Source: Lactobacillus johnsonii ATCC 33200
GTDB lineage: Bacteria > Bacillota > Bacilli > Lactobacillales > Lactobacillaceae
NCBI RefSeq assembly: GCF_000159355.1
Contig: NZ_GG670120.1
Span: 1 to 64,000 of the forward strand
Direction of reading: 5' to 3'
DNA: 64,000 bases
Shown: in pieces, positions 1 through 64,000 of the stretch
Layout of the letters: the number at the start of each line of letters is the position of its first letter
How positions within the stretch are numbered: the first letter of the stretch is position 1
The notes under the pieces: model-generated
Database searches by the model: none
Seen by the model: only the letters and a program-made list of their open reading frames with translations
What the model was told of the DNA's origin: nothing
Position numbers and translations under genes: made by a program

Positions 1-3
1 ATG

Positions 4-37
4 AAAAAATCCTCTAGTTTTCTTAACTAGAGGATTT
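4..37 (-). terminator. Rho-independent terminator of the permease gene
   Basis: Inverted repeat with 13-nt arms (AAATCCTCTAGTT and its complement) and a short loop. On the minus strand it is followed by a T run, directly downstream of the permease stop codon. Confidence 0.85.
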
Positions 38-41
38 AATA

Positions 42-1415
42 TTAATTACTTTTTTTCTGTATAAAGTGAGTTAGACATACTAAAACTGTAAAAATTATTC
101 CTGCACTTATCATTGGAATTCGATAATTTGGAAATATTAGTAACACAATAATCATTGCTATAAAAAACATTAGTACTGCTATATCTGATATTGGATATAA
201 CGGCATTCTAAATGTTGGAAGTTCATTCTTTGGTGTCTTTTTACGGTAAGTCATATGAGTCACGATCATAATTGACCAAATTAATAAAAACATACTCGTT
301 GCAGTGGCAGAAATAAAGGTAAAAGCATCCTTTAAAAAGAGATTTAAAAGAGGTGCTAATGCAATTAAAACTGTTGAGAATACTAAAGCATTTTTAGGTA
401 ATTGTCGATGATCCAACTTACCTAAATGCTTACTGATTTTGTTTTTACCATTGTAATTTATTGAAAATAATAAACGGCCCGCACTATAGATAAAGCTATT
501 AGTTGATGAAATGGCTGCACTTATAACAACAAAGTTAATTATTGAACCTGCATTTTTTATTCCTGTTGCACCTAATGCTTGGACGAATGGTGAACTTGAA
601 GTTGAAACCTTTGTCCAAGGAATTGCTAATAAGATACTTAGAATTGCAAGCACATAAAATAAAATAATTCGAACAGGCAGTTGGTCAATAGCACGTGTAA
701 TAGTTTTCTTTGGTTCTTTTGCTTCAGCAGCAGTTAAACCAATTAACTCAACGCCGATGAAACTAAAGATTACCATTTGAAAACCTAATAAAAAGCCTTT
801 AGGACCTTTGGCGAAAATACCGCCATCAATCATCATGTTATTCCAGCTAACATGCCCATACTTTGTTGAAGAATTTGTAATTAATAGGTAGAAGACAAGA
901 ATAACAAATGCAATAATTGTTACAATTTTAATAATTGCAAAACTAAATTCTAAGTTTCCAAATACCCGTGCTGAAATTAGATTAATACCTAATAGTACTA
1001 ATAAAGTAATTAATCCGGGAATCCAACTTTGCAGGTTGGGCCACCAATATTGAAAATAAATTCCTAGAGCAGTAATTTCTGCCATAGCGAGAGTCAACCA
1101 ACTGAACCAATATAAATATCCTGTTGTTGTTCCAATACTTTTTCCTAAGTATTCTGAAATAAAATCAATATAGGTATTTTTCTTAATATCTGAAAGTATC
1201 AGTTCTCCGAGTGCTCTCATTAACAGAAAAAGAAAGAATCCAACTAGGCAATAGATAAAAATTACTGCAGGACCAGCTAGTTCAATACTATTTCCAACTC
1301 CTAGAAATAGTCCTGTTCCAATTGTTCCCCCTAATGCAATTAGTTGAATATGGGCGTTTGTCAAACTCCGTTTCATAGTTTTAACCTCAGATGATTCTGA
1401 GATATTTTTTGACAT
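42..1415 (-). CDS. APC-family amino acid permease
   Basis: A 457-residue integral membrane protein of the amino acid-polyamine-organocation superfamily, expected to import an amino acid by proton symport. The N-terminus has the family signature LIALGGTIGTGLFLG in TM1, and about 12 hydrophobic segments follow. The cytoplasmic loop SFIGVELIGLTAAEAKEPKK is the conserved motif after TM6. The ATG has a good AAAGGAG ribosome site. It is monocistronic, divergent from adhE, and ends at a strong terminator. The substrate cannot be read from the sequence; the closest relatives are lysine, histidine and aromatic amino acid permeases. Confidence 0.88.
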   Translation of the reverse strand: MSKNISESSEVKTMKRSLTNAHIQLIALGGTIGTGLFLGVGNSIELAGPAVIFIYCLVGFFLFLLMRALGELILSDIKKNTYIDFISEYLGKSIGTTTGYLYWFSWLTLAMAEITALGIYFQYWWPNLQSWIPGLITLLVLLGINLISARVFGNLEFSFAIIKIVTIIAFVILVFYLLITNSSTKYGHVSWNNMMIDGGIFAKGPKGFLLGFQMVIFSFIGVELIGLTAAEAKEPKKTITRAIDQLPVRIILFYVLAILSILLAIPWTKVSTSSSPFVQALGATGIKNAGSIINFVVISAAISSTNSFIYSAGRLLFSINYNGKNKISKHLGKLDHRQLPKNALVFSTVLIALAPLLNLFLKDAFTFISATATSMFLLIWSIMIVTHMTYRKKTPKNELPTFRMPLYPISDIAVLMFFIAMIIVLLIFPNYRIPMISAGIIFTVLVCLTHFIQKKSN

Positions 1416-1538
1416 TAAAATATAAAACTCCTTTCATAGTTTATTAAAATTTTAACATAAAAATCTATGATAACTGATAAAACGTATAGTTTTTAAGATT
1501 TTTTATAAGATTATGAATAAAAAAAACACTTTATACTT

Positions 1539-1556
1539 TTGTGAAATATTTTTCAA
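1539..1556 (+). promoter_or_regulatory. Rex-like operator upstream of adhE
   Basis: TTGTGAAATATTTTTCAA matches the Rex consensus TTGTGAA-N4-TTCACAA except for two bases in the right half. Rex is the NADH/NAD+ sensing repressor that commonly controls adhE in Firmicutes. It lies about 90 bp upstream of the best adhE -35 box, so the promoter it acts on is uncertain. Confidence 0.55.
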
Positions 1557-1568
1557 TATTATACAAAA

Positions 1569-1582
1569 TGTAACCGATAACA
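1569..1582 (+). promoter_or_regulatory. cre site (CcpA binding) upstream of adhE
   Basis: TGTAACCGATAACA fits the catabolite-responsive element consensus TGWNANCGNTNWCA at every defined position. It sits 12 bp downstream of the Rex-like box in the permease-adhE intergenic region, implying carbon-catabolite control of adhE and possibly of the divergent permease. Confidence 0.7.
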
Positions 1583-1648
1583 TTATTGAAAACAGTTATT
1601 TCTTACTTTTTATCATATTGTGAATTTGTAAAAAGATGCACAAAGTCA

Positions 1649-1678
1649 TTTACAAGTGTTGGATATAAGGACTATACT
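1649..1678 (+). promoter_or_regulatory. Predicted sigma-A promoter of adhE
   Basis: TTTACA (-35) and TATACT (-10) separated by 18 bp, about 50 bp upstream of the adhE start codon, whose ribosome site GTAGGAGGC begins near 1710. Confidence 0.55.
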
Positions 1679-1728
1679 GTCATTGTTCAAAAAAAATGCC
1701 TAGATTTCCGAGTAGGAGGCCCAATTAA

Positions 1729-4338
1729 ATGGTGCAAGATAAAAAGGCGACAAAAGAAGAAAAAGCAATTGATGTAAATAAAATGATTGATGGCTATGTA
1801 GAAAAAGCCCATGTTGCTTTAGATGAGATGGCCAATTTTGATCAAGAACAAGTTGATAAAATTTGTGAAGCTATTGCAAGTGCTGGGGAACAGAATAGTT
1901 ATTTACTTGCAAAAATGGCTGTTGAAGAAACTGGTCGTGGAGTAGTAGAAGATAAGACTATTAAAAATATGTTTGCCAGTGAAAATATTTGGAATAGTCT
2001 TCGTCATGAAAAAACTGTTGGCGTTATTGAAGAAGATAAAGAAAAACAATTAGTTAAAATTGCAGAACCTAAAGGCGTAATTGCTGGAGTAACTCCCGTT
2101 ACTAACCCAACCTCAACTGTAATCTTTAAAGCTATGCTTGCTTTAAAAACTAGAAATGCTATTATTTTTGGTTTCCACCCACAAGCACAAAAGAGTTGTG
2201 TAAAAACTGGTGAAATTATTCGAGAAGCAGCAATTAAAGCTGGTGCTCCTAAAGATGCTATTCAATGGATCGAATATCCAAGTCTTGAAGCAACTAGTAC
2301 TTTAATGAATCATCCAAATGTTCAAACTATTTTAGCTACTGGTGGTCCTGGAATGGTTAAGGCGGCTTATTCATCTGGTAAACCTGCAATCGGTGTTGGT
2401 CCAGGTAATGGTCCTTCATATATTGAAAAGACCGCCAATATTCCAGAATCCGTCTATGATATTGTCCTCTCTAAGACTTTTGATAATGGTATGATTTGTT
2501 CCTCCGAAAATTCTGTAGTAGTTGATGAGGATATCTATAACGAAGTAAAAGATGAATTTAAGTCTTGGAATTGTTATTTCTTAAGACCAGATGAAATTAA
2601 GAAGTTTGAAGAAAAATTCATTGATCCTAAGAGAGGAACTGTTGCTGGTCCAGTTGCTGGTCGTTCGGCTTATCAAATTGCAAAATTATGTGGAGTAGAT
2701 GTACCAGAAGATACTAAGGTAATTATTGCCGAATACAAGGGTGTGGGTAAAAAGTATCCTTTATCTGCTGAAAAGCTTTCTCCTGTATTTACTATGTATA
2801 AAGCTAACGGTCATGAAGATGCCTATAAGATTTGTACCGACCTTCTAAATTATGGTGGGCGCGGTCATACTGCGGGGGTTCATTCTCAAGATGAAAAAGT
2901 AATTGATGAGTTTTCAATGAAAATGGATGCATGCCGTATTTTGGTTAACTCTCCAGCTTCAGTTGGTGGCGTTGGTGACTTGTACAACAATATGCTTCCT
3001 TCCCTTACTTTGGGGACCGGTTCATATGGTGCTAATACTTTTTCACATAATATTGGTGCTAGAGACTTGCTTAACATTAAGACAGTTGCAAAACGTCGTG
3101 ATAATATGCAATGGATCAAGGTTCCAAAGAAGACATATTTTGAACATAATGCAGCAAATTATTTAAAGCATATGCCTGATGTTGAAAGATTTTTCATCGT
3201 GACTGATGAAGGTGTAGCAAGCAAATACATTAATAAAATTACTGATATCATTAGTCAACGTCGTGGTAAAAAGAGCTATGAAGTCTTTCAAGCAGTAACT
3301 AAGGATCCTGATACTGATATAATTGCTGACGGTGTTCACCGGATGAATATCTTTAAGCCGGATGTCGTGATTGCTATTGGTGGTGGATCTGTAATGGATG
3401 CTGCTAAGGTAATGCGATTATTCTATGAAAATCCAGATATGAGTTTTGAAGATGCTTATTCAAAATTTTTAGATATTAGAAAAAGAACGGTAAGATTTCC
3501 AAAATATAATGCTATCCAATTAGTATGTATTCCAACTACTTCAGGAACTGGTTCAGAAGTATCACCATTTTCAATTATTAAAGATGCAAAGACAGGAATT
3601 AAACACACTCTTTGTGATTATTCTTTAAATCCTGATGTTGCCATTGTTGACGATCAATTTGTAGAAACTATGCCAAAGGAATTGATTGCTCGCTCTGGTT
3701 TTGAAGCATTAGCTCATGCAGTAGAAAGTTATGTTTCGACTATGGCTACTGATTTTACTCGTGGCTGGTCGATGGAAGCTATTAAGTTGATTTTTGAAAA
3801 CTTAGAAAAATCATATAATGGTGATCAAAATGCTAGAAGTAGAATGCATAATGCAGCTACTTTAGCTGGTATGGCATATGCAAATGCATTCTTAGGTGTA
3901 GGACATGCAATTGCTCATACAGAATCATCTGAGTTTGGTATTCCAAGTGGCTTAAGTGATGCTATTGCAATGCCATATGTGATTAGATTCAATTCTAAAA
4001 AGCCTAGAAAACTTGCTATGCGCCCACATTATTCAACTTTTAGAGCTGATAAAGATTATGCAGAAATTGCACGTAGTCTGGGATCAAAAGGAAATAGCGA
4101 CCAAGAACTAATTGATGCTTTAATCAAGAAAGTTGTTGAATTAGGACATGCTGTTGGGATGAAGTTAAGCCTTAAAGCTAATGGAATTAGTGAAGCTGAT
4201 TTTAATAATAAGGTAGAAAACATGGCTGTTGAAGCCTATGGCGACCAAAACGTTGTAACAAATCCTTCTGCGTTATTGATTAGTGAAATTAAGAATCTAA
4301 TGAAAGAAACATACACTGGAAAGGGTATTGAAGCTTAA
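1729..4338 (+). CDS. adhE: Bifunctional acetaldehyde-CoA/alcohol dehydrogenase AdhE
   Basis: An 869-residue cytoplasmic enzyme that reduces acetyl-CoA to acetaldehyde and then to ethanol, reoxidising two NADH. The N-terminal half is a CoA-acylating aldehyde dehydrogenase domain with catalytic Cys257 in FDNGMICSSENS. The C-terminal half is an iron-dependent alcohol dehydrogenase with the nucleotide-binding GGGSVMDAAK near residue 552 and iron-ligand histidine motifs in FEALAHAVESY and GVGHAIAHTESSEFG (about residues 655-740). Length is normal for AdhE. The ATG follows a strong TAGGAGG site. The upstream region carries cre and Rex-like boxes, consistent with control by carbon source and redox state. 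It is monocistronic, ending in a perfect terminator hairpin. Confidence 0.97.
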   Translation: MVQDKKATKEEKAIDVNKMIDGYVEKAHVALDEMANFDQEQVDKICEAIASAGEQNSYLLAKMAVEETGRGVVEDKTIKNMFASENIWNSLRHEKTVGVIEEDKEKQLVKIAEPKGVIAGVTPVTNPTSTVIFKAMLALKTRNAIIFGFHPQAQKSCVKTGEIIREAAIKAGAPKDAIQWIEYPSLEATSTLMNHPNVQTILATGGPGMVKAAYSSGKPAIGVGPGNGPSYIEKTANIPESVYDIVLSKTFDNGMICSSENSVVVDEDIYNEVKDEFKSWNCYFLRPDEIKKFEEKFIDPKRGTVAGPVAGRSAYQIAKLCGVDVPEDTKVIIAEYKGVGKKYPLSAEKLSPVFTMYKANGHEDAYKICTDLLNYGGRGHTAGVHSQDEKVIDEFSMKMDACRILVNSPASVGGVGDLYNNMLPSLTLGTGSYGANTFSHNIGARDLLNIKTVAKRRDNMQWIKVPKKTYFEHNAANYLKHMPDVERFFIVTDEGVASKYINKITDIISQRRGKKSYEVFQAVTKDPDTDIIADGVHRMNIFKPDVVIAIGGGSVMDAAKVMRLFYENPDMSFEDAYSKFLDIRKRTVRFPKYNAIQLVCIPTTSGTGSEVSPFSIIKDAKTGIKHTLCDYSLNPDVAIVDDQFVETMPKELIARSGFEALAHAVESYVSTMATDFTRGWSMEAIKLIFENLEKSYNGDQNARSRMHNAATLAGMAYANAFLGVGHAIAHTESSEFGIPSGLSDAIAMPYVIRFNSKKPRKLAMRPHYSTFRADKDYAEIARSLGSKGNSDQELIDALIKKVVELGHAVGMKLSLKANGISEADFNNKVENMAVEAYGDQNVVTNPSALLISEIKNLMKETYTGKGIEA

Positions 4339-4381
4339 TTTTTTCGTATTTCTCTTAAAATATTAATATGAATTCGCACGT

Positions 4382-4416
4382 AAAAGGGGAAGCAATATAT
4401 TGCTTCCCCTTTTTTA
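4382..4416 (+). terminator. adhE terminator
   Basis: Perfect palindrome with arms AAAAGGGGAAGCAATA and its complement, followed by T6, about 45 bp after the adhE stop codon. Confidence 0.9.
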
Positions 4417-4430
4417 TTTTGATCAAAAAC

Positions 4431-4483
4431 AAAAAGAATGATAATTCTTTACCAAAGAGGGTAAGGAATATATCATTCTTTTT
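4431..4483. terminator. Long convergent hairpin, probable bidirectional terminator
   Basis: A near-continuous hairpin with arms of about 23 nt (AAAAAGAATGATA outer part, ATTCTTTACC inner part) and a 6-nt loop. It has A and T tracts on both sides and lies between the convergent adhE and the 140-residue gene. Confidence 0.7.
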
Positions 4484-4530
4484 CTGTATGTATGTAAATT
4501 AAACTATAAAACTATTACTATAAACTTAGA

Positions 4531-4953
4531 CTAATTTAATTTGCCGACTTTCTTCAAGATGTCTTGAGCCTTTTCAAGATAGTGGTGTTCAGTTCTGAAA
4601 GCATCAATATCTCCACCGTTGAAGTAATTTAACTTAGCAAGTTTGTCATCTAATTCTGCGAAGTCCTTCTTCAAATCGTTGATAACAGGTTCTTCTTCTT
4701 CATAGACGTAGTGGTTTTCTGTTGAATCCTTAGGACCTTCGCTTTTGAATTCTTCGATCTTGTCTTCGTCTTTGTCGACTTTTCTTGCGTGCTTAAGAAT
4801 TGACTTAATATCCTTAATTGTTTCATGTTGAGCGGTGCGATGTTTCTTATCATCAATACTATCTTCAATCTTTGTTAAGTGACCTTCTGCATCTGAAATC
4901 TTCTTAGTAATTCTGTCTAATGCTTTCATTTCTCTTTTTGCATAATCTGTCAT
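4531..4953 (-). CDS. Hypothetical highly charged helical protein
   Basis: A 140-residue protein that I do not recognise. It is rich in Lys, Glu and Asp, has no signal peptide or membrane segment, and looks almost wholly alpha-helical with coiled-coil character: heptad-like residues 1-60 (ALDRITKKISDAEGHLTKI), an acidic patch YVYEEEEP near residue 82, and a second helical stretch. A clear AGGAGG site precedes the ATG. It is monocistronic, convergent with adhE, and bounded by a long hairpin. No function can be assigned; a stress-related or scaffold role would be a guess. Confidence 0.75.
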   Translation of the reverse strand: MTDYAKREMKALDRITKKISDAEGHLTKIEDSIDDKKHRTAQHETIKDIKSILKHARKVDKDEDKIEEFKSEGPKDSTENHYVYEEEEPVINDLKKDFAELDDKLAKLNYFNGGDIDAFRTEHHYLEKAQDILKKVGKLN

Positions 4954-5236
4954 AACAATATACCTCCTAAAATCATTCTATTAACTTAATCATCTTTACT
5001 ATAGAATCTAATAGTTATAGATTAAAAAATGTTGTTTTATAAAATAAGCGTATAGGTTTGAAATAACTAATACTTTCATAAATATATATGGCTATACTTT
5101 GAATATTAATAACGAAAGTTACGATAATGTTATTTATGAATCTATGCTTTAATAGTATATTTCTACATGCATATAAAGTAGTTTTAAATAGAATTTTTAG
5201 CTTTTATAATAAGTTATAAGAAAGAAGAGTGAAATA

Positions 5237-5944
5237 ATGCTTAGAGAAGATGCAAAAAATATCCATGAAAAAGTTTTAAAAGTAAATGATCCTGAAGCTT
5301 GGGAAAGAATTAGTCATTTTGCTTTTGAGGAAGTCCAAGATGACGTAGACCTACCAAATAAAACAAAATTATTATCTAACTTAGCTTATTTGTTAGGGAT
5401 GCAAGGTTTAGAAGAATACAGCTTAATGCTTCCGGTTGCTCTAGATAATGGAGTAAGTCCAGTTGAAGCAAAAGAAGTAGTTTATCAAGCGGTTGATTAT
5501 TTAGGATTAGGACGTGTAATGCCATTTTTTGAAGCAACAAATCAAGTTTTGCTCGATCATGGTGTTAAATTGCCATTACCTAGTCAAGCTACCACTACTA
5601 TGAAAAATCGTCTTGAAAAAGGTGAAGAAACTCAAATTAGATTATTTGGACCACAAATGAAAGATTTTGCTAAAAAGGGTATTATCAATAAGTGGTTAGT
5701 GGATAATTGTTTTGGAGATTATTACACAAGAAAGGGCCTAGATGATAAAGAAAGAGAAATGATAACTTTCTGTTATTTGGCCGCTCAAGGAAGGTGTGAA
5801 CCACAATTGTTGGCCCACGCCAAGGCTAATGTAGGTCTAGGAAATGATCAACAATTTTTAACCAAGGTTGTTTTAGCTAATGTTCCATTTATTGGCTATC
5901 CTCGTAGCTTAAATGCAATTAATGTTATTAATCAAGTAAAATAG
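5237..5944 (+). CDS. Carboxymuconolactone decarboxylase (CMD) family protein
   Basis: A 235-residue protein made of two copies of the all-helical CMD/AhpD-type unit: one around residues 40-105 (YSLMLPVALDNGVSPVEAKE) and one around 165-230 (REMITFCYLAAQGRCEPQL). Family members are peroxidases or decarboxylases. The CxxC redox pair of AhpD is not seen, so peroxidase activity is doubtful. The ATG follows AAGAAGAG. The gene stands alone in front of the defence cassette and has its own terminator. The exact reaction is unknown. Confidence 0.8.
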   Translation: MLREDAKNIHEKVLKVNDPEAWERISHFAFEEVQDDVDLPNKTKLLSNLAYLLGMQGLEEYSLMLPVALDNGVSPVEAKEVVYQAVDYLGLGRVMPFFEATNQVLLDHGVKLPLPSQATTTMKNRLEKGEETQIRLFGPQMKDFAKKGIINKWLVDNCFGDYYTRKGLDDKEREMITFCYLAAQGRCEPQLLAHAKANVGLGNDQQFLTKVVLANVPFIGYPRSLNAINVINQVK

Positions 5945-5958
5945 TGAGTATTTAATGG

Positions 5959-5989
5959 CGCTGAAATCATTATGGTTTCAGCGTTTTTT
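5959..5989 (+). terminator. Terminator of the CMD-family gene
   Basis: Stem CGCTGAAA / TTTCAGCG with a 9-nt loop followed by T6. It isolates the CMD gene from the downstream sngABC-like operon. Confidence 0.85.
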
Positions 5990-6054
5990 GTTGTACCTTC
6001 ATGGCTAGATAAATAAAAATATAGTAGAATATATGTTCGAAAGGAGCTAGACCC

Positions 6055-7935
6055 ATGAATACCGATGAATTATTAAGTTATGCTATAAGACATTTTGGAA
6101 AAAATAGTATTAGTGAAGTTAATGACAATCCTAATTTGGTAGCTTTTAGTTCACCGATTACTAAAAATTGGTTTGCTCTTTTAAATTTAGATCCTAAAAA
6201 TAAAAGTTTAAACATTAATTATGGAGATTTTGCAATAACAATTAAAGACTTACCCGGCTTTTCACCTTCATGCTTAATAAAAGAAGATAAGTGGGTTGAA
6301 GTTAGCTTAGGGTTAAGTAATCAAAAAATAAAAAAAGCATTGGAATATGCTTTTAAAATTGCTCTCATGTCCAATAAACGCCCTAATCCTGAAAAATTAA
6401 TTTATATTCCTGATACTATTCAAAATGATGAAGAAAGTGTCTATCATGAGCAGAAATTAAACTTTAAAAACTGGAAAAGGTCATCTAATATACTTAGAAA
6501 AGAAACTAAATCTACGGAAGAGAAAATCAATTTAAATTTTGAAGATACTCAGTTTGTTCCTAAAGAAATAAAAAAGATGATTGAGTCCTATCAATATTCT
6601 TTACCTGGATCTATTCGTAGAGAACAAAATTTTTATTTACAGGGTAAATTAATGGGTTCCTACGAAGATCACTATGACGGAAAACAATCTTTCTTACGAT
6701 ATTATCCAACTTACCACGACTTAACAGTGGGGCAGGCACGGACGTATTTTACTTGGCGTACAAAAATTAGACAAAATATCTATGAAAAAATTTCAGATTC
6801 CTATGCTTACATTTATTTGTATGAATTATTAAACGGAATTGGAATTAAGAATCCAGAAGAAGGATTAGATAAGTTAATTACTTTTAATAAAAATTATGCT
6901 CAAAAATTTTCACCGGAGATGGGTGCTTATCTTGAAAGATGGATTCGCGATTATATTATTTTTTATAATATAAATAAAACAAATAATATTTTTTTTGTTA
7001 AAGAACAGACTAATGATAAAAAGTATGAACAATTGTTATACCCAGATCAATTTTCTAACCACGAAGTTGCAGAGAGCTTAATCAAGTTATCTAATTATAA
7101 GATTCGCAATTGCCCCTTGTATAAAAAGAGTATAGAAAAATTTGAATATCTTTTAGTTTTAATTTGGCACAAAATTTTAGATTTACGTAATGATGGATTT
7201 GATTTTTTTACTAGTTATATTGCCTATAAGAATCAGATGACAATTCAACTGTTTTCAGCTGCTGTGTTTAATCATCAGCTAGAGCCACAGACAACTAGCT
7301 ATGAAATTGATCAAATTAGAAAATATTTTTATGATAAAGAAAAAAATACCTGGTACTGTGAGTCTTACTGGGGACTGACTGGTCAAAAAAGTATTATAGG
7401 TAATTTTTTGCATGAAGTAGATCGCGAAATAAGATTATGTTTTAATTTGGGACGAAATTTAAAACCTAGAAAAATAGAAAAGCATTATCTTGAGGCTATT
7501 AGGGATGGGATTAAAGAATATCAAATAGAGGAACAAAAATTAAAACAGCCTAAAATTGAATTTAATCTATCACAGTTATCTACAATTCGAGAGGATGCAG
7601 CGGGAACTCGAGACAGTTTATTAACTGAAGAAGAACTTCAAGCTGAGCAAGAAGAAAGGGAGCAAATTGAAGAAACTGTTGTAAACGATGAGCAGGAAGA
7701 CTATGGGTTGAGCTCAGAAGAGATGGCCACCATAATTTTGCTTTTAAAGGGAAAAGACCTAAACAAATATCTTAAAGAGCATCATTTAATGGCTGCCGTT
7801 ATAATTGATAACATAAATGAAAAACTTTTTGATGAATTTGGTGATAATGTCATTGAGTTTATAAATGATATACCTACAGTAATTGAAGATTACCAAGAAG
7901 ATCTAGAAGATATGTTTTTGAAAGGAACAAACTAA
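6055..7935 (+). CDS. sngA: TerB_N/TerB_C-domain protein, Shango SngA-like, with N-terminal MmcQ/YjbR-like domain
   Basis: A 626-residue protein with three recognisable parts. Residues 1-105 resemble an MmcQ/YjbR (DUF419) fold: NPNLVAFS, NWFALLNLDP, LPGFSPSCLIKEDKWVEVSL, then a helix. Residues about 165-310 match TerB_N, with the hallmark FLRYYPTYHDLTVGQARTYF followed by TWRTKIRQ and YLYELLNGIG. The last 150 residues are an acidic TerB_C-like region ending in EDMFLKGTN. The ATG has a good AAAGGAG site. It is the first gene of a tight operon (3-bp gap to the next gene). In Shango, a TerB-domain protein acts with a BrxD-like ATPase and a helicase against phage; its biochemical role is not established. 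The assignment rests on domain pattern and gene order. Confidence 0.78.
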   Translation: MNTDELLSYAIRHFGKNSISEVNDNPNLVAFSSPITKNWFALLNLDPKNKSLNINYGDFAITIKDLPGFSPSCLIKEDKWVEVSLGLSNQKIKKALEYAFKIALMSNKRPNPEKLIYIPDTIQNDEESVYHEQKLNFKNWKRSSNILRKETKSTEEKINLNFEDTQFVPKEIKKMIESYQYSLPGSIRREQNFYLQGKLMGSYEDHYDGKQSFLRYYPTYHDLTVGQARTYFTWRTKIRQNIYEKISDSYAYIYLYELLNGIGIKNPEEGLDKLITFNKNYAQKFSPEMGAYLERWIRDYIIFYNINKTNNIFFVKEQTNDKKYEQLLYPDQFSNHEVAESLIKLSNYKIRNCPLYKKSIEKFEYLLVLIWHKILDLRNDGFDFFTSYIAYKNQMTIQLFSAAVFNHQLEPQTTSYEIDQIRKYFYDKEKNTWYCESYWGLTGQKSIIGNFLHEVDREIRLCFNLGRNLKPRKIEKHYLEAIRDGIKEYQIEEQKLKQPKIEFNLSQLSTIREDAAGTRDSLLTEEELQAEQEEREQIEETVVNDEQEDYGLSSEEMATIILLLKGKDLNKYLKEHHLMAAVIIDNINEKLFDEFGDNVIEFINDIPTVIEDYQEDLEDMFLKGTN

Positions 7936-7938
7936 AGT

Positions 7939-9273
7939 ATGGCTATTAATAAAAATAGAAAAGTGCCTAAAAGAATAGCTCAAACTATTTTGAATTCTTT
8001 AAAAGGTGGGGTAGTACCTAGAATCGGATTACCATACATTACTGTTGGAAGAAAAGCCGAAGTTGAAGCTTTATTACATGATGTAGAGCTAATCAAAGAC
8101 GGAGGAGCTTCTTTTAGATTTATAGTGGGTCGGTATGGCTCGGGGAAAAGTTTCTTACTTCAAACTATTAGAAATTATGTAATGGATAAAAATTTTGTTG
8201 TGGTTGATGGTGATTTATCGCCAGAAAGACGGCTGCAGGGTGGAAAAGGGCAAGGATTAGCAACTTATCGAGAACTAATTCAAAATCTTTCCACTAAAAC
8301 TAGACCGGAAGGTGGAGCATTAACCTTAATTTTGGATCGCTGGATTAATTCGGTTCAAATGCAGGTTAGAACAGAGACAGGATTAAATGATGATACTCCC
8401 GCCTTTGAAGACGCAGTCAATAAGAAAATTTATGCAGTAATTTCTAATCTTTCTGAATTAGTGCACGGGTTTGATTTTGCAAAGTTGCTTGAAATGTACT
8501 ATCAAGCCTATATCAATGATGATGAAGAAACAAAAGCCAAAGTTGTTAAGTGGTTTAGAGGTGAATATGCCAATAAAACACAGGCTAAGAAAGAATTAGG
8601 AGTCGATATTGTAATATCTGATGACGATTGGTATGAGTATTTAAAATTATTCGCATCATTTTTTAGACAAGCTGGATATGCGGGCTTGATGATTATGATT
8701 GATGAGTTAGTAAATATCTATAAAATCCCGAATAGTATTAGCCGCCAATATAACTATGAAAAGATATTAACAATGTACAACGATGCCTTACAAGGAAAGT
8801 CGAAGTATCTTGGAATTATTATGGGTGGAACCCCGCAGGCAATTGAAGATAAGAGACGCGGAGTATATTCATATGAAGCATTGCGCTCACGTCTTGCTAG
8901 TGGAAAATTTTCTGAAGCCGGCAATCGAGATATGTATGCACCTGTTATTAAGCTTGATCCTCTTACCCCAGAAGAAATGCTTGTTTTAACTGAAAAACTT
9001 GCAGAGATGCATGCTAATCTGTATGGATATGAAAAGTCAATTACAGAGGATGATTTACAAAAGTTCATAAAAATTGAATATTCACGTGTGGGAGCATCAA
9101 CAAATATTACGCCACGTGAAATTATTCGTGATTTTATTGAATTATTAGACATTGTTTGGCAAAATCCAGAGACTGACATTGAAAAACTACTTAATTCGGA
9201 TAAGTTTTCTTATGCCGAATCAGGGGCAGTTTCTAATGAAAAGTCTGATGATTTTGCTGAGTTTAGAATTTAA
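7939..9273 (+). CDS. sngB: BrxD-like P-loop ATPase (DUF2791 family), Shango SngB-like
   Basis: A 444-residue ATP-binding protein of the BrxD/DUF2791 family, shared by BREX and Shango loci. Walker A is GRYGSGKS at residues 64-71 and Walker B is MIMIDE at 251-256. A later conserved stretch, IIMGGTPQAIEDKRRG, and the helical C-terminal part complete the STAND/AAA-like core. It is expected to be a cytoplasmic ATPase working with the adjacent helicase. It begins 3 bp after sngA and stops 7 bp before sngC, so the three are probably translationally coupled. Gene order TerB-ATPase-helicase points to Shango rather than BREX, since no methylase or PglZ gene is present. Confidence 0.82.
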   Translation: MAINKNRKVPKRIAQTILNSLKGGVVPRIGLPYITVGRKAEVEALLHDVELIKDGGASFRFIVGRYGSGKSFLLQTIRNYVMDKNFVVVDGDLSPERRLQGGKGQGLATYRELIQNLSTKTRPEGGALTLILDRWINSVQMQVRTETGLNDDTPAFEDAVNKKIYAVISNLSELVHGFDFAKLLEMYYQAYINDDEETKAKVVKWFRGEYANKTQAKKELGVDIVISDDDWYEYLKLFASFFRQAGYAGLMIMIDELVNIYKIPNSISRQYNYEKILTMYNDALQGKSKYLGIIMGGTPQAIEDKRRGVYSYEALRSRLASGKFSEAGNRDMYAPVIKLDPLTPEEMLVLTEKLAEMHANLYGYEKSITEDDLQKFIKIEYSRVGASTNITPREIIRDFIELLDIVWQNPETDIEKLLNSDKFSYAESGAVSNEKSDDFAEFRI

Positions 9274-9280
9274 GTGAAAA

Positions 9281-11503
9281 ATGGATATTTTTACACGTTT
9301 TGCTCCCTTTATTCAAGATTATATTTATGAACATGGATGGAAAAATCTCCGTTCAATTCAAGTTGGAGCAGCAGAAACTATTTTTAATAGTCGAGATAAT
9401 ATCTTGCTAGCTGCGTCGACTGCTTCTGGTAAGACGGAAGCTGCATTTTTTCCAATTTTAACTGATCTCTATGAAAATCCTCCTCAATCAGTGGGTGTAC
9501 TGTACATTTCACCACTAAAAGCATTAATTAATGATCAATATGAACGTTTAAACGAACTTTGTCAGGATGTTGATATTCCTGTATGGCGTTGGCATGGCGA
9601 AGTGACCCAGACACAAAAGAGAAAATTACTTAAACATACCTCTGGTATTTTACAAATCACACCAGAATCTTTAGAGTCATTGATGATTAATAAACACATG
9701 GATATTCCCAACTTATTTCATGATCTGAGATATATTGTGATTGATGAATTACATTCCTTTTTAAGATCTGACCGTGGCGGACAAACTTTTTGTTTGATTG
9801 AGAGATTATCTAAAATAGCCGGTGTTGATCCTCGTCGTATTGGACTTTCTGCAACAATTGGTGATACAAAATCTGCTGCTGCATTTTTAGGTGCTGGTTC
9901 TAAACGTAAAACTAGGGCTCCTAAAGGAGAAGGAAGCGGGCAAGTTTGGCGGCTATCAATGGAACACTTTTATGATAATGGTCCACAGGCTGATAGTAAT
10001 GATTTTGATCCCGCGCAACCAGTTTTAGATGAAAAAAGTGATCAAGCTCCCAATACAGCTGATCCATCAATGGCTTATATTTTTGAACATACACGCGGCA
10101 AAAAATGCTTAGTCTTTACTAATAGCCGTGAAGAATGTGAAGCAGTTTGTCAGATATTAAGACAATACTGTGAAGTAAAACATGAGCCAGATCGTTTTTT
10201 AATTCATCATGGTAATCTGTCTGCTGCTTATCGGCAAACTGCTGAGGCCGAAATGAAAGATGAGGACTCTTTGATGACTACTTGTGCTACTGCCACACTT
10301 GAATTAGGTATCGATATTGGAAAATTAGAGCGTGCTTTTCAGATTGATGCGCCATTTACTGTATCTGGCTTTTTACAAAGGATGGGAAGGACAGGACGTA
10401 GAGGTAATCCTTCGGAAATGTGGTTTGTAATGCGCGAATCGCATCCTGAGTCCCGTGCGATGCTTCCTGAGATTATTCCATGGTCTTTATTACAAGGAAT
10501 TGCTTTGGTTCAACTGTATCTAGAAGAAAGATGGGTAGAACCTCCTGAACCAAATCGCTTACCATATAGTTTGCTCTACCATCAGACCATGTCTACTTTA
10601 GCTTCGAATGGTGAAATGACGCCTGCAGAGCTAGCGTCGCGAGTATTGACACTGCATTATTTTCGGAATGTTAGTCAAGATGATTATCTAGTATTACTTA
10701 GACATCTAATTAAAGAAGATCATATTCAGCAAACTGAAAATGGTGGTTTAATTGTAGGTCTAAGTGGTGAGCGCATAGTTAATAATTTTAAGTTTTATGC
10801 TGTTTTTCAAGAAAATGAAGAATATGCTGTTAAGTCAGAATCAGAAGAGCTAGGAACTATTGTTAAACCGCCACCTGTTGGGGATAAGATAGCGATAGCG
10901 GGTCGTGTTTGGGTAGTAGAGGATGTAGATCGCAAACGACATCAAGTCTATTGCCATCCTGTTAAAGGTCGTATTCCGGCATATTTTGGGGATGTTGCAG
11001 GAGATATTCAACCTGAGATTTTACAAAGAATGAATAAAATTTTAACCGAGAAAAAGCAATACCCCTATCTAATGAAACATGCTATTGCGCGTCTTAAAGA
11101 AGTGCGTGATACTGCTAAAACTTCGGGGATGCTAGAAAGTAATTTGATTAACTTAGGCGGAAAAATGTGGTGTCTCTTTCCTTGGACAGGGACATATGCA
11201 TTTTTGGCTTTAGAAAGGTTAATTAAAATTAAGTGTGCTAAGCGAATTGGCTTGCGCGGCTTTAATTCTAGTCGTCCGTATTTTATGCAATTTGCAATGG
11301 ATGTAAGTAAAGAAGAATTTTTGAAAATTTTAGTAGAAGAAGCTAATAAGGATTTTGACCCATTAGAGCTAGTGTATCCAAATGAGGTACCGGTATTTGA
11401 TAAATATGATGAATATCTGCCCGATGAATTAGTGAGAAAAGAATTTGCTCATAGTATTTTGGATATTGAAGAAATGAGAAAATGCGTTAATCAATTGCAA
11501 TAA
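9281..11503 (+). CDS. sngC: Lhr/BrxHI-like superfamily 2 helicase, Shango SngC-like
   Basis: A 740-residue DEAD/DEAH-type helicase. Motifs in order: I ASTASGKT (residues 45-52), Ia YISPLKALINDQYERL, II DELH (155-158), III LSAT (189-192), IV CLVFTNSREE, V ATLELGIDIG, VI QRMGRTGRRG (366-375). A Lhr-like winged-helix/C-terminal region follows. The family unwinds or translocates on nucleic acid; related BrxHI proteins accompany BrxD. The start lies 7 bp after sngB with only a weak ribosome site, consistent with translational coupling. All helicase motifs are intact, so the gene looks functional. It ends at a bidirectional terminator shared with galE. Confidence 0.85.
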   Translation: MDIFTRFAPFIQDYIYEHGWKNLRSIQVGAAETIFNSRDNILLAASTASGKTEAAFFPILTDLYENPPQSVGVLYISPLKALINDQYERLNELCQDVDIPVWRWHGEVTQTQKRKLLKHTSGILQITPESLESLMINKHMDIPNLFHDLRYIVIDELHSFLRSDRGGQTFCLIERLSKIAGVDPRRIGLSATIGDTKSAAAFLGAGSKRKTRAPKGEGSGQVWRLSMEHFYDNGPQADSNDFDPAQPVLDEKSDQAPNTADPSMAYIFEHTRGKKCLVFTNSREECEAVCQILRQYCEVKHEPDRFLIHHGNLSAAYRQTAEAEMKDEDSLMTTCATATLELGIDIGKLERAFQIDAPFTVSGFLQRMGRTGRRGNPSEMWFVMRESHPESRAMLPEIIPWSLLQGIALVQLYLEERWVEPPEPNRLPYSLLYHQTMSTLASNGEMTPAELASRVLTLHYFRNVSQDDYLVLLRHLIKEDHIQQTENGGLIVGLSGERIVNNFKFYAVFQENEEYAVKSESEELGTIVKPPPVGDKIAIAGRVWVVEDVDRKRHQVYCHPVKGRIPAYFGDVAGDIQPEILQRMNKILTEKKQYPYLMKHAIARLKEVRDTAKTSGMLESNLINLGGKMWCLFPWTGTYAFLALERLIKIKCAKRIGLRGFNSSRPYFMQFAMDVSKEEFLKILVEEANKDFDPLELVYPNEVPVFDKYDEYLPDELVRKEFAHSILDIEEMRKCVNQLQ

Positions 11504-11541
11504 AAAAATCCATTCAGTCGTGATGATTGAATGGATTTTTT
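11503..11541. terminator. Bidirectional terminator between sngC and galE
   Basis: Arms AAAAATCCATTCA and TGAATGGATTTTT with A and T tracts on both sides. It lies between the stop codons of the convergent sngC and galE genes. Confidence 0.9.
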
Positions 11542-11544
11542 GAT

Positions 11545-12537
11545 TTATTTATCTTCGTAACCCTTTGGATGGCTCTTGTGCCAGTTCCAAGCAGTAGCAA
11601 TTACGTCATCAACATCTTCATGTTTTGGCTTCCAGCCTAAAACTTTACGAGCTTTGCTTGAGTCAGCAACTAAAGAATCAGGGTCTCCGCCTCTTCTTGC
11701 ACCAATAGTGTAAGGAATGTCGATACCAGTAACTTTCTTAGCAGCTTCAAGAATTTCTAAGTTAGAGTATCCTTGGGCAGTACCTAAGTTAAAGACATCA
11801 GATTTATTAGTGTCCATCACGTGCTTAAGAGCTAAGATATGTGCATCAATTAGGTCTTCAACTTGAACATAGTCACGGACGTTAGTACCATCTTTAGTGT
11901 TATAGTCATCCCCAAAAATAGTGAAGTTACCGTCGCCCGCAATAGCACTCTTTAAAATGTTAGGAATCAAGTGAGTTTCAGGTCCGTGATCTTCACCGAT
12001 TGAACCATCACTTGAAGCACCAGCTACATTGAAGTAACGAAGGGCGATTGACTTAATGCCATTAGCCTTGTCAGCCCAGTGCATAATTTTTTCCATCATC
12101 ATCTTAGTTTCACCATATGGGTTAATTGGATTTAATGGGGTGTCTTCAGTAATTGGTAATTTTTCAGGAATACCGTAAGTAGCAGCACTAGAAGAGAAGA
12201 CTAAATATTTAACTTTAGCATCTTCCATAGCTTGAAGTAGTGAAATCATCCCAGAAACATTATTATCGTAGTATTTCAAAGGCTTCTTAACTGATTCACC
12301 AACTAATGAGTAAGCAGCAAAGTGCATTACTGCGTCAATATTTTCATCGCGTAAGATTTTGCTTACTAAATTAGTATCTTCAATGTCACCTTGATAGAAT
12401 TTAGCTCTCTTGTCGACAGCTTTTCTGTGACCAGTGTAGAGAGAATCAAGGACAACAACATCGTTTCCTTCTTCAATTAATTTTCTAACAGCGTGAGAGC
12501 CAATGTAACCAGCTCCGCCGATAACTAATACTCGCAT
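11545..12537 (-). CDS. galE: UDP-glucose 4-epimerase
   Basis: A 330-residue short-chain dehydrogenase/reductase superfamily enzyme interconverting UDP-glucose and UDP-galactose, for the Leloir pathway and for supplying UDP-galactose to envelope polysaccharide. The N-terminal NAD-binding motif GGAGYIGSH is at residues 7-15 and the catalytic Tyr141/Lys145 lie in NPYGETK. Length is typical for GalE. The ATG is preceded by AAGGAG. Monocistronic here, away from other gal genes. Codon choice looks like that of a well-expressed gene. Confidence 0.95.
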   Translation of the reverse strand: MRVLVIGGAGYIGSHAVRKLIEEGNDVVVLDSLYTGHRKAVDKRAKFYQGDIEDTNLVSKILRDENIDAVMHFAAYSLVGESVKKPLKYYDNNVSGMISLLQAMEDAKVKYLVFSSSAATYGIPEKLPITEDTPLNPINPYGETKMMMEKIMHWADKANGIKSIALRYFNVAGASSDGSIGEDHGPETHLIPNILKSAIAGDGNFTIFGDDYNTKDGTNVRDYVQVEDLIDAHILALKHVMDTNKSDVFNLGTAQGYSNLEILEAAKKVTGIDIPYTIGARRGGDPDSLVADSSKARKVLGWKPKHEDVDDVIATAWNWHKSHPKGYEDK

Positions 12538-12598
12538 TAACGTGTTACTCCTTTTTAAATAAATAATAACCGAATCAAGTTAATTTTATCATACTAGA

Positions 12599-13367
12599 TT
12601 ATTTTGAAAATTCTGATTTAAAAATTTGTGCATTTTGAAATCCTAAATGATCTATTACTGCAAAGTGTATTTCTTTAATCGGTGAAGGAGTGCGCCATAC
12701 ATCATGCCATATTTTAGCAACCTCAATTCCACGAAAACTAAATGCGCCAGCTCCCCCAAGCCCCTAAAATTAATTTATCTACTCTTTCATATTCAGCGAT
12801 GTTTTTTACAAATTCCATTTTTTTCTTTAGTACTATACAAGCTTTTTCATAAGAAATATTAGTATGTTTGGCGATAGTATAACAAGGAGCGGCACAAGTG
12901 ATAACGTCTAGTGTATTAACAAAACTTCCGTCTAAATTTGTAAATACGATATTAGGAGTATAAAGAGCACGATGTTCATATAAGTTTTGATTGAGATTCA
13001 TTTGATTCCAGCTATAGTATTGAGAAAATTTGGTTAGAACTTGATAAAGATCTGATTGATGACATAAAACTTCTTCTTGAGCTAGTGCTCCGTGTAAGTA
13101 GCCTCCTCCTGGGATGGTGTAATTTGCAAAATTGAGAATAGTTACTTTTAGATTAGAATCTTTTTCTTTTAGAGATATTCCTGCATGTGCTGAATCTATA
13201 TTTTTAAAACTTAAAATAGGGTAATTATTTCCTGTATATTTCACTTCTGAGGCATTGGTAAATATTTTACTTTGTATAGCACTATGCTTTATTTCAGTCT
13301 TGTATTTTTTCCCTATTATTTTATTATGCTTTTTTGCCATTTTTATATGTTGTTCTACAATTCCCAT
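12599..13367 (-). pseudogene. TIGR02452-type microbial PARG homolog, frameshifted near its 3' end
   Basis: The intact part (209 codons from the ATG at 13367) carries the microbial poly(ADP-ribose) glycohydrolase signature: IPGGGYLHGALAQEE, with GGG at residues 87-89 and QEE at 97-99. The open frame stops at 12738 after LILGAWGSWRI. Removing one base from the C5 run at 12753-12757 (G5 on the coding strand) restores WGAGAFSFRGIEVAKI and a further 40 or so codons to a stop at 12599, giving about 255 residues, the usual family length. The catalytic macrodomain residues lie before the lesion. The shift may be a real mutation, phase variation or a homopolymer sequencing error. It would remove ADP-ribose from proteins or nucleic acid if active. 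Confidence 0.8.
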
Positions 13368-13489
13368 TTTTTACCTATAAATAAAATGATTTTATATAAA
13401 AATTATAAGCATAAAAGATGCAAATTAATATTATATGTATAAAATAATAGTTAAAAGAACAAACTTATAAAAAGTAAGAGGAAAATAAT

Positions 13490-14821
13490 ATGGAAACAAT
13501 TAAAAACATAATTATCGGCTTTGGAAAAGGTGGGAAAACCTTAGCTAAATTTTTAGCAAAAAAGGGAGAAGAAGTATTAGTAATTGAAAAATCTAATAAG
13601 ATGTATGGAGGTACTTGTATTAATATCGCCTGCCTACCTTCAAAAAGATTAATTATTGAAGCCGCAAATGGCGTTTCTTATGTGGATGCGGTAAACGGTA
13701 AAAATGAAATGACTGCACAATTGCGGGAGAAAAACTATCATATGCTTGCAGACGAAAAGACTGTAACTGTATTAGATGGAGAAGCGCATTTTATTGCTGA
13801 TCATGAAATTGAAGTAGAACTTCCGAATGGTAAAAAAGCTCAGTATAAAGGAGACCGTATTTTCATTAATACTGGTGCAGTTCCAGTGATGTTACCAATC
13901 CCTGGCTTAAAAGAAAGCAAGTATATCCTTGATTCAACTCAAGCCATGGATGAAAAGAAGATGCCAAAGAATTTAACAATTATTGGAGCGGGATATATTG
14001 GGTTGGAATTTGCTAGCATGTTCGCAAAATATGGTAGTAAAGTTACAGTGCTTGATCATAATAAGGAATTTTTAGCCCGTGAAGATGAGGATATTAGTAA
14101 TGTGGTAAGAAAAGATATGGAAGACGCTGGTATTAAGTTTGAACTTGGCGCTGATATTGAAAAGATTACTGATGAAACCACTGATGCAACAGTTACTTAT
14201 CAAGTAAATGGAAAAAGAAAAACGATTAATGCAGACCGAATTTTGGTAGCAACTGGTCGTAAACCAAATACTGAAAACTTAGGTTTAGAAAATACTGCGA
14301 TTGAAACAACTGATCGTGGCGCTATAAAAGTAGATGATTTTCTAAGAACTACTGTGGACAATGTGTGGGCAATTGGGGATGTTAAAGGTGGTCTTCAATT
14401 TACCTATATTTCTTTAGATGATTTTAGAATTATTAAAGATCAACTGTTTGGTACGGGTGCTCGCATGGTTAGTGACCGAAAGGTAGTTCCTTATAGTGTA
14501 TTTATTTCACCCGCCTTGTCTCAAGTTGGTTTAAATGAGAAGCAAGCAAATAAATTAGGAAAAGAATACAAGTTATTTAAGTTGCCAGTTACAGCAATTC
14601 CTAAAGCAAAAGTTGCAAAAGATAATAGAGGTTTATTTAAGGCACTCGTTGACCCAGAAACCGAAAAAATTCTAGGGGCTACACTTTATGGAATTGAGTC
14701 ATATGAATTGATTAACATGATTTCTTTAGCGATGAAGGCTCATTTATCCTATACGGTTCTAAGAGATCAGATTTATACTCATCCGACAATGTCTGAAGCT
14801 TTTAATGACTTATTTAAATAA
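13490..14821 (+). CDS. FAD-dependent pyridine nucleotide-disulphide oxidoreductase, RclA-like
   Basis: A 443-residue class I flavoprotein disulphide reductase. The FAD-binding N-terminus IIGFGKGGKT is followed by the redox pair Cys43/Cys48 in GGTCINIACLPSKRL. A NAD(P)H-binding motif GAGYIGLEFASMFAKYG lies mid-protein, ATGRKPNTENLGL follows, and the C-terminal dimerisation domain contains the active-site His-Pro in YTHPTMSEAF. It resembles RclA/YkgC, a copper-linked reductase of reactive-chlorine resistance, more than dihydrolipoamide dehydrogenase: no lipoyl-enzyme genes are near and the length matches RclA. The ATG follows AAGAGGAAAA. The physiological substrate is inferred, not shown. Confidence 0.82.
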   Translation: METIKNIIIGFGKGGKTLAKFLAKKGEEVLVIEKSNKMYGGTCINIACLPSKRLIIEAANGVSYVDAVNGKNEMTAQLREKNYHMLADEKTVTVLDGEAHFIADHEIEVELPNGKKAQYKGDRIFINTGAVPVMLPIPGLKESKYILDSTQAMDEKKMPKNLTIIGAGYIGLEFASMFAKYGSKVTVLDHNKEFLAREDEDISNVVRKDMEDAGIKFELGADIEKITDETTDATVTYQVNGKRKTINADRILVATGRKPNTENLGLENTAIETTDRGAIKVDDFLRTTVDNVWAIGDVKGGLQFTYISLDDFRIIKDQLFGTGARMVSDRKVVPYSVFISPALSQVGLNEKQANKLGKEYKLFKLPVTAIPKAKVAKDNRGLFKALVDPETEKILGATLYGIESYELINMISLAMKAHLSYTVLRDQIYTHPTMSEAFNDLFK

Positions 14822-14902
14822 ATTAATTGTAAAAAGCTAAATTTCATGAAAAAAGCATAAATTACTTTTATAATGTAAGTAATTAAAGAAATGAGGAAAA
14901 AT

Positions 14903-15760
14903 ATGAAATTTAATTCAGTTGAAGATACATACACATTGAATAATGGTGTCAAAATTCCGATTATTGGTTTTGGTACTTGGCAAACTCCAGACGGTGATGT
15001 GGCAAAACACGCAGTTGAAGCAGCATTGAATAGCGGCTACAGACATATTGATACTGCTGCAGCTTATGGAAATGAAGAAAGTGTAGGAGAAGGAATTAAG
15101 AATAGTGGCATTAACCGCCATGATTTATTTATTACTACTAAACTTTGGAATGCAGATCATGGTTATAAAGAGGCAAAAGCTGCAATTGATAAAAGTTTGC
15201 AAAATTTAGGGACAGATTATTTAGATTTATATTTAATTCACTGGCCTAATCCACTGGCTCTTCGAGATCACTGGGCTGAAGCAAATACAGAAAGCTGGAG
15301 AGCTATGGAAGAAGCGGTTAAGGCCGGTAAGATTAGAGCTATTGGAGTTTCTAATTTTAGAAAGCATCACCTAGAGGAATTGCTTAAAACTGCAGAAATA
15401 AAACCAGTCGTTAACCAAATTATGCTTAATCCAAGTGATTTACAATCAGATGTAGTGAAAGCAAATGAAGAGTTAGGATTATTAAGTGAAGCATACAGTC
15501 CATTAGGCACGGGTGGTTTATTAGGAAATGAAGTTGTTAACGAAATAGCTAATGAAGTTGGAAAGTCACCGGCTCAAGTTTTAATTCGTTGGTCGCTAGA
15601 ACACGGATTTTTACCTTTACCTAAATCTGTTCACGATAAATACATTGCAGCCAATATTGATGTATTTGATTTTGAATTAAATGATGAGCAGATGAGCAAA
15701 TTAGATAGTTTACATGGAGTTAGCGGCTTAGCTACTGATCCAGATACAGCTAACTTTTAA
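14903..15760 (+). CDS. Aldo/keto reductase
   Basis: A 285-residue NADPH-dependent AKR of the 2,5-diketo-D-gluconate reductase-like group, reducing aldehydes or ketones in the cytoplasm. The N-terminus has IPIIGFGTWQTPDG; the catalytic tetrad is visible as Asp in HIDTAAAYGNE with its Tyr, Lys in FITTKLW and His in LYLIHWPNP. A start 4 codons upstream (14891) is possible, but that ATG overlaps the GAGG that serves as ribosome site for the ATG at 14903, so I prefer 14903. Separate promoter likely; strong terminator after. Natural substrate unknown. Confidence 0.9.
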   Translation: MKFNSVEDTYTLNNGVKIPIIGFGTWQTPDGDVAKHAVEAALNSGYRHIDTAAAYGNEESVGEGIKNSGINRHDLFITTKLWNADHGYKEAKAAIDKSLQNLGTDYLDLYLIHWPNPLALRDHWAEANTESWRAMEEAVKAGKIRAIGVSNFRKHHLEELLKTAEIKPVVNQIMLNPSDLQSDVVKANEELGLLSEAYSPLGTGGLLGNEVVNEIANEVGKSPAQVLIRWSLEHGFLPLPKSVHDKYIAANIDVFDFELNDEQMSKLDSLHGVSGLATDPDTANF

Positions 15761-15762
15761 TT

Positions 15763-15794
15763 AAAAGTCGAAGTAGTGGTACTTCGACTTTTTT
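15763..15794 (+). terminator. Terminator of the aldo/keto reductase gene
   Basis: Arms AAAGTCGAAGTA / TACTTCGACTTT with a 4-nt loop, then a T run. Confidence 0.9.
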
Positions 15795-15816
15795 ATTTGT
15801 AAAATTTTACTGATGC

Positions 15817-15846
15817 TTTACAGGGGAAGAAAATCTTTGTTATAAT
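15817..15846 (+). promoter_or_regulatory. Predicted promoter of tRNA-Thr
   Basis: TTTACA and TATAAT with an 18-bp spacer, ending 12 bp before the mature 5' end of the tRNA. Confidence 0.55.
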
Positions 15847-15858
15847 TCTAGTGTTAAT

Positions 15859-15931
15859 GCTGAATTAGCTCAGTTGGTAGAGCGCTTCCCTCGTAAAGAA
15901 GAGGTCGCCAGTTCGATCCTGGCATTCAGCA
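15859..15931 (+). tRNA. tRNA-Thr (anticodon CGT)
   Basis: A 73-nt cloverleaf: acceptor GCTGAAT/ATTCAGC, D arm GCTC...GAGC, anticodon loop CTCGTAA, T arm GCCAG TTCGATC CTGGC, discriminator A. CGT reads ACG (Thr). The top anticodon-stem pair next to the loop is a C-A mismatch. No CCA is encoded. Confidence 0.95.
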
Positions 15932-15957
15932 CTCAGGGTATTAACTAAGAGTCTTTC

Positions 15958-16052
15958 AAATAAAGTTTTAGAAAACTTTATTTTGCAGGCTTTTTTTTAC
16001 ATTAACATTCAATATAACCTAAAAAGCAGGGCCTGGGCTCTGCTTTTTAGGT
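15958..16052 (+). terminator. Two hairpins after tRNA-Thr
   Basis: The first hairpin (AATAAAGTTTT / AAAACTTTATT, 15958-15984) precedes a T8 run. The second (ACCTAAAAAGCAG / CTGCTTTTTAGGT, 16017-16052) lies 20-30 bp before the next gene and is nearly perfect. Either could end tRNA transcription. Confidence 0.65.
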
Positions 16053-16083
16053 ATACTAGTAGAAAAATGAAATGAGTGAGATT

Positions 16084-16605
16084 ATGACTTTAATTTATAC
16101 ACGCTATGCTACTAACGCCGATTTATCAAATATCATGGGTATTATTAATGAAGCAAAAGATTTTCTAAAGCAAAGCGGAAGTAGTCAATGGCAAGGAACC
16201 TATCCGGACGAAGATACAATTTTAACTGATATCAAAAATAAAAGTGCCTTGGTTTTAATAGTAGATGATAAGGTGGCTGGTTATGCGGCAAGTGTTGTTG
16301 GGATAGAGCCGACTTATCAGAAAATAAATGGGGAGTGGAAAAATACTAACGATGATTATGCTACTTTTCATCGTTTAGCTATTAGCAGTAAGTATCGCGG
16401 GATGCACTTAGCTAATTTTATGTTTTCAGATTTGATTTCAATTATGGTAAATCAAGGAATTAAAAATTTTAGAATTGATACATCACGTAAAAATCAAATT
16501 ATGCAACATTTAGCTTTAAAAAATAATTTTATTGAACGTGGGATTATTATGGTTGATGAAGATCCAGAGGATCCTAGTCGTTTAGCCTATGAATTAAATC
16601 TATAA
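16084..16605 (+). CDS. GNAT family N-acetyltransferase
   Basis: A 173-residue acetyltransferase that transfers acetyl from acetyl-CoA to an unknown amine. The GNAT core is visible: an N-terminal helix pair after IYTRYATNADL, the central strand with ALVLIVDDKVAGYAA, and the CoA-binding region FHRLAISSKYRGMHLANFMF (beta4-alpha3, with RG in the pyrophosphate loop). An ATG 4 codons upstream (16072) lacks a ribosome site; GAGTGAG precedes 16084, so I chose the latter with modest confidence. The 3' end overlaps the 3' end of the convergent psiE-like gene by 6 bp. Confidence 0.82.
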   Translation: MTLIYTRYATNADLSNIMGIINEAKDFLKQSGSSQWQGTYPDEDTILTDIKNKSALVLIVDDKVAGYAASVVGIEPTYQKINGEWKNTNDDYATFHRLAISSKYRGMHLANFMFSDLISIMVNQGIKNFRIDTSRKNQIMQHLALKNNFIERGIIMVDEDPEDPSRLAYELNL

Positions 16606-17004
16606 TTTGATATGTTTGTTCAAAATTACTACTCCAATAATTAGTAATAATATTGCTACTGCATGAATTAAAATTTGCATTGGTTCACCATGCGCAGTAA
16701 TTAAATTTCTTAAAAGGGCTGTAATTCCTAGACTCATTAAAAAGTTTAAGCTTGTATGACCCATATGCTTTAAGGCTGCCACAATCATAGCCGAAAATTC
16801 AAAGAATAAGAAGAAAGTGACTATTTCATCTAACACTTTCGTAGGTATGTTAATTAAATTATTGCTAATCATAATACGACCTATTGCAAATAATTGACTA
16901 AACATCAGGATCAGCATTAAAGCCCCTAAAATTCCTAAAGCAATTATAGTAAAAAAGCGTAGAATATTAGCATATTTACTAGCTGTTTTATTAAATTTTT
17001 TCAT
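16600..17004 (-). CDS. PsiE-family membrane protein (phosphate-starvation-inducible type)
   Basis: A 134-residue protein with four hydrophobic segments, resembling PsiE: a conserved central part LDEIVTFFLFFEFSAMIVAA and a helix pair around ALLRNLITAHGEP. Family function is not established; the E. coli member is induced by phosphate starvation. The frame extends to a TTG at 17022, but GAAAGG sits just upstream of the ATG at 17004, which I take as the start. It overlaps the convergent GNAT gene by 6 bp at the 3' end. Confidence 0.78.
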   Translation of the reverse strand: MKKFNKTASKYANILRFFTIIALGILGALMLILMFSQLFAIGRIMISNNLINIPTKVLDEIVTFFLFFEFSAMIVAALKHMGHTSLNFLMSLGITALLRNLITAHGEPMQILIHAVAILLLIIGVVILNKHIKL

Positions 17005-17147
17005 TATATATGTACCTTTCAATTGCAGATAAGAATATTTTTACGCTTTTTAGTTAATTTTTCCAGAGGTGCTGTACGCTTTAATTTCATTAAAGAATGA
17101 TATCTTTAATATAGAAGAGTCTAAAAATTACTTATGAGGTATTAAAA

Positions 17148-17868
17148 ATGCCGTTTACCTTTTCTGAAATTATTGTTTTATTTTTTACATATTCTGTAAT
17201 TGGTTGGATATGGGAAACAATCTATTGTTCGATTAAGGATCATCATTATGATTATCGGGGATTTTTGTTTGGGTCTTATTGTCCCGTATATGGCTTTGCA
17301 GTAACAACGATTTTAATCTGTACCCATCGCATTCAAAATAATCTTTTCCTATTATATATAGTTGGTGTAATAGTAGTGACAATTTTTGAGTATTTCGCTA
17401 GTGTATTTTTACAATATGTTTTCCATATGAAGTTATGGGACTATTCACATTTATGGGACAATGTCCAAGGTAGGATTGCACCAATTATTTCTTTATTTTT
17501 GGGGGATAGGGGTAGTCTTTCTTGTAAAAGTTATTCAGCCATTTGTTCAAAAGTTAATTACTTGGGAAGAAATAAAAACGCATGGCTATCTTGCTTTAAT
17601 AATAGTAATTGTGATGGGAACAGACTTTATTCCTACTATCTTTAGTGTAGAGAAACTACATATGAGTACTAAAATTTGGAATGAGCGCTTAAACACTCGC
17701 ATGAAATTAGATGAAGGTAAATTAAACCAGGCCTTTGATAAATTAATGGAAACATTATCCTGGAATCAGAAGCGATTCCTTACGAGTTTCCCGCAGTTAA
17801 AGTTTACTGATACAAAGAAATTTAACCAATTTAAGAATAGATGGATAAAGAAAAGAAGAGAGAGTTAA
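17148..17868 (+). pseudogene. Putative ABC transporter type IV / CmpB-like membrane protein (PF06541 type), frameshifted
   Basis: Two overlapping frames together encode one multi-pass membrane protein of about 239 residues. The first (from ATG 17148) has YSVIGWIWETIYCSI, YRGFLFGSYCPVYGFA and LWDYSHLWDNVQGRIAP, typical of PF06541 proteins. The second resumes in FWGIGVVFLVKVIQPFVQKL and runs to ...WIKKRRES at 17868. The break lies in the T5G5 run at 17496-17505; one base too many explains it. Function of the family is unknown. Because a second gene in this window is broken at another G5 run, a sequencing error is possible. A terminator overlaps the stop. Confidence 0.75.
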
Positions 17869-17896
17869 GAAAAATGACTCTCTCTTCTTTGTTTTG
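17852..17896 (+). terminator. Terminator overlapping the end of the CmpB-like gene
   Basis: Arms AAAGAAGAGAGAGT and ACTCTCTCTTCTTT with an 11-nt loop. The 5' arm lies inside the last codons. Confidence 0.75.
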
Positions 17897-17914
17897 CTAC
17901 AGAAAGATTACATC

Positions 17915-18031
17915 GTTACATTATTGTAACTTAAGGCGCAAATATTACCGGAATGTAACAAGATGAAATATATCCTTAATTTTCTAGGAACTATTCTGCA
18001 ATATTGGCCATGTATTATATAAGCTGTAAAT
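17915..18031 (+). promoter_or_regulatory. apf1 upstream regulatory region
   Basis: Contains the inverted repeat GTTACATTATTGTAAC (17915-17930), the element TGTAACTTAAGGC (17925-17937), another TGTAAC (17954-17959) and TGTATTATATAAGCTGTAAAT (18011-18031). The second and last elements recur with few changes upstream of apf2, suggesting shared promoter and operator sequences. Confidence 0.5.
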
Positions 18032-18084
18032 AGAAGTGACGAAATAATGATTCAAATCAAATTTATCAAGGAGAGAATTTAATT

Positions 18085-18867
18085 TTGGATATGCTTAATA
18101 AAAATTTGAAATCTACTTTAACTAAAACTGCTGCAGCTGCTGCCCTTACTTTAGCAGGTGCTGCAATTGTAAATAACACTCAAAACACTGTAAAGGCTGC
18201 AGAAGTTACTGTTGGTCAACAAGAAAAAGTTGTTACAATTAACTACCTTCCACACAAAAGCATTGCTGTTTGGAATTCATACGGTCCTGATAAGCAAATG
18301 ACTGGTCAATACTTACCACATGCAACTGCTTGGAAAGTTATCAGAGCTGCATATGACGATGCTGGTAACAAGTGGTACGATCTTGGTGCAAACCAATGGG
18401 TAATGGCTAAGTACACTCGCTTAGGAAAAGATACTGTTGATCCTAATGTTGCTTCAGAATTGTTTACTTCACAAGCAAGTTCATACAATACTGCTGCACA
18501 AACTCAAACTACTCAAGGTTCATACTCAGCACCTAAGACTTCTGTAGGTACTTACTCTTCAGTACAAAGTACACAACAAACTCAACCAGTACAACAAGCA
18601 CAACCTGCACAATCTCAATCAAGTTACACTTCAAATGTATCTAGTTCTGAAGCAGCAGCTAAAGCTTGGATTGCAGGTCGTGAATCCGGTGGTTCATACT
18701 CAGCAAGAAATGGTCAATACATTGGTAAGTACCAATTATCAGCATCATACCTTGGTGGAGATTACTCAGCAGCAAACCAAGAACGTGTAGCAGATAACTA
18801 CGTAAAATCACGTTACGGTTCATGGTCTAACGCTCAAAGTTTCTGGCAAGCAAATGGCTGGTACTAA
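18085..18867 (+). CDS. apf1: Aggregation-promoting factor Apf1, secreted cell-surface protein
   Basis: A 260-residue secreted protein. The N-terminus is a signal peptide ending near VKAAEV. Residues about 45-115 form an S-layer-like domain (KVVTINYLPHKSIAVWNSYG ... WYDLGANQWVMAKY). A Gln/Ser/Thr-rich linker follows, then a C-terminal APF domain of about 73 residues (SEAAAKAWIAGRESGGSYSA ... YGKYQLSASYL-like, ending WQANGWY) with a lysozyme-like fold. Apf proteins of L. johnsonii and L. gasseri are abundant surface proteins affecting aggregation and cell shape. I chose TTG at 18085, 11 bp after GGAG, because apf2 also needs TTG; an ATG lies two codons later. Codon use suggests high expression. 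Own terminator. Confidence 0.9.
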   Translation: MDMLNKNLKSTLTKTAAAAALTLAGAAIVNNTQNTVKAAEVTVGQQEKVVTINYLPHKSIAVWNSYGPDKQMTGQYLPHATAWKVIRAAYDDAGNKWYDLGANQWVMAKYTRLGKDTVDPNVASELFTSQASSYNTAAQTQTTQGSYSAPKTSVGTYSSVQSTQQTQPVQQAQPAQSQSSYTSNVSSSEAAAKAWIAGRESGGSYSARNGQYIGKYQLSASYLGGDYSAANQERVADNYVKSRYGSWSNAQSFWQANGWY

Positions 18868-18883
18868 AAGTTAGTGAATATAT

Positions 18884-18915
18884 AAAGAGATATCAGTTAT
18901 GATATCTCTTTTTTT
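18884..18915 (+). terminator. apf1 terminator
   Basis: AAAGAGATATCA / TGATATCTCTTT stem with a 4-nt loop and T7. Confidence 0.9.
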
Positions 18916-19225
18916 GTATTCGTAGTCCGAGAACGGAAAATACACAATTCATTTTTGTGACATTCTCGTCTTATTTATCACTTAGCATCTAATAAATCAT
19001 TAAGGGGGCAGTAAGACAGAAGAGGGCTAATTCATAAGGCATAGTAGTTTTATATAGGAATATTACAAGAAAACGTGTTCAAGTTACAAATATTACATAA
19101 ACTGTAACATAAGGCACTTTTATTTAATAATGTGGTAGCATTCATGTCATGGTTTTGACATTTTGAGGCTGTATTATGTAACTTGTAAATTAAATGACCG
19201 ATAAATATGAAAGGAAGAATTTCTC
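18916..19225 (+). promoter_or_regulatory. apf1-apf2 intergenic region with apf2 promoter elements
   Basis: A 310-bp gene-free stretch. It has GTTACA at 19083 and TGTAACATAAGGC at 19103-19115, one base different from the element before apf1, and TGTATTATGTAACTTGTAAAT (19170-19190), close to the apf1 -10 region. TTGACA occurs at 19155 but its spacing to a -10 is poor. No open frame or RNA gene was recognised in the first 150 bp. Confidence 0.5.
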
Positions 19226-20128
19226 TTGAAATTTCAATCTATCTTAACTAAGTCACTTGCAGCAGCTGCTCTTACCGCAACTGGTTTGGTAGCTTTAAAT
19301 TCACAAAATACTAATGACGCACAAGCTGCTACTATTGTTCAAAATGATACTAATGTTGTAACTATTAACAATGCAAACTCTACTGTTGCCGTTTGGGATG
19401 GCATTGAAAATGCCAACTTTACTGGTAAAGAATTAGTACATGGTACTACTTGGAAAGTTGTAAGAACTGCTTACGATGTTATGGGTAACAAGTGGTATGA
19501 TCTTGGTGCAAACCAATGGATCATGGCTAAGTACACTGTAGAAGGTGGAAATGCTGCTAGTGCCCAAGTTGCTACTCCAGTAGCTCCTCAAGCACAAGCT
19601 CCTGTACAACAACAAACTACTGTACAAGCTCCAGTACAAAAGCAAGAAACTACTCAAGTACAACAAGCAAAACCAGCTACTCCTGCAGCTTCACAACAAG
19701 CTTCTGCACAACAAACTACTCAAGTACAAGCTCCAGCACAAAAGCAACAAACTGTTGTACAAGCTCCTAAGACTAACTACAACTACAATGTACAACGTAC
19801 TTACTCAGCTCCTGTACAACAACAAAGAACTTACAGCTATGCTCCAGCACAAAAGCAAACTGCTCAAACTCAAGCAACTACTAGCTACACTTCAAACACA
19901 TCTGGTTCTGAAGCAGCAGCTAAAGCTTGGATTGCAGGCCGTGAATCCGGTGGTTCATACTCAGCAAGAAATGGTCAATACATTGGTAAGTATCAATTAT
20001 CAGCATCATACCTTGGTGGAGACTACTCAGCAGAAAACCAAGAACGTGTAGCAGATAACTACGTAAAATCACGTTACGGTTCATGGACTGGTGCTCAAAA
20101 GTTCTGGCAAACTAACGGCTGGTACTAA
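19226..20128 (+). CDS. apf2: Aggregation-promoting factor Apf2, secreted cell-surface protein
   Basis: A 300-residue paralog of Apf1 with the same plan: signal peptide ending near AQAAT, S-layer-like domain (VVTINNANSTVAVWDG ... WYDLGANQWIMAKYT), a longer Gln/Ala/Pro/Thr linker of about 110 residues built from degenerate QAPVQKQ-like repeats, and the C-terminal APF domain. The last 70 residues are almost identical to Apf1. The start must be TTG, since no other start codon lies before the signal peptide; AAGGAAG precedes it. Highly biased codons suggest strong expression. Two apf copies in tandem are characteristic of L. johnsonii and L. gasseri. Confidence 0.92.
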   Translation: MKFQSILTKSLAAAALTATGLVALNSQNTNDAQAATIVQNDTNVVTINNANSTVAVWDGIENANFTGKELVHGTTWKVVRTAYDVMGNKWYDLGANQWIMAKYTVEGGNAASAQVATPVAPQAQAPVQQQTTVQAPVQKQETTQVQQAKPATPAASQQASAQQTTQVQAPAQKQQTVVQAPKTNYNYNVQRTYSAPVQQQRTYSYAPAQKQTAQTQATTSYTSNTSGSEAAAKAWIAGRESGGSYSARNGQYIGKYQLSASYLGGDYSAENQERVADNYVKSRYGSWTGAQKFWQTNGWY

Positions 20129-20150
20129 AATATCAACTGAATAATACTTA

Positions 20151-20178
20151 AAAAGATCGCCAAAAGGCGATCTTTTTT
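20151..20178 (+). terminator. apf2 terminator
   Basis: AAAGATCGCC / GGCGATCTTT stem with a 4-nt loop and T6. Confidence 0.92.
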
Positions 20179-20227
20179 ATGCTCCTAATTAATTTTAAAA
20201 ATAATAAATATTTTTTAGGAGATTTTG

Positions 20228-20256
20228 TTGACAGAGGTTCGTATTTATAATATGAT
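20228..20256 (+). promoter_or_regulatory. Predicted promoter of the first tRNA-Gln
   Basis: Consensus -35 TTGACA and -10 TATGAT with a 17-bp spacer, about 60 bp before the tRNA. Confidence 0.75.
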
Positions 20257-20316
20257 ATTAATCGTTGAGTGATTAAGTTCATTCAAATAGAGCCAACAAG
20301 TAAAAGGCTTGAAGGA

Positions 20317-20388
20317 TGGGTTATAGCCAAGTGGTAAGGCAATGGTTTTTGGTACCATCATGCGCTGGTTCGAATCCAGCTAACCCAA
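20317..20388 (+). tRNA. tRNA-Gln (anticodon TTG), copy 1
   Basis: A 72-nt cloverleaf: acceptor TGGGTTA/TAACCCA, anticodon stem ATGGT/ACCAT with loop TTTTGGT (TTG reads CAA), T arm GCTGG TTCGAAT CCAGC, discriminator A, no CCA. Identical to the copy at 24690. Confidence 0.96.
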
Positions 20389-20395
20389 TAGATTT

Positions 20396-20420
20396 GCCAG
20401 GTTTTACCTGGCTTTTTTTT
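20396..20420 (+). terminator. Terminator after tRNA-Gln copy 1
   Basis: GCCAGGT / ACCTGGC stem with a 3-nt loop and T8. Confidence 0.9.
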
Positions 20421-20451
20421 TGTACATAAATTTGGATTGGAAGAGATCATA

Positions 20452-20772
20452 ATGGAAACAAAACATGGACGTAATTCTTTTTTTGATGGGGGCTTAATTT
20501 CTTTTATTGGTTGGCATATCTTAGGAACACTTATTACTGTTTGTACATTGGGGATTTGCTATCCTTGGGCTGTGTGTATGATTTATGGTTGGGAAATTAA
20601 CCATACTGTAATTGAAGGACATAGGATGAAATTTACTGGAAGTGCCTTTGGATTATTTGGGAATTGGATTAAGTGGCTACTTTTAACCATTATTACAGTC
20701 GGCATTTATGGCTTTTGGGTAGGAATAAAAATTCGCGATTGGAAGGCAAAAAATACAATTTTTGTTAACTAA
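20452..20772 (+). CDS. DUF898-family small membrane protein
   Basis: A 106-residue protein with two main hydrophobic stretches (about residues 18-45 and 65-88) and the pattern FDGGLISFIGWHILGTLI, GICYPWAVCMIYGWEINHT and GLFGNWIKWLLL typical of DUF898 (YjgN-like) proteins, whose function is unknown. The frame opens at a TTG (20437), but GGAAGAG lies between that codon and the ATG at 20452, so 20452 is the start. It follows the tRNA-Gln terminator and ends at a bidirectional hairpin. Confidence 0.78.
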   Translation: METKHGRNSFFDGGLISFIGWHILGTLITVCTLGICYPWAVCMIYGWEINHTVIEGHRMKFTGSAFGLFGNWIKWLLLTIITVGIYGFWVGIKIRDWKAKNTIFVN

Positions 20773-20775
20773 TAG

Positions 20776-20820
20776 AAAAGACTAGAGATGATATAAAAAA
20801 TGCACCATCTCTAGTCTTTT
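20776..20820. terminator. Bidirectional terminator
   Basis: AAAAGACTAGAGATG / CATCTCTAGTCTTTT arms with a 15-nt loop between convergent genes. Confidence 0.88.
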
Positions 20821-20833
20821 AATTTACAAAAAA

Positions 20834-21820
20834 TTATTTTTCATCAAATGGATATTTCATTCCCCACGAAGTACGAACACTCGTTAAGATATGTGCTACA
20901 TCTCTTGAAATACTTAATTCACCATCATCATGGCCTTGTTCGATATAACGCTCCATGTCTTGTATTTCATATTCAAGTGCTTCAGAAGTTTTACCAGCTT
21001 TTATTGTTTCATGACTTTCTTCATGAGTACTTGCAGTGTAAGTAATCTGAGCTTCAGTTGCTCGAGGATAATTAGATATTTCTATATAGCCTTTAGTTCC
21101 AGAAATCACACCTCGTTTAGGCTGTTTTGCTCGCATTGAAAGAGCCATAACCGCCATTTCGGCATGAGTATTTTTTAGAATAATTCCTGATTGTTCATCA
21201 ACACCCGTTTCAAAAAATTTTACTGTTGTTAAAATGCTTTCTGGTTGTTTTGATAAAAACATTCTTGCAAAAGCAGTAGCGTAGCCACCAATATCTAGAA
21301 GAGCTCCGCCGGCTAAAGCTTTATTAAAAAATCTATTGCTTGGATCATAGTCTTTAAGACTACCAAAGTTTACTTGGACTAGCTTAATTTTGCCTAATTT
21401 ACCTTTATCAACTAGATTCCTAATTTTTTGGTAAATAGGCATGTGGTAAAGTGTAAATCCCTCTGATAGGATCAAATTCTTTTCCCTAGCAAGTTTTTCT
21501 ACTTCATCAAATTGATCTGCATTCACTGTAATGGCTTTTTCACAGAGAACGTGTTTATCAGCATTTAAAGCTTTTTTGATGTAGTCATAGTGAAATGTAT
21601 GTGGAGTAGCAATATAAATAATTTGGATATTTGGATTATTAATCATTTCGTCAGGATTAGTAAAGGTATGTTTGACCCTTTTTTCAGCAGCAAATTTTTT
21701 TAATTCATCTTCATTTGGATTAGCTGCTGCGTATACTTCACCTTTGCTAGCTTGCAATGCATCTGCCATTTCATGCGCAATCCATCCTGTACCAATAATA
21801 CCCCAATTATATTTTTTCAT
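20834..21820 (-). CDS. Gfo/Idh/MocA-family NAD(P)-dependent oxidoreductase
   Basis: A 328-residue sugar-type dehydrogenase. The N-terminal Rossmann fold has WGIIGTGWIAHEMADAL, and the catalytic region contains HVLCEKAITVNADQF (the family E-K-P motif reads EKA here). The C-terminal part is the usual mixed alpha/beta domain. The family oxidises or reduces sugar-like carbonyls or trans-dihydrodiols. It starts 5 bp after the rpiA-like gene, with AAAGGAT as ribosome site inside that gene's last codons, so the two form an operon. Substrate unknown; context suggests a sugar or inositol-like compound. Confidence 0.88.
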   Translation of the reverse strand: MKKYNWGIIGTGWIAHEMADALQASKGEVYAAANPNEDELKKFAAEKRVKHTFTNPDEMINNPNIQIIYIATPHTFHYDYIKKALNADKHVLCEKAITVNADQFDEVEKLAREKNLILSEGFTLYHMPIYQKIRNLVDKGKLGKIKLVQVNFGSLKDYDPSNRFFNKALAGGALLDIGGYATAFARMFLSKQPESILTTVKFFETGVDEQSGIILKNTHAEMAVMALSMRAKQPKRGVISGTKGYIEISNYPRATEAQITYTASTHEESHETIKAGKTSEALEYEIQDMERYIEQGHDDGELSISRDVAHILTSVRTSWGMKYPFDEK

Positions 21821-21825
21821 AATTA

Positions 21826-22491
21826 TTATCCTTTCTTTATTTCAACTGCTTTATTTTTAGTTTCGGTTATAATGCTGGTAACAATTCCTTCAAAATATGA
21901 ACTACTTACAACCCCATTTTGTTTTAGGAGAAAACTGTTCAGCTTTTTTATATTATTCCAAGAAGTGTGAGGATAAATATCAATTAAAATATTACCCAAT
22001 GGTGATCGCGCAAAGGATGCTACTGCTTTACCCAGACGAATTTTATAGTCGTATTCTTCAGGAATAGAGTTTATTACATTTTCAAGACAAGCGGGGACTA
22101 CCTCAAGACAGAGGGGAATAGTAGGGGATAGTTCATCTCTAAATCGTTCTGCTGGAAGCAATAAGATGTATTCTTCCGTATTTTCAGCGGCTAGCTTTTC
22201 AAAAAGATGGATACCACCACCGCTCTTTAGAGCATTGAAATTTTTATCAATGCTATCACATCCATCAAAGGCTAGGTCTAAGTGAGGTGAGTTTTCACTA
22301 AAAGGTAGTACCTTTAATCCAAATTGCTTACATTTAGCTTGAGTTATTTCAGAGGAAGAATAGAGTGTTAGATTAGAAATGTGTGCTTGACATAGATCTT
22401 TTGCGAGATTCAGCACATTGCTTCCACCACCCAAACTAATACTCATATTGGGTTTAATCTTACTAAGTGCTTTTTGACTAATTAGTGACAT
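21826..22491 (-). CDS. Ribose-5-phosphate isomerase A-like protein
   Basis: A 221-residue homolog of RpiA, which interconverts ribose-5-P and ribulose-5-P. The motifs are altered: the phosphate loop is LGGGSNV (usual GTGST), the acidic motif is FDGCDSID (residues 75-82; usual DGADE), and KSGGGIHLFEK (89-99) replaces KGGGxxLxREK. The catalytic Asp76/Asp79, Lys89 and Glu98 equivalents remain. This looks like a specialised paralog, perhaps acting on another sugar phosphate. First gene of an operon with the Gfo/Idh gene, divergent from an RpiR-type regulator. Confidence 0.8.
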   Translation of the reverse strand: MSLISQKALSKIKPNMSISLGGGSNVLNLAKDLCQAHISNLTLYSSSEITQAKCKQFGLKVLPFSENSPHLDLAFDGCDSIDKNFNALKSGGGIHLFEKLAAENTEEYILLLPAERFRDELSPTIPLCLEVVPACLENVINSIPEEYDYKIRLGKAVASFARSPLGNILIDIYPHTSWNNIKKLNSFLLKQNGVVSSSYFEGIVTSIITETKNKAVEIKKG

Positions 22492-22502
22492 TTTAGTTCT
22501 CC

Positions 22503-22605
22503 GTAAATTATTTTTATAAATATAATTTTGTGAAAATTATTTACACATTTAATAATACTTTTAAAAATTATTTTCGTCAAATGCAAAAATATGAAAATTA
22601 TTTTA
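22503..22605. promoter_or_regulatory. Four phased AAATTATTTT boxes, probable RpiR operators
   Basis: Near-identical 13-mers: GTAAATTATTTTT (22503), GAAAATTATTTAC (22532), AAAAATTATTTTC (22563), GAAAATTATTTTA (22593). Starts are 29, 31 and 30 bp apart, close to three helical turns, so the boxes face the same side. Each is close to the palindrome GAAAATNATTTTC. They fill the divergent region between the rpiA-like gene and the RpiR-type regulator. Confidence 0.65.
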
Positions 22606-22643
22606 TAGGCATGATATAATTTTTATGAAATGAGGGGAAATTT

Positions 22644-23483
22644 TTGGAAAATATTATTGATAAAATTTATGTGCAAATGAATAAAATGTCCGCTTCTGAT
22701 CAAAAAATTGGAAGAGCAATTCTTGAAAACCCGGTTGAAGTTATAAATATTACAATTTCTCAATTAGCTAAAAAAGCAAAAGTAAGTGATGCATCTATAA
22801 CAAGATTTTGCCGGAATTTATCTTTATCAGGATTTCATGAATTGAAAATTTTACTTGCACAAAGTATGGGGCAAAAGGAGAGTGAATCCTTAAGAGAACT
22901 ACCTAAGGATGATATACAAGCTGCTCTAGCCCAAATTGAAAAAAATAAAATTAATGAAATTCAATCTACTTTAGGTCATATTCCAACCGATCAATTAGAG
23001 CAGATTCTTTCTCTAATTGAAAAAAGTAGAATTGTTCAAATCAGTGCTGAAGGCGATACCTATCCTGTAGCTGCAGATGCAGTTTATAAATTTAATCAAA
23101 TTGGTATTTTATCGTTTGCTTCTGGTGGAAATGTTGAAACAGCTGATGCACAAACGATGAATTTAAACAATAAGGATTGTTTAATTGTAATTTCAAATTC
23201 TGGAGAATCGGCAGCTCTAATAAAAGAAATTGAGTTGGCTAAAAAGAATAAACTTAAAATTATCGGTATTACTAATAATCCAGATTCTCCGATTGCGTTA
23301 AATAGTGATTATCATTTAAGAACAGGAGTAAGACAAACGGTTTTACAAAATCAATATTACTTCTCTCGTGTAGCAGCTTTTACAATTATTGAAGCCTTAT
23401 TTTTGTTGCTTATTAAAAGAGACGAGAAGCGAATTGAAAAGATTAAGCAACATGAAAAAATAGTTTCTAGTCAAAAGATATAA
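22644..23483 (+). CDS. MurR/RpiR-family transcriptional regulator
   Basis: A 279-residue regulator with an N-terminal RpiR helix-turn-helix (about residues 1-80; SQLAKKAKVSDASITRFCRN is the recognition region) and a C-terminal SIS sugar-phosphate-binding domain (SRIVQISAEGDTYPVAADAV; CLIVISNSGESAALIKEI with the SIS Ser-Gly-Glu-Ser). It should bind a sugar phosphate and control neighbouring genes, probably the divergent rpiA-like/Gfo-Idh operon, through the phased boxes. The start is TTG at 22644, seven bases after GAGGGG. The downstream L-2-hydroxyacid dehydrogenase may be cotranscribed. Confidence 0.9.
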   Translation: MENIIDKIYVQMNKMSASDQKIGRAILENPVEVINITISQLAKKAKVSDASITRFCRNLSLSGFHELKILLAQSMGQKESESLRELPKDDIQAALAQIEKNKINEIQSTLGHIPTDQLEQILSLIEKSRIVQISAEGDTYPVAADAVYKFNQIGILSFASGGNVETADAQTMNLNNKDCLIVISNSGESAALIKEIELAKKNKLKIIGITNNPDSPIALNSDYHLRTGVRQTVLQNQYYFSRVAAFTIIEALFLLLIKRDEKRIEKIKQHEKIVSSQKI

Positions 23484-23555
23484 AATGAATTTAAAACTTA
23501 GGACAAATGGATTATCCTTAAGGTGTAAGAATTTTTATAGAAAGTAGGAATTACA

Positions 23556-24464
23556 ATGAGAAATGTAGCCGTAATTGGTATGGGACATGTTGGTGCGACA
23601 GTCGCTTTTACTTTATTTACTCATGGGATTGTTGATAATTTATACTTATTAGATAAAAATCAAGCTAAAGCAGAGGCGGAATATAATGATTTACGTGATA
23701 CTTTAGCTAGAAATGATTATCATGTTAATGTGTTTCTAGGTGATTATAGCGATTTAAAGGATGTTGATATTATTGTAACTTCCTTTGGTAATATTGCTGC
23801 GACAGTTAAAACTGGAGATAGATTTGGTGAATTTGAAATTAATTCTAAGAATGCTAAGGAAGTAGGAGCTAAAATTAAAGAATCTGGCTTCAAGGGTATC
23901 CTAATTAATATTTCAAATCCATGTGATGCAATTTCGACTATTTTACAAGAAACTACTGGTTTATCTAAAAAACAAGTCTTCGGAACTGGAACTTTCCTAG
24001 ATACTGCTAGAATGCAAAGAATTGTTGGGGAAGCACTTAATGAAGATCCAAGAAATGTAGCAGGATTTGTTTTAGGTGAACATGGAGCATCTCAATTCAC
24101 TGCTTGGTCAACTGTCTCAGTTAATGGCAAGTCGGCTAAAGAACTGTTCACAAAAGAACAAGAGGAAAAATTAAGTGCACAACCTAATAAAAATTCGATG
24201 AAAGTAGCATTTGGAAAAGGATATACCTCATATGCAATTGCAACTTGTGCTGTTCGCTTAATTCAAGCTGTATTTAGTGATGCCAGATTATTTGCACCAA
24301 CTTCTGTATATTTAGATGAAGTACAAACATATATTGGATATCCAGCAATTATTGGAAAAGATGGGGTAGAAAAAGTTATTCCGTTAGAGTTAACTTCTGA
24401 AGAAGATGAAAAGCTAAGGGAATCAGCTGATATCATTAAGAAGCATATTGCTCAATTAAAGTAG
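23556..24464 (+). CDS. L-lactate/L-2-hydroxyisocaproate-type dehydrogenase
   Basis: A 302-residue NAD-dependent L-2-hydroxyacid dehydrogenase of the lactate/malate superfamily. The N-terminal Rossmann fold has VAVIGMGHVGATVAF with an Asp near residue 33 for NAD. Catalytic features are Arg in the FGTGTFLDTARMQRI helix and His in VLGEHGASQF (about residues 172-181). The absence of the usual LDH loop residues and the sequence style suggest L-HicDH, which reduces branched 2-keto acids, rather than the main lactate dehydrogenase. It is 72 bp downstream of the RpiR gene and has its own terminator. Confidence 0.85.
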   Translation: MRNVAVIGMGHVGATVAFTLFTHGIVDNLYLLDKNQAKAEAEYNDLRDTLARNDYHVNVFLGDYSDLKDVDIIVTSFGNIAATVKTGDRFGEFEINSKNAKEVGAKIKESGFKGILINISNPCDAISTILQETTGLSKKQVFGTGTFLDTARMQRIVGEALNEDPRNVAGFVLGEHGASQFTAWSTVSVNGKSAKELFTKEQEEKLSAQPNKNSMKVAFGKGYTSYAIATCAVRLIQAVFSDARLFAPTSVYLDEVQTYIGYPAIIGKDGVEKVIPLELTSEEDEKLRESADIIKKHIAQLK

Positions 24465-24477
24465 TTAATACTAAAAT

Positions 24478-24505
24478 AAAAAAATTAGATTTTTTTCTAA
24501 TTTTT
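24478..24505 (+). terminator. Terminator of the L-2-hydroxyacid dehydrogenase gene
   Basis: AAAAATTAGA / TCTAATTTTT stem; A/T-rich but well placed after the stop codon. Confidence 0.7.
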
Positions 24506-24552
24506 ACTTGCTTTTTGCTAGGCAGTTCGTTATTATAATTAAGTAACGTTTC

Positions 24553-24634
24553 GGAGGCCTAGCGAAGTGGCTAAACGCGGCGGTCTGTAAAACCGCTCTC
24601 TCTGAGTTCGGTGGTTCGAATCCACTGGCCTCCA
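24553..24634 (+). tRNA. tRNA-Tyr (anticodon GTA)
   Basis: An 82-nt class II tRNA: acceptor GGAGGCC/GGCCTCC, anticodon stem GCGGT/ACCGC with loop CTGTAAA (GTA), a long variable arm, T arm with GGTTCGAATCC, discriminator A, no CCA. TATAAT lies at 24534. Confidence 0.96.
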
Positions 24635-24689
24635 TTGCTGGATTTTATTCAGCTGGTTGCATTGAACAACAAGTAAAAGTTCAATCAAA

Positions 24690-24761
24690 TGGGTTATAGC
24701 CAAGTGGTAAGGCAATGGTTTTTGGTACCATCATGCGCTGGTTCGAATCCAGCTAACCCAA
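24690..24761 (+). tRNA. tRNA-Gln (anticodon TTG), copy 2
   Basis: Identical over 72 nt to the copy at 20317. Also shares the 5' leader CAACAAGTAAAAG. Probably cotranscribed with tRNA-Tyr 55 bp upstream. Confidence 0.96.
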
Positions 24762-24785
24762 TAGTTCGAAAGAACACCCAACCCG

Positions 24786-24815
24786 AAAAAAGGTCATCAT
24801 ATGATGACCTTTTTT
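24786..24815. terminator. Bidirectional terminator after tRNA-Gln copy 2
   Basis: Perfect palindrome with arms AAAAAAGGTCATCAT and its complement. Serves the tRNA operon and the convergent rhodanese gene. Confidence 0.9.
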
Positions 24816-24829
24816 GTTATATTGCGTTT

Positions 24830-25132
24830 TTAATTTATACTTTGTATTTTACCTTTCCAGTTAAGGATACCATCAGAAATGTTAATTAAATTATTATAAC
24901 CTTTAGATTTTAAAAGTTGGCATACATGATGTGAAAGATCGCCAGACCGACAAATAAAATAGTAGGTCTCATTTTTAGGATCATTGAAGTACTTTAATTC
25001 TTCAAAGGGTAGATTATGACTCTGAGGAATATGACCTGATGCAAATTCAATTGGTGTTCGTAAATCATATAAATTGATGTTAGAATCTTTTTCTAAAATT
25101 TCTGCTAATTGATTTGTAGTAATGTTAATCAT
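24830..25132 (-). CDS. Rhodanese-like domain protein
   Basis: A 100-residue single-domain rhodanese/sulphurtransferase. It has the fold hallmarks LYDLRTPIEFASGHIPQSHN and the active-site loop FICRSGDLSHHV with catalytic Cys61. Such proteins carry a persulphide for sulphur transfer or redox roles; the partner is unknown. The ATG follows AAAGGAGG. It stands alone, convergent with the tRNA operon. Confidence 0.9.
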   Translation of the reverse strand: MINITTNQLAEILEKDSNINLYDLRTPIEFASGHIPQSHNLPFEELKYFNDPKNETYYFICRSGDLSHHVCQLLKSKGYNNLINISDGILNWKGKIQSIN

Positions 25133-25224
25133 AGTTACCTCCTTTGATGATTATATTTAAGCAGAAAACATTGAAAATAAAGGGAATAATGTATGAAATT
25201 TTTGTGTAGAAAGGATCGATTTGT

Positions 25225-26346
25225 ATGGCACGTCTTGTTAAGGTCAGTGGTCGAGGAGACGGTACTACTTGGGAAAGTGCTCTTAAAGACTTGCAGCCTG
25301 ATGATGTATTACTACTTGCTCCTGGATTTTATGAGTTAGATCGAGGCTTAGAAGTAAATAATGTTACAATCAAGGGAACAGGCAATACTCCCGATGAGAC
25401 AGTAATTAGTGGCTTTTTTGTGTTAGAGAATAATTGTAACTTTTTTACATTAGAAAATATTGCTCTTCAAACAAAATCAGGTCATAATACTATTTACGTT
25501 GAAGATGATGCTGATACCTATCTTACTTTACGTAATACTACCCTTTATGGGGATGAAGATGATATGACTGCAATTGCTGTGAATGGTAAATGTACACTGG
25601 AATTATTCTCAAGTAAAATTTTGAATTCTAGTGTTTCTTTATTTGCTCAAGCTGATTTTAGACTTACTATGACTGACTCGTTAATTGATTATGATTCTGA
25701 AAATTACGCAGCTTTAGGTATTCAGGGAAAAGGGACTGCAATTATTTCTAACAGTATGATTCATGGTAATCTAAGTACATACCCTAATTCAAATGCTGAA
25801 GTTGACTTGAATAATACGTCTATTTCCTATGGGTTAATTCATGGGCAGACTTGGGTAAATATGCTTAATTCAACTGTTGAAAAAAATGATGACTCTAGTT
25901 TCTATATTTCAGATGATTCATGGGTAAATATTTTACAGTCTGAATTTAAAGGTGGTATTTTTCTAGACAAAAATACGAGAATTTTAATTCAGAATAGTAA
26001 AATAGACCGTTTAATTGCTTGTGATAATGCAAAAGTAACCTTAAATAATTCTACTATTGTCAGTCATGCAGATTTTCAAGATAAGGTCACGGCAGATGCA
26101 ACTAGAGTTGCTTTTTCTGGAAGAGATGATTTTGAGTATTTCTTAGCCTTAAATGGACAAGCGACTTTAGGAGGACGAGACTTAATTATTAATCCGAATG
26201 GTAGCAGGTTGGCAGTACAGGATGATGCTAAGCTTAAACTAAATATTGTTTCAAGTAGTACTCAAGATTTAGAGGTTGAATGCAATAGGAGACCAAATAT
26301 TAATATTTTGGGAATGCGTTGGGAAGCAAAGAAGAACAATGACTAA
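25225..26346 (+). CDS. Right-handed parallel beta-helix repeat protein
   Basis: A 373-residue protein with no signal peptide, built mainly of short beta-helix coils: TIKGTGNTPDETVISGFFV, then repeated turns such as YLTLRNTTLYG, AIISNSMIHG, VDLNNTSISYG, WVNILQSEFKGG and VTLNNSTIVSH, with Asn/Ser ladders. The start resembles pectate-lyase/NosD-type N-caps (DGTTWESALKDLQPDDVLLLAPG). No catalytic site is evident. It is a paralog of the N-terminal half of the AAA+ fusion at 33964. The absence of an export signal suggests a cytoplasmic scaffold. A GntR regulator follows after 54 bp. Confidence 0.75.
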   Translation: MARLVKVSGRGDGTTWESALKDLQPDDVLLLAPGFYELDRGLEVNNVTIKGTGNTPDETVISGFFVLENNCNFFTLENIALQTKSGHNTIYVEDDADTYLTLRNTTLYGDEDDMTAIAVNGKCTLELFSSKILNSSVSLFAQADFRLTMTDSLIDYDSENYAALGIQGKGTAIISNSMIHGNLSTYPNSNAEVDLNNTSISYGLIHGQTWVNMLNSTVEKNDDSSFYISDDSWVNILQSEFKGGIFLDKNTRILIQNSKIDRLIACDNAKVTLNNSTIVSHADFQDKVTADATRVAFSGRDDFEYFLALNGQATLGGRDLIINPNGSRLAVQDDAKLKLNIVSSSTQDLEVECNRRPNINILGMRWEAKKNND

Positions 26347-26400
26347 TCAGCTAGTTTAAGCTAAAATAAGTTTGGTAGCAGAATGAAGTGAGGGGTTATC

Positions 26401-27102
26401 ATGCAAGAACCGATGTATATTAAAATTCACAACCAAATAAAGCGTGATATTGAAAATAAAAAATATAAAGTTGGAGAGCGGATCCCTGCTGAGCGGCAAT
26501 TAGCTTCAAAATTCAATGTTTCTAGAATGACATTGCGCCAAGCAATTAAGACATTAGAAGACGAAGGAATCCTAGAGAGACGCTTAGGTAGTGGAACCTA
26601 TGTCTCTAGTCAAAAGGTTCAAGAGAAAATGTCTGGGATTATGAGTTTTACCGACATAACTCGTTCCAATGGTCAAGTTCCTTCTAGTAAATTACTATCT
26701 TATCGTATAACGAAGCCATCGTTATCTGAAAAGGAAAAGTTGAAAATTCAAGATACAGATAACGTGCTAAGAATGGAACGTGTTCGTTTTGCAGATAATG
26801 TGCCGATTTGTTATGAAGTTGCTACAATTCCTTATGAATTAGTTTCCCGTTTTTCTAAAGATGAAATTTCAAGTAGTTTATATCAAACGCTTGAAGAAAA
26901 GGGTGGCTATAAGATTGGGAGTGTTGTAGAAAATATTGGTGCAGCTGTTGCTAATGAAAATGAGGCTCGTTTATTGTCAGTTAAAAAGGGTGAGCCATTA
27001 GTAACTAGACGCCAGGTTACTGAACTCAGCAATCACTATCCTTTTGAATATGTTCGTGCATCATATGTGGCCGAAAGATTTGAATTTACATTTGAAAAAT
27101 AA
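26401..27102 (+). CDS. GntR-family transcriptional regulator with UTRA domain
   Basis: A 233-residue HutC-subfamily regulator. The N-terminal winged helix (residues 5-72) has KVGERIPAERQLASKFNVSR, then MTLRQAIKTLEDEGILERR and GSGTYVSS. The C-terminal UTRA effector domain (about 90-230) contains DNVLRMERVRFADN and FEYVRASYVAERFEF. UTRA domains usually bind sugar phosphates or amino sugars; NagR/YvoA-type GlcNAc regulators are the nearest known. Ribosome site GAGGGG precedes the ATG. No obvious sugar transport or catabolic operon adjoins it, so the targets are probably elsewhere. Confidence 0.9.
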   Translation: MQEPMYIKIHNQIKRDIENKKYKVGERIPAERQLASKFNVSRMTLRQAIKTLEDEGILERRLGSGTYVSSQKVQEKMSGIMSFTDITRSNGQVPSSKLLSYRITKPSLSEKEKLKIQDTDNVLRMERVRFADNVPICYEVATIPYELVSRFSKDEISSSLYQTLEEKGGYKIGSVVENIGAAVANENEARLLSVKKGEPLVTRRQVTELSNHYPFEYVRASYVAERFEFTFEK

Positions 27103-27156
27103 AAAATGCATAATGCAGTTTGATTTTGTGATATGAACTACATTATGCATTTTTTT
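27101..27156. terminator. Bidirectional terminator between gntR-type gene and tagD
   Basis: Arms AAAAATGCATAATG and CATTATGCATTTTT with a 25-nt loop, between convergent genes. Confidence 0.8.
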
Positions 27157-27541
27157 ATTTTAAGTCTTTTTTGATTTGTGTCGTAGAAATTCCAGGAGTT
27201 CTTTCAAGGTATTCAACTTTACAATAAGGTTTTAGAAAATCGAATTTTCCTTCCCAGTCATTACCCATTACGAAAGTATCAATATCATATTTTTGTACAT
27301 CATTAATTTTTTGATCCCAGTTCTCTTCTGGAATAACTTTATCTACATATCTAATTGCTTCTAGAATATATTTTCTTTCCGCATAGCTATTATAGGCTTG
27401 CTTATGTTTGCTAAATTCATTAAATTCGTCTGTTGATAGACCTACGATTAAATAATCTCCTAAGGCTCGAGCTCTTTTTAGAAGACGAATGTGACCATAA
27501 TGTAGTAGATCAAAGGTTCCGTAGGTAATAATTTTTTTCAT
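27155..27541 (-). CDS. tagD: Glycerol-3-phosphate cytidylyltransferase
   Basis: A 128-residue nucleotidyltransferase that makes CDP-glycerol from CTP and sn-glycerol-3-phosphate for teichoic acid synthesis. The N-terminus TYGTFDLLHYGHIRLLKRA carries the HxGH signature (His14, His17), and the C-terminal RTPGISTTQIK is the second family motif. Length matches TagD/TarD. It is divergent from the tagA gene at 27684. The CDP-glycerol transferase at 38974 is a likely user of its product. Confidence 0.95.
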   Translation of the reverse strand: MKKIITYGTFDLLHYGHIRLLKRARALGDYLIVGLSTDEFNEFSKHKQAYNSYAERKYILEAIRYVDKVIPEENWDQKINDVQKYDIDTFVMGNDWEGKFDFLKPYCKVEYLERTPGISTTQIKKDLK

Positions 27542-27683
27542 AATAAATACTCCCTCATAATAGTTACTATTCTAGCAGAAGTAGAAAAAAGTGAAACTTT
27601 TATATTGAAAAAGTTTTAAGTGCTTTTTTGTTAAAATAATAAATAGAGATATTACTTCACATAGAAATGGTTAAAAGTAGAGA

Positions 27684-28424
27684 ATGAGTAGAGTTAATAT
27701 TTTAGAAATTGAATTTGATAACTATTCTTTAGAAGAATTTAAAGATAGATTGATTAGTAGGTTAAATAATAAGTTATCAACCATGGTAGTAACAGCTAAT
27801 CCCGAAATTGTAATGGCAGCTAATAAAGATCCAAAATTTATGAACCTTATTACCAAGAATGCGGATTTGATTACACCTGATGGAATTGGAATTGTCTTAG
27901 GTGGAAAAATGTTAAAAAAACCGCTTAAAGAACGAGTAACAGGGTATGATCTATTTACTTGGCTGCTACAGGTAGGAAACTTAAGAAAATTGCGAGTATA
28001 TTTAATTGGTGCAAAGCCTGAAGTAATGCGAATTACTAAAGAAAAAATTGCTCGTGACTATCCAGAAATTGAATTAGTTGGAGCAGAAGATGGCTATTTT
28101 AAGGATGATCTAAAGACGGTAGCTAAAAGAATTGAAGAATCAAGTCCTGATATGGTTTTTGCAGCAATTGGTTTTCCAAGACAAGAAGAGCTGATCTCCA
28201 TCCTACGTCAAGCAAAAGTGCCTGCAATTATGATGGGAGTGGGCGGAAGTTTTGATGTTTTTTCTGGCGTAGTCAGACGTGCGCCAGAAGTATTTCAAAA
28301 AACGCATCTTGAATGGTTCTATCGCTTAATTACTAATCCAACTCGCTTTAAGCGCATGCTCGCATTGCCAGAATTTGTAGTTGAAGTTGAAAAATCAAAG
28401 AAAGAAAATAAGAGAAAGAATTAA
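27684..28424 (+). CDS. tagA: WecG/TagA/CpsF-family glycosyltransferase
   Basis: A 246-residue GT26 enzyme, typically adding ManNAc to GlcNAc-PP-undecaprenol, the second step in wall teichoic acid linkage-unit synthesis. Family motifs include VVTANPEIVMAA, ADLITPDGIGIVLGGKML, VTGYDLF and MVFAAIGFPRQEELI, followed by MMGVGGSFDVFSG. A basic C-terminal tail (KSKKENKRKN) is expected to contact the membrane. The ribosome site is weak. The next glycosyltransferase starts 4 bp after its stop, so they form an operon. Proximity to tagD supports a teichoic-acid role. Confidence 0.88.
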   Translation: MSRVNILEIEFDNYSLEEFKDRLISRLNNKLSTMVVTANPEIVMAANKDPKFMNLITKNADLITPDGIGIVLGGKMLKKPLKERVTGYDLFTWLLQVGNLRKLRVYLIGAKPEVMRITKEKIARDYPEIELVGAEDGYFKDDLKTVAKRIEESSPDMVFAAIGFPRQEELISILRQAKVPAIMMGVGGSFDVFSGVVRRAPEVFQKTHLEWFYRLITNPTRFKRMLALPEFVVEVEKSKKENKRKN

Positions 28425-28428
28425 TTAA

Positions 28429-29544
28429 ATGAAAGTTTTACATATTAATGCTGGTTTAGAAAAAGGTGGTGGCCTGTCGCATATTGTTAATTTGTTGACA
28501 GAGGCAAAAAGACAAAATGTGGATTTTGAGCTTTTAACTTTAGCAGATGGGCCTGTAGCAAAAGCTGCTAAAAAGGCAAAAATTAAAACAACAATTTTAG
28601 GAACACAAAGTCGTTATGATCTGAGTGTTTTAAAGCGTCTTACTAGGCTTATCAATGAGGGAAATTTTGATATAGTTCATACTCATGGAGCAAGAGCTAA
28701 TCTGTTTGTCTCAATGATTAAAAAGCAAATCAAAGCAAAGTGGATTATTACGGTTCATTCTGATCCTTTAAAGGATTTTGAAGGTCGAGGAATGATTGGA
28801 AATATTTTTACTAAATTAAATATCATGGCTTTAAAAAAAGCAGATGGTATCTTTGCAATTACTCAGAACTTTTCTAACCTTCTAGTTGAAAAAGTAGGTA
28901 TTCCGAAAACAAAAATTTGCGTAATTTATAATGGGATTTTTTTCCATCAAAATAAGAATGTTCCTAAAAAATATACTCATCCCTATTTCAATATTATTAA
29001 TGTTGGTCGAGCTGAAAAAGTTAAGGGACAAGACTTGCTTTTAAAGGCAATAAAAAAACTTAATGATCAAAATATTCGGCTGCATATTGTAGGTGATGGC
29101 AGTGAATTGAATAATTTAAGAGCATTAGCACGAGATTTAGGAATTAGTTCACAAGTAACTTTTCATGGCTTTTTGACCCAGCAAGAGACTAGAAAGTTAT
29201 ATCAAAAGATGGATTTGGCAGTTTTAACATCGTATTCAGAAAGTTTTCCCCTTGTCTTATTAGAGGCTAGTGATAATTTAGTACCAATTTTGTCAACTGA
29301 TGTTGGTGATATTGAGAAGATGATTCCTAATGAAGAGTATGGTTTTGTTGCTAAAATTGGAGATATAGACAGCATTAGTGAAAAAATAAGACAAGCTACG
29401 GCTAAGAGCAAGACAGATCTCATGGCTATGGCTAAAAAAGAAAAGATATATCTGATGCACGCTTTTTCAATGAAAAACCAATTAGTGGCAATTGAAAATT
29501 ATTACAAACTTGTTTTAGGTGAAAATAGTGGGAAATTATCATAA
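28429..29544 (+). CDS. GT4-family glycosyltransferase
   Basis: A 371-residue GT-B fold retaining glycosyltransferase. The N-terminal acceptor domain begins LHINAGLEKGGGLSHIVNLL with the glycine-rich loop; the C-terminal donor-binding domain has INVGRAEKVKGQDLLLKAI, LHIVGDGSELNNLRALARDL and the EX7E region in YSESFPLVLLEASDN. It should transfer a sugar from a nucleotide donor to a lipid-linked or glycan acceptor at the membrane. It lies between tagA and the membrane GT2 gene, overlapping the latter by 26 bp. Donor and acceptor are unknown. Confidence 0.88.
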   Translation: MKVLHINAGLEKGGGLSHIVNLLTEAKRQNVDFELLTLADGPVAKAAKKAKIKTTILGTQSRYDLSVLKRLTRLINEGNFDIVHTHGARANLFVSMIKKQIKAKWIITVHSDPLKDFEGRGMIGNIFTKLNIMALKKADGIFAITQNFSNLLVEKVGIPKTKICVIYNGIFFHQNKNVPKKYTHPYFNIINVGRAEKVKGQDLLLKAIKKLNDQNIRLHIVGDGSELNNLRALARDLGISSQVTFHGFLTQQETRKLYQKMDLAVLTSYSESFPLVLLEASDNLVPILSTDVGDIEKMIPNEEYGFVAKIGDIDSISEKIRQATAKSKTDLMAMAKKEKIYLMHAFSMKNQLVAIENYYKLVLGENSGKLS

Positions 29545-31522
29545 AAGCAATATTTTAGCAATTTTAATTGGAATTCTCCCTTTAATTTTTGAATTTAGTA
29601 GCAATATTTGGAAGGGTGATAATGGCTTTTTCATTGTTAGTGCTGCTTATGGATTAATATTGCTCTTATTAGCTTTATCAATTCCTATTGAAGATTTAGA
29701 TCAATGGTTTTTAGAAAAAACTATGAGTCTTCTTTCAGTTTTTTTAGCGTTAGCAGTGGTTCTAAATAATCTTGATATCTTCCCTTTATCAGAAATTGGT
29801 GCTTTATATCAATTGACAATTATCTCTTATATGGGGATTTTATATTTTTTAGATCGACACTTTAATGCAAAGAACTTAGTATTACTATTACTTAATTTAA
29901 ATATTTTAGCTCAATTACCAATCAAAGCAGGTACTTTGCTAATTTTAATTATTTCTGTTTTGATTTTTGTCTTTTATCTGATTAGAGTTGTGGTTACTTT
30001 TAGTGAACAATTACGTCCTTTTTTATTGTGTGTTTACTTGATTGTTCTACTTATTTCTCTAGTTTGGTATGTACCTGAATTGCCTGATTTTGTTTTAAAA
30101 AATCTTTCTTGGAGTATTGGTTCAATCATCTTATTAATAGAAATAATTGGATCAATATCTTATTTGAAAGTTAAGGGTCATTTAAGACCTACTAGTCATC
30201 TAATTGTCGGGATAATAATATTTTTAATTATTAACGAAATAAGCATGCTTGTTGCTGAGTCAAATATGCTTAATACGAGTTATTTAGTTTTAATCTTTAT
30301 TTTGTCTCTATCTATTGTTAATATCTTTGGAAATATTAGTTTAGGGAAGAAACAAGTAAAAATTTCTGTCCTCATCCCGGCTTATAACAGCGCAAAGACG
30401 ATTGTTGAAGCCCTAGAATCAATAAAAAATCAAACCTATCAAAATTGGGAGATTATTTTAATTAATGATGGATCACAGGATGAAACAGAAGAAATTTTAA
30501 GACGATACTTAGGAAATACAAAACTACCTCTTAAATATACTAAGCAAACTCATCATAATTATTTTAAGGCTATTAGACATGGTCTGAAGTATGCGAGTGG
30601 AGAAATAATTTTTGTTTTAGATGCCGGTAAAATTCTATTCAATCAAAATGTTTTTTATCGTGCTGTTAGCACCATTCTTGGTGAAAAATGTGACGGAATG
30701 TTTGTTGGAATTAGAGCTATGTATCAGCGCTTAAAAGATGGTAAATTTCATTTAGTTAGACCTTATTATCGAAACGAAGTTAGTCTAATAAAAACCGCCC
30801 TGGGACTTGGAACAAATATTTATACTAATTATGCTTTTTGGAGAAGAGAGATATTTGAGACCAGCGTATATGAAAATTATTTAATTAATGGGATGCCAGC
30901 TTGGTATAATGCAGAAAATAATTTAGGATTAAGAGTAGTAAATGGTAATTTTGTTGGATTAAAATATCGGGTTTCCAAAAAAGTAAATTTAGGTGATAAT
31001 CCTCTAAAACAAAATAATTCTAAGACTTTATTTGAATTATCTACAAATTTGAGGACTTTGCATCATATTGTAAGCCGGATAAATGTGCCGGCCTATTCTA
31101 CTCAAGCGACTTTATACAATTTAATCAATCGGCTTCATATTGCCTCTTTATATCCATCAATTTTTAAACAAGGCCAAACTTCTTTAAAGAAAATCACGCC
31201 TCTAGTTGTTAAAAATATTAAAGATTCTGAATTGGATAATGTATATTTGAAAACAATTGTTGATTTTAGCAATAATTTTAATCCTCAAAAAACTGCAAAA
31301 ATTGTTATTCCCAAAGGTACAAAAATATATTGGGGAACAGGAATTGATGAGTTTAGTAATAAGTTGTCAAAAAATACGTTAGAGCAGTTTTATTACGATT
31401 TAATAAAAATAATTAGTCAAGGAACTACTATTTACAAAATTAAAAAAGATGATCAGAAAAAGTTAGAACAGATCCTAGAATTTTTTACAATTAGAGATTA
31501 TGTAAAAATAATAAGTAATTAA
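29519..31522 (+). CDS. Membrane protein with C-terminal GT2 glycosyltransferase domain
   Basis: A 667-residue protein. Residues 1-275 hold about 8-10 hydrophobic segments; residue 281 onward is a GT2 domain (KISVLIPAYNSAKTIVEALE, NDGS at 316-319). The expected metal-binding DxD reads VLDAGK (367-370), so its activity may differ from usual. The last 150 residues match nothing I recognise. The start is GTG at 29519 or 29528, inside the end of the previous gene; the second has AGGTG upstream. Probably the third gene of the tagA operon, making or decorating an envelope polymer at the cytoplasmic face. Strong terminator after. Confidence 0.78.
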   Translation: MKIVGNYHKSNILAILIGILPLIFEFSSNIWKGDNGFFIVSAAYGLILLLLALSIPIEDLDQWFLEKTMSLLSVFLALAVVLNNLDIFPLSEIGALYQLTIISYMGILYFLDRHFNAKNLVLLLLNLNILAQLPIKAGTLLILIISVLIFVFYLIRVVVTFSEQLRPFLLCVYLIVLLISLVWYVPELPDFVLKNLSWSIGSIILLIEIIGSISYLKVKGHLRPTSHLIVGIIIFLIINEISMLVAESNMLNTSYLVLIFILSLSIVNIFGNISLGKKQVKISVLIPAYNSAKTIVEALESIKNQTYQNWEIILINDGSQDETEEILRRYLGNTKLPLKYTKQTHHNYFKAIRHGLKYASGEIIFVLDAGKILFNQNVFYRAVSTILGEKCDGMFVGIRAMYQRLKDGKFHLVRPYYRNEVSLIKTALGLGTNIYTNYAFWRREIFETSVYENYLINGMPAWYNAENNLGLRVVNGNFVGLKYRVSKKVNLGDNPLKQNNSKTLFELSTNLRTLHHIVSRINVPAYSTQATLYNLINRLHIASLYPSIFKQGQTSLKKITPLVVKNIKDSELDNVYLKTIVDFSNNFNPQKTAKIVIPKGTKIYWGTGIDEFSNKLSKNTLEQFYYDLIKIISQGTTIYKIKKDDQKKLEQILEFFTIRDYVKIISN

Positions 31523-31523
31523 A

Positions 31524-31565
31524 ATATCAAAAAGAGGCATCAAATTTGATGTCTCTTTTTGATAT
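31524..31565 (+). terminator. Terminator of the tagA-GT4-GT2 operon
   Basis: Long hairpin with arms ATATCAAAAAGAGGCATCAA and its near complement. Confidence 0.85.
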
Positions 31566-31631
31566 CTGCTCTTGTTTGATTATAATAAAATACAAGAAAA
31601 AAATTATTTATTTTAGTGATGAGGGGACAAA

Positions 31632-33104
31632 ATGTTTTACCCACAAGTTGATCAAGATGATTCATTAATTTTACATACTGATTTGTATGAAATTAATATG
31701 ATGTATACCTATTTTAAAAAGGGAATAAGTGAAAGAAATTCTGTATTTGAAGTGTTCTTTAGAAAAGAACCTTTTGGTAATGGCTACGCAGTTAATGCTG
31801 GTTTAAGTCATGTTATTCAATACCTAAATAATCTTTGTTTTAAAGAAAGTGATTTAGAATATCTCAAGGAAACTTGTGACTACGATGATGACTTTATCGA
31901 TTATTTACGTAATTTAGAATTGAAGTTAACCATTCGAAGTGCTAGAGAAGGTGAATTAGTTTTTGCTAATGAACCAATTATGCAGATCGAAGGACCATTA
32001 GCTCAAGCACAATTAGTTGAAACTGCAATTTTAAACATTATCAACTTCCAGACTTTGATTGCTACTAAGGCAGCTAGAATTAAGGTGGCTGTTGGTAACG
32101 ACGGCTTGATGGAATTTGGCTCACGTCGTGCACAAGAAACGGATGCAGCTATTTGGGGAACACGGGCAGCATACATTGGTGGCTTTGACGCTACTAGTAA
32201 TGTTAGAGCAGGAAAATTATTCGATATTCCTGTCGCTGGTACTCATGCTCACTCTTTGGTTGAAGCCTTTAATAATGAATATGATGCTTTTAAAGCATAT
32301 GCTGAGACTCATAAGGACTGTGTATTCTTAGTTGATACCTATGATACTTTAAGAAGTGGTGTGCCAACTGCTATTAAAGTTGCTAAAGAAATGGGCGACA
32401 AGATTAATTTCCAAGGAGTTCGAATTGACTCGGGTGATATGGCGTATATTTCTAAAAAAGTGCGTAAACAATTAGATGATGCTGGCTTCCCTGATGCAAA
32501 AATTTATGCTTCAAATGATTTAGATGAAAAGACTATTCAAAACCTTAAGATGCAAGGCGCAAAAATTGATGTTTGGGGAATCGGTACTAAATTAATTACA
32601 GCATTTGATCAACCTGCTTTAGGTGGTGTATACAAGTTAGTAGCAATTGAAGATAAAGAAGGCAATATGCGCGATACTTTGAAAATTTCTTCAAATGCTG
32701 AAAAAGTGTCTACTCCAGGTAAAAAACAGGTATGGCGGATTCAAGCAAACTCTGAGAAGAAAAATGAGGGTGATTGGGTATCACGCTATGATGAAGATCC
32801 AAGAAAATTTGATGCGCTCTTTATGTTCCATCCGCAATACACTTACATTAATAAGGTTGTTACTGATTATACTGCTCGTCCTTTACTACAAGAAATCTTC
32901 CATGAAGGAAAACTTGTTTATAAAGAACCTACTCTTAAAGAAACAAAAGAATTTGCAGCCAATAACTTAGACGGATTATGGGACGAATATAAGCGTAGTT
33001 TGAATCCACAAGATTATCCAGTGGATTTATCGCAAAAGTTATATGACAACAAGATGAATTTAATTAATGATATTCGTAGTCGAATTGTGAAAAGAGGATA
33101 TTAA
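31632..33104 (+). CDS. pncB: Nicotinate phosphoribosyltransferase
   Basis: A 490-residue enzyme that makes nicotinate mononucleotide from nicotinate and PRPP (ATP-assisted), the entry step of NAD salvage. Motifs are typical of the long Gram-positive Pnc[19 protein letters not shown] at the N-terminus, [20 protein letters not shown], the phosphorylated-His region [11 protein letters not shown], and [15 protein letters not shown] with [10 protein letters not shown] for phosphate binding. Ribosome site GAGGGG. The nadE start lies one base after its stop, so the two form an operon. Confidence 0.95.
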
Positions 33105-33105
33105 G

Positions 33106-33939
33106 ATGCGTCCATTACAAGAAAAAATTGTTGCTTATGAACATGTGTTACCAGAAATTGACCCTAAAAAAGAAATTAGAAAGTCTATTGATTTTTTAAA
33201 AGATTATTTAAAAGAAAATCCTTTTTTGAAGACTTATGTTTTAGGGATCTCTGGTGGTCAAGATTCAACTTTAACTGGTAAACTCTGCCAAATGGCAATT
33301 GAAGAAATGCGTGAAGAAACTGGAGATAATTCTTATCAGTTTATTGCTGTTCGTCTACCTTATGGCGTTCAAGCAGATGCAAGTGATGCTGCCGATGCAA
33401 TTGCTTTTCAAAAGCCTGATCAAGATTTGATTGTTAATATTAAAGAACCAGTCGATGCAATGGTAAAAGTAGTTGAAACAACTGGTCAAAAAATTACTGA
33501 CTTTAATAAAGGAAATATCAAAGCTCGTCAAAGAATGGTAGTTCAATATGCGATTGCTGGTGCCAATAATGGGGCTGTTGTAGGTACTGATCATGCAGCA
33601 GAAAACTTCTCGGGTTTTTACACTAAATATGGTGATGGTGCTGCTGATATTACTCCGTTATTTAGATTAGATAAGCGTCAAGGGAAGGCAATGCTTAAGG
33701 AACTTAGATGTCCTAAGCACTTATATGAAAAGGCACCAACTGCTGATTTAGAAGAAGATCGTCCAGACTTACCTGATGAAGTAGCATTAGGAGTAACTTA
33801 CAAAGATGTTGACGATTACTTAGAAGGTAAAGATGTGAGTGAAGAAGCAGCTGAACAGATTGAAAAGTTGTGGAAAAAGAGTGAACATAAGCGTCATTTG
33901 CCAGTAACTATTTTTGATGATTTTTATAAACAAAATTAG
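33106..33939 (+). CDS. nadE: Ammonia-dependent NAD+ synthetase
   Basis: A 277-residue N-type ATP pyrophosphatase that amidates nicotinate adenine dinucleotide to NAD+ using ammonia. The P-loop is ISGGQDST (residues 48-55). Also visible are [22 protein letters not shown] and [19 protein letters not shown]. No glutaminase domain is present, so ammonia is the direct donor, as in Bacillus NadE. It follows pncB by one base; NadD for the middle step is not in the window. The beta-helix/AAA+ gene follows after 24 bp and may be cotranscribed. Confidence 0.96.
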
Positions 33940-33963
33940 TTAAGTATTTTTCTTGGAGGAAAT

Positions 33964-35949
33964 ATGACGTTTTTTGTAGTTGGACCAGATGATCGAGGCT
34001 TTTTCAAAAAGCAGCGTACTACCTGTGAATTTGAAGATGCATTAAATCAAGCTTCAGATGGGGATGATATTTTAATTAAGAGAGATTATCAGTTCCCACT
34101 TGAGGATCAAAATTATGTAATTAACAAGAGTCTAAATATTTCTGGCGAAGATAATACTTTTATTTTAGGTGGCTTTATCATTAAAAATGGCGCCCGGGTA
34201 AAATTAAATAATCTGACTCTGAGACACTATCGAGATAAGAATAATTCTCTTCAAGTAATAAATAACAGTCAATTAATTGCGACACATGTTTCGGTCGTTA
34301 ATGACGCTACGACTGGTCAAAATTATCCAATTATTTATGTAGATGATGGTGCTACTGCTCAATTTGATGATTTGTACGTTAAAAAGGATAAAATTGGTGA
34401 CGGTGCACATAGAATTTATGTTGAAAAAGGGAATGTAGAGATAAAGAATAGTACTCTTAATTGTAAAATTACTGCTACTGAAGCAAATTTAACTCTTAAG
34501 AATACTACGCTTAGCTATGGTGAAAGTAATGTCCTTAGTTTATATTCGAATACTGTTGCTACATTGCAAAATGTAACTGTAACGGGTGGAGTAAAAGAAA
34601 AAGATTATCCTTGCATTTTTGGTAGTGAATCTATTCTCAATATTACCTCTTCAATTATTAAAGAACCTAATTATTCTGGGGCCCTTTATTTACAAAAAGC
34701 TGCTCAGGCAAAAGTAGAAAATTCAATAATTGATTCTTTATATCTCTATGATCAAAGTAAGATAAATGTAGGAAATACAAGTAGAATTGTTGAGTCAATT
34801 ACTCTAGAAGATCATAGTGCTTTAACTGGAGAAACTCTTTTACTTGATGGTAGAGATAATGGTAAAATCAACATTTTTGCTAACGGTGAAAGTAATATAA
34901 CGCTAGACTGGATTGGCCTAGCATTTGAAAGTTCACCTAATATTAAAATTGAAGATAATGTAACTTTTAATGTTCCTGACGTTTATGTGTTGAAATTTGA
35001 TTCTACTAATGATGAGTATGATTTAAATGAAAATAATCAATACACAATAGTAAAAGATAATTTACAAAACGATATTGAGTACTTTACTACCCAGAAAAAA
35101 GAGCAGGTACATAAAGCAGAAAAAGACCAAAAGGATCTACCAAAAGGTCCTCAAAAATCAGGTATGCAGCAGCTTGATGAAATGATTGGTCTAGAAACGG
35201 TAAAGCAACAAGTCAAAGAATTTATTGCAGTCACTGTTTTAAATAAAAAACGTGAAGAAAAAGGTTTAAATACTAGTTCTCAAACTTTGCACTCATTGTT
35301 TTTAGGAAATCCAGGAACTGGAAAAACAACGGTTGCTCGTATTGTTGGCCATGTTCTGTATGAAAAAGGAGTAATAGCTGAAGATAAGTTAATTGAGACA
35401 TCTCGAGCTGATTTAGTAGCAGGATATGTTGGTCAAACAGCTGAAAAAACTAGGAAAGTTCTTGAATCAGCTTTAGGTGGGATCTTGTTTGTTGATGAAG
35501 CATATACCCTAGCTGGTGGTGGTCAGAATGATTTCGGTAAAGAAGCAATTGATGAAATATTAAAGTTTATGGAAGATCATCGCTCTAATATTATGATTAT
35601 CTTTGCTGGTTATACTAACGATATGGAGAAGTTTTTAGAAACTAACCCAGGATTACGTAGTCGTATTCCGAATAAATTTGATTTTGAAGATTATACAGTT
35701 GATGAAATGGTTCAAATTGGATTGTTTTCTCTAAAGAAACAACAATATCATGTAAATCCTTCAAGTTATGCAGACTTATTGAAGAATAACTTAAGTAAGG
35801 ATAACGATAACAGTAATGGGCGTTGGGTAAGAAATCTAAATGATAAGATCATAAAGAAACAAGCAGTACGCGTAGCCATGACTGATAGTTATTCAGAGGA
35901 AGACTTGATAAATATTACCGATGCCGATTTAGATGCTGTTAGACTTTAA
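33964..35949 (+). CDS. Beta-helix domain fused to a CbbX/SpoVK-type AAA+ ATPase
   Basis: A 661-residue protein. Residues about 1-350 are right-handed beta-helix repeats (LNISGEDNTFILGGFIIKNG, VEIKNSTLNCKI, LTLKNTTLSYGE, LNITSSIIKEP), paralogous to the protein at 25225. A Gln/Lys-rich linker follows, then a AAA+ domain from about 395: GMQQLDEMIGLETVKQQVKE, Walker A GNPGTGKT (448-455), Walker B LFVDEA (Asp511, Glu512), and the arginine-finger segment GLRSRIPNKFDF. The ATPase resembles CbbX, SpoVK and EccA, which remodel protein complexes. No signal peptide. GGAGG site before the ATG. Function unknown; the beta-helix may recognise or scaffold the substrate. Confidence 0.82.
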   Translation: MTFFVVGPDDRGFFKKQRTTCEFEDALNQASDGDDILIKRDYQFPLEDQNYVINKSLNISGEDNTFILGGFIIKNGARVKLNNLTLRHYRDKNNSLQVINNSQLIATHVSVVNDATTGQNYPIIYVDDGATAQFDDLYVKKDKIGDGAHRIYVEKGNVEIKNSTLNCKITATEANLTLKNTTLSYGESNVLSLYSNTVATLQNVTVTGGVKEKDYPCIFGSESILNITSSIIKEPNYSGALYLQKAAQAKVENSIIDSLYLYDQSKINVGNTSRIVESITLEDHSALTGETLLLDGRDNGKINIFANGESNITLDWIGLAFESSPNIKIEDNVTFNVPDVYVLKFDSTNDEYDLNENNQYTIVKDNLQNDIEYFTTQKKEQVHKAEKDQKDLPKGPQKSGMQQLDEMIGLETVKQQVKEFIAVTVLNKKREEKGLNTSSQTLHSLFLGNPGTGKTTVARIVGHVLYEKGVIAEDKLIETSRADLVAGYVGQTAEKTRKVLESALGGILFVDEAYTLAGGGQNDFGKEAIDEILKFMEDHRSNIMIIFAGYTNDMEKFLETNPGLRSRIPNKFDFEDYTVDEMVQIGLFSLKKQQYHVNPSSYADLLKNNLSKDNDNSNGRWVRNLNDKIIKKQAVRVAMTDSYSEEDLINITDADLDAVRL

Positions 35950-36001
35950 TTTTATAAATTTTAACTACTATTTTTGATGATTTATGTAAAAAGAACTAAA
36001 C

Positions 36002-36030
36002 TTGTATCGGACTAGATAGTTTAATATACT
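36002..36030 (+). promoter_or_regulatory. Predicted promoter of the riboswitch-ATPase unit
   Basis: TTGTAT and TATACT with a 17-bp spacer, immediately before the riboswitch. Confidence 0.55.
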
Positions 36031-36036
36031 ATAGAT

Positions 36037-36123
36037 GCATAAGAGAGTAACGGCAAGTTATTGCGATAAGTTCAACAACCGAGATGGATATCTCTGGACT
36101 TATCTTAATTAGTGAGACTTATG
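36037..36123 (+). ncRNA. yybP-ykoY-type Mn2+ riboswitch
   Basis: The P1 stem pairs GCATAAG (36037-36043) with CTTATG (36118-36123). The conserved 5' element reads AGAGAGTAACG (family GGGGAGUAGCG). A long arm pairs GATAAGT with ACTTATC and CCGAGAT with ATCTCTGG. The 3' element AGTGAGACTTATG matches the family AGCAAGACC-P1 arrangement. This family binds Mn2+ and controls Mn exporters, including P-type ATPases in lactococci. The deviations from GGGG mean it should be checked against the covariance model. Confidence 0.75.
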
Positions 36124-36150
36124 ACTGATAACTGGTCATAAGTCTTTTTT
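36116..36150 (+). terminator. Riboswitch-controlled terminator
   Basis: GACTTATGAC (36116-36125) pairs with GTCATAAGTC (36135-36144), then T6. The 5' arm contains the 3' strand of riboswitch P1, so ligand-stabilised P1 and the terminator exclude each other: an ON switch for Mn2+. Confidence 0.85.
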
Positions 36151-36172
36151 GTTTATGGGAGGATGTTTTACG

Positions 36173-38848
36173 GTGAAAGAGAAATACTATGCTCAAGAGA
36201 TTTCTCAAATTGAGAAAGAGCTGAATACATCGTTAGACAATGGGTTGTCTGATAATGAGGCTAAGAAGAGATTAGCTTCAGATGGACCCAATTCTTTAGC
36301 TTCAAAGAAAAAGCGTAGTATGTTTATGCGCTTTATCGATCAATTTAAGGACTTTATGATTATTGTCTTAATTGTGGCTGCCATTTTATCTGGTGTAGTT
36401 GCTAATGAATGGACTGATGCAGCAATTATTATGATTGTTGTTTTGCTGAATGCAATTTTAGGAGTAATTCAGGAAGCTAGGTCAGAAGCTGCAATTGATG
36501 CTTTAAAGGAGATGTCAACACCCAATGCCCATGTAAGACGTGGAGGCGCAATTTTAGAAATTCCAAGTACAGATATTGTACCTGGTGATATTGTCTTGCT
36601 TGAGGCAGGGGACGTTGTTCCAGCTGATATGCGGCTAGCTAAGACTGCAAGTTTAAAAGTTGAAGAGTCAGCTTTGACAGGTGAGTCAGTACCTGTTGAA
36701 AAGGATAGTGACGTGTTAAAAGCTGATGATGTAGCACTAGGTGACCGTGTTAACATGGCTTACGCAAATACTAATGTAACTTATGGACGAGCAGAAGGTA
36801 TTGTGGTTGGCACTGGTATGAATACCGAAGTTGGTAAAATCGCAACAATGCTTAATAATGCAGATGAAACAGCTACTCCATTAAAGGAAAACTTGAATCA
36901 GCTTGGTAAGACTTTAACGATTATGATTTTGGCAATTTGTGTGATTGTCTTTATCGTAGGAATGTTTACCAAACAGGGAAGCGAGCCAACTAATAAATTA
37001 ATTATCGATATGTTTCTAGTTGCTGTCTCCTTAGCTGTAGCTGCAATCCCAGAAGGATTACCAGCTATCGTAACTATTATTTTGGCTTTAGGAACGCAAA
37101 TAATGGCTAAACATAAGGCAATTGTTAGAAAATTGCCAGCTGTTGAGACCTTAGGAGCTACCGATATTATTTGTTCTGATAAGACTGGTACTTTGACACA
37201 GAACCAAATGACTGTTGAAAAAATTTACTATAACGGTGAACTGTATAATGATGAAGCAACAATCAATAGTGATAATCCGGCTATGATGTCGATGATATTA
37301 GCTAATGATACAAAGATTGAAGACGGCGGTCGGCTTTTAGGAGACCCAACTGAAACAGCCTTGATTCAATATGCTTTTAATCAAAATATTAAGGTTGAAG
37401 ATCTTCTTAAGAAAGATAGCCGCGTTCAAGAAGTTCCATTTGATTCAGAAAGAAAATTAATGTCTACGGTTAACCATTATGGCGATAAGTTCTTTGTTGC
37501 TGTAAAGGGTGCTCCAGATGAATTATTAAAGCGAGTAACGAAAATTGAAAAAGATGGTCAAGTAACGCCAATTTCAGATAGTGAAAAAGAAACAATTATT
37601 GCATCAAATAAAGGGATGGCTGAACAAGCTTTACGTGTCTTAGGACTAGCTTATAAGATTGTAGATAAAGCTTATGATGATCCAACGACTAGTAATGTTG
37701 AGCAAGATCTAATCTTTGCTGGCTTGGTGGGGATGATTGACCCAGAAAGGCCAGAAGCAAAAGCTGCTGTTGCCGAAGCAAAAAGTGCCGGTATTAGAAC
37801 AGTAATGATTACTGGTGACCATCAAATTACAGCTGCTGCAATTGCATCTCGTTTAGGCATTTTAGAAGAAAGTCCAGATAAAAATAAGGCTGTAATTACT
37901 GGTGCGGAACTTGATAAACTTTCTGACGAATACTTCAATGAGCATGTTCAAGACTATAGTGTCTATGCTCGTGTTTCACCAGAAAACAAGGTTAGAATTG
38001 TTAAAGCATGGCAAGCAAATAATAAGATTGTTGCTATGACTGGGGATGGTGTTAACGATGCACCTAGTCTAAAACAAGCTGATATCGGTATTGGTATGGG
38101 AATTACTGGTACTGAAGTTTCAAAAGGTGCAGCTGATATGGTTTTGGCAGATGATAACTTTGCGACAATTGTTGAAGCTATTAAACAAGGACGTAAGGTA
38201 TTTGCCAATATCCAAAAAGCAATTCTTTATCTGATGAGTTGTAACGTTGGTGAAGTTTTAACCGTCTTTATGATGACAATGCTTGGTTGGGATATATTGA
38301 TGCCGGTTCAATTGTTGTGGATTAACTTAGTTACTGATACTTTGCCAGCTATTGCTTTAGGTGTTGAGCCTGTTGAACCAGGTATTATGAAGAATAAGCC
38401 TCGCGGTAGAAAGTCTAATTTCTTCTCCGGTGGTGTTGCAAGTTCAATTATTTATCAAGGTATCTTAGAGGGTATTTTGGTCTTAGGTGCATATCAACTT
38501 GGCTTACATGTTGGTCCACATGTTGGAAATGCAGCTATGCAACACGCAGATGCTTTAACTATGGCCTTCCTTACCTTAGGATTAATCCAATTATTCCATG
38601 CCTTTAACTCTAAATTTATTCATAAATCAATCTTTAGAGCACAAACATTTGAAAATAAGTGGTTTAATGGAGCAATTCTTATTTCTGCTTTAGTTATGGC
38701 AGCAGTAGAAATTCCATTTTTAACTAAGATTTTTGATGTAACTGAGTTAGATGGGATGCAATGGCTTGTAGTCATTGTTGCTGGATTCTTGATGATAATT
38801 ATTGTCGAAATTATCAAATTCTTTGAAAGAAAAGCTGTTAGAAAGTAA
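36173..38848 (+). CDS. P2-type cation-transporting ATPase, probable Mn2+ (or Ca2+) exporter
   Basis: An 891-residue P-type ATPase of the SERCA/PMCA-like group. It has the actuator motif ALTGESVPVEK, phosphorylation site Asp336 in SDKTGTLTQNQMT, nucleotide-binding KGAPDELL, hinge MTGDGVNDAPSLKQADIG, and about 10 transmembrane segments. Ion-binding helix motifs are PEGLPAIVT (M4) and NLVTDTLPA (M6), seen in Ca2+/Mn2+ pumps. The long frame reaches a TTG at 36149, but GGGAGG at 36157 fits the GTG at 36173. The upstream yybP-ykoY-type riboswitch makes Mn2+ efflux the best guess. A terminator follows. Confidence 0.9.
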   Translation: MKEKYYAQEISQIEKELNTSLDNGLSDNEAKKRLASDGPNSLASKKKRSMFMRFIDQFKDFMIIVLIVAAILSGVVANEWTDAAIIMIVVLLNAILGVIQEARSEAAIDALKEMSTPNAHVRRGGAILEIPSTDIVPGDIVLLEAGDVVPADMRLAKTASLKVEESALTGESVPVEKDSDVLKADDVALGDRVNMAYANTNVTYGRAEGIVVGTGMNTEVGKIATMLNNADETATPLKENLNQLGKTLTIMILAICVIVFIVGMFTKQGSEPTNKLIIDMFLVAVSLAVAAIPEGLPAIVTIILALGTQIMAKHKAIVRKLPAVETLGATDIICSDKTGTLTQNQMTVEKIYYNGELYNDEATINSDNPAMMSMILANDTKIEDGGRLLGDPTETALIQYAFNQNIKVEDLLKKDSRVQEVPFDSERKLMSTVNHYGDKFFVAVKGAPDELLKRVTKIEKDGQVTPISDSEKETIIASNKGMAEQALRVLGLAYKIVDKAYDDPTTSNVEQDLIFAGLVGMIDPERPEAKAAVAEAKSAGIRTVMITGDHQITAAAIASRLGILEESPDKNKAVITGAELDKLSDEYFNEHVQDYSVYARVSPENKVRIVKAWQANNKIVAMTGDGVNDAPSLKQADIGIGMGITGTEVSKGAADMVLADDNFATIVEAIKQGRKVFANIQKAILYLMSCNVGEVLTVFMMTMLGWDILMPVQLLWINLVTDTLPAIALGVEPVEPGIMKNKPRGRKSNFFSGGVASSIIYQGILEGILVLGAYQLGLHVGPHVGNAAMQHADALTMAFLTLGLIQLFHAFNSKFIHKSIFRAQTFENKWFNGAILISALVMAAVEIPFLTKIFDVTELDGMQWLVVIVAGFLMIIIVEIIKFFERKAVRK

Positions 38849-38864
38849 AGTTTTATCAAATAAT

Positions 38865-38897
38865 CAAAAAAAGCTTGAGTTTACTCAGGCTTTTTTT
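38865..38897 (+). terminator. Terminator of the P-type ATPase gene
   Basis: AAGCTTGAGT / ACTCAGGCTT stem (one G-U) followed by T7. Confidence 0.85.
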
Positions 38898-38973
38898 ATA
38901 CCCTTAGTAGAGAATAATAAATAATTAAAAATAAATAATATGCATATATGTGTACGTTACTGGGGAATATCTA

Positions 38974-40122
38974 ATGAAGAGTTTATTTTTTCGCTTATAC
39001 TTATGGGGGATGAGCTTGTTAGCGAGTCTTCGTCCAATTAAAGAAAAAAATATTGTTGTTCTAAACGGATCGGGTAGATCCGGCTCAAACGGTTATTTAT
39101 TCTATAAATACATTAAAGCTAATCATCCGGATTATGACGTAACCTTAGTTGAACCGTGGCCATCGTCACATTTGTCTTGGGAAACGTGGAAAAAGATTGG
39201 TGCAGCCAAGTATGTGATTACTACGCACCAACCTTTTAAAGCACGCCGTGCACAAATTAATATTCAATTCTGGCACGGTGTTCCGCTAAAGCGGATGGGA
39301 TTTATGGCACATAATACACGCTATCGTGCTAATAAACGAAATCAAAAGCTTTGGCATAAAAATGCTGATATGGTAACATCAAGCTCAGATTTATACGAAA
39401 CTTTAATGAGCGCATGTATGGCAATTGAGGGGAAAAAATATCAAAAGCTGGGCTTTCCTCGAATTGATTATATTGATCAACCAGCAATCGCTAAAGAAAA
39501 ATTATTAGAGGATTTATTTAAAACTAAGGATGAGCAAGCAAAAATCGGAATTTATATGCCAACTTTCCGCTACGAGCTTGAGGATCCAAGTGTTATGGAA
39601 ATGATAAAACAAGGTAATTTCTTTGCTTTTTTAGGCTTTGACCCTTATGAGTTAAATGATGCCTTAAAGGATAATCACCAATACTTGATTGTGAAACTTC
39701 ATCCCTATGAAATGCGAATGTTTGATAACTTTAATAGTCAGTGTTCAAATGTTGCTTTTTTAAATAATAATTATCTTTTTGAAAATAACCTTGATTTATA
39801 TGAATTGCTTGGAGATACTGATTTCTTAATAACTGACTTTTCATCAATTTATTTTGATTACTTGTATTTGGATAAACCAATTATCTTTATTACTAATTAT
39901 TTAAAGCAATACGAAAAAGTACGCGGTTTATTATTAAGCCCCTACGAAGATGTTACACCGGGCCCCTGTGTTAACTCACAAAAAGAACTTCTGCAAGTTT
40001 TGAGACATCCTGATGATAAGCAATACCAAAATCAGCGTTTTTATTGGCGTGAATTAATTGATGAAGTTGAAGATATTGATTCTTGTGAGCCTATCTTTGA
40101 TTACATGACGAAGAATTTTTAG
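38974..40122 (+). CDS. CDP-glycerol glycerophosphotransferase family protein (TagB/TagF-like)
   Basis: A 382-residue GT-B-type enzyme transferring glycerol-phosphate from CDP-glycerol to a teichoic acid or polysaccharide acceptor. Motifs: FWHGVPLKRMGF, GFPRIDYI, IYMPTFRYE, LIVKLHPYEMRMF and the signature TDFSSIYFDYLYLDKPIIF. The frame opens at a GTG (38950), but TGGGGAA lies just before the ATG at 38974, which I take as the start. An N-terminal amphipathic helix fits peripheral membrane binding. First gene of a cluster with a flippase and GT32. TagD at 27155 would supply its donor. Confidence 0.87.
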   Translation: MKSLFFRLYLWGMSLLASLRPIKEKNIVVLNGSGRSGSNGYLFYKYIKANHPDYDVTLVEPWPSSHLSWETWKKIGAAKYVITTHQPFKARRAQINIQFWHGVPLKRMGFMAHNTRYRANKRNQKLWHKNADMVTSSSDLYETLMSACMAIEGKKYQKLGFPRIDYIDQPAIAKEKLLEDLFKTKDEQAKIGIYMPTFRYELEDPSVMEMIKQGNFFAFLGFDPYELNDALKDNHQYLIVKLHPYEMRMFDNFNSQCSNVAFLNNNYLFENNLDLYELLGDTDFLITDFSSIYFDYLYLDKPIIFITNYLKQYEKVRGLLLSPYEDVTPGPCVNSQKELLQVLRHPDDKQYQNQRFYWRELIDEVEDIDSCEPIFDYMTKNF

Positions 40123-40133
40123 AGGAAAAAGTA

Positions 40134-41576
40134 GTGAAGCGAACTTTTCTTAATATTTTATATAATGCGGTCTATCAAATTTTTATAGTTTTAGTACCGC
40201 TGATAACCGTTCCATACTTATCACGAGTGTTAGGACCTAAGACTTATGGTATTTATGGCAGTGTAAATAATACTGTGCAATTTCTGATGGTATTTTGTAC
40301 CTTATCAGTCTCTTATATTGGGATTAGGACAGTATCTCGGACTAGAACATATGGTACCCCTCAAGAATTAACTGAAGCTTTTTGGGGATTGTGGTATTTT
40401 CAAGCAATTGCAGGTTTAGTGACTATTTTAATCACTTTATTAATTACGAATATTTTCCATGTTCAATATTGGAACTATTTAATCTTAATGGTTCCATATT
40501 TGGTCTCAGCTCAAGTTGATATTTCTTGGTTCTTTCAAGGATTGGCTGATTTTGGTAGAGTTGTATTAAAAAATACGATTGTTAAATTAACCAGTGTAGC
40601 TCTGATTTTGCTCTTAATTAAATCACCTGCAGATCTTTGGAAGTACTTCCTGATTATGTCAGTTTCAACCATGCTAGGATCTTTTGTATTTTGGCTTGAT
40701 ATTCATCGTTATGTCGGAAGACCAGTAGGACATTTCTATAAATATAAGACCACCATTATTTCGATTATAACCTTGATGATTCCTCAGATTGCTACACAGA
40801 TCTATACTTCTCTTGATAAACCAATTTTAGGTTTCTTCAGTACTTCGACCCAAGTAGCTTTTTATGATAATTCACAGCGAATTTCAAATATGGTATTAGG
40901 AGTAATTACTAGTATCTCTTTGGTGATTATGCCGAAGATGGCTAGTGAAGAAAAAGAAACCCAAAAGGTAGTTTTAAAGAAGTCTCTTGAAGCAACTACA
41001 ATGCTTGGAACTTTATTTGCAGTAATTATCATGGCAAATACTAAGCAGTTTGTACCTTTCTTCTTTGGAAAACAGTTTATTCCGATGACACCACTAATGT
41101 TCTTCTTTGCACTAACTATTATTATGATTCCGATGGGTGGAGTATTTGCTAATCAATTTGCACTTGCTAATCGAAGAGATAAAGAATATGCGATTCCAGT
41201 TGTAATTGGGGCCATAATTGAATTAGTTTTAGCAGCTATACTAGATCGACCATATGGAGCCGGCGGTGCTACAGTAGCAATTTTAATTACAGAATTTGTA
41301 GTGTTAATTTTACGGCTTTGGATCGTTAGAGATGACTATAATTTTAAAGATGCCTTCTGTGATGTACCGAAATATTTCTTAATTGGAACAATTACCTTAA
41401 TTGCTGGCATGTTAATGCCAAATTTAATTACCTCGAGTTTTTTAAATATGGCAGTTAAGTCAATTTTGATTCTAATGATTTATGCAGCAATTATGTTTAT
41501 GATGAAGTTAGATTTTAATCAAGATATGATTGAATTTGTTACTCGCTTTTCTAGAAAGATTAAAAGACAAAAATGA
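40134..41576 (+). CDS. Wzx-type polysaccharide/teichoic acid flippase
   Basis: A 480-residue membrane protein of the MOP superfamily (polysaccharide synthase type) with 12-14 hydrophobic segments. The N-terminus LVPLITVPYLSRVLGPKTYG is the family signature, and the middle has GFFSTSTQVAFYDNSQRISN. It should flip lipid-linked oligosaccharide or polymer across the membrane. GTG start with AGAGGAAA upstream, 11 bp after the CDP-glycerol transferase; its stop overlaps the ATG of the GT32 gene, so the genes are one operon. Confidence 0.9.
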   Translation: MKRTFLNILYNAVYQIFIVLVPLITVPYLSRVLGPKTYGIYGSVNNTVQFLMVFCTLSVSYIGIRTVSRTRTYGTPQELTEAFWGLWYFQAIAGLVTILITLLITNIFHVQYWNYLILMVPYLVSAQVDISWFFQGLADFGRVVLKNTIVKLTSVALILLLIKSPADLWKYFLIMSVSTMLGSFVFWLDIHRYVGRPVGHFYKYKTTIISIITLMIPQIATQIYTSLDKPILGFFSTSTQVAFYDNSQRISNMVLGVITSISLVIMPKMASEEKETQKVVLKKSLEATTMLGTLFAVIIMANTKQFVPFFFGKQFIPMTPLMFFFALTIIMIPMGGVFANQFALANRRDKEYAIPVVIGAIIELVLAAILDRPYGAGGATVAILITEFVVLILRLWIVRDDYNFKDAFCDVPKYFLIGTITLIAGMLMPNLITSSFLNMAVKSILILMIYAAIMFMMKLDFNQDMIEFVTRFSRKIKRQK

Positions 41577-42274
41577 TTCCTAAAAAAATCCATTATATTT
41601 GGGTAGGAAATAACCCTAAATCATCTTTAATTGAAGAATGCATTGCCACCTGGAAAAATAAATTGCCAGATTATGAAATTATTGAATGGAATGAAAATAA
41701 TTTTAACGTACATGAAAATAAGTATATTGAACAAGCCTATGAGGCCAAAAAGTGGGCATTTGTTTCTGACTATATTAGAGCCCGTGTGATTTATGAACAA
41801 GGTGGCATTTACTTAGATACAGACGTTAGAGTCCTTAAGAAATTAGATCCACTTTTAAATAATCGTGCATTTATTGGTTTTGAAAACAATGATTACTTGT
41901 CAGCAGCTATTTTTGGCGCTGAAATAAATCATCCTTTTATGAAGGATATTCTTAATTATTACAATAATCGAGATTTTACTTTTGATAAGAATGATCAAAT
42001 GGCAGGTGTGAATAGTATTTCAGTAACTGATATTTTAAAAGAAAATTACGGTCTAAAAATAGGCAATAAGGAACAAATATTAAAAGATGGAGTCCATGTT
42101 TATTCGGATGGATTTTTGTGTAATCCAAGTAAGAATTCATATTCCATTCACTTGTTTACTGGAACGTGGATAGATGGAAAGCAGTCTTTGAAGCAAAGAA
42201 TTGTGACTGATTTAAAGAGAAAGATATCTTCTCCTAAACAAGCTGGAATATATCAAAAATTAATACGAAAATAA
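41573..42274 (+). CDS. GT32-family (OCH1-like) glycosyltransferase
   Basis: A 233-residue glycosyltransferase with the capsular-polysaccharide GT32 pattern: IPKKIHYIWVGNNPKSSLI at the N-terminus, DYIRARVIYEQGGIYLDTDV carrying the DxD (Asp-Thr-Asp) metal site, and AGVNSISVTDIL. It would transfer a hexose from a nucleotide sugar to the lipid-linked glycan moved by the flippase. Start overlaps the flippase stop (ATGA); stop overlaps the ATG of the sprT-like gene. Exact sugar unknown. Confidence 0.88.
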   Translation: MIPKKIHYIWVGNNPKSSLIEECIATWKNKLPDYEIIEWNENNFNVHENKYIEQAYEAKKWAFVSDYIRARVIYEQGGIYLDTDVRVLKKLDPLLNNRAFIGFENNDYLSAAIFGAEINHPFMKDILNYYNNRDFTFDKNDQMAGVNSISVTDILKENYGLKIGNKEQILKDGVHVYSDGFLCNPSKNSYSIHLFTGTWIDGKQSLKQRIVTDLKRKISSPKQAGIYQKLIRK

Positions 42275-42732
42275 TGAATCAAGCAGAGTTACAAAAATTA
42301 GTAGAAGAAATTTCTTTACAGTATTTTCATGTTCCGTTTAAACATGAAGTTAAAATTAATAATCGAATGACAACGACGGGCGGAAGATACTTTTTAAAGG
42401 ATCATCATATTGATATTAACGGTCATTTTTTAGAGAAAAAATATCATGCAGATTTAGTTGGAATAATTAAGCATGAGTTAACGCATTATCACTTACATTT
42501 AGCGGGTCGCGGTTATCAGCATCGTAATCGTGATTTTAAGAATTTACTTGCTGCTGTTGGAGGCAGTCGTTATACACCTGATATTGGTTTACGACGTCGA
42601 CAAAATCGAAATTATATTTATGAATGTAAAAATTGTCATTTTCAGTATCCTCGCGTTCGTAAAGTAAATAAAAAAAAATATAAATGTGGCAAATGCGGCG
42701 GAAGATTAACATTAATCAGAAAAAATAAATAA
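42274..42732 (+). CDS. SprT-like zinc-binding protein
   Basis: A 152-residue SprT-family protein. The zinc site is HELTH (residues 67-71) in IIKHELTHYHLHLAG, and a C-terminal zinc ribbon has Cys pairs in YECKNCHFQ and KCGKCGG. SprT-like folds resemble the DNA-protein crosslink protease Spartan; bacterial function is not settled. The reading frame overlaps the glycosyltransferase gene by one base, but the role is probably unrelated to polysaccharide. Length is typical of lactobacilli. Confidence 0.88.
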   Translation: MNQAELQKLVEEISLQYFHVPFKHEVKINNRMTTTGGRYFLKDHHIDINGHFLEKKYHADLVGIIKHELTHYHLHLAGRGYQHRNRDFKNLLAAVGGSRYTPDIGLRRRQNRNYIYECKNCHFQYPRVRKVNKKKYKCGKCGGRLTLIRKNK

Positions 42733-42789
42733 AAAATTTGAATTTTCATTTGCTAAAAGAAAAATTATCTGGTATATTATTTAAGTACC

Positions 42790-42878
42790 GCGGGCGTGGC
42801 GGAATGGCAGACGCGCAAGACTAAGGATCTTGTGATCGCTTTTAGATCGTGGAAGTTCGAGTCTTCTCGCCCGCACCA
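42790..42878 (+). tRNA. tRNA-Leu (anticodon AAG)
   Basis: Class II tRNA: acceptor GCGGGCG/CGCCCGC, anticodon stem CAAGA/TCTTG with loop CTAAGGA (AAG), long variable arm, T arm with AGTTCGAGTCT, discriminator A and an encoded CCA (42876-42878), unlike the other tRNAs here. The unmodified first A is likely deaminated to inosine or reads CUU directly. Confidence 0.94.
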
Positions 42879-42883
42879 CTAAG

Positions 42884-42915
42884 AAAAGGAAGTCGCAAAT
42901 GCGGCTTCCTTTTTT
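42884..42915 (+). terminator. Terminator after tRNA-Leu
   Basis: AAAGGAAGTCGC / GCGGCTTCCTTT stem (one G-U pair) with T run. Confidence 0.9.
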
Positions 42916-42949
42916 GTTAAAGTTATAAATTAATAAAGTAGGAAAGACT

Positions 42950-43567
42950 ATGATTAATAAGAAGACTTTTAGAATTGCCATCAGTGCTATTTTTGTTGCA
43001 ATTATTTTAGTTCAGACCTTTGTCCCTTATATTGGTTATATCCGTATTTTGCCAGGATTACCCTCTATTACAACTATTCCTTTAACAGTTGCATTGGCCG
43101 GATGTTTAATGGGACCAGGTTTTGGAGCATCAATTGGTTTATTTTGGGGCTTATTAAGTATGTTTGTTGCATATACGCAACCAGGTGACATTGTCAGCAT
43201 GCTTTTATTCCGAAACATTCTTATTGCTTTAGTTCCTCGGACAGCTGCGGGTTTTATCGCAGGAATGATTGGACAAGCGGCAAAGGATGATTCAAAATTT
43301 CAAAAGACGGTTGTTTATACAATCACGGGATTATGTACTTCTTTGACTAATACGCTACTTGTGGTTGGTATTACTAGCCTTTGGTACATGAAGGATCCCT
43401 CTGTTTTACTTCATTCATTAGGTCAAACTCAAAATTCAGCTCCTTTAATTGCTATTTTAATTAGCGTTTTAGGCATTAATGGTATTGTAGAAGCAATCTT
43501 TACTGCTGTTCTTACTCCGGCAATTGCGATGCCTTTGAAGCAAGTGATGAAAAGGAAGATGAGTTAA
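42950..43567 (+). CDS. ECF transporter S component (PF12822-like)
   Basis: A 205-residue membrane protein with about six hydrophobic segments, of the vitamin-binding S-component type of energy-coupling factor transporters. It starts KKTFRIAISAIFVAIILVQ, followed by a conserved region GFGASIGLFWGLLSMF. It must combine with a shared EcfAAT module; none adjoins it, so this is a group II S protein. The substrate cannot be told: pantothenate or another vitamin is possible. The glucosaminidase gene begins one base after its stop. Confidence 0.8.
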   Translation: MINKKTFRIAISAIFVAIILVQTFVPYIGYIRILPGLPSITTIPLTVALAGCLMGPGFGASIGLFWGLLSMFVAYTQPGDIVSMLLFRNILIALVPRTAAGFIAGMIGQAAKDDSKFQKTVVYTITGLCTSLTNTLLVVGITSLWYMKDPSVLLHSLGQTQNSAPLIAILISVLGINGIVEAIFTAVLTPAIAMPLKQVMKRKMS

Positions 43568-43568
43568 A

Positions 43569-44195
43569 ATGCCTCGTAGACGCCGTCAAAAAAATATTCA
43601 GTATATAATTGCAAGAGCATTTGCGATTTGTTTTACTTTGGTAATAATTTTATCAGGCTTTTTGTACTGGCGTCAGCAAACTGTGAATAATGAACGATTA
43701 CGTCAGGCACAACTAGAAAAAGAACAGTCTCTTCAAAGTAAAGAAAAGTTTATTAAAGTAGTGGCTCCAATTGCTCAAAGGGCTGCCAAGCCTTATGGTC
43801 TCTTTCCAAGCGTTACCATCGCGCAAGCCTGTCTAGAAAGCAATTTTGGTCAGAGTGAGCTTTCTAGAAAATACAATAATTTATTTGGCGTTAAGGGAAC
43901 GGATCCTAATACAAGTCGCGAGTTAACGACCTCTGAATTTGTTAATGATCATTGGGAAACTGTTACGGGGCGTTTTCGAGTTTACGATACTTATGAAGAA
44001 TCAATCGAGGCACATACACGTCTATTTGTGAATGGAACTACTTGGAATAGAAACCAATATCAGCATGTTTTAGCTGCCAAAGATTATGCCACTCAAGCAC
44101 AAGCATTAGAAACAGATGGATATGCGACAGATCCAGGTTATGCAAAAAAATTAATTGATATAATTAAAGAATTCAATTTAACACAATATGATTAA
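43569..44195 (+). CDS. Glucosaminidase-domain (GH73) cell-wall hydrolase
   Basis: A 208-residue protein with a basic N-terminus and one membrane segment (about residues 13-30), then a GH73 N-acetylglucosaminidase domain: FIKVVAPIAQRAAKPYGLF, SVTIAQACLESNFGQSELS with the catalytic Glu, and KYNNLFGVKG. It should cleave peptidoglycan GlcNAc linkages while anchored by the uncleaved signal. No cell-wall-binding repeats are present. It is cotranscribed with the ECF S-component gene upstream. Confidence 0.9.
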   Translation: MPRRRRQKNIQYIIARAFAICFTLVIILSGFLYWRQQTVNNERLRQAQLEKEQSLQSKEKFIKVVAPIAQRAAKPYGLFPSVTIAQACLESNFGQSELSRKYNNLFGVKGTDPNTSRELTTSEFVNDHWETVTGRFRVYDTYEESIEAHTRLFVNGTTWNRNQYQHVLAAKDYATQAQALETDGYATDPGYAKKLIDIIKEFNLTQYD

Positions 44196-44199
44196 ATTA

Positions 44200-44238
44200 A
44201 AAACGATAATAGTTAAGTAAATGCTATTGTCGTTTTTT
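44200..44238 (+). terminator. Terminator of the glucosaminidase gene
   Basis: AAAACGATAATAG / CTATTGTCGTTTT stem (one G-U pair) with a T run. Confidence 0.85.
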
Positions 44239-44292
44239 GTTATAATAGACAAGTCTATTTTAGCGTTTGAGTTAACAGAAAAGGAAGAAGCA

Positions 44293-46539
44293 ATGAGCGA
44301 AGAAACAATTCTTGCAGGATTAAATCCTCAGCAGAAAAAAGCTGTGCAGTGTACTGAAGGTCCACTTTTAGTAGTTGCTGGAGCTGGTAGTGGAAAAACA
44401 TCAGTTTTAACACGTCGAATTGCCTATTTAATTGAAGAAAAGGGCGTTGCGCCATGGAATGTTTTAGCCATTACTTTTACTAATAAGGCTGCAACTGAAA
44501 TGAAAGAACGTGTCCAAAAGTTATTAGGACCAGCAGCTGACAGTGTTTGGATGTCAACTTTTCATGCTTTATGTGTCCGTATTTTACGTCGTGATGCAGA
44601 AAAAATTGGCTACTCCAATAATTTTTCAATTGCTGATTCTGCAGAACAATTGACACTAATTAAACGAATTGAAAAGGATCTTAATATTAATCCTAAAATG
44701 TATGATCCAAAAGCAATTTTAGGTGCCATTTCAAATGGAAAAAATGACTTACTTACTCCAAAAGACTTTAAGGATCAAGCAGCTAGTATGTTTGAAAAGG
44801 TAACAGCGCAAGTATATAGCGAATATCAGCATCGCTTAAAGCGTGATAAAATTATGGACTTTGATGATTTAATTATGCAAACTCTCGTCTTATTTAAGAA
44901 GGACAAAGAAACTTTGCATTATTATCAAAATAAATTCCGCTATATTTTAGTGGATGAGTATCAGGATACAAATGAAGCACAGTATCAACTTTGTGTTGCG
45001 TTAGCTGCTCAATATAAAAATATTTGCGTTGTTGGGGATGCAGATCAGTCGATCTATGGTTGGCGCGGAGCTAACATGGAAAATATTCTTAATTTTGAAC
45101 ATGACTATCAGGATGATGAAGTTACTACTATTAAATTAGAGCAAAACTATCGCTCTACTGGCCATATTCTTGATGCAGCTAACTCAGTAATTAAAAATAA
45201 TCTGAAACGTAAACCTAAGAAACTTTGGACTGATAAAGGTGCTGGTGATAAAATCAATTATTACCGTGCTCAAAGTGGAAATGATGAAGCACTGTTTATC
45301 ATTTCAAAGATTAAAGAAGAAATAGAAGAACATCAAAGAGACTACAAGGATTTTGCTGTTCTTTATCGGACCAATGCTCAATCACGTAATGTCGAAGAAG
45401 CCCTAGTTAAAGCTAATATTCCGTATCGGATTGTTGGAGGACATAAGTTCTACGATCGAAAAGAAATTAAAGATATTTTGGCTTATTTAAAAGTTGTCGC
45501 AAATCCTGCGGATTCAATGAGTTTTAATCGAATTATTAATGTACCAAAACGTGGTTTGGGTCCAACTACGATGGCTAAGTTTAACGGTTTTGCTAATGAT
45601 AATGACTTTACAGTAGAAGAGACTTTTAAGAATTTGAGCTTAGCACCAATTACGGGTCGCCCAGCTAGAACACTAGCTACTTTTGGAACGGCCTTAAAAG
45701 ATGCAATCGAATATAGTAAGACACACGGTGTAACAGGGTTAACGGAAAAAATATTAGCGGATTTCGGCTATAAAGAAGCTTTAGAAAATGAACACACAAT
45801 TGAAGCAGATACTAGATTAGAAAACTTAAATGAATTTCTGACTGTTACTAAGCGTTTTGATGATAATTATGAGCCCGAAGATGAAGATTCAACAGCTTTA
45901 GGTGATTTTCTTTCAGAAATTTCATTATTAAGTGATCAAGATGATTTAGAAAATCAAGATAACCAAGTTGCATTGATGACTCTTCATGCTGCTAAGGGAC
46001 TAGAGTTTCCAGTAGTCTTCTTAGTCGGAATGGAAGAAGGACTTTTCCCACTTTCAAGAGCAGCAGAAGATCCAAGTGAGCTTGAAGAAGAACGTCGTCT
46101 GGCCTATGTAGGAATTACGCGAGCTGAAAAGAAACTCTACATAACCAATGCTTTTTCTAGAATGATGTATGGCCGTCCGCAACGTAATCAACCATCACGC
46201 TTTATTGATGAAATTGAAGATAAAGATTTGGAATTTGTTAATCCAATGCCATCTAATTCTGTCATGTCTGTTCCTTTTGCTGCTAATAAAAAGGAACAAG
46301 CAAACTCTCATGTTTACCTTCCAAAGATTAAAATTGAGGAGGCTAAGAAAGCAACTGGTGCAGTTGGAGCTGAGAAAAAGTCCTGGAATGTCGGTGACCA
46401 AGTTTCCCATAAGGCATGGGGAAAAGGTGTTGTAGTTAAAGTTAACGGTACTGGCGAAGATATGGAATTAGATATTGCTTTTGCAAGTCAAGGAGTGAAA
46501 CGCCTTTTAGCTGCCTTTGCACCAATTAAAAAGATATAA
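44293..46539 (+). CDS. pcrA: ATP-dependent DNA helicase PcrA/UvrD
   Basis: A 748-residue superfamily 1A 3'-5' helicase for repair, replication restart and RecA removal. It shows the Q motif GLNPQQKKAVQ, Walker A GAGSGKT (residues 30-36), TFTNKAATEMKERV, DEYQDTN (motif II), GDADQSIYGWRGA (III), QNYRSTGHIL (IV), TLHAAKGLEFPVVF (V) and YVGITRAEKKLY (VI), plus a C-terminal Tudor-like tail that binds RNA polymerase in PcrA. The frame extends 24 codons upstream, but AAGGAAG marks the ATG at 44293. First gene of the pcrA-ligA-camS-gatCAB-dagK block. Confidence 0.96.
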   Translation: MSEETILAGLNPQQKKAVQCTEGPLLVVAGAGSGKTSVLTRRIAYLIEEKGVAPWNVLAITFTNKAATEMKERVQKLLGPAADSVWMSTFHALCVRILRRDAEKIGYSNNFSIADSAEQLTLIKRIEKDLNINPKMYDPKAILGAISNGKNDLLTPKDFKDQAASMFEKVTAQVYSEYQHRLKRDKIMDFDDLIMQTLVLFKKDKETLHYYQNKFRYILVDEYQDTNEAQYQLCVALAAQYKNICVVGDADQSIYGWRGANMENILNFEHDYQDDEVTTIKLEQNYRSTGHILDAANSVIKNNLKRKPKKLWTDKGAGDKINYYRAQSGNDEALFIISKIKEEIEEHQRDYKDFAVLYRTNAQSRNVEEALVKANIPYRIVGGHKFYDRKEIKDILAYLKVVANPADSMSFNRIINVPKRGLGPTTMAKFNGFANDNDFTVEETFKNLSLAPITGRPARTLATFGTALKDAIEYSKTHGVTGLTEKILADFGYKEALENEHTIEADTRLENLNEFLTVTKRFDDNYEPEDEDSTALGDFLSEISLLSDQDDLENQDNQVALMTLHAAKGLEFPVVFLVGMEEGLFPLSRAAEDPSELEEERRLAYVGITRAEKKLYITNAFSRMMYGRPQRNQPSRFIDEIEDKDLEFVNPMPSNSVMSVPFAANKKEQANSHVYLPKIKIEEAKKATGAVGAEKKSWNVGDQVSHKAWGKGVVVKVNGTGEDMELDIAFASQGVKRLLAAFAPIKKI

Positions 46540-46562
46540 TGAAATAGAACAGTTTGATTTAG

Positions 46563-48584
<2,022 letters not shown>

Positions 48585-48605
48585 AGAATAAGAAGGAAAA
48601 ATAAA

Positions 48606-49745
48606 TTGAAAAGATTTTTGCAAATAGCACTACTACTAGCAACTGGGTTAAGTTTAAGTGCATGTGGCAATTTAAAAAATTCTGATCTTGCCAATAACCC
48701 TACTACTTCTACAACAAAGAAAAAAAGTTATCAAACTACTAGTACCAGTAAAAATGGGTATAATGTTCTTTTAAAAGATGGAGAGTATGTAACTAGTCCA
48801 ATTGAAGGAACAACTGAAAATACTAGTGATAATAATGTAGATAGTCGTGCTTTAGAATCTGGGTTAATTGATTTATCTCACAATACTTTTTCAAGTAGTA
48901 AGTATGTTTTTCAAGAAGGACAAAAAATTTCTGTTGCTGATGCTACTGATTGGCTAGGAAGAAAGTCTAAAAGTAATCCAGAAGGTCTAAATGCGGAAAA
49001 AAGTAATAAAAAGAATTCGTATAATCCTATTATTTTAGATCAAATTTTAGAACAAGATTTTTTGACTAAATCTAATTCTAGTTACAAAATGGATGGTATG
49101 AGTGTTGGGCTAGCTCTTAACTCGGTTGATTACTACCAAAAAGTTAAAGATGGTCCCCAATATCATAAAGATATTTCTCGTGCAGAACAGGAGACTTTTG
49201 GTAAAGAAGCAGCTAATAAGTTGGTTTCGTATTTACGTAAAAAGAAGGGATTAAAAGATATCCCAATTTTGGTTGGACTTTTTAGTAAAACTAGTAAAGA
49301 TTCTCTTGTAGGTGGAAATTACTTTGCATATGGAATTGCTAATGCAAATAGTAGTAAAATAAATGATTGGAAAACAGTCAATAATCGTAGTCAAGTGCTA
49401 CCGACTGTTGGAAGTGAAAAAGCAATCAATTCTACTGATGCAGCTTCATTTAGTGATTTTAAAGCAGCTATTCAAGGTTACTTCCCTAATATTAGTGGGG
49501 TAATAGCGACTGTTCATTATCAAAATAAAACTTTGACACAAATGAACATTACTGTAACTACCCAATTCTTTGGTTATGCGCAGATTGAGAGTTTTTCAAG
49601 ACTTGTATTGTCAGCTGCTAAGAAGTACTTACCTAAGGATGCACCAATAGAAATTAAGATTAATTCTGTTAATGATACGCAGGCATTAATCGCTAAGAAT
49701 TCCGCAGACGATAGTTATTATGTCCACGTCTTTGGCGGTGAATAG
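48606..49745 (+). CDS. camS: CamS-family sex pheromone precursor lipoprotein
   Basis: A 379-residue lipoprotein. Signal peptide with lipobox LSAC, so Cys20 is lipidated. A Ser/Thr/Asn-rich spacer follows (about residues 25-75), then the CamS domain ([20 protein letters not shown] ... [15 protein letters not shown]). In enterococci the signal peptide of CamS yields a conjugation pheromone; the function of the folded domain is not known. The start is TTG at 48606 after AGAAGGAA. It sits between ligA and gatC, and overlaps no gene when gatC is started at its GTG. Confidence 0.9.
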
Positions 49746-49755
49746 GAGGCAAACG

Positions 49756-50058
49756 GTGAAAATTACAAAAGATGAAATCAATCACGTTGCAGCACTATCT
49801 CGACTTGAGTTTGGTGAAGACGAAATTGATAAGTTTACTGAACAAATGGGTGACATTATCAATATGGCACATCAATTAGCCGAAGTTGATACTGAAGGAG
49901 TTCCTGAAACTGTTCAAGTTGTTGATCGAGAGACTGACTTTAGAGAAGACAAGCCTGAACATTGGGAAAGTCGCGCAGAATTAATGAAGAATGTTCCTGA
50001 AAAAGCTGATGGCTTCATTAAGGTGCCAGTAATTATTGATAAGGATGATAATGAATAA
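49756..50058 (+). CDS. gatC: Asp/Glu-tRNA amidotransferase subunit C
   Basis: A 100-residue GatC subunit that stabilises GatA and links it to GatB in the enzyme making Gln-tRNA(Gln) or Asn-tRNA(Asn). Typical sequence: [20 protein letters not shown], then [17 protein letters not shown] and REDKPE. A longer frame begins at 49720 within camS, but TAGGAGG at 49743 fixes the start at GTG 49756. The stop overlaps the gatA start. Confidence 0.96.
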
Positions 50059-51497
50059 TGAATTACTTAAATGAAAACATTGACTCATTAAATAAAAAAT
50101 TACAAGATGGCGAAATAACAGCTGAAGACCTAGCTAAGGAAACAGTTAAAAACATTAAAGAAACAGACAAAAAGATTAATGCCTGGATTACTGTTGATGA
50201 AGAAGCAAAGCCAGCAGAAAATTTAGATTTTAATAAAAATAAATTAGCTGGTATTCCTATTGCTATCAAGGATAATATCATTACTAATGGTATGAAGACT
50301 ACAGCAGCTAGCCACATTCTTTACAACTACATGCCCGTTTACGATGCTACTGTAATTAGCAAATTAAAGAAGGCTCAAGCAACTTTTGTTGGTAAGACTA
50401 ACATGGATGAATTTGCAATGGGTTCATCCACTGAACATTCTTACTATGGTGAAACACATAACCCATGGAACTTAGATAAAGTTCCTGGTGGTTCATCCGG
50501 TGGTTCTGCAGCTGCAGTTGCGAGTGGTGAAGTTGTTGCAGCTCTTGGATCAGATACTGGTGGTTCTATTCGTCAACCAGCTGCCTTCAATGGTATTTTT
50601 GGTATTAAACCAACCTACGGTAGAGTATCACGTTGGGGACTTATTGCTTTTGGTTCTTCATTGGATCAAATTGGTGTAATGAGTAAGCGTGTTAAGGATT
50701 CAGCTGAAGTATTAAATGTAATTGCTGGTCCTGATGAACATGATGCAACTGTTTCTGAACAAGAAGTACCTGATTACACTAGCTTCTTAGGCCAAGATGT
50801 TAAAGGCTTACGTGTGGCTGTTCCTAAGGAATATATGGATGCTGTTGACGGTGAAATGCGCGAAGTTATCCAAAAACAAATCGATGTTTTGAAAGATGCC
50901 GGTGCAATTATTAACGAAGTTTCATTGCCACATACTAAGTATGTTGTTCCTACTTACTACATTGTTGCTTCTAGTGAAGCTTCTTCAAACCTTCAAAGAT
51001 ATGATGGTATCCGCTATGGCTACCGTGCAAAGGACACTAAGAACTTATTAGATGTTTATGTAAAATCAAGAAGTGAAGGCTTTGGTGACGAGGTTAAGCG
51101 TCGTATTATGCTTGGTTCTTTTGCTTTATCAGCTGGTGCATATGATGAATTCTTTAAGAAGGCTGCACAAGTTAGAACATTAATTTGCCGCGACTTTGAA
51201 AAGATTTTTGAAGAAAATGATGTTATTGTTGGACCAACTACTACTGAGCCAGCATTTGGTATTGGTGAAGAAATTTCTGATCCAATTAAGATGTACAATA
51301 ACGATATTTTAACTATTTCAGCTAACTTAGCTGGTATTCCAGCAGGTAGTGTACCTGCTGGTTTAGTTGATGGTATGCCTGCTGGTCTTCAAATTATGGC
51401 TAAGCGTTTTGATGAAGGAAATGTATTTAAGGTTGCTGATTTCATTGAACGTAATAATAAATTCTACGAAAAAACACCTACAGGAATGGAGGATTAA
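50058..51497 (+). CDS. gatA: Asp/Glu-tRNA amidotransferase subunit A
   Basis: A 479-residue amidase-signature enzyme that releases ammonia from glutamine for transamidation on tRNA. The Ser-cisSer-Lys triad lies in IPIAIKDNI (Lys), [14 protein letters not shown] (cis-Ser) and [14 protein letters not shown] (nucleophile Ser). Standard length. Translationally coupled to gatC (one-base overlap) and 3 bp from gatB. Biased codons suggest high expression. Confidence 0.97.
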
Positions 51498-51500
51498 TTA

Positions 51501-52931
51501 ATGAATTTTAAATCGACTATTGGTCTGGAAGTCCACTTCGAATTAAAAACAAAGAGTAAGATTTTTTCTCCATCACCAGTTAGTTATGGTGCTGAAGCAA
51601 ACACTGAAACTAATGTTATCGACTGGGCTATGCCTGGTGTCTTACCTCGTTTAAACAAGGACGTTTACCGTCTTGGTATTATGGTTGCTTTAGCAACTCA
51701 TTCACATGTTTTACCAGTAACTCACTTTGACCGTAAGAACTATTTCTACCCAGATAATCCTAAAGCTTATCAGATTACTCAATTTTTCCAACCACTTGCT
51801 CGTGATGGTTATATCGAAATTGAAGTTCGTGGTAAGAAGAAACGCATTGGTATTCATGAAATGCACATTGAAGAAGATGCTGGTAAGAATACACACGGTG
51901 CTAACGGTTATTCATACGTTGACTTAAACCGTCAGGGAGTTCCACTTCTTGAAGTTGTTTCTGAACCTGATATGGAAGATCCAGAAGAAGCTTATGCATA
52001 TTTGACTAAATTACGTCAAATTGTTCAATTCACTGGTGCTTCTGATGTTAAGATGGAAGAAGGTTCAATGCGTGTTGATACCAACATTTCTATTCGTCCT
52101 GCAGGTCAAGAAAAGCTTGGTACCAAGGTTGAAATGAAGAACTTGAACTCATTTGACCACGTACGTCGTTCTCTTGCTTATGAAGAAAAACGTCAACAAC
52201 AAGTATTACTTTCTGGTGGTAGAGTTCAACTTTCTACTCGTCGTTTTGATGAAGCTACTGGTAAGACTGTCCTAGAACGTGTTAAGGAAGGTGACGCAGA
52301 CTATCGTTACTTCCCAGAACCAGATATTGCTCCTTACCATATTAAGCAAAGCTGGATTGACGAAATTGAAGAAAGTTTACCTGAATCACCATTTGAACGT
52401 CGTAAGCGCTACGTTGAAGAATATGGTATTAAGGAATACGACGCAGACGTTATTTTACAAACTAAGGAATCAAGTGATTTCTACGACGCTGCAGTTGCTG
52501 CTGGCGCAGATCCAACCTTAGCTGCTAACTGGTTAAACACTCAAGTTAATGGTTACTTGAATGAAAACCAAGTTGGCATTGCAGATATTAAGTTGACTCC
52601 AGAACACTTAGCCGAAATGATCAAGATGATCAAAGATGGTACTATTTCATCTAAGATTGCAAAGAAAGTATTTAAGGAATCTATTGAAAATGGTACTGAT
52701 CCTAAGAAATACGTTGAAGATAAGGGTATGGTTCAATTATCTGACGTTTCTGTTCTTGGACCAATGGTTACTAAAGTTGTTGATGATAACCCACAATCTG
52801 TTGAAGACTTTAAGAATGGTAAAGATCGTGCAATTGGATTCTTAGTTGGTCAAATCATGAAACAAACTCGTGGTAAAGCTAACCCTAAAGTTGTTAACCA
52901 ATTGCTCAACAAGGAACTTCAAAGTCGTTAA
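51501..52931 (+). CDS. gatB: Asp/Glu-tRNA amidotransferase subunit B
   Basis: A 476-residue tRNA-binding kinase/transamidase subunit. The N-terminal cradle domain has [40 protein letters not shown] and the region [12 protein letters not shown]. The C-terminal YqeY-like tail domain binds tRNA. With GatA and GatC it forms the complete GatCAB, used by lactobacilli for mischarged tRNA. Confidence 0.97.
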
Positions 52932-52954
52932 TCATTTTAGGGAGGCGAGAGGCG

Positions 52955-53863
52955 ATGACGAAAAAAGCAAGATTGATTTATAATCCTGTCTCAGGTCACG
53001 AGCAAATGCTTCAAAATGTAGCAGACATTTTAAATGTATTAGAACAGGCTGGTTTTGAAGCCAGTGCTTTTAGAACTACGCCAGACCCTTTGTCTGCTCA
53101 AAATGAGGCAAAAAGATGTGCCTTAGCAGGTTTTGATTTACTAGTTGGTGCTGGTGGAGACGGTACTATTAACGAAGTAGTTAATGGAGTAGCTCCATTA
53201 GAAAAAAGACCAAAACTCGCTGTTATTCCGGCAGGAACTACCAATGATTTTGCTCGCGCATTAAAGATTCCCAGAGATGATTTAGTTGAGGCAGCTAAAG
53301 TAATTCTGAGAGGTAAAACACAAAAGATGGATATTGGGCGTGCGGGTAAGCAATACTTTATGAACATTGCTGCTAGCGGTTCATTAACTGAGCTCACTTA
53401 TGGTGTGCCATCAGAAGTAAAGTCCGTCCTTGGTTATAGTGCATATTTACTTAAGGGTGCAGAAATGCTACCAAAAATCAGCAGCAATAAGATGCGTTTA
53501 ACCTATGATGAAGGAGTCTATGAGGGAGACTTATCAATGTTTCTTTTAGGGATGACCAATTCAATTGGAGGTTTTGAACGTATCATGCCAGATGCTCAAT
53601 TATCCGATGGACTATTTCAGTTAATTGTAGTTAAAACTGCAAATCCAGTAGATGTTTTACGTTTAATGGCCATGGCTTTGAATGGAAATCATGTTAATGA
53701 TCCACAGATTATCTATACTAAGACTAAAAATTTAAAGGTAGAATTATTAGGTGATAGTAAAGATAAGGATCCTATTCCTGTGAATTTAGATGGTGAGATT
53801 GGTGGTCATTTACCAATTGATTTTGAAAATCTAAAACAGCATATTGAATTTTATGTTGGTTAA
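52955..53863 (+). CDS. dagK: Diacylglycerol kinase (DgkB-type lipid kinase)
   Basis: A 302-residue soluble lipid kinase that phosphorylates diacylglycerol to phosphatidate, recycling the lipid left from lipoteichoic acid synthesis. ATP-binding motifs: IYNPVSGHEQM and VGAGGDGTINEVVNGVA (GGDGT), then IPAGTTNDFARAL and the C-terminal NLDGEIGG. Ribosome site GGGAGGCGAGAGG. It is 23 bp after gatB, the common lactobacillar order, and ends the block with a terminator. Confidence 0.93.
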   Translation: MTKKARLIYNPVSGHEQMLQNVADILNVLEQAGFEASAFRTTPDPLSAQNEAKRCALAGFDLLVGAGGDGTINEVVNGVAPLEKRPKLAVIPAGTTNDFARALKIPRDDLVEAAKVILRGKTQKMDIGRAGKQYFMNIAASGSLTELTYGVPSEVKSVLGYSAYLLKGAEMLPKISSNKMRLTYDEGVYEGDLSMFLLGMTNSIGGFERIMPDAQLSDGLFQLIVVKTANPVDVLRLMAMALNGNHVNDPQIIYTKTKNLKVELLGDSKDKDPIPVNLDGEIGGHLPIDFENLKQHIEFYVG

Positions 53864-53866
53864 TAT

Positions 53867-53902
53867 AAAATAGAGACTAATAATTTATTAGTCTCTATTT
53901 TT
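53867..53902 (+). terminator. Terminator after dagK
   Basis: AAAATAGAGACTAATAA and its complement with T5; only about 12 bp before the next start codon. Confidence 0.85.
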
Positions 53903-53914
53903 GTTGGAGAAGAA

Positions 53915-54124
53915 ATGAAAAAATTCATTCATAATTTAAGTACAGATGTTAATGGAATTGCTGAATGGGCAATTATTTTTTACACTGTTTTTCCCTTAGT
54001 GGGCTTTATTGCGAGCCTTGTATATTTAATAAAAAAAGAAAAAATTAAAGCTAATGCAGTGTTCTTTTATGCACTAATGGGATTATTAATAAATGTAATT
54101 TTCTATATGATTTTTGGAAGATAG
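53915..54124 (+). CDS. Small two-helix membrane protein, unknown
   Basis: A 69-residue protein with two hydrophobic segments (about residues 16-38 and 45-66) joined by a basic loop KKEKIKAN. GGAGAAG lies before the ATG, and the HAD gene begins 9 bp after its stop, so it is likely expressed. I recognise no family. Confidence 0.6.
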   Translation: MKKFIHNLSTDVNGIAEWAIIFYTVFPLVGFIASLVYLIKKEKIKANAVFFYALMGLLINVIFYMIFGR

Positions 54125-54133
54125 GGGTAATTT

Positions 54134-54949
54134 ATGGCAGTAAAACTAATTGCGGTAGATTTAGATGGAACTTTATTAACTAGTGGAAATACAATTTCAC
54201 CTGAAACTCTGAGAACTTTACAGGTAGCACATGGGATGGGAATTAAGGTAGTTCTTGCTTCTGGCCGTCCTCTCTCTGGAGTGATGCCTTTTGAAACTCA
54301 ATTAGGGCTTGAAGGACCAGAAGAATATGCAGTTGTCTTTAACGGCGCAGTTGTACAAGACTTGTCTGGGAAAGTTCTGATGAGTCAAGAGATGAACTAT
54401 CGCGATTTTGAAGTAATGCTTCGCTTGCAGAGACTTGCTCACGTAAACTTACACTTTGAAACGACTGAACGTTTTTGGACTTTAGATCGTGATCTTTCGG
54501 TACAAATGCAAATTAATGCTGCTTTAACTGATAATGAAATTAGAGTTCGTGAACGTAAAGAAATTCCAAAAGATTTTACTTTTAACAAGGTAGGATTTAC
54601 TTGTGCAAAAGATAGTGATCAAATTGAAAAACTATGGAATTCTATTCCGTACTGGGCCTTTGAATCATATGATATAGTTCGTAGTTTAGATAACTGTATT
54701 GAGCTAAATAGAATTGGTGCTTCAAAAGGAAATGCTTTAATGGATTTGGCGCAACGTTTAAAGATTAGCCCCGAAGATGTCATGGTCTTTGGCGATCAAG
54801 GTAATGATGTTTCTATGTTTGAAAATCCAAGCTTTAAGAAAATTGCTATGGGAAATGCAATTGAAGATATCAAAGAAAAGGCTGATTTTGTAACCGATGA
54901 TAATAATCATAATGGGATTGCCAAAGCCCTTAAAAAGTTTGTGATTTAA
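54134..54949 (+). CDS. Cof-type HAD-superfamily phosphatase
   Basis: A 271-residue HAD-IIB hydrolase. Motif I is AVDLDGTLL (nucleophile Asp8), motif II is VVLASGRPLSG, motif III Lys is in RIGASKGNALMDLA, and motif IV is VMVFGDQGNDVSMFENPSF. Cof proteins dephosphorylate sugar phosphates, flavin phosphates or pyridoxal phosphate, and specificity cannot be read here. The C2-type cap covers about residues 85-190. Likely cotranscribed with the small membrane protein. Confidence 0.92.
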   Translation: MAVKLIAVDLDGTLLTSGNTISPETLRTLQVAHGMGIKVVLASGRPLSGVMPFETQLGLEGPEEYAVVFNGAVVQDLSGKVLMSQEMNYRDFEVMLRLQRLAHVNLHFETTERFWTLDRDLSVQMQINAALTDNEIRVRERKEIPKDFTFNKVGFTCAKDSDQIEKLWNSIPYWAFESYDIVRSLDNCIELNRIGASKGNALMDLAQRLKISPEDVMVFGDQGNDVSMFENPSFKKIAMGNAIEDIKEKADFVTDDNNHNGIAKALKKFVI

Positions 54950-54985
54950 TCAATTAAGGTTATTTTATAAAAATTAATAATTAAA

Positions 54986-55032
54986 ATACACGATTCTATA
55001 AGAGGAGAATTTTATAGAATCGGGTATTTTTT
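54986..55032 (+). terminator. Terminator after the Cof phosphatase gene
   Basis: ACACGATTCTATAA and TTATAGAATCGGGT arms (one G-U) followed by T6. Confidence 0.82.
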
Positions 55033-55202
55033 GTACTTTAATACTAGGATTTTAGGTAACTTTATTGTGATTTATTTTATATAATACTCATTATTTTTGA
55101 CTACAGACTTAAGCCGATAAATAACTGCTTTATCTGATCTTAGAAGCGATTAAAAAGACAGTAAAAATTAATGGTCCAAAATATAATATTAGAGTAAAAG
55201 AT

Positions 55203-55994
55203 ATGGATGAATCGTTAGACTTGATTTTGCAAGACAATAAATCTGTGATTCGCTTTGGAGATGGTGAATTTGATTTAATTAGAGGAGCCTCAATTCCTTA
55301 TCAAACCTATGATTCAGAACTTGCCAATAGACTAAAAGATATTATTTTGCGGGGCCAATTTAATAATACCTTGGTTTGTTTACCGGATGTATTTACCAAA
55401 CCGGAGCGTTATCAAGATTTTACTCAATCATTCTACGAAACATCTTTCTTTCCAAATAATGAAAGTTTCTTAAAAGAAATTGGACAAACTGGTAATTGGT
55501 ATGGTTCAACTTTTATTTCAAGACCATATATTGATATAGTTGATAAAAGTAAAAGTGCTGCATACTTTGATAAATTGAAACAACTTTGGAGTGGTCGTGA
55601 TCTCATAATCGTAGAGGGAGCACTGACGCGTTCAGGAGTAGGAAATGATTTATTTACTAATACTAAATCAATTAAAAGAATTATTGCTCCATCAAAGAAT
55701 GCATACCAAAAAATTGATCAAATAGAACAAATGATTCGAAAAAATGCAGAAGATAGATTAGTTCTATTAATGCTTGGACCAATAGCTAAGGTAATCGTGG
55801 ATGATCTCCAAGATTTAGATAATCAATTGATCGATTTAGGGCATATTGACTCAGAATATGAATGGTTCAAGATAGGAGCTACTTATAAAGTTAAGCTTAA
55901 AAATAAGCATACAGCAGAATTCAATTTTGATGAAAATATTGAAGCAGTTCATGATCAAACTTATGAGAATGAAATTATTGGCAAAATTGAGTAA
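55203..55994 (+). CDS. GT-D fold (DUF1792, SP_1767-type) glycosyltransferase, 5' end uncertain
   Basis: A 263-residue glycosyltransferase of the GT-D family, which extends serine-rich-protein glycans in streptococci. The family signature SVIRFGDGEFDLIRG lies at the N-terminus (residues about 14-28), then NTLVCLPDVF and RDLIIVEGALTRSGVGND with the metal/nucleotide site. The ATG at 55203 has no convincing ribosome site. The same frame stays open for 26 codons upstream (from 55125), encoding AIKKTVKINGPKYNIRVKD, which looks coding but has no ATG, GTG or TTG. The gene may be 5'-truncated. Acceptor unknown. Confidence 0.72.
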   Translation: MDESLDLILQDNKSVIRFGDGEFDLIRGASIPYQTYDSELANRLKDIILRGQFNNTLVCLPDVFTKPERYQDFTQSFYETSFFPNNESFLKEIGQTGNWYGSTFISRPYIDIVDKSKSAAYFDKLKQLWSGRDLIIVEGALTRSGVGNDLFTNTKSIKRIIAPSKNAYQKIDQIEQMIRKNAEDRLVLLMLGPIAKVIVDDLQDLDNQLIDLGHIDSEYEWFKIGATYKVKLKNKHTAEFNFDENIEAVHDQTYENEIIGKIE

Positions 55995-56009
55995 TAAATA
56001 ATGCAAACC

Positions 56010-56057
56010 AAAAAGCTACTAAATCAAGGTTTTAACACCAAGATTTAGTAGCTTTTT
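56010..56057. terminator. Bidirectional terminator
   Basis: AAAAAGCTACTAAATC and GATTTAGTAGCTTTTT arms with a 16-nt loop, between the convergent GT-D and BI-1 genes. Confidence 0.9.
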
Positions 56058-56067
56058 ATGTAGAATA

Positions 56068-56787
56068 TTAATTTCTATCGCTATCGCTAAATCCAAAGAT
56101 TTGTAAGAATTGTAAGAATAAGTTAACGAAATCTAAGTAAAGTGCCAAAGCACCGGCAACTGCTAAGCCGTCAACAGAAACTTGGCCACTGTAGTTTTCA
56201 TAGATTTGCTTCATTCTTTGTGCATCCCAAGCAGTTAAAATAGTAAAGATAATAACTGCAATAAATGAGAAAATGTAAGAAACCATTGGATTTCTTAAGA
56301 ACATGTTGATTAGCATTGCAACAATTAATCCAATTAAAGCTGCAGAAGCATATGATCCCAAATTATTTAAGTTCTTTTTAGTCGTGGTACCAATTACAGC
56401 CATTGTAATGAATACAGTAGAAGAAGCTACGAATGCAGAAGCAATGCTGCGGCCAGTATAAGCACCAGCAATTAATGAAAATTCAACTCCATAAACAATT
56501 GCCATGATCATTAGCATTACAAAACTAGCTACTGGATTTCTCGTTGCTCTAAAACTAATTCCAAAAGTTAAAGCAAGTGGAACTAGCAATAAAATCCAAG
56601 TCATTGCTGGATTGCTAGCAAAAAAGGTCATAACTTGTGTTCTAAAGACAGTCATTGTTAAGTAAGCACTTAAGGCAGATACTAAAACAGCAATTGTCAT
56701 CATGCCGTACATTCTGCTTAAGAATCTATTTAAACCAGTTACATCGACAATTGTACGACGTTCTGGTTCTTGTGAAAAGTTATTCAT
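56068..56787 (-). CDS. Bax inhibitor-1/YccA family membrane protein
   Basis: A 239-residue protein with seven hydrophobic segments and the BI-1 pattern: N-terminal VDVTGLNRFLSRMYGMM, an acidic/aromatic C-terminal part ALALYLDFVNLFLQFLQIFG. Bacterial homologs (YetJ) act as pH-sensitive Ca2+ leak channels, and YccA modulates FtsH. It is monocistronic. Ribosome site GGGAGAGC precedes the ATG. Confidence 0.92.
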   Translation of the reverse strand: MNNFSQEPERRTIVDVTGLNRFLSRMYGMMTIAVLVSALSAYLTMTVFRTQVMTFFASNPAMTWILLLVPLALTFGISFRATRNPVASFVMLMIMAIVYGVEFSLIAGAYTGRSIASAFVASSTVFITMAVIGTTTKKNLNNLGSYASAALIGLIVAMLINMFLRNPMVSYIFSFIAVIIFTILTAWDAQRMKQIYENYSGQVSVDGLAVAGALALYLDFVNLFLQFLQIFGFSDSDRN

Positions 56788-56849
56788 AAAGCTCTCCCTC
56801 TTTCCTTTTATTAGTATATTTTAACTTATCTTGGCAGTAAAAGAAACTT

Positions 56850-57680
56850 TTATACAAAAGGATTATAGAAACGTCCTGAATTGACTTTAAAGAGTAAAAT
56901 TACAACTAGTACAAGAATAAAAGCCAAAGTAGTAACTAGATAATCAGCTAAGTTGAAATTTTCTGCAACATACCAAGTACGTTTCTTTTTAGAACCAAAG
57001 CGTCTAAGTTGCATTGCGGTACTAATTGTATCAATACGATCAAGACTTGAAAAAATAAGTGGAGTAACAATATTTAAAATTCCATGAATTCTTTTTCCAA
57101 GAGAAGCTTTTTTAGAAAGTTCATTTCCTCTTGCTTGTTGAGCTGCAGAAATTGACCAGTAACTTTCCTGAATATTAGGTATATAGCGTAGCGCTAGAGA
57201 AACAGCATAGGCAACTTTATAACTGACCCCAATTTTATTTAGACTAGCTGCAAATTGACTAGGGTTAGTAGTTAATAAAAAGAGTAGAACCAAGGGGATA
57301 GAACAGATATACTTCAAAATTACGTTAAATAAATAAAATAGTTCCTGTGCAGTTAAAGTGAAGTATCCTGCATTGATTAGAACCGTTTTTGAATGGTAGA
57401 GTATCTCACCATAAGTTGGCTGAAAAATAAAAACAGCGATGATATTAATAATGGCAAAAACAATAATGAATTTAACAATAAAAGAAACTTGCTTCCACTT
57501 AATACCAGCAACTTTTAACAAAATTAAGGATAGGATACAGATAGCAATCAAGAAGCGAGTATCATAGGTAACCATACAAGCAATGGATACCAGGATTAAA
57601 AAGATCATTTTTGTAGTAGCATTGAGAGCATGAATAAAACTATTACCTGGCTGGTAGCCCAAAATTTTACTATCATTCAT
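56850..57680 (-). CDS. ECF transporter transmembrane component (EcfT-type)
   Basis: A 276-residue membrane protein, the transmembrane coupling subunit of an ECF importer. Hydrophobic segments span residues 20-150 and near the C-terminus. The coupling-helix motif with Ala-Arg-Gly, AAQARGNEL, is followed by a second like signature near residue 230 (AMQLRRFGSKKK), both contacting the ATPases. The frame extends to 57731 inside the ATPase gene, but GAAAGG places the start at ATG 57680 (57689 also possible). Last gene of the SAM hydroxide adenosyltransferase/ECF operon. Confidence 0.88.
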   Translation of the reverse strand: MNDSKILGYQPGNSFIHALNATTKMIFLILVSIACMVTYDTRFLIAICILSLILLKVAGIKWKQVSFIVKFIIVFAIINIIAVFIFQPTYGEILYHSKTVLINAGYFTLTAQELFYLFNVILKYICSIPLVLLFLLTTNPSQFAASLNKIGVSYKVAYAVSLALRYIPNIQESYWSISAAQQARGNELSKKASLGKRIHGILNIVTPLIFSSLDRIDTISTAMQLRRFGSKKKRTWYVAENFNLADYLVTTLAFILVLVVILLFKVNSGRFYNPFV

Positions 57681-57693
57681 AATCTTCATCCTT

Positions 57694-59394
57694 TCAGTTT
57701 TGTTGTTCAAAATTAATATAAGCCTGCACAAATTTATTTGGATCAGGTAAGTTATAATGTTTTGCCAGGTCGTAAAGACTAGTGCGCTTTAATGAGGCTT
57801 CTTTAATTAAAGCTTGATTGGTTAATAATTCAATTGGGGTAGTATCTGCAATTAATTTTCCCTTAGCAAATGCTAGAGATCGACTAGTGTACTCAAGCAT
57901 CAAGTGCATATCATGCGTGATAATAATGATTGTTTTTCCAATAGTATTTAGGTGCTTTAAAAAGCTCATAATTTCCGTATATGTCTTCCAGTCTTGACCA
58001 GCAGTTGGCTCATCTAAAATAATAATCTCTGGTTCTAAGACCAAAATCGCAGCAATTGTGACACGCTTTTTCTGTCCAAAACTTAATGCAGAAATTGGCC
58101 AATGTCTAAAGGGATACAGTCCACAAATTTTCAACGTTTGGTCAACTTTTTGCTTAATTGTTTCTTCATCGACATTGCGTAAACGTAAGCCTAGAGCAAT
58201 TTCATCAAAGATCATTTTTTGAGAAATCATTTGGTTAGGATCTTGCATTACATAGCCAATTTTTTCGGCTCTCTCTTTAATTGATAAGTCACTTAAATTC
58301 TGGTCCTTAAGAGTGATTTTTCCTTCGTTAGAAATAAAACCACAAATAGTTCGGCAAAGGGTAGTTTTACCTGCACCATTTTGTCCAACTATTGAAATAA
58401 AGTCGCCCTGATTAATAGTAGTAGAAACATCTTTTAAGGGATAGGGCTGATTCTTGCTGTATTGATAACCAACGTGATCTAATTTTAATAATGGTAAATT
58501 ATCTGCTTCTTTTTTGGTGATTTTAGCTTGTTTAGTCCAAGCTGCTAATTTATCGCTGATTTTTTCAGAAACAGGGAGAGTTGATATTTGGTCTACTTCT
58601 TTGATAGAACTTAGATTTACATCAGCGGCTGTAAGAGCCTTTAGGTATAGGGGCTCTCTAACGCCAATTTTTTCTAAGGTATGAGAATGTAGCAGCTGAT
58701 TAGTAGGCTGGTCGGCAACAATCGTACCTTCATTTACTAAAATAATTCTGTCAATTGGTTGACTGAGGACTTCTTCTACGCGATGTTCAATAATTATAAC
58801 TGTCGCATTAAGTTCCTTTTGAATTTTATCGATAATTGCCATCGTTTTAAGCCCAGAAGCGGGATCTAGATTAGCAAGTGGCTCATCGAATAATAAAATA
58901 GGTGACTCGTCAACTAAAACTCCAGCTAAGGCAACAATTTGCTTTTGGCCTCCAGAAAGACTTTGTGGAGATTGAGTAAGTAATTCTTTGATTTTTAATT
59001 CATCAGCCCACTGGTTTACAGTTTGGTGCATTTTATCTTTAGGTTGACAGTCATTTTCTAAAGCAAAAGCGATATCTTCACCAACCGTTAAGCCGATGAA
59101 TTGGCTATCAGCATCTTGTAAGATAGTTGAAGTAGTGAATGAAAAATCAAAAAGACTTGTGCTAGTAATATCTTTTCCATTCACTAAACATTTTCCTTTA
59201 ACTTCACCTTGATAGATATTTGGAATAAGACCATTAAGGCAGCGACCAATTGTGGATTTGCCGCTGCCTGAAGGTCCAGCCAAAAGAATTTTTTCTCCTT
59301 TATTAATCTTCAAATTAATATTTTTAAGAGTAGGTTCTGCTTGGCTATTATATTTAAATGAAAAATCTTTAAATTCAATAATAGGTTCTGTCAT
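57694..59394 (-). CDS. ECF transporter double-ABC ATPase
   Basis: A 566-residue protein with two fused ABC ATPase domains. Domain 1: Walker A GPSGSGKST (about residues 39-47), signature LSGGQKQ, Walker B LLFDEPLANLDP. Domain 2 (from about 305): Walker A GQNGAGKTT, signature LSFGQKKR, Walker B IIILDEPTAGQD. This YkoD-like arrangement powers group I ECF importers. It lies between the S component and EcfT in one operon on the minus strand. Both ATP sites look complete. Confidence 0.93.
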   Translation of the reverse strand: MTEPIIEFKDFSFKYNSQAEPTLKNINLKINKGEKILLAGPSGSGKSTIGRCLNGLIPNIYQGEVKGKCLVNGKDITSTSLFDFSFTTSTILQDADSQFIGLTVGEDIAFALENDCQPKDKMHQTVNQWADELKIKELLTQSPQSLSGGQKQIVALAGVLVDESPILLFDEPLANLDPASGLKTMAIIDKIQKELNATVIIIEHRVEEVLSQPIDRIILVNEGTIVADQPTNQLLHSHTLEKIGVREPLYLKALTAADVNLSSIKEVDQISTLPVSEKISDKLAAWTKQAKITKKEADNLPLLKLDHVGYQYSKNQPYPLKDVSTTINQGDFISIVGQNGAGKTTLCRTICGFISNEGKITLKDQNLSDLSIKERAEKIGYVMQDPNQMISQKMIFDEIALGLRLRNVDEETIKQKVDQTLKICGLYPFRHWPISALSFGQKKRVTIAAILVLEPEIIILDEPTAGQDWKTYTEIMSFLKHLNTIGKTIIIITHDMHLMLEYTSRSLAFAKGKLIADTTPIELLTNQALIKEASLKRTSLYDLAKHYNLPDPNKFVQAYINFEQQN

Positions 59395-59415
59395 TAATTG
59401 AGTAACCTTTCATAA

Positions 59416-59973
59416 TTAATCTCTACGTAAACTACCTTTTTTAACTTTAGTCGCTGCATAAGCTTTAAGCAAGATAGTTCCTAAAATAAGAATAGAGATT
59501 GAGTTAGTGATGGTTGCAGTTGCTCCTTGCAAGAAAACTTTGTTTTGAGGTTCACTGTAAATCAAAATATCTCCAACTGGAGCGATGATTAACCAAGAAA
59601 CAACATTAGCAATAATTTGGACAATATTAAAACCAATCATTTGTTTAGTAGTAAAAACACCATTTTCTAAGTCAAGACGCATACCATAGAGTCCGATAAT
59701 TAAACCTAGAACAGCAGTTGCAAGGACCCAGCTCCACCAAGTTTGTCCATACATTAAGAAATCACTTAGGGCATGACCAATGAATCCCACGGAAAAACCA
59801 ACAACTGGTCCATAAATGGTTGCAAGTAATGCTAAAAATGGATACACAATTTCAATGTTAGTGTTTGGAATACCAGTTGGAATTGATGTGAAACGAGCTA
59901 AAATAACATAAATGGCAGCCCCAATACCAATTGCAACAACACTTTTTACTGATAAGCCTTTTTGATTATTCAT
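59416..59973 (-). CDS. ECF S component (UPF0397 family)
   Basis: A 185-residue membrane protein with 5-6 hydrophobic segments, of the UPF0397 family: VVAIGIGAAIYVILARF, GIPNTNIEIVYPFLALLA, GFIGHALSDFLMYG with Trp pairs after it. It binds the transported small molecule in a group I ECF complex with the next two genes. The partner SAM hydroxide adenosyltransferase upstream suggests a nucleoside-, methionine- or thiamine-precursor-like substrate, but the substrate is unknown. Confidence 0.88.
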   Translation of the reverse strand: MNNQKGLSVKSVVAIGIGAAIYVILARFTSIPTGIPNTNIEIVYPFLALLATIYGPVVGFSVGFIGHALSDFLMYGQTWWSWVLATAVLGLIIGLYGMRLDLENGVFTTKQMIGFNIVQIIANVVSWLIIAPVGDILIYSEPQNKVFLQGATATITNSISILILGTILLKAYAATKVKKGSLRRD

Positions 59974-59993
59974 AATTTTCCCCCGTAAATAAA

Positions 59994-60827
59994 TTATTCT
60001 TTTATTAAATCAATTTTCCAGTCATTTCCTGTACCAATATTATACGTATCCGCAAATGAAGCTTGGTTTAAGGCAATGCCGACATTAACTAGTGAATTAA
60101 TATCATTGATTGGTGCATTGGCAAAAGACCGGACAAAAGGTATTGTATCATGATAATAAACTTGGTGTTGATAAGTAATAGTAACAGTAAGTTTATCACC
60201 GCGTTGAATATTCGCCTTTTTAATTAAATCATAGGGAATATTAGTCCATAAAGAACCAAAGCGAATATCTAAAACATCAATTGATCCGCGTAGATGATCG
60301 TTTTCTAGACTAGCCTCAGTAAGTGGTAGTTTAACAACTGAAGTTGGATCTAATGTTTCGCCTAAATCTTCAAAAGATTTTTCTCCCTCAGCGAGTAAGG
60401 CCCCATTGTAAGCATAGATATCACGGCCATGAAAAGTGTTACTTTCTGAAGAATATGGAAGACGATTCTTTTGTTCGTCAATCTCTCGTACTTCGTCTAG
60501 CCATATATAAGTTGCAACATGAGTTAAAGAACCATTGTCTGGTGTAATGATAAAGTGGCCACTTTTGGTTTTAGCGGCAATACTTTTTCGGTTAGATCCC
60601 ACTCCTGGATCAACAACTGAAACAAAAGTTGTTCCTTTTGACCAGTACTTAATAGTTTGATATAGACGATACGAAGCGGCCCAAATATCATAAGGCGGAA
60701 TCTCATGAGTTAAGTCGGACACAATAACATGTAGCGCAACCATATGTGCTACTCCGTGCATGGCACTAACAGCCCCATCTTTTAAGCCAAAATCAGTTTG
60801 TAGTACTAGAAAATGATTTGTTGTCAT
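59994..60827 (-). CDS. SAM hydroxide adenosyltransferase (DUF62 family)
   Basis: A 277-residue protein of the family that hydrolyses S-adenosylmethionine to adenosine and methionine (fluorinase/chlorinase-like fold). The N-terminal VLQTDFGLKDGAVSAMHGV has the active-site Asp, VVDPGVGSNRKSIAA is the conserved central motif, and DVLDIRFGSLWTNIP starts the C-terminal beta barrel. The frame reaches TTG at 60830, but AGAGGAA fits ATG 60827. First gene of an operon with a complete ECF transporter, suggesting linked uptake and salvage. Confidence 0.9.
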   Translation of the reverse strand: MTTNHFLVLQTDFGLKDGAVSAMHGVAHMVALHVIVSDLTHEIPPYDIWAASYRLYQTIKYWSKGTTFVSVVDPGVGSNRKSIAAKTKSGHFIITPDNGSLTHVATYIWLDEVREIDEQKNRLPYSSESNTFHGRDIYAYNGALLAEGEKSFEDLGETLDPTSVVKLPLTEASLENDHLRGSIDVLDIRFGSLWTNIPYDLIKKANIQRGDKLTVTITYQHQVYYHDTIPFVRSFANAPINDINSLVNVGIALNQASFADTYNIGTGNDWKIDLIKE

Positions 60828-60895
60828 CAAATTCCTCTTCTTTAATATTTTTTTAATTACTAATAATTTACAATGTAATTAAAAATTCGTCAATA

Positions 60896-60940
60896 AAAAT
60901 CCGTACTATTTTGCTATGTAAGCGCATATAGTACGGATTT
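60896..60940 (-). terminator. Terminator after the nhaC-type gene
   Basis: AAATCCGTACTAT and ATAGTACGGATTT arms with an 18-nt loop, just downstream of the minus-strand stop codon; T run on that side. Confidence 0.82.
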
Positions 60941-60951
60941 AATGAAATGGA

Positions 60952-62328
60952 TTAATTTTTAGGATTCTTTTGCCATTTTAAGCCAATCCCCGTAACCCCG
61001 GAAAGAATTGAGAAAAGTGGGGAAAGTAAACTAAAGAAGGTAAAGGGAATGAAGGCTAAAACTGGAACGCCGAGAGTAGAAGCAGCAAAAGATCCAGCTA
61101 CTCCCCATGGAATTAAGTAGTTAATTACACTTCCTCCATCTTCAAGAACCCGACTTAAGGCAAGTGGGTGAAGACCAATTCGGTCGTAAGCTTGTTTAAA
61201 GGCACGTCCTGGTAGAATTACTGAAAGGTATTGTTCACCAACAAATAAGTTGATACAAATGCCTGAAAGAATAGTAGTGATGACTAAACGGCTTGGTTTT
61301 TTGAGATGTTCAACTAGCGGTTCCATAGCAGTTTGAACAATATTGAATTTCATAAGGAGTCCACCAAGAGATAAGGTAGCAATAATTAAACCAACTGTAT
61401 CCATCATGCTGGAGATACCACCTCTGGTTAAAAGGGCATTAACAGATGAATCACTAGTTTTTGCTACAAAACCATTCATAATTAAGTTAGTTAAGTCAGT
61501 AATAGATTGGTGCGGATTTTGAATAAAAATCATAATGACTGTAACGGTAATGTTTAAAAATAAGGTAGGAATTGCAGGTATCTTGCGCCATGCACAGATT
61601 AACATCAATAAGATTGGTATAATTGCCCACCAAGTAATAGTAAAGTTATGCTCTAAGATAGAAACGGTGTGATTAATTTTTGAAGCATTAATTGAACCAC
61701 TGTTTCCTAGAATCCAAAAAAGGATTAAAGAAACAATAAAGGCAGGAATAGTGGACCACATCATGTTCTTTATATGGGCAAATAATTCACTTTCTGCAAC
61801 TGCAGAAGAAAGATTAGTTGAATCAGATAAAGGAGACATTTTATCCCCAAAAACTACTCCAGAAATGATTGCACCAGCAACAAGAGCTGGATTAGCATTC
61901 ATACTAGCCCCAATTCCAAAGAGTGCGATGCCGACAGTTGAAATTGTTGTAAAGCCACTTCCGATAGCAAGCCCAACAATTGAACAGACAATAAAGACAG
62001 ATGGAACAAAAAATTGACCACTAATTAGGTGGAAGCCTAGTACCATGATTGACGGAATAATACTTCCTTTAATCCATAGTCCAATTAAGGCCCCAATTAG
62101 GATAAAAATAAAAATTGGAATAATAGCTACGCCGATTCCTTCCTTAATTCCATCTTGAATTGAAGACCAGTCATTTCCGCGAATTCTAAGCCAAAATAAT
62201 AATAGACATACTGTAAATAGAACGGGAACTTCTGGCATCAGTCCAAACTTAATAACTGAAATACCTAAAATAAGTAGAAGCAAGAGTAGGATAATAATTG
62301 CTTCTGGAAAAGAAACTTTCTTTTTCAT
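60952..62328 (-). CDS. NhaC-family transporter, predicted tyrosine transporter
   Basis: A 458-residue membrane protein with about 11-12 hydrophobic segments, of the NhaC Na+/H+ antiporter family. Recognisable segments: GSGFTTISTVGIALFGIGAS, VFGDKMSPLSDSTNLSSAVA (with conserved acidic and polar residues) and GEQYLSVILPGRAF. Its leader is a tyrosine-specifying T-box, so transcription rises when tRNA-Tyr is uncharged. That fits reports that NhaC relatives (YheL type, also beside tyrosine decarboxylase genes) carry tyrosine; a Na+/tyrosine role is inferred. Monocistronic. Confidence 0.88.
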   Translation of the reverse strand: MKKKVSFPEAIIILLLLLLILGISVIKFGLMPEVPVLFTVCLLLFWLRIRGNDWSSIQDGIKEGIGVAIIPIFIFILIGALIGLWIKGSIIPSIMVLGFHLISGQFFVPSVFIVCSIVGLAIGSGFTTISTVGIALFGIGASMNANPALVAGAIISGVVFGDKMSPLSDSTNLSSAVAESELFAHIKNMMWSTIPAFIVSLILFWILGNSGSINASKINHTVSILEHNFTITWWAIIPILLMLICAWRKIPAIPTLFLNITVTVIMIFIQNPHQSITDLTNLIMNGFVAKTSDSSVNALLTRGGISSMMDTVGLIIATLSLGGLLMKFNIVQTAMEPLVEHLKKPSRLVITTILSGICINLFVGEQYLSVILPGRAFKQAYDRIGLHPLALSRVLEDGGSVINYLIPWGVAGSFAASTLGVPVLAFIPFTFFSLLSPLFSILSGVTGIGLKWQKNPKN

Positions 62329-62344
62329 AAAAATCCTCCAATAA

Positions 62345-62550
62345 AAAAGTCCTGTTGAAATTAATCAACAGGACGCATTACCGTGGTACCACCTATTTAC
62401 TGCAGATTGCAGCACTCTAATCAGGTGGTAACGGCACTGATTGTGGCCGAATAAAGATGAATCGTTGTAATTCGTAACTTATGCCTGACTGGTTCGCACT
62501 TCACCACCAGCTCTCTGACGCTTAACATAAGCACTACTGTGACGATAATT
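62345..62550 (-). ncRNA. T-box riboswitch specifying tyrosine
   Basis: On the minus strand: Stem I closes with ATCGT/ACGAT and CTTATG/CATAAG around an AGTA-bearing loop; the specifier loop reads GAATTACA, placing codon TAC (Tyr; 62467-62469 on the plus strand) after GAA-N and before A, the usual position. The conserved T-box AGGTGGTACCACGGTAATGCG lies at 62374-62394, and the terminator GTCCTGTTG.../CAACAGGAC plus T6 at 62346-62374. It ends just before the NhaC-type gene. Confidence 0.92.
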
Positions 62551-62687
62551 ATTGCAATTATGATAGCAAGCTTAAAAAAAGATGTCAATGAATTTATTAA
62601 TAAAAATAATAAGATTTCGAATTATGTAGTCTGAGCGGTAAAATAGATAGGTATAGAAAAACTAAAAATTTAAATTGAGGGATTAAG

Positions 62688-63392
62688 ATGAATGATATTT
62701 TAACCACCAAAGAATTAGGAAAAAATTTTAAACGTAAGCATGTTCTAGATCAAATCAATCTTCATGTTCCGACTGGCAAAATCTACTGTATTATGGGACC
62801 AAATGGAGCTGGAAAGTCGACACTATTAAAAATAATTAGTGGAATTGAAAAGCCAACTGAAGGAGTAGTTACTTTCAAAGATAAAAATTGGAAGAGAGAA
62901 GATTTAAAAGTAATTGGTTCCTTAATTGAAGAGCCTGGATTGTTTGATAACTTAACAGTTGAAGAAAACATCAAATTAAAACTAAAACTTCACCGTGTTG
63001 AAAATAAAAATCAGGAACAAATATTAAATACACTGGGCTTTGGTGATCATAATCATGAAAAAGTCAAAGGCTTTTCTACAGGGATGAGACAACGCTTGGG
63101 AATTGCTTTAGCTTTTATGGGAAATCCTGATTTAGTTATTTTGGATGAACCAACAAATGGTCTTGATACTTTTGGTATTCATGGGTTGCGTGAGCTTTTG
63201 ATGCTCGAGAAAAAGCAAGGAAAAACAATAATTATAGCTAGTCACATGCTTTCTGAGATTCAAAAGGTTGCAGATCGAATTGCTATTTTAGGTGATGGAA
63301 AATTGCTCCTAGAAGAAGATTATGAACCAGAAACAGATTTAGAAGAATTATTCATCTCAACTTTAGAAAAGGCAGGCATAAAGCATGACTAA
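62688..63392 (+). CDS. ABC transporter ATP-binding protein (lantibiotic/bacitracin-immunity type)
   Basis: A 234-residue ABC ATPase of the BcrA/lantibiotic-immunity type. Walker A GPNGAGKST (about residues 38-46), Q-loop LIEEPGLFDNLTVEENI, signature FSTGMRQRLGIALAF, Walker B LVILDEPTNGLD, H-loop IIASHMLSEI. It powers an ABC-2 type exporter with the permease that begins at 63385. Sequence style suggests peptide antibiotic immunity or envelope-stress export; no biosynthetic genes lie in view. Ribosome site GAGGGAT. The stop overlaps the permease start. Confidence 0.92.
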   Translation: MNDILTTKELGKNFKRKHVLDQINLHVPTGKIYCIMGPNGAGKSTLLKIISGIEKPTEGVVTFKDKNWKREDLKVIGSLIEEPGLFDNLTVEENIKLKLKLHRVENKNQEQILNTLGFGDHNHEKVKGFSTGMRQRLGIALAFMGNPDLVILDEPTNGLDTFGIHGLRELLMLEKKQGKTIIIASHMLSEIQKVADRIAILGDGKLLLEEDYEPETDLEELFISTLEKAGIKHD

Positions 63393-64000
63393 TATTTTAA
63401 AAGTTGAATTTTTAAAAACAAAACATAGTGTAGTTCGCTTACTAGTATGGCTACTACCAGTGATTGCTGTTTTGATGATGACTGCTGTTTTCTGGGATAA
63501 CCAATATCTAGTTCAATTAATGATGGGCCAATGGAGTTACTTCTGGTTAAATATGTCAATTGGTCTACTGGTTGGTCTTAGTACTTATTATCAAAAGCAA
63601 GCGACGAAATTTAGAGAAATATTAACGTCTCCACAGGACTTATTGAGCTATGAAATTGGTAGAATTCTCCATGGAATTATTCAAGCATGTATCATGAGCG
63701 TGATTTTTATAGTTTTGATGATCTGTGTTCTTTTTATTTTTTCAAGTACCGAAGAAATAGGCTTAATGATTTGTTCAGTAATTGGAGTTTTATTAGCATC
63801 TTTATGGCTGGTGCCATTTTATTCTTGGCTCGTAAGAATTACTAATCTATATTTTGCATTAGGAATTGGTTTTTTAGGATCCATTTTAGCCATGTTTTTA
63901 AGTCGTACGACTTGGAGCATGTGGTGGCCGTTTGATTGGGGGATGCTCTTAAATAATCTGTGGATAAAAGGCGACTTTGTCTTTGGATCATGGAGCTTAG
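63385..64000 (+). CDS. ABC-2 type permease of lantibiotic-immunity type (partial)
   Basis: The first 205 codons of a membrane protein, running off the window end. It starts MTNILKVEFLKTKHSVVRLL, then hydrophobic segments near residues 18-32, 50-65, 100-125 and 130-150, and further ones to the end. It overlaps the ATPase gene by 8 bp and should be its permease partner (MutE/EpiE-like). The 3' part and any second permease lie beyond the window. Confidence 0.85.
   Translation, partial: MTNILKVEFLKTKHSVVRLLVWLLPVIAVLMMTAVFWDNQYLVQLMMGQWSYFWLNMSIGLLVGLSTYYQKQATKFREILTSPQDLLSYEIGRILHGIIQACIMSVIFIVLMICVLFIFSSTEEIGLMICSVIGVLLASLWLVPFYSWLVRITNLYFALGIGFLGSILAMFLSRTTWSMWWPFDWGMLLNNLWIKGDFVFGSWSL

Follow-up and report, generated by a model that had tools for sequence, protein, structure and literature searches.

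A tRNA-Tyr T-box leader upstream of a NhaC-family transporter gene in Lactobacillus johnsonii and a tyrosine-codon leader ORF in its relatives

The window, i.e., the whole stretch of 64,000 nucleotides analysed here (Lactobacillus johnsonii ATCC 33200, contig NZ_GG670120.1, positions 1 to 64,000), harbors a transporter gene which stands alone behind a T-box leader (Table 1). The encoded protein reached 388.8 bits with the NCBIfam profile TIGR00931 (Na+/H+ antiporter NhaC), for which the cut-off is 370, and was also matched by PF03553 above the curated cut-off. This agrees with the preliminary description of this DNA, which had assigned the gene to the NhaC family and placed its ends at 62328 and 60952. 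It is the sole PF03553 match found in this genome of 1.78 Mb. Among the matches listed, the nearest relatives belong to an uncultured Lactobacillus (98% protein identity), L. taiwanensis (94%) and another uncultured Lactobacillus (94%), and a sequence search of the solved structures returned no relative of the transporter (best E 0.08). Divergent ABC transporter genes are located at 62688..63999 and start approximately 360 bases from the start of the transporter gene.

Table 1. Features of the transporter locus and the tRNA-Tyr gene in the window.
Feature	Position	Strand	Basis or remark
NhaC-family transporter gene, 458 aa	60952..62328	minus	TIGR00931 and PF03553 profiles; probable tyrosine importer (TyrT)
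Shine-Dalgarno sequence GGAGG of the transporter gene	62335..62339	minus	letters checked
Intrinsic terminator, 10 pairs and U6	62343..62374	minus	5' arm overlaps the antiterminator
T-box leader (RF00230)	62366..62553	minus	Infernal, 60.5 bits, E 8e-13
T-box core AGGUGGUACCACGG with UGGU bulge	62381..62394	minus	alignment; potential pairing partner of the tRNA-Tyr ACCA end
CGUUA motif overlapping ACCACCU	62423..62433	minus	ACCACCU fully complementary to the T-box core
Specifier loop GAAUUACA	62466..62473	minus	RF00230 alignment; specifier UAC (Tyr) at 62469..62467
AGAGA, Stem I distal motif	62512..62516	minus	RF00230 alignment
AGUA, 5' side of the specifier-loop motif	62535..62538	minus	RF00230 alignment
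Sigma-70 type promoter TTGACA-17-TATCAT, TG before -10	62560..62588	minus	11/12 matches
tRNA-Tyr(GUA), presumed effector	24553..24634	plus	tRNA found in the window

The alignment of the leader to RF00230 spans the whole model (1-219), its E-value being given for a stretch of 451 bases, and a genome-wide search yielded an E-value of 7.5e-13. The score is lower than the Rfam gathering score of 93, which represents a curator's threshold and no structural feature. Because of this, a default Rfam scan of the whole window did not list the T-box, which is found in a permissive scan. Of the 18 T-boxes detected in the genome, 7 pass the gathering score and 11 stay below it, among them the T-box of tyrS. 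A Stem I with AGUA/GAA loop and specifier, a core with a UGGN bulge and an antiterminator/terminator alternative are all present, and the T-box and terminator, which had been noticed upstream of the gene before, are thus both confirmed. The core AGGUGGUACCACGG differs from the RF00230 consensus at two positions. One terminator hairpin followed by T6 (hairpin 62374..62349) was found in the real sequence, compared to a mean of 0.1 in shuffled sequences. Folding energies of -6.2 and -16.9 kcal/mol were obtained for the antiterminator and the terminator piece, respectively, and the segment CCUGUU is used by both. The leader as a whole folds better than its shuffled copies (z -3.1; 1 of 200 shuffles was as good), and in its minimum-energy fold Stem I is not arranged as the model draws it.

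Within the leader, ACCACCU (62423..62429) is complementary to AGGUGGU of the core (62388..62394), and this pairing would perhaps sequester the core in a helix until the tRNA binds. As a conserved holding helix it was rejected, since the complementarity occurs in 64 of 154 leaders, compared to 14.3 expected, and is restricted to a part of the family.

The model aligns GAA-U-UAC-A (62473..62466) to its consensus GAA-a-uuc-a. The codon TAC had been proposed as specifier by eye, and the Infernal alignment with RF00230, which had been named as a check, places UAC and no different codon at this position. The by-eye rule GAA-N-XYZ-A gave the cognate codon in five other T-boxes of the same genome whose gene names the amino acid, i.e., UUC for pheS, AAC for asnA, AUC for a branched-chain amino acid carrier and AUG for both metE and a metQ-type lipoprotein; these controls are 5 of the 17 other T-boxes, and the specifier of tyrS was not readable in full. 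In 146 distinct related leaders, UAC (116) and UAU (41) were the most frequent codons of the specifier window, followed by UAA (23), where all codons in the window were taken, so that one leader can contribute more than one, and four further leaders without an anchor were excluded. The specifier of the window as well as UAC/UAU in the relatives support a predicted control of the transporter leader by tRNA-Tyr.

Upstream of the orthologs (600 nt or whatever the contig holds), the T-box core was present at 64 of 66 loci. The two core-less loci are L072, where the protein match begins only at residue 159, and L082. Matches were present in 144 of 295 genomes of the order, and 150 additional upstream regions were drawn from these. 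Here, the core was found in 81 of 97 regions at an identity of at least 50% and in 9 of 53 below 50%, absence being judged mostly by the core pattern and Rfam being run on only 20 related upstream loci. The 216 regions contain the window itself, close relatives and some species twice and are not independent of each other. Of 20 upstream regions chosen as best matches in other orders of the class, two contain the T-box core together with a UAC-type specifier, and a small number of others display a T-box-like core outside the pattern counted. Near the start of several distantly related NhaC genes from these other orders (L286-L294), a repeat resembling AAAGCG...AAGCGTTtAAG was observed, possibly an operator.

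The relatives display a short leader ORF characterized by the core GGxxxY in 77 of the 216 upstream regions. It follows the T-box terminator and precedes the gene, or it occurs without a T-box (67 of the 154 regions that have a T-box core, 10 of the 62 that lack it). It was found at 21 of the 66 ortholog loci and in 56 of the 150 additional regions; three regions held a second, chance GGxxxY, which was set aside. Using a permissive pattern, an SD-like start precedes GGxxxY in 71 of 216 regions (61 with the T-box core, 10 without). A chance origin was rejected, as shuffled spacers contained GGxxxY in any frame in 29 of 4320 cases and with an SD-like start in 2 of 4320. Examples of the leader peptide are MKNCGGIIRYQLQFK in Limosilactobacillus (L058), MHKCGGLLRYLHNERNLRQRR in Ligilactobacillus murinus (L061), MNCGGMIRYYFFFST at locus L166 and a peptide beginning with MSSQNISYLSCGGIIRYCLTK in Lactococcus formosensis (L068). 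Further loci with a leader ORF upstream of the transporter are L143 and L148 as well as L204 and others, the latter without a T-box. A scan of the 295 genomes with a CGGxxRY-like pattern revealed matches in 38 genomes. The 40 matches listed gave 30 loci, of which 19 are flanked by a T-box core on one side and by a NhaC frame, judged by its first residues, on the other (one of them, L095, is short and looks broken), and 11 have no core nearby.

In 60 distinct 24-mers of the leader ORF the Tyr codon is always UAU, Cys precedes GG in 40 and Arg precedes Tyr in 47, and each of the two Gly codons occurs with all four third bases (entropy 1.87 and 1.94 bits); the search demanded G, G and Y, which are constant by construction, and did not demand UAU, Cys, Arg or free third bases. 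The ORF stops directly after Tyr in 6 of the 60 distinct peptides. In the transporter genes of 37 leader-ORF loci, UAU accounts for only 34 of 131 Tyr codons. Variants with RY and without GG were left uncounted (L132, L186, L053, L055, L057, L060, L083). Among these, Limosilactobacillus coleohominis and relatives (L053, L055, L057, L060, L083) have another short ORF encoding MEQHRYSLH, MKNKRYSMH, MENKRYYCH and similar peptides.

The leader ORF is absent from the window, since no GGxxxY occurs in any of the three frames of 62600..62329, and its own genome has 0 matches to the CGGxxRY-like pattern. Outside of the order, it was found in 0 of the 20 upstream regions chosen as best matches from other orders of the class. 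Text searches of the partial open-access literature returned no report of this ORF, and the leader peptide was not found in the accessible main text portions of Wels et al. (2008; PMC2494555). It is likely new to the literature.

The ten regions with a leader ORF and no T-box core come from two families, and one genome contributes three of them as repeats. Rfam was run on 8 of these regions at E-values up to 0.01 and detected no T-box there, and it detected one in the 12 other loci scanned alongside. A quickly built tree of 115 proteins, in which some long branches and joins are flagged, requires 12 changes for the leader-ORF label and 2 for the T-box core; owing to the flagged joins and the length of the outgroup branch, its polarity of gain and loss is unsure. 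In the clade holding the window, the T-box occurs alone in all 38 rows.

In translational attenuators of the ermC type, a short ORF directly precedes a gene, and a hairpin can conceal the ribosome-binding site of that gene. For the relatives, the unpaired probability of the transporter SD was calculated at 67 distinct loci out of 77, three others having no SD by pattern and the rest being duplicates. Its mean was 0.43 and rose to 0.66 if a ribosome footprint, which is a crude model, was forced open at the Tyr codon, with an increase of more than 0.1 at 45 of 67 loci; a footprint placed 21 nt upstream yielded 0.44. Shuffled spacers gave 0.52, the real value being below the shuffles at 43 of 67 loci (Wilcoxon p 0.0015). 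In this model, a translational attenuator fits many lineages, but not Limosilactobacillus or the leader-only loci. As a general rule for all loci the attenuator hairpin is not supported, since the ribosome-binding site is not clearly concealed in these groups.

The leader ORF may represent a second, translational sensor of tyrosine. Here, a ribosome that halts at the leader UAU, because tyrosine is short or because the nascent peptide stalls it, would expose the ribosome-binding site of the transporter. Some genomes would rely on the leader ORF alone without a T-box, and the Lactobacillus clade of the window would use the T-box alone, through loss of the ORF or by never having had it. Should the leader peptide function in this way, tyrosine would be sensed twice for a single gene, at the level of transcription and again at translation.

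At four Weissella loci (L076-L079) and at two loci from one genus of the window's family (L228 and L231), a different arrangement was observed. An SD is followed by (A/U)UG-GG(G/A)-UA(U/C) in 6 of 6, and the frame of this mini-ORF stops after 3 to 5 codons (MGY, MGYLN, MGYTN). The GGxxxY core lies 29 or 26 nt further on in the -1 frame. In 5 of 6 loci this frame lacks a start preceded by an SD; L079 has one further upstream with a weak SD only. W. halotolerans (L075) harbors a direct in-frame leader ORF. A slip of tRNA-Gly at the hungry Tyr codon would join the mini-ORF and the GGxxxY frame, and ribosomes may enter the latter in no other way; these six loci are candidates for a starvation-induced frameshift. 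If true, Weissella would possess a natural switch based on such frameshifting. In its complete form, the proposal is that tyrosine transporter genes of Lactobacillales carry a T-box and then a (C)GG[ILVM]x(R)Y/UAU leader ORF, i.e., two sensors in series, with the leader alone in some genomes, a possible -1 slip at six loci and the T-box only in the clade of the window. We regard this tentatively, at slightly less than even odds.

The preliminary description had suggested tyrosine (or aromatic amino acid) uptake from the control by tRNA-Tyr, and further observations now point to the same cargo. Prephenate dehydrogenase (PF02153) was not found in this genome and is present in 14 of 14 control genomes; therefore, tyrosine probably has to be imported. 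Among 49 ORFs of the window that were listed mechanically and encode at least 150 aa (median 3.9% Tyr), the transporter has the lowest Tyr fraction, with 3 Tyr in 458 residues. The second-lowest fraction belongs to the neighboring ABC ATPase ORF (62688..63392, 2/234), which slightly weakens the case for a tyrosine importer. In 113 orthologs the median Tyr content is 0.65%, compared to 2.24% (range 1.13–3.37) in 20 more distant family members, which were hand-picked from matches without a detected T-box core; the depletion is shared by descent, which explains much of the sharing, so that these are not 113 independent observations. The lowest value of the comparison proteins is reached by 13 of the 113 orthologs, and four leader-only orthologs are higher (1.55%). 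Phe and Trp are not depleted, leaving Tyr alone among the aromatic residues. A protein poor in the amino acid whose supply it aids would fit a tyrosine importer. Together with the single PF03553 match and the Tyr-codon leader before orthologs, the absence of PF02153 and the Tyr depletion argue for tyrosine as the probable cargo, and both the depletion and the leader of the relatives provide support that does not lean on the T-box. Transport assays or expression data for this transporter were not found in the accessible part of the open-access literature.

Taken together, a transcriptional tRNA-Tyr T-box would control the NhaC-family gene, and its product is most likely a tyrosine importer; we assign this reading a probability of roughly 85%. 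The T-box, specifier, terminator, protein family, Tyr specifiers in relatives and Tyr depletion were obtained by calculation. From these we infer the switch itself as well as cargo, direction and coupling ion. With charged tRNA-Tyr, transcription would halt at the terminator. If uncharged tRNA-Tyr builds up, its GUA anticodon would bind the UAC specifier, the free ACCA end would pair with the UGGU bulge, and the antiterminator would be stabilized and the gene transcribed. The protein would then import tyrosine, driven by an ion gradient, into a host apparently unable to make it.

An alternative with appreciable weight, although unlikely, is that the control is the same and the cargo is broader or different, i.e., aromatic amino acids generally, a tyrosine peptide or an exchange substrate of tyrosine. 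Broad specificity of permeases without a binding protein is expected by Wels et al. (2008; PMC2494555) in the accessible portions of their paper. However, among the aromatic residues of the orthologs only Tyr is depleted, and among the aromatic codons of the leader peptide only Tyr is fixed. If tyrosine is one of several substrates, this alternative is compatible with a tRNA-Tyr-controlled tyrosine importer. Quite improbable is a genuine Na+/H+ antiporter whose Tyr T-box serves pH or sodium homeostasis during tyrosine shortage, a role of the kind proposed for the NhaC genes of tyramine operons and for those controlled by lysine riboswitches. The TIGR00931 score over the cut-off would agree with it, and a possible pH role of NhaC members is raised in the accessible parts of PMC11477304 and PMC12607914. 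Nevertheless, Tyr specifiers occur in relatives throughout the order, a Tyr-codon leader peptide precedes orthologs even where the T-box is missing, Tyr depletion is seen in the regulated orthologs and not in the 20 more distant family members, and the role of nhaC in tyramine operons is itself called uncertain in the portions available.

That the leader is a decayed T-box which no longer responds would be in line with its low RF00230 score. Since the motifs checked are intact and the same leader is kept in close relatives, this is considered very improbable.

The leader ORF of the relatives can be likened to ermC-type attenuators, a likeness that concerns the relatives only and has no counterpart in the window. 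It differs from the ermC type by the GGxxxY core, the unvarying UAU and the combination with a T-box.

As far as the accessible portions of the following papers go, other NhaC-type transporters have been connected to amino acids. In tdcP-tdcA-tyrT clusters, tyrT is a putative tyrosine transporter, and candidate HisR2 sites are located upstream of tdcP (PMC9413887). The role of nhaC or nhaC-2 of tyramine operons is called uncertain (PMC6856193, PMC12607914). Likened by description, tyrT and nhaC-2 resemble the window gene as transporters tied to tyrosine; in contrast to the solitary gene behind a T-box, they sit inside a decarboxylase cluster. MetT genes behind an S-box and NhaC genes behind a lysine riboswitch have been proposed as amino acid transporters (PMC2940859, PMC11477304). 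These are, like the window gene, members of the NhaC superfamily under an amino-acid riboswitch, but riboswitch class and cargo are different.

The closest precedent is the Tyr T-box/NhaC pairing in Table 1 of Wels et al. (2008; PMC2494555), which in the accessible portion lists L. johnsonii NCC 533, L. acidophilus, L. plantarum (2), E. faecalis, B. anthracis and O. iheyensis; Panina et al. (2003) are cited there on aromatic amino acid regulation. Regulator, specifier amino acid, transporter family and the species L. johnsonii are the same, and on this comparison the window is no different, being another genome of the same group. The pairing in the window is thus largely already in print, predicted since 2008, and the feature described here bears out the prediction that such so-called Na+/H+ antiporters would be tyrosine importers.
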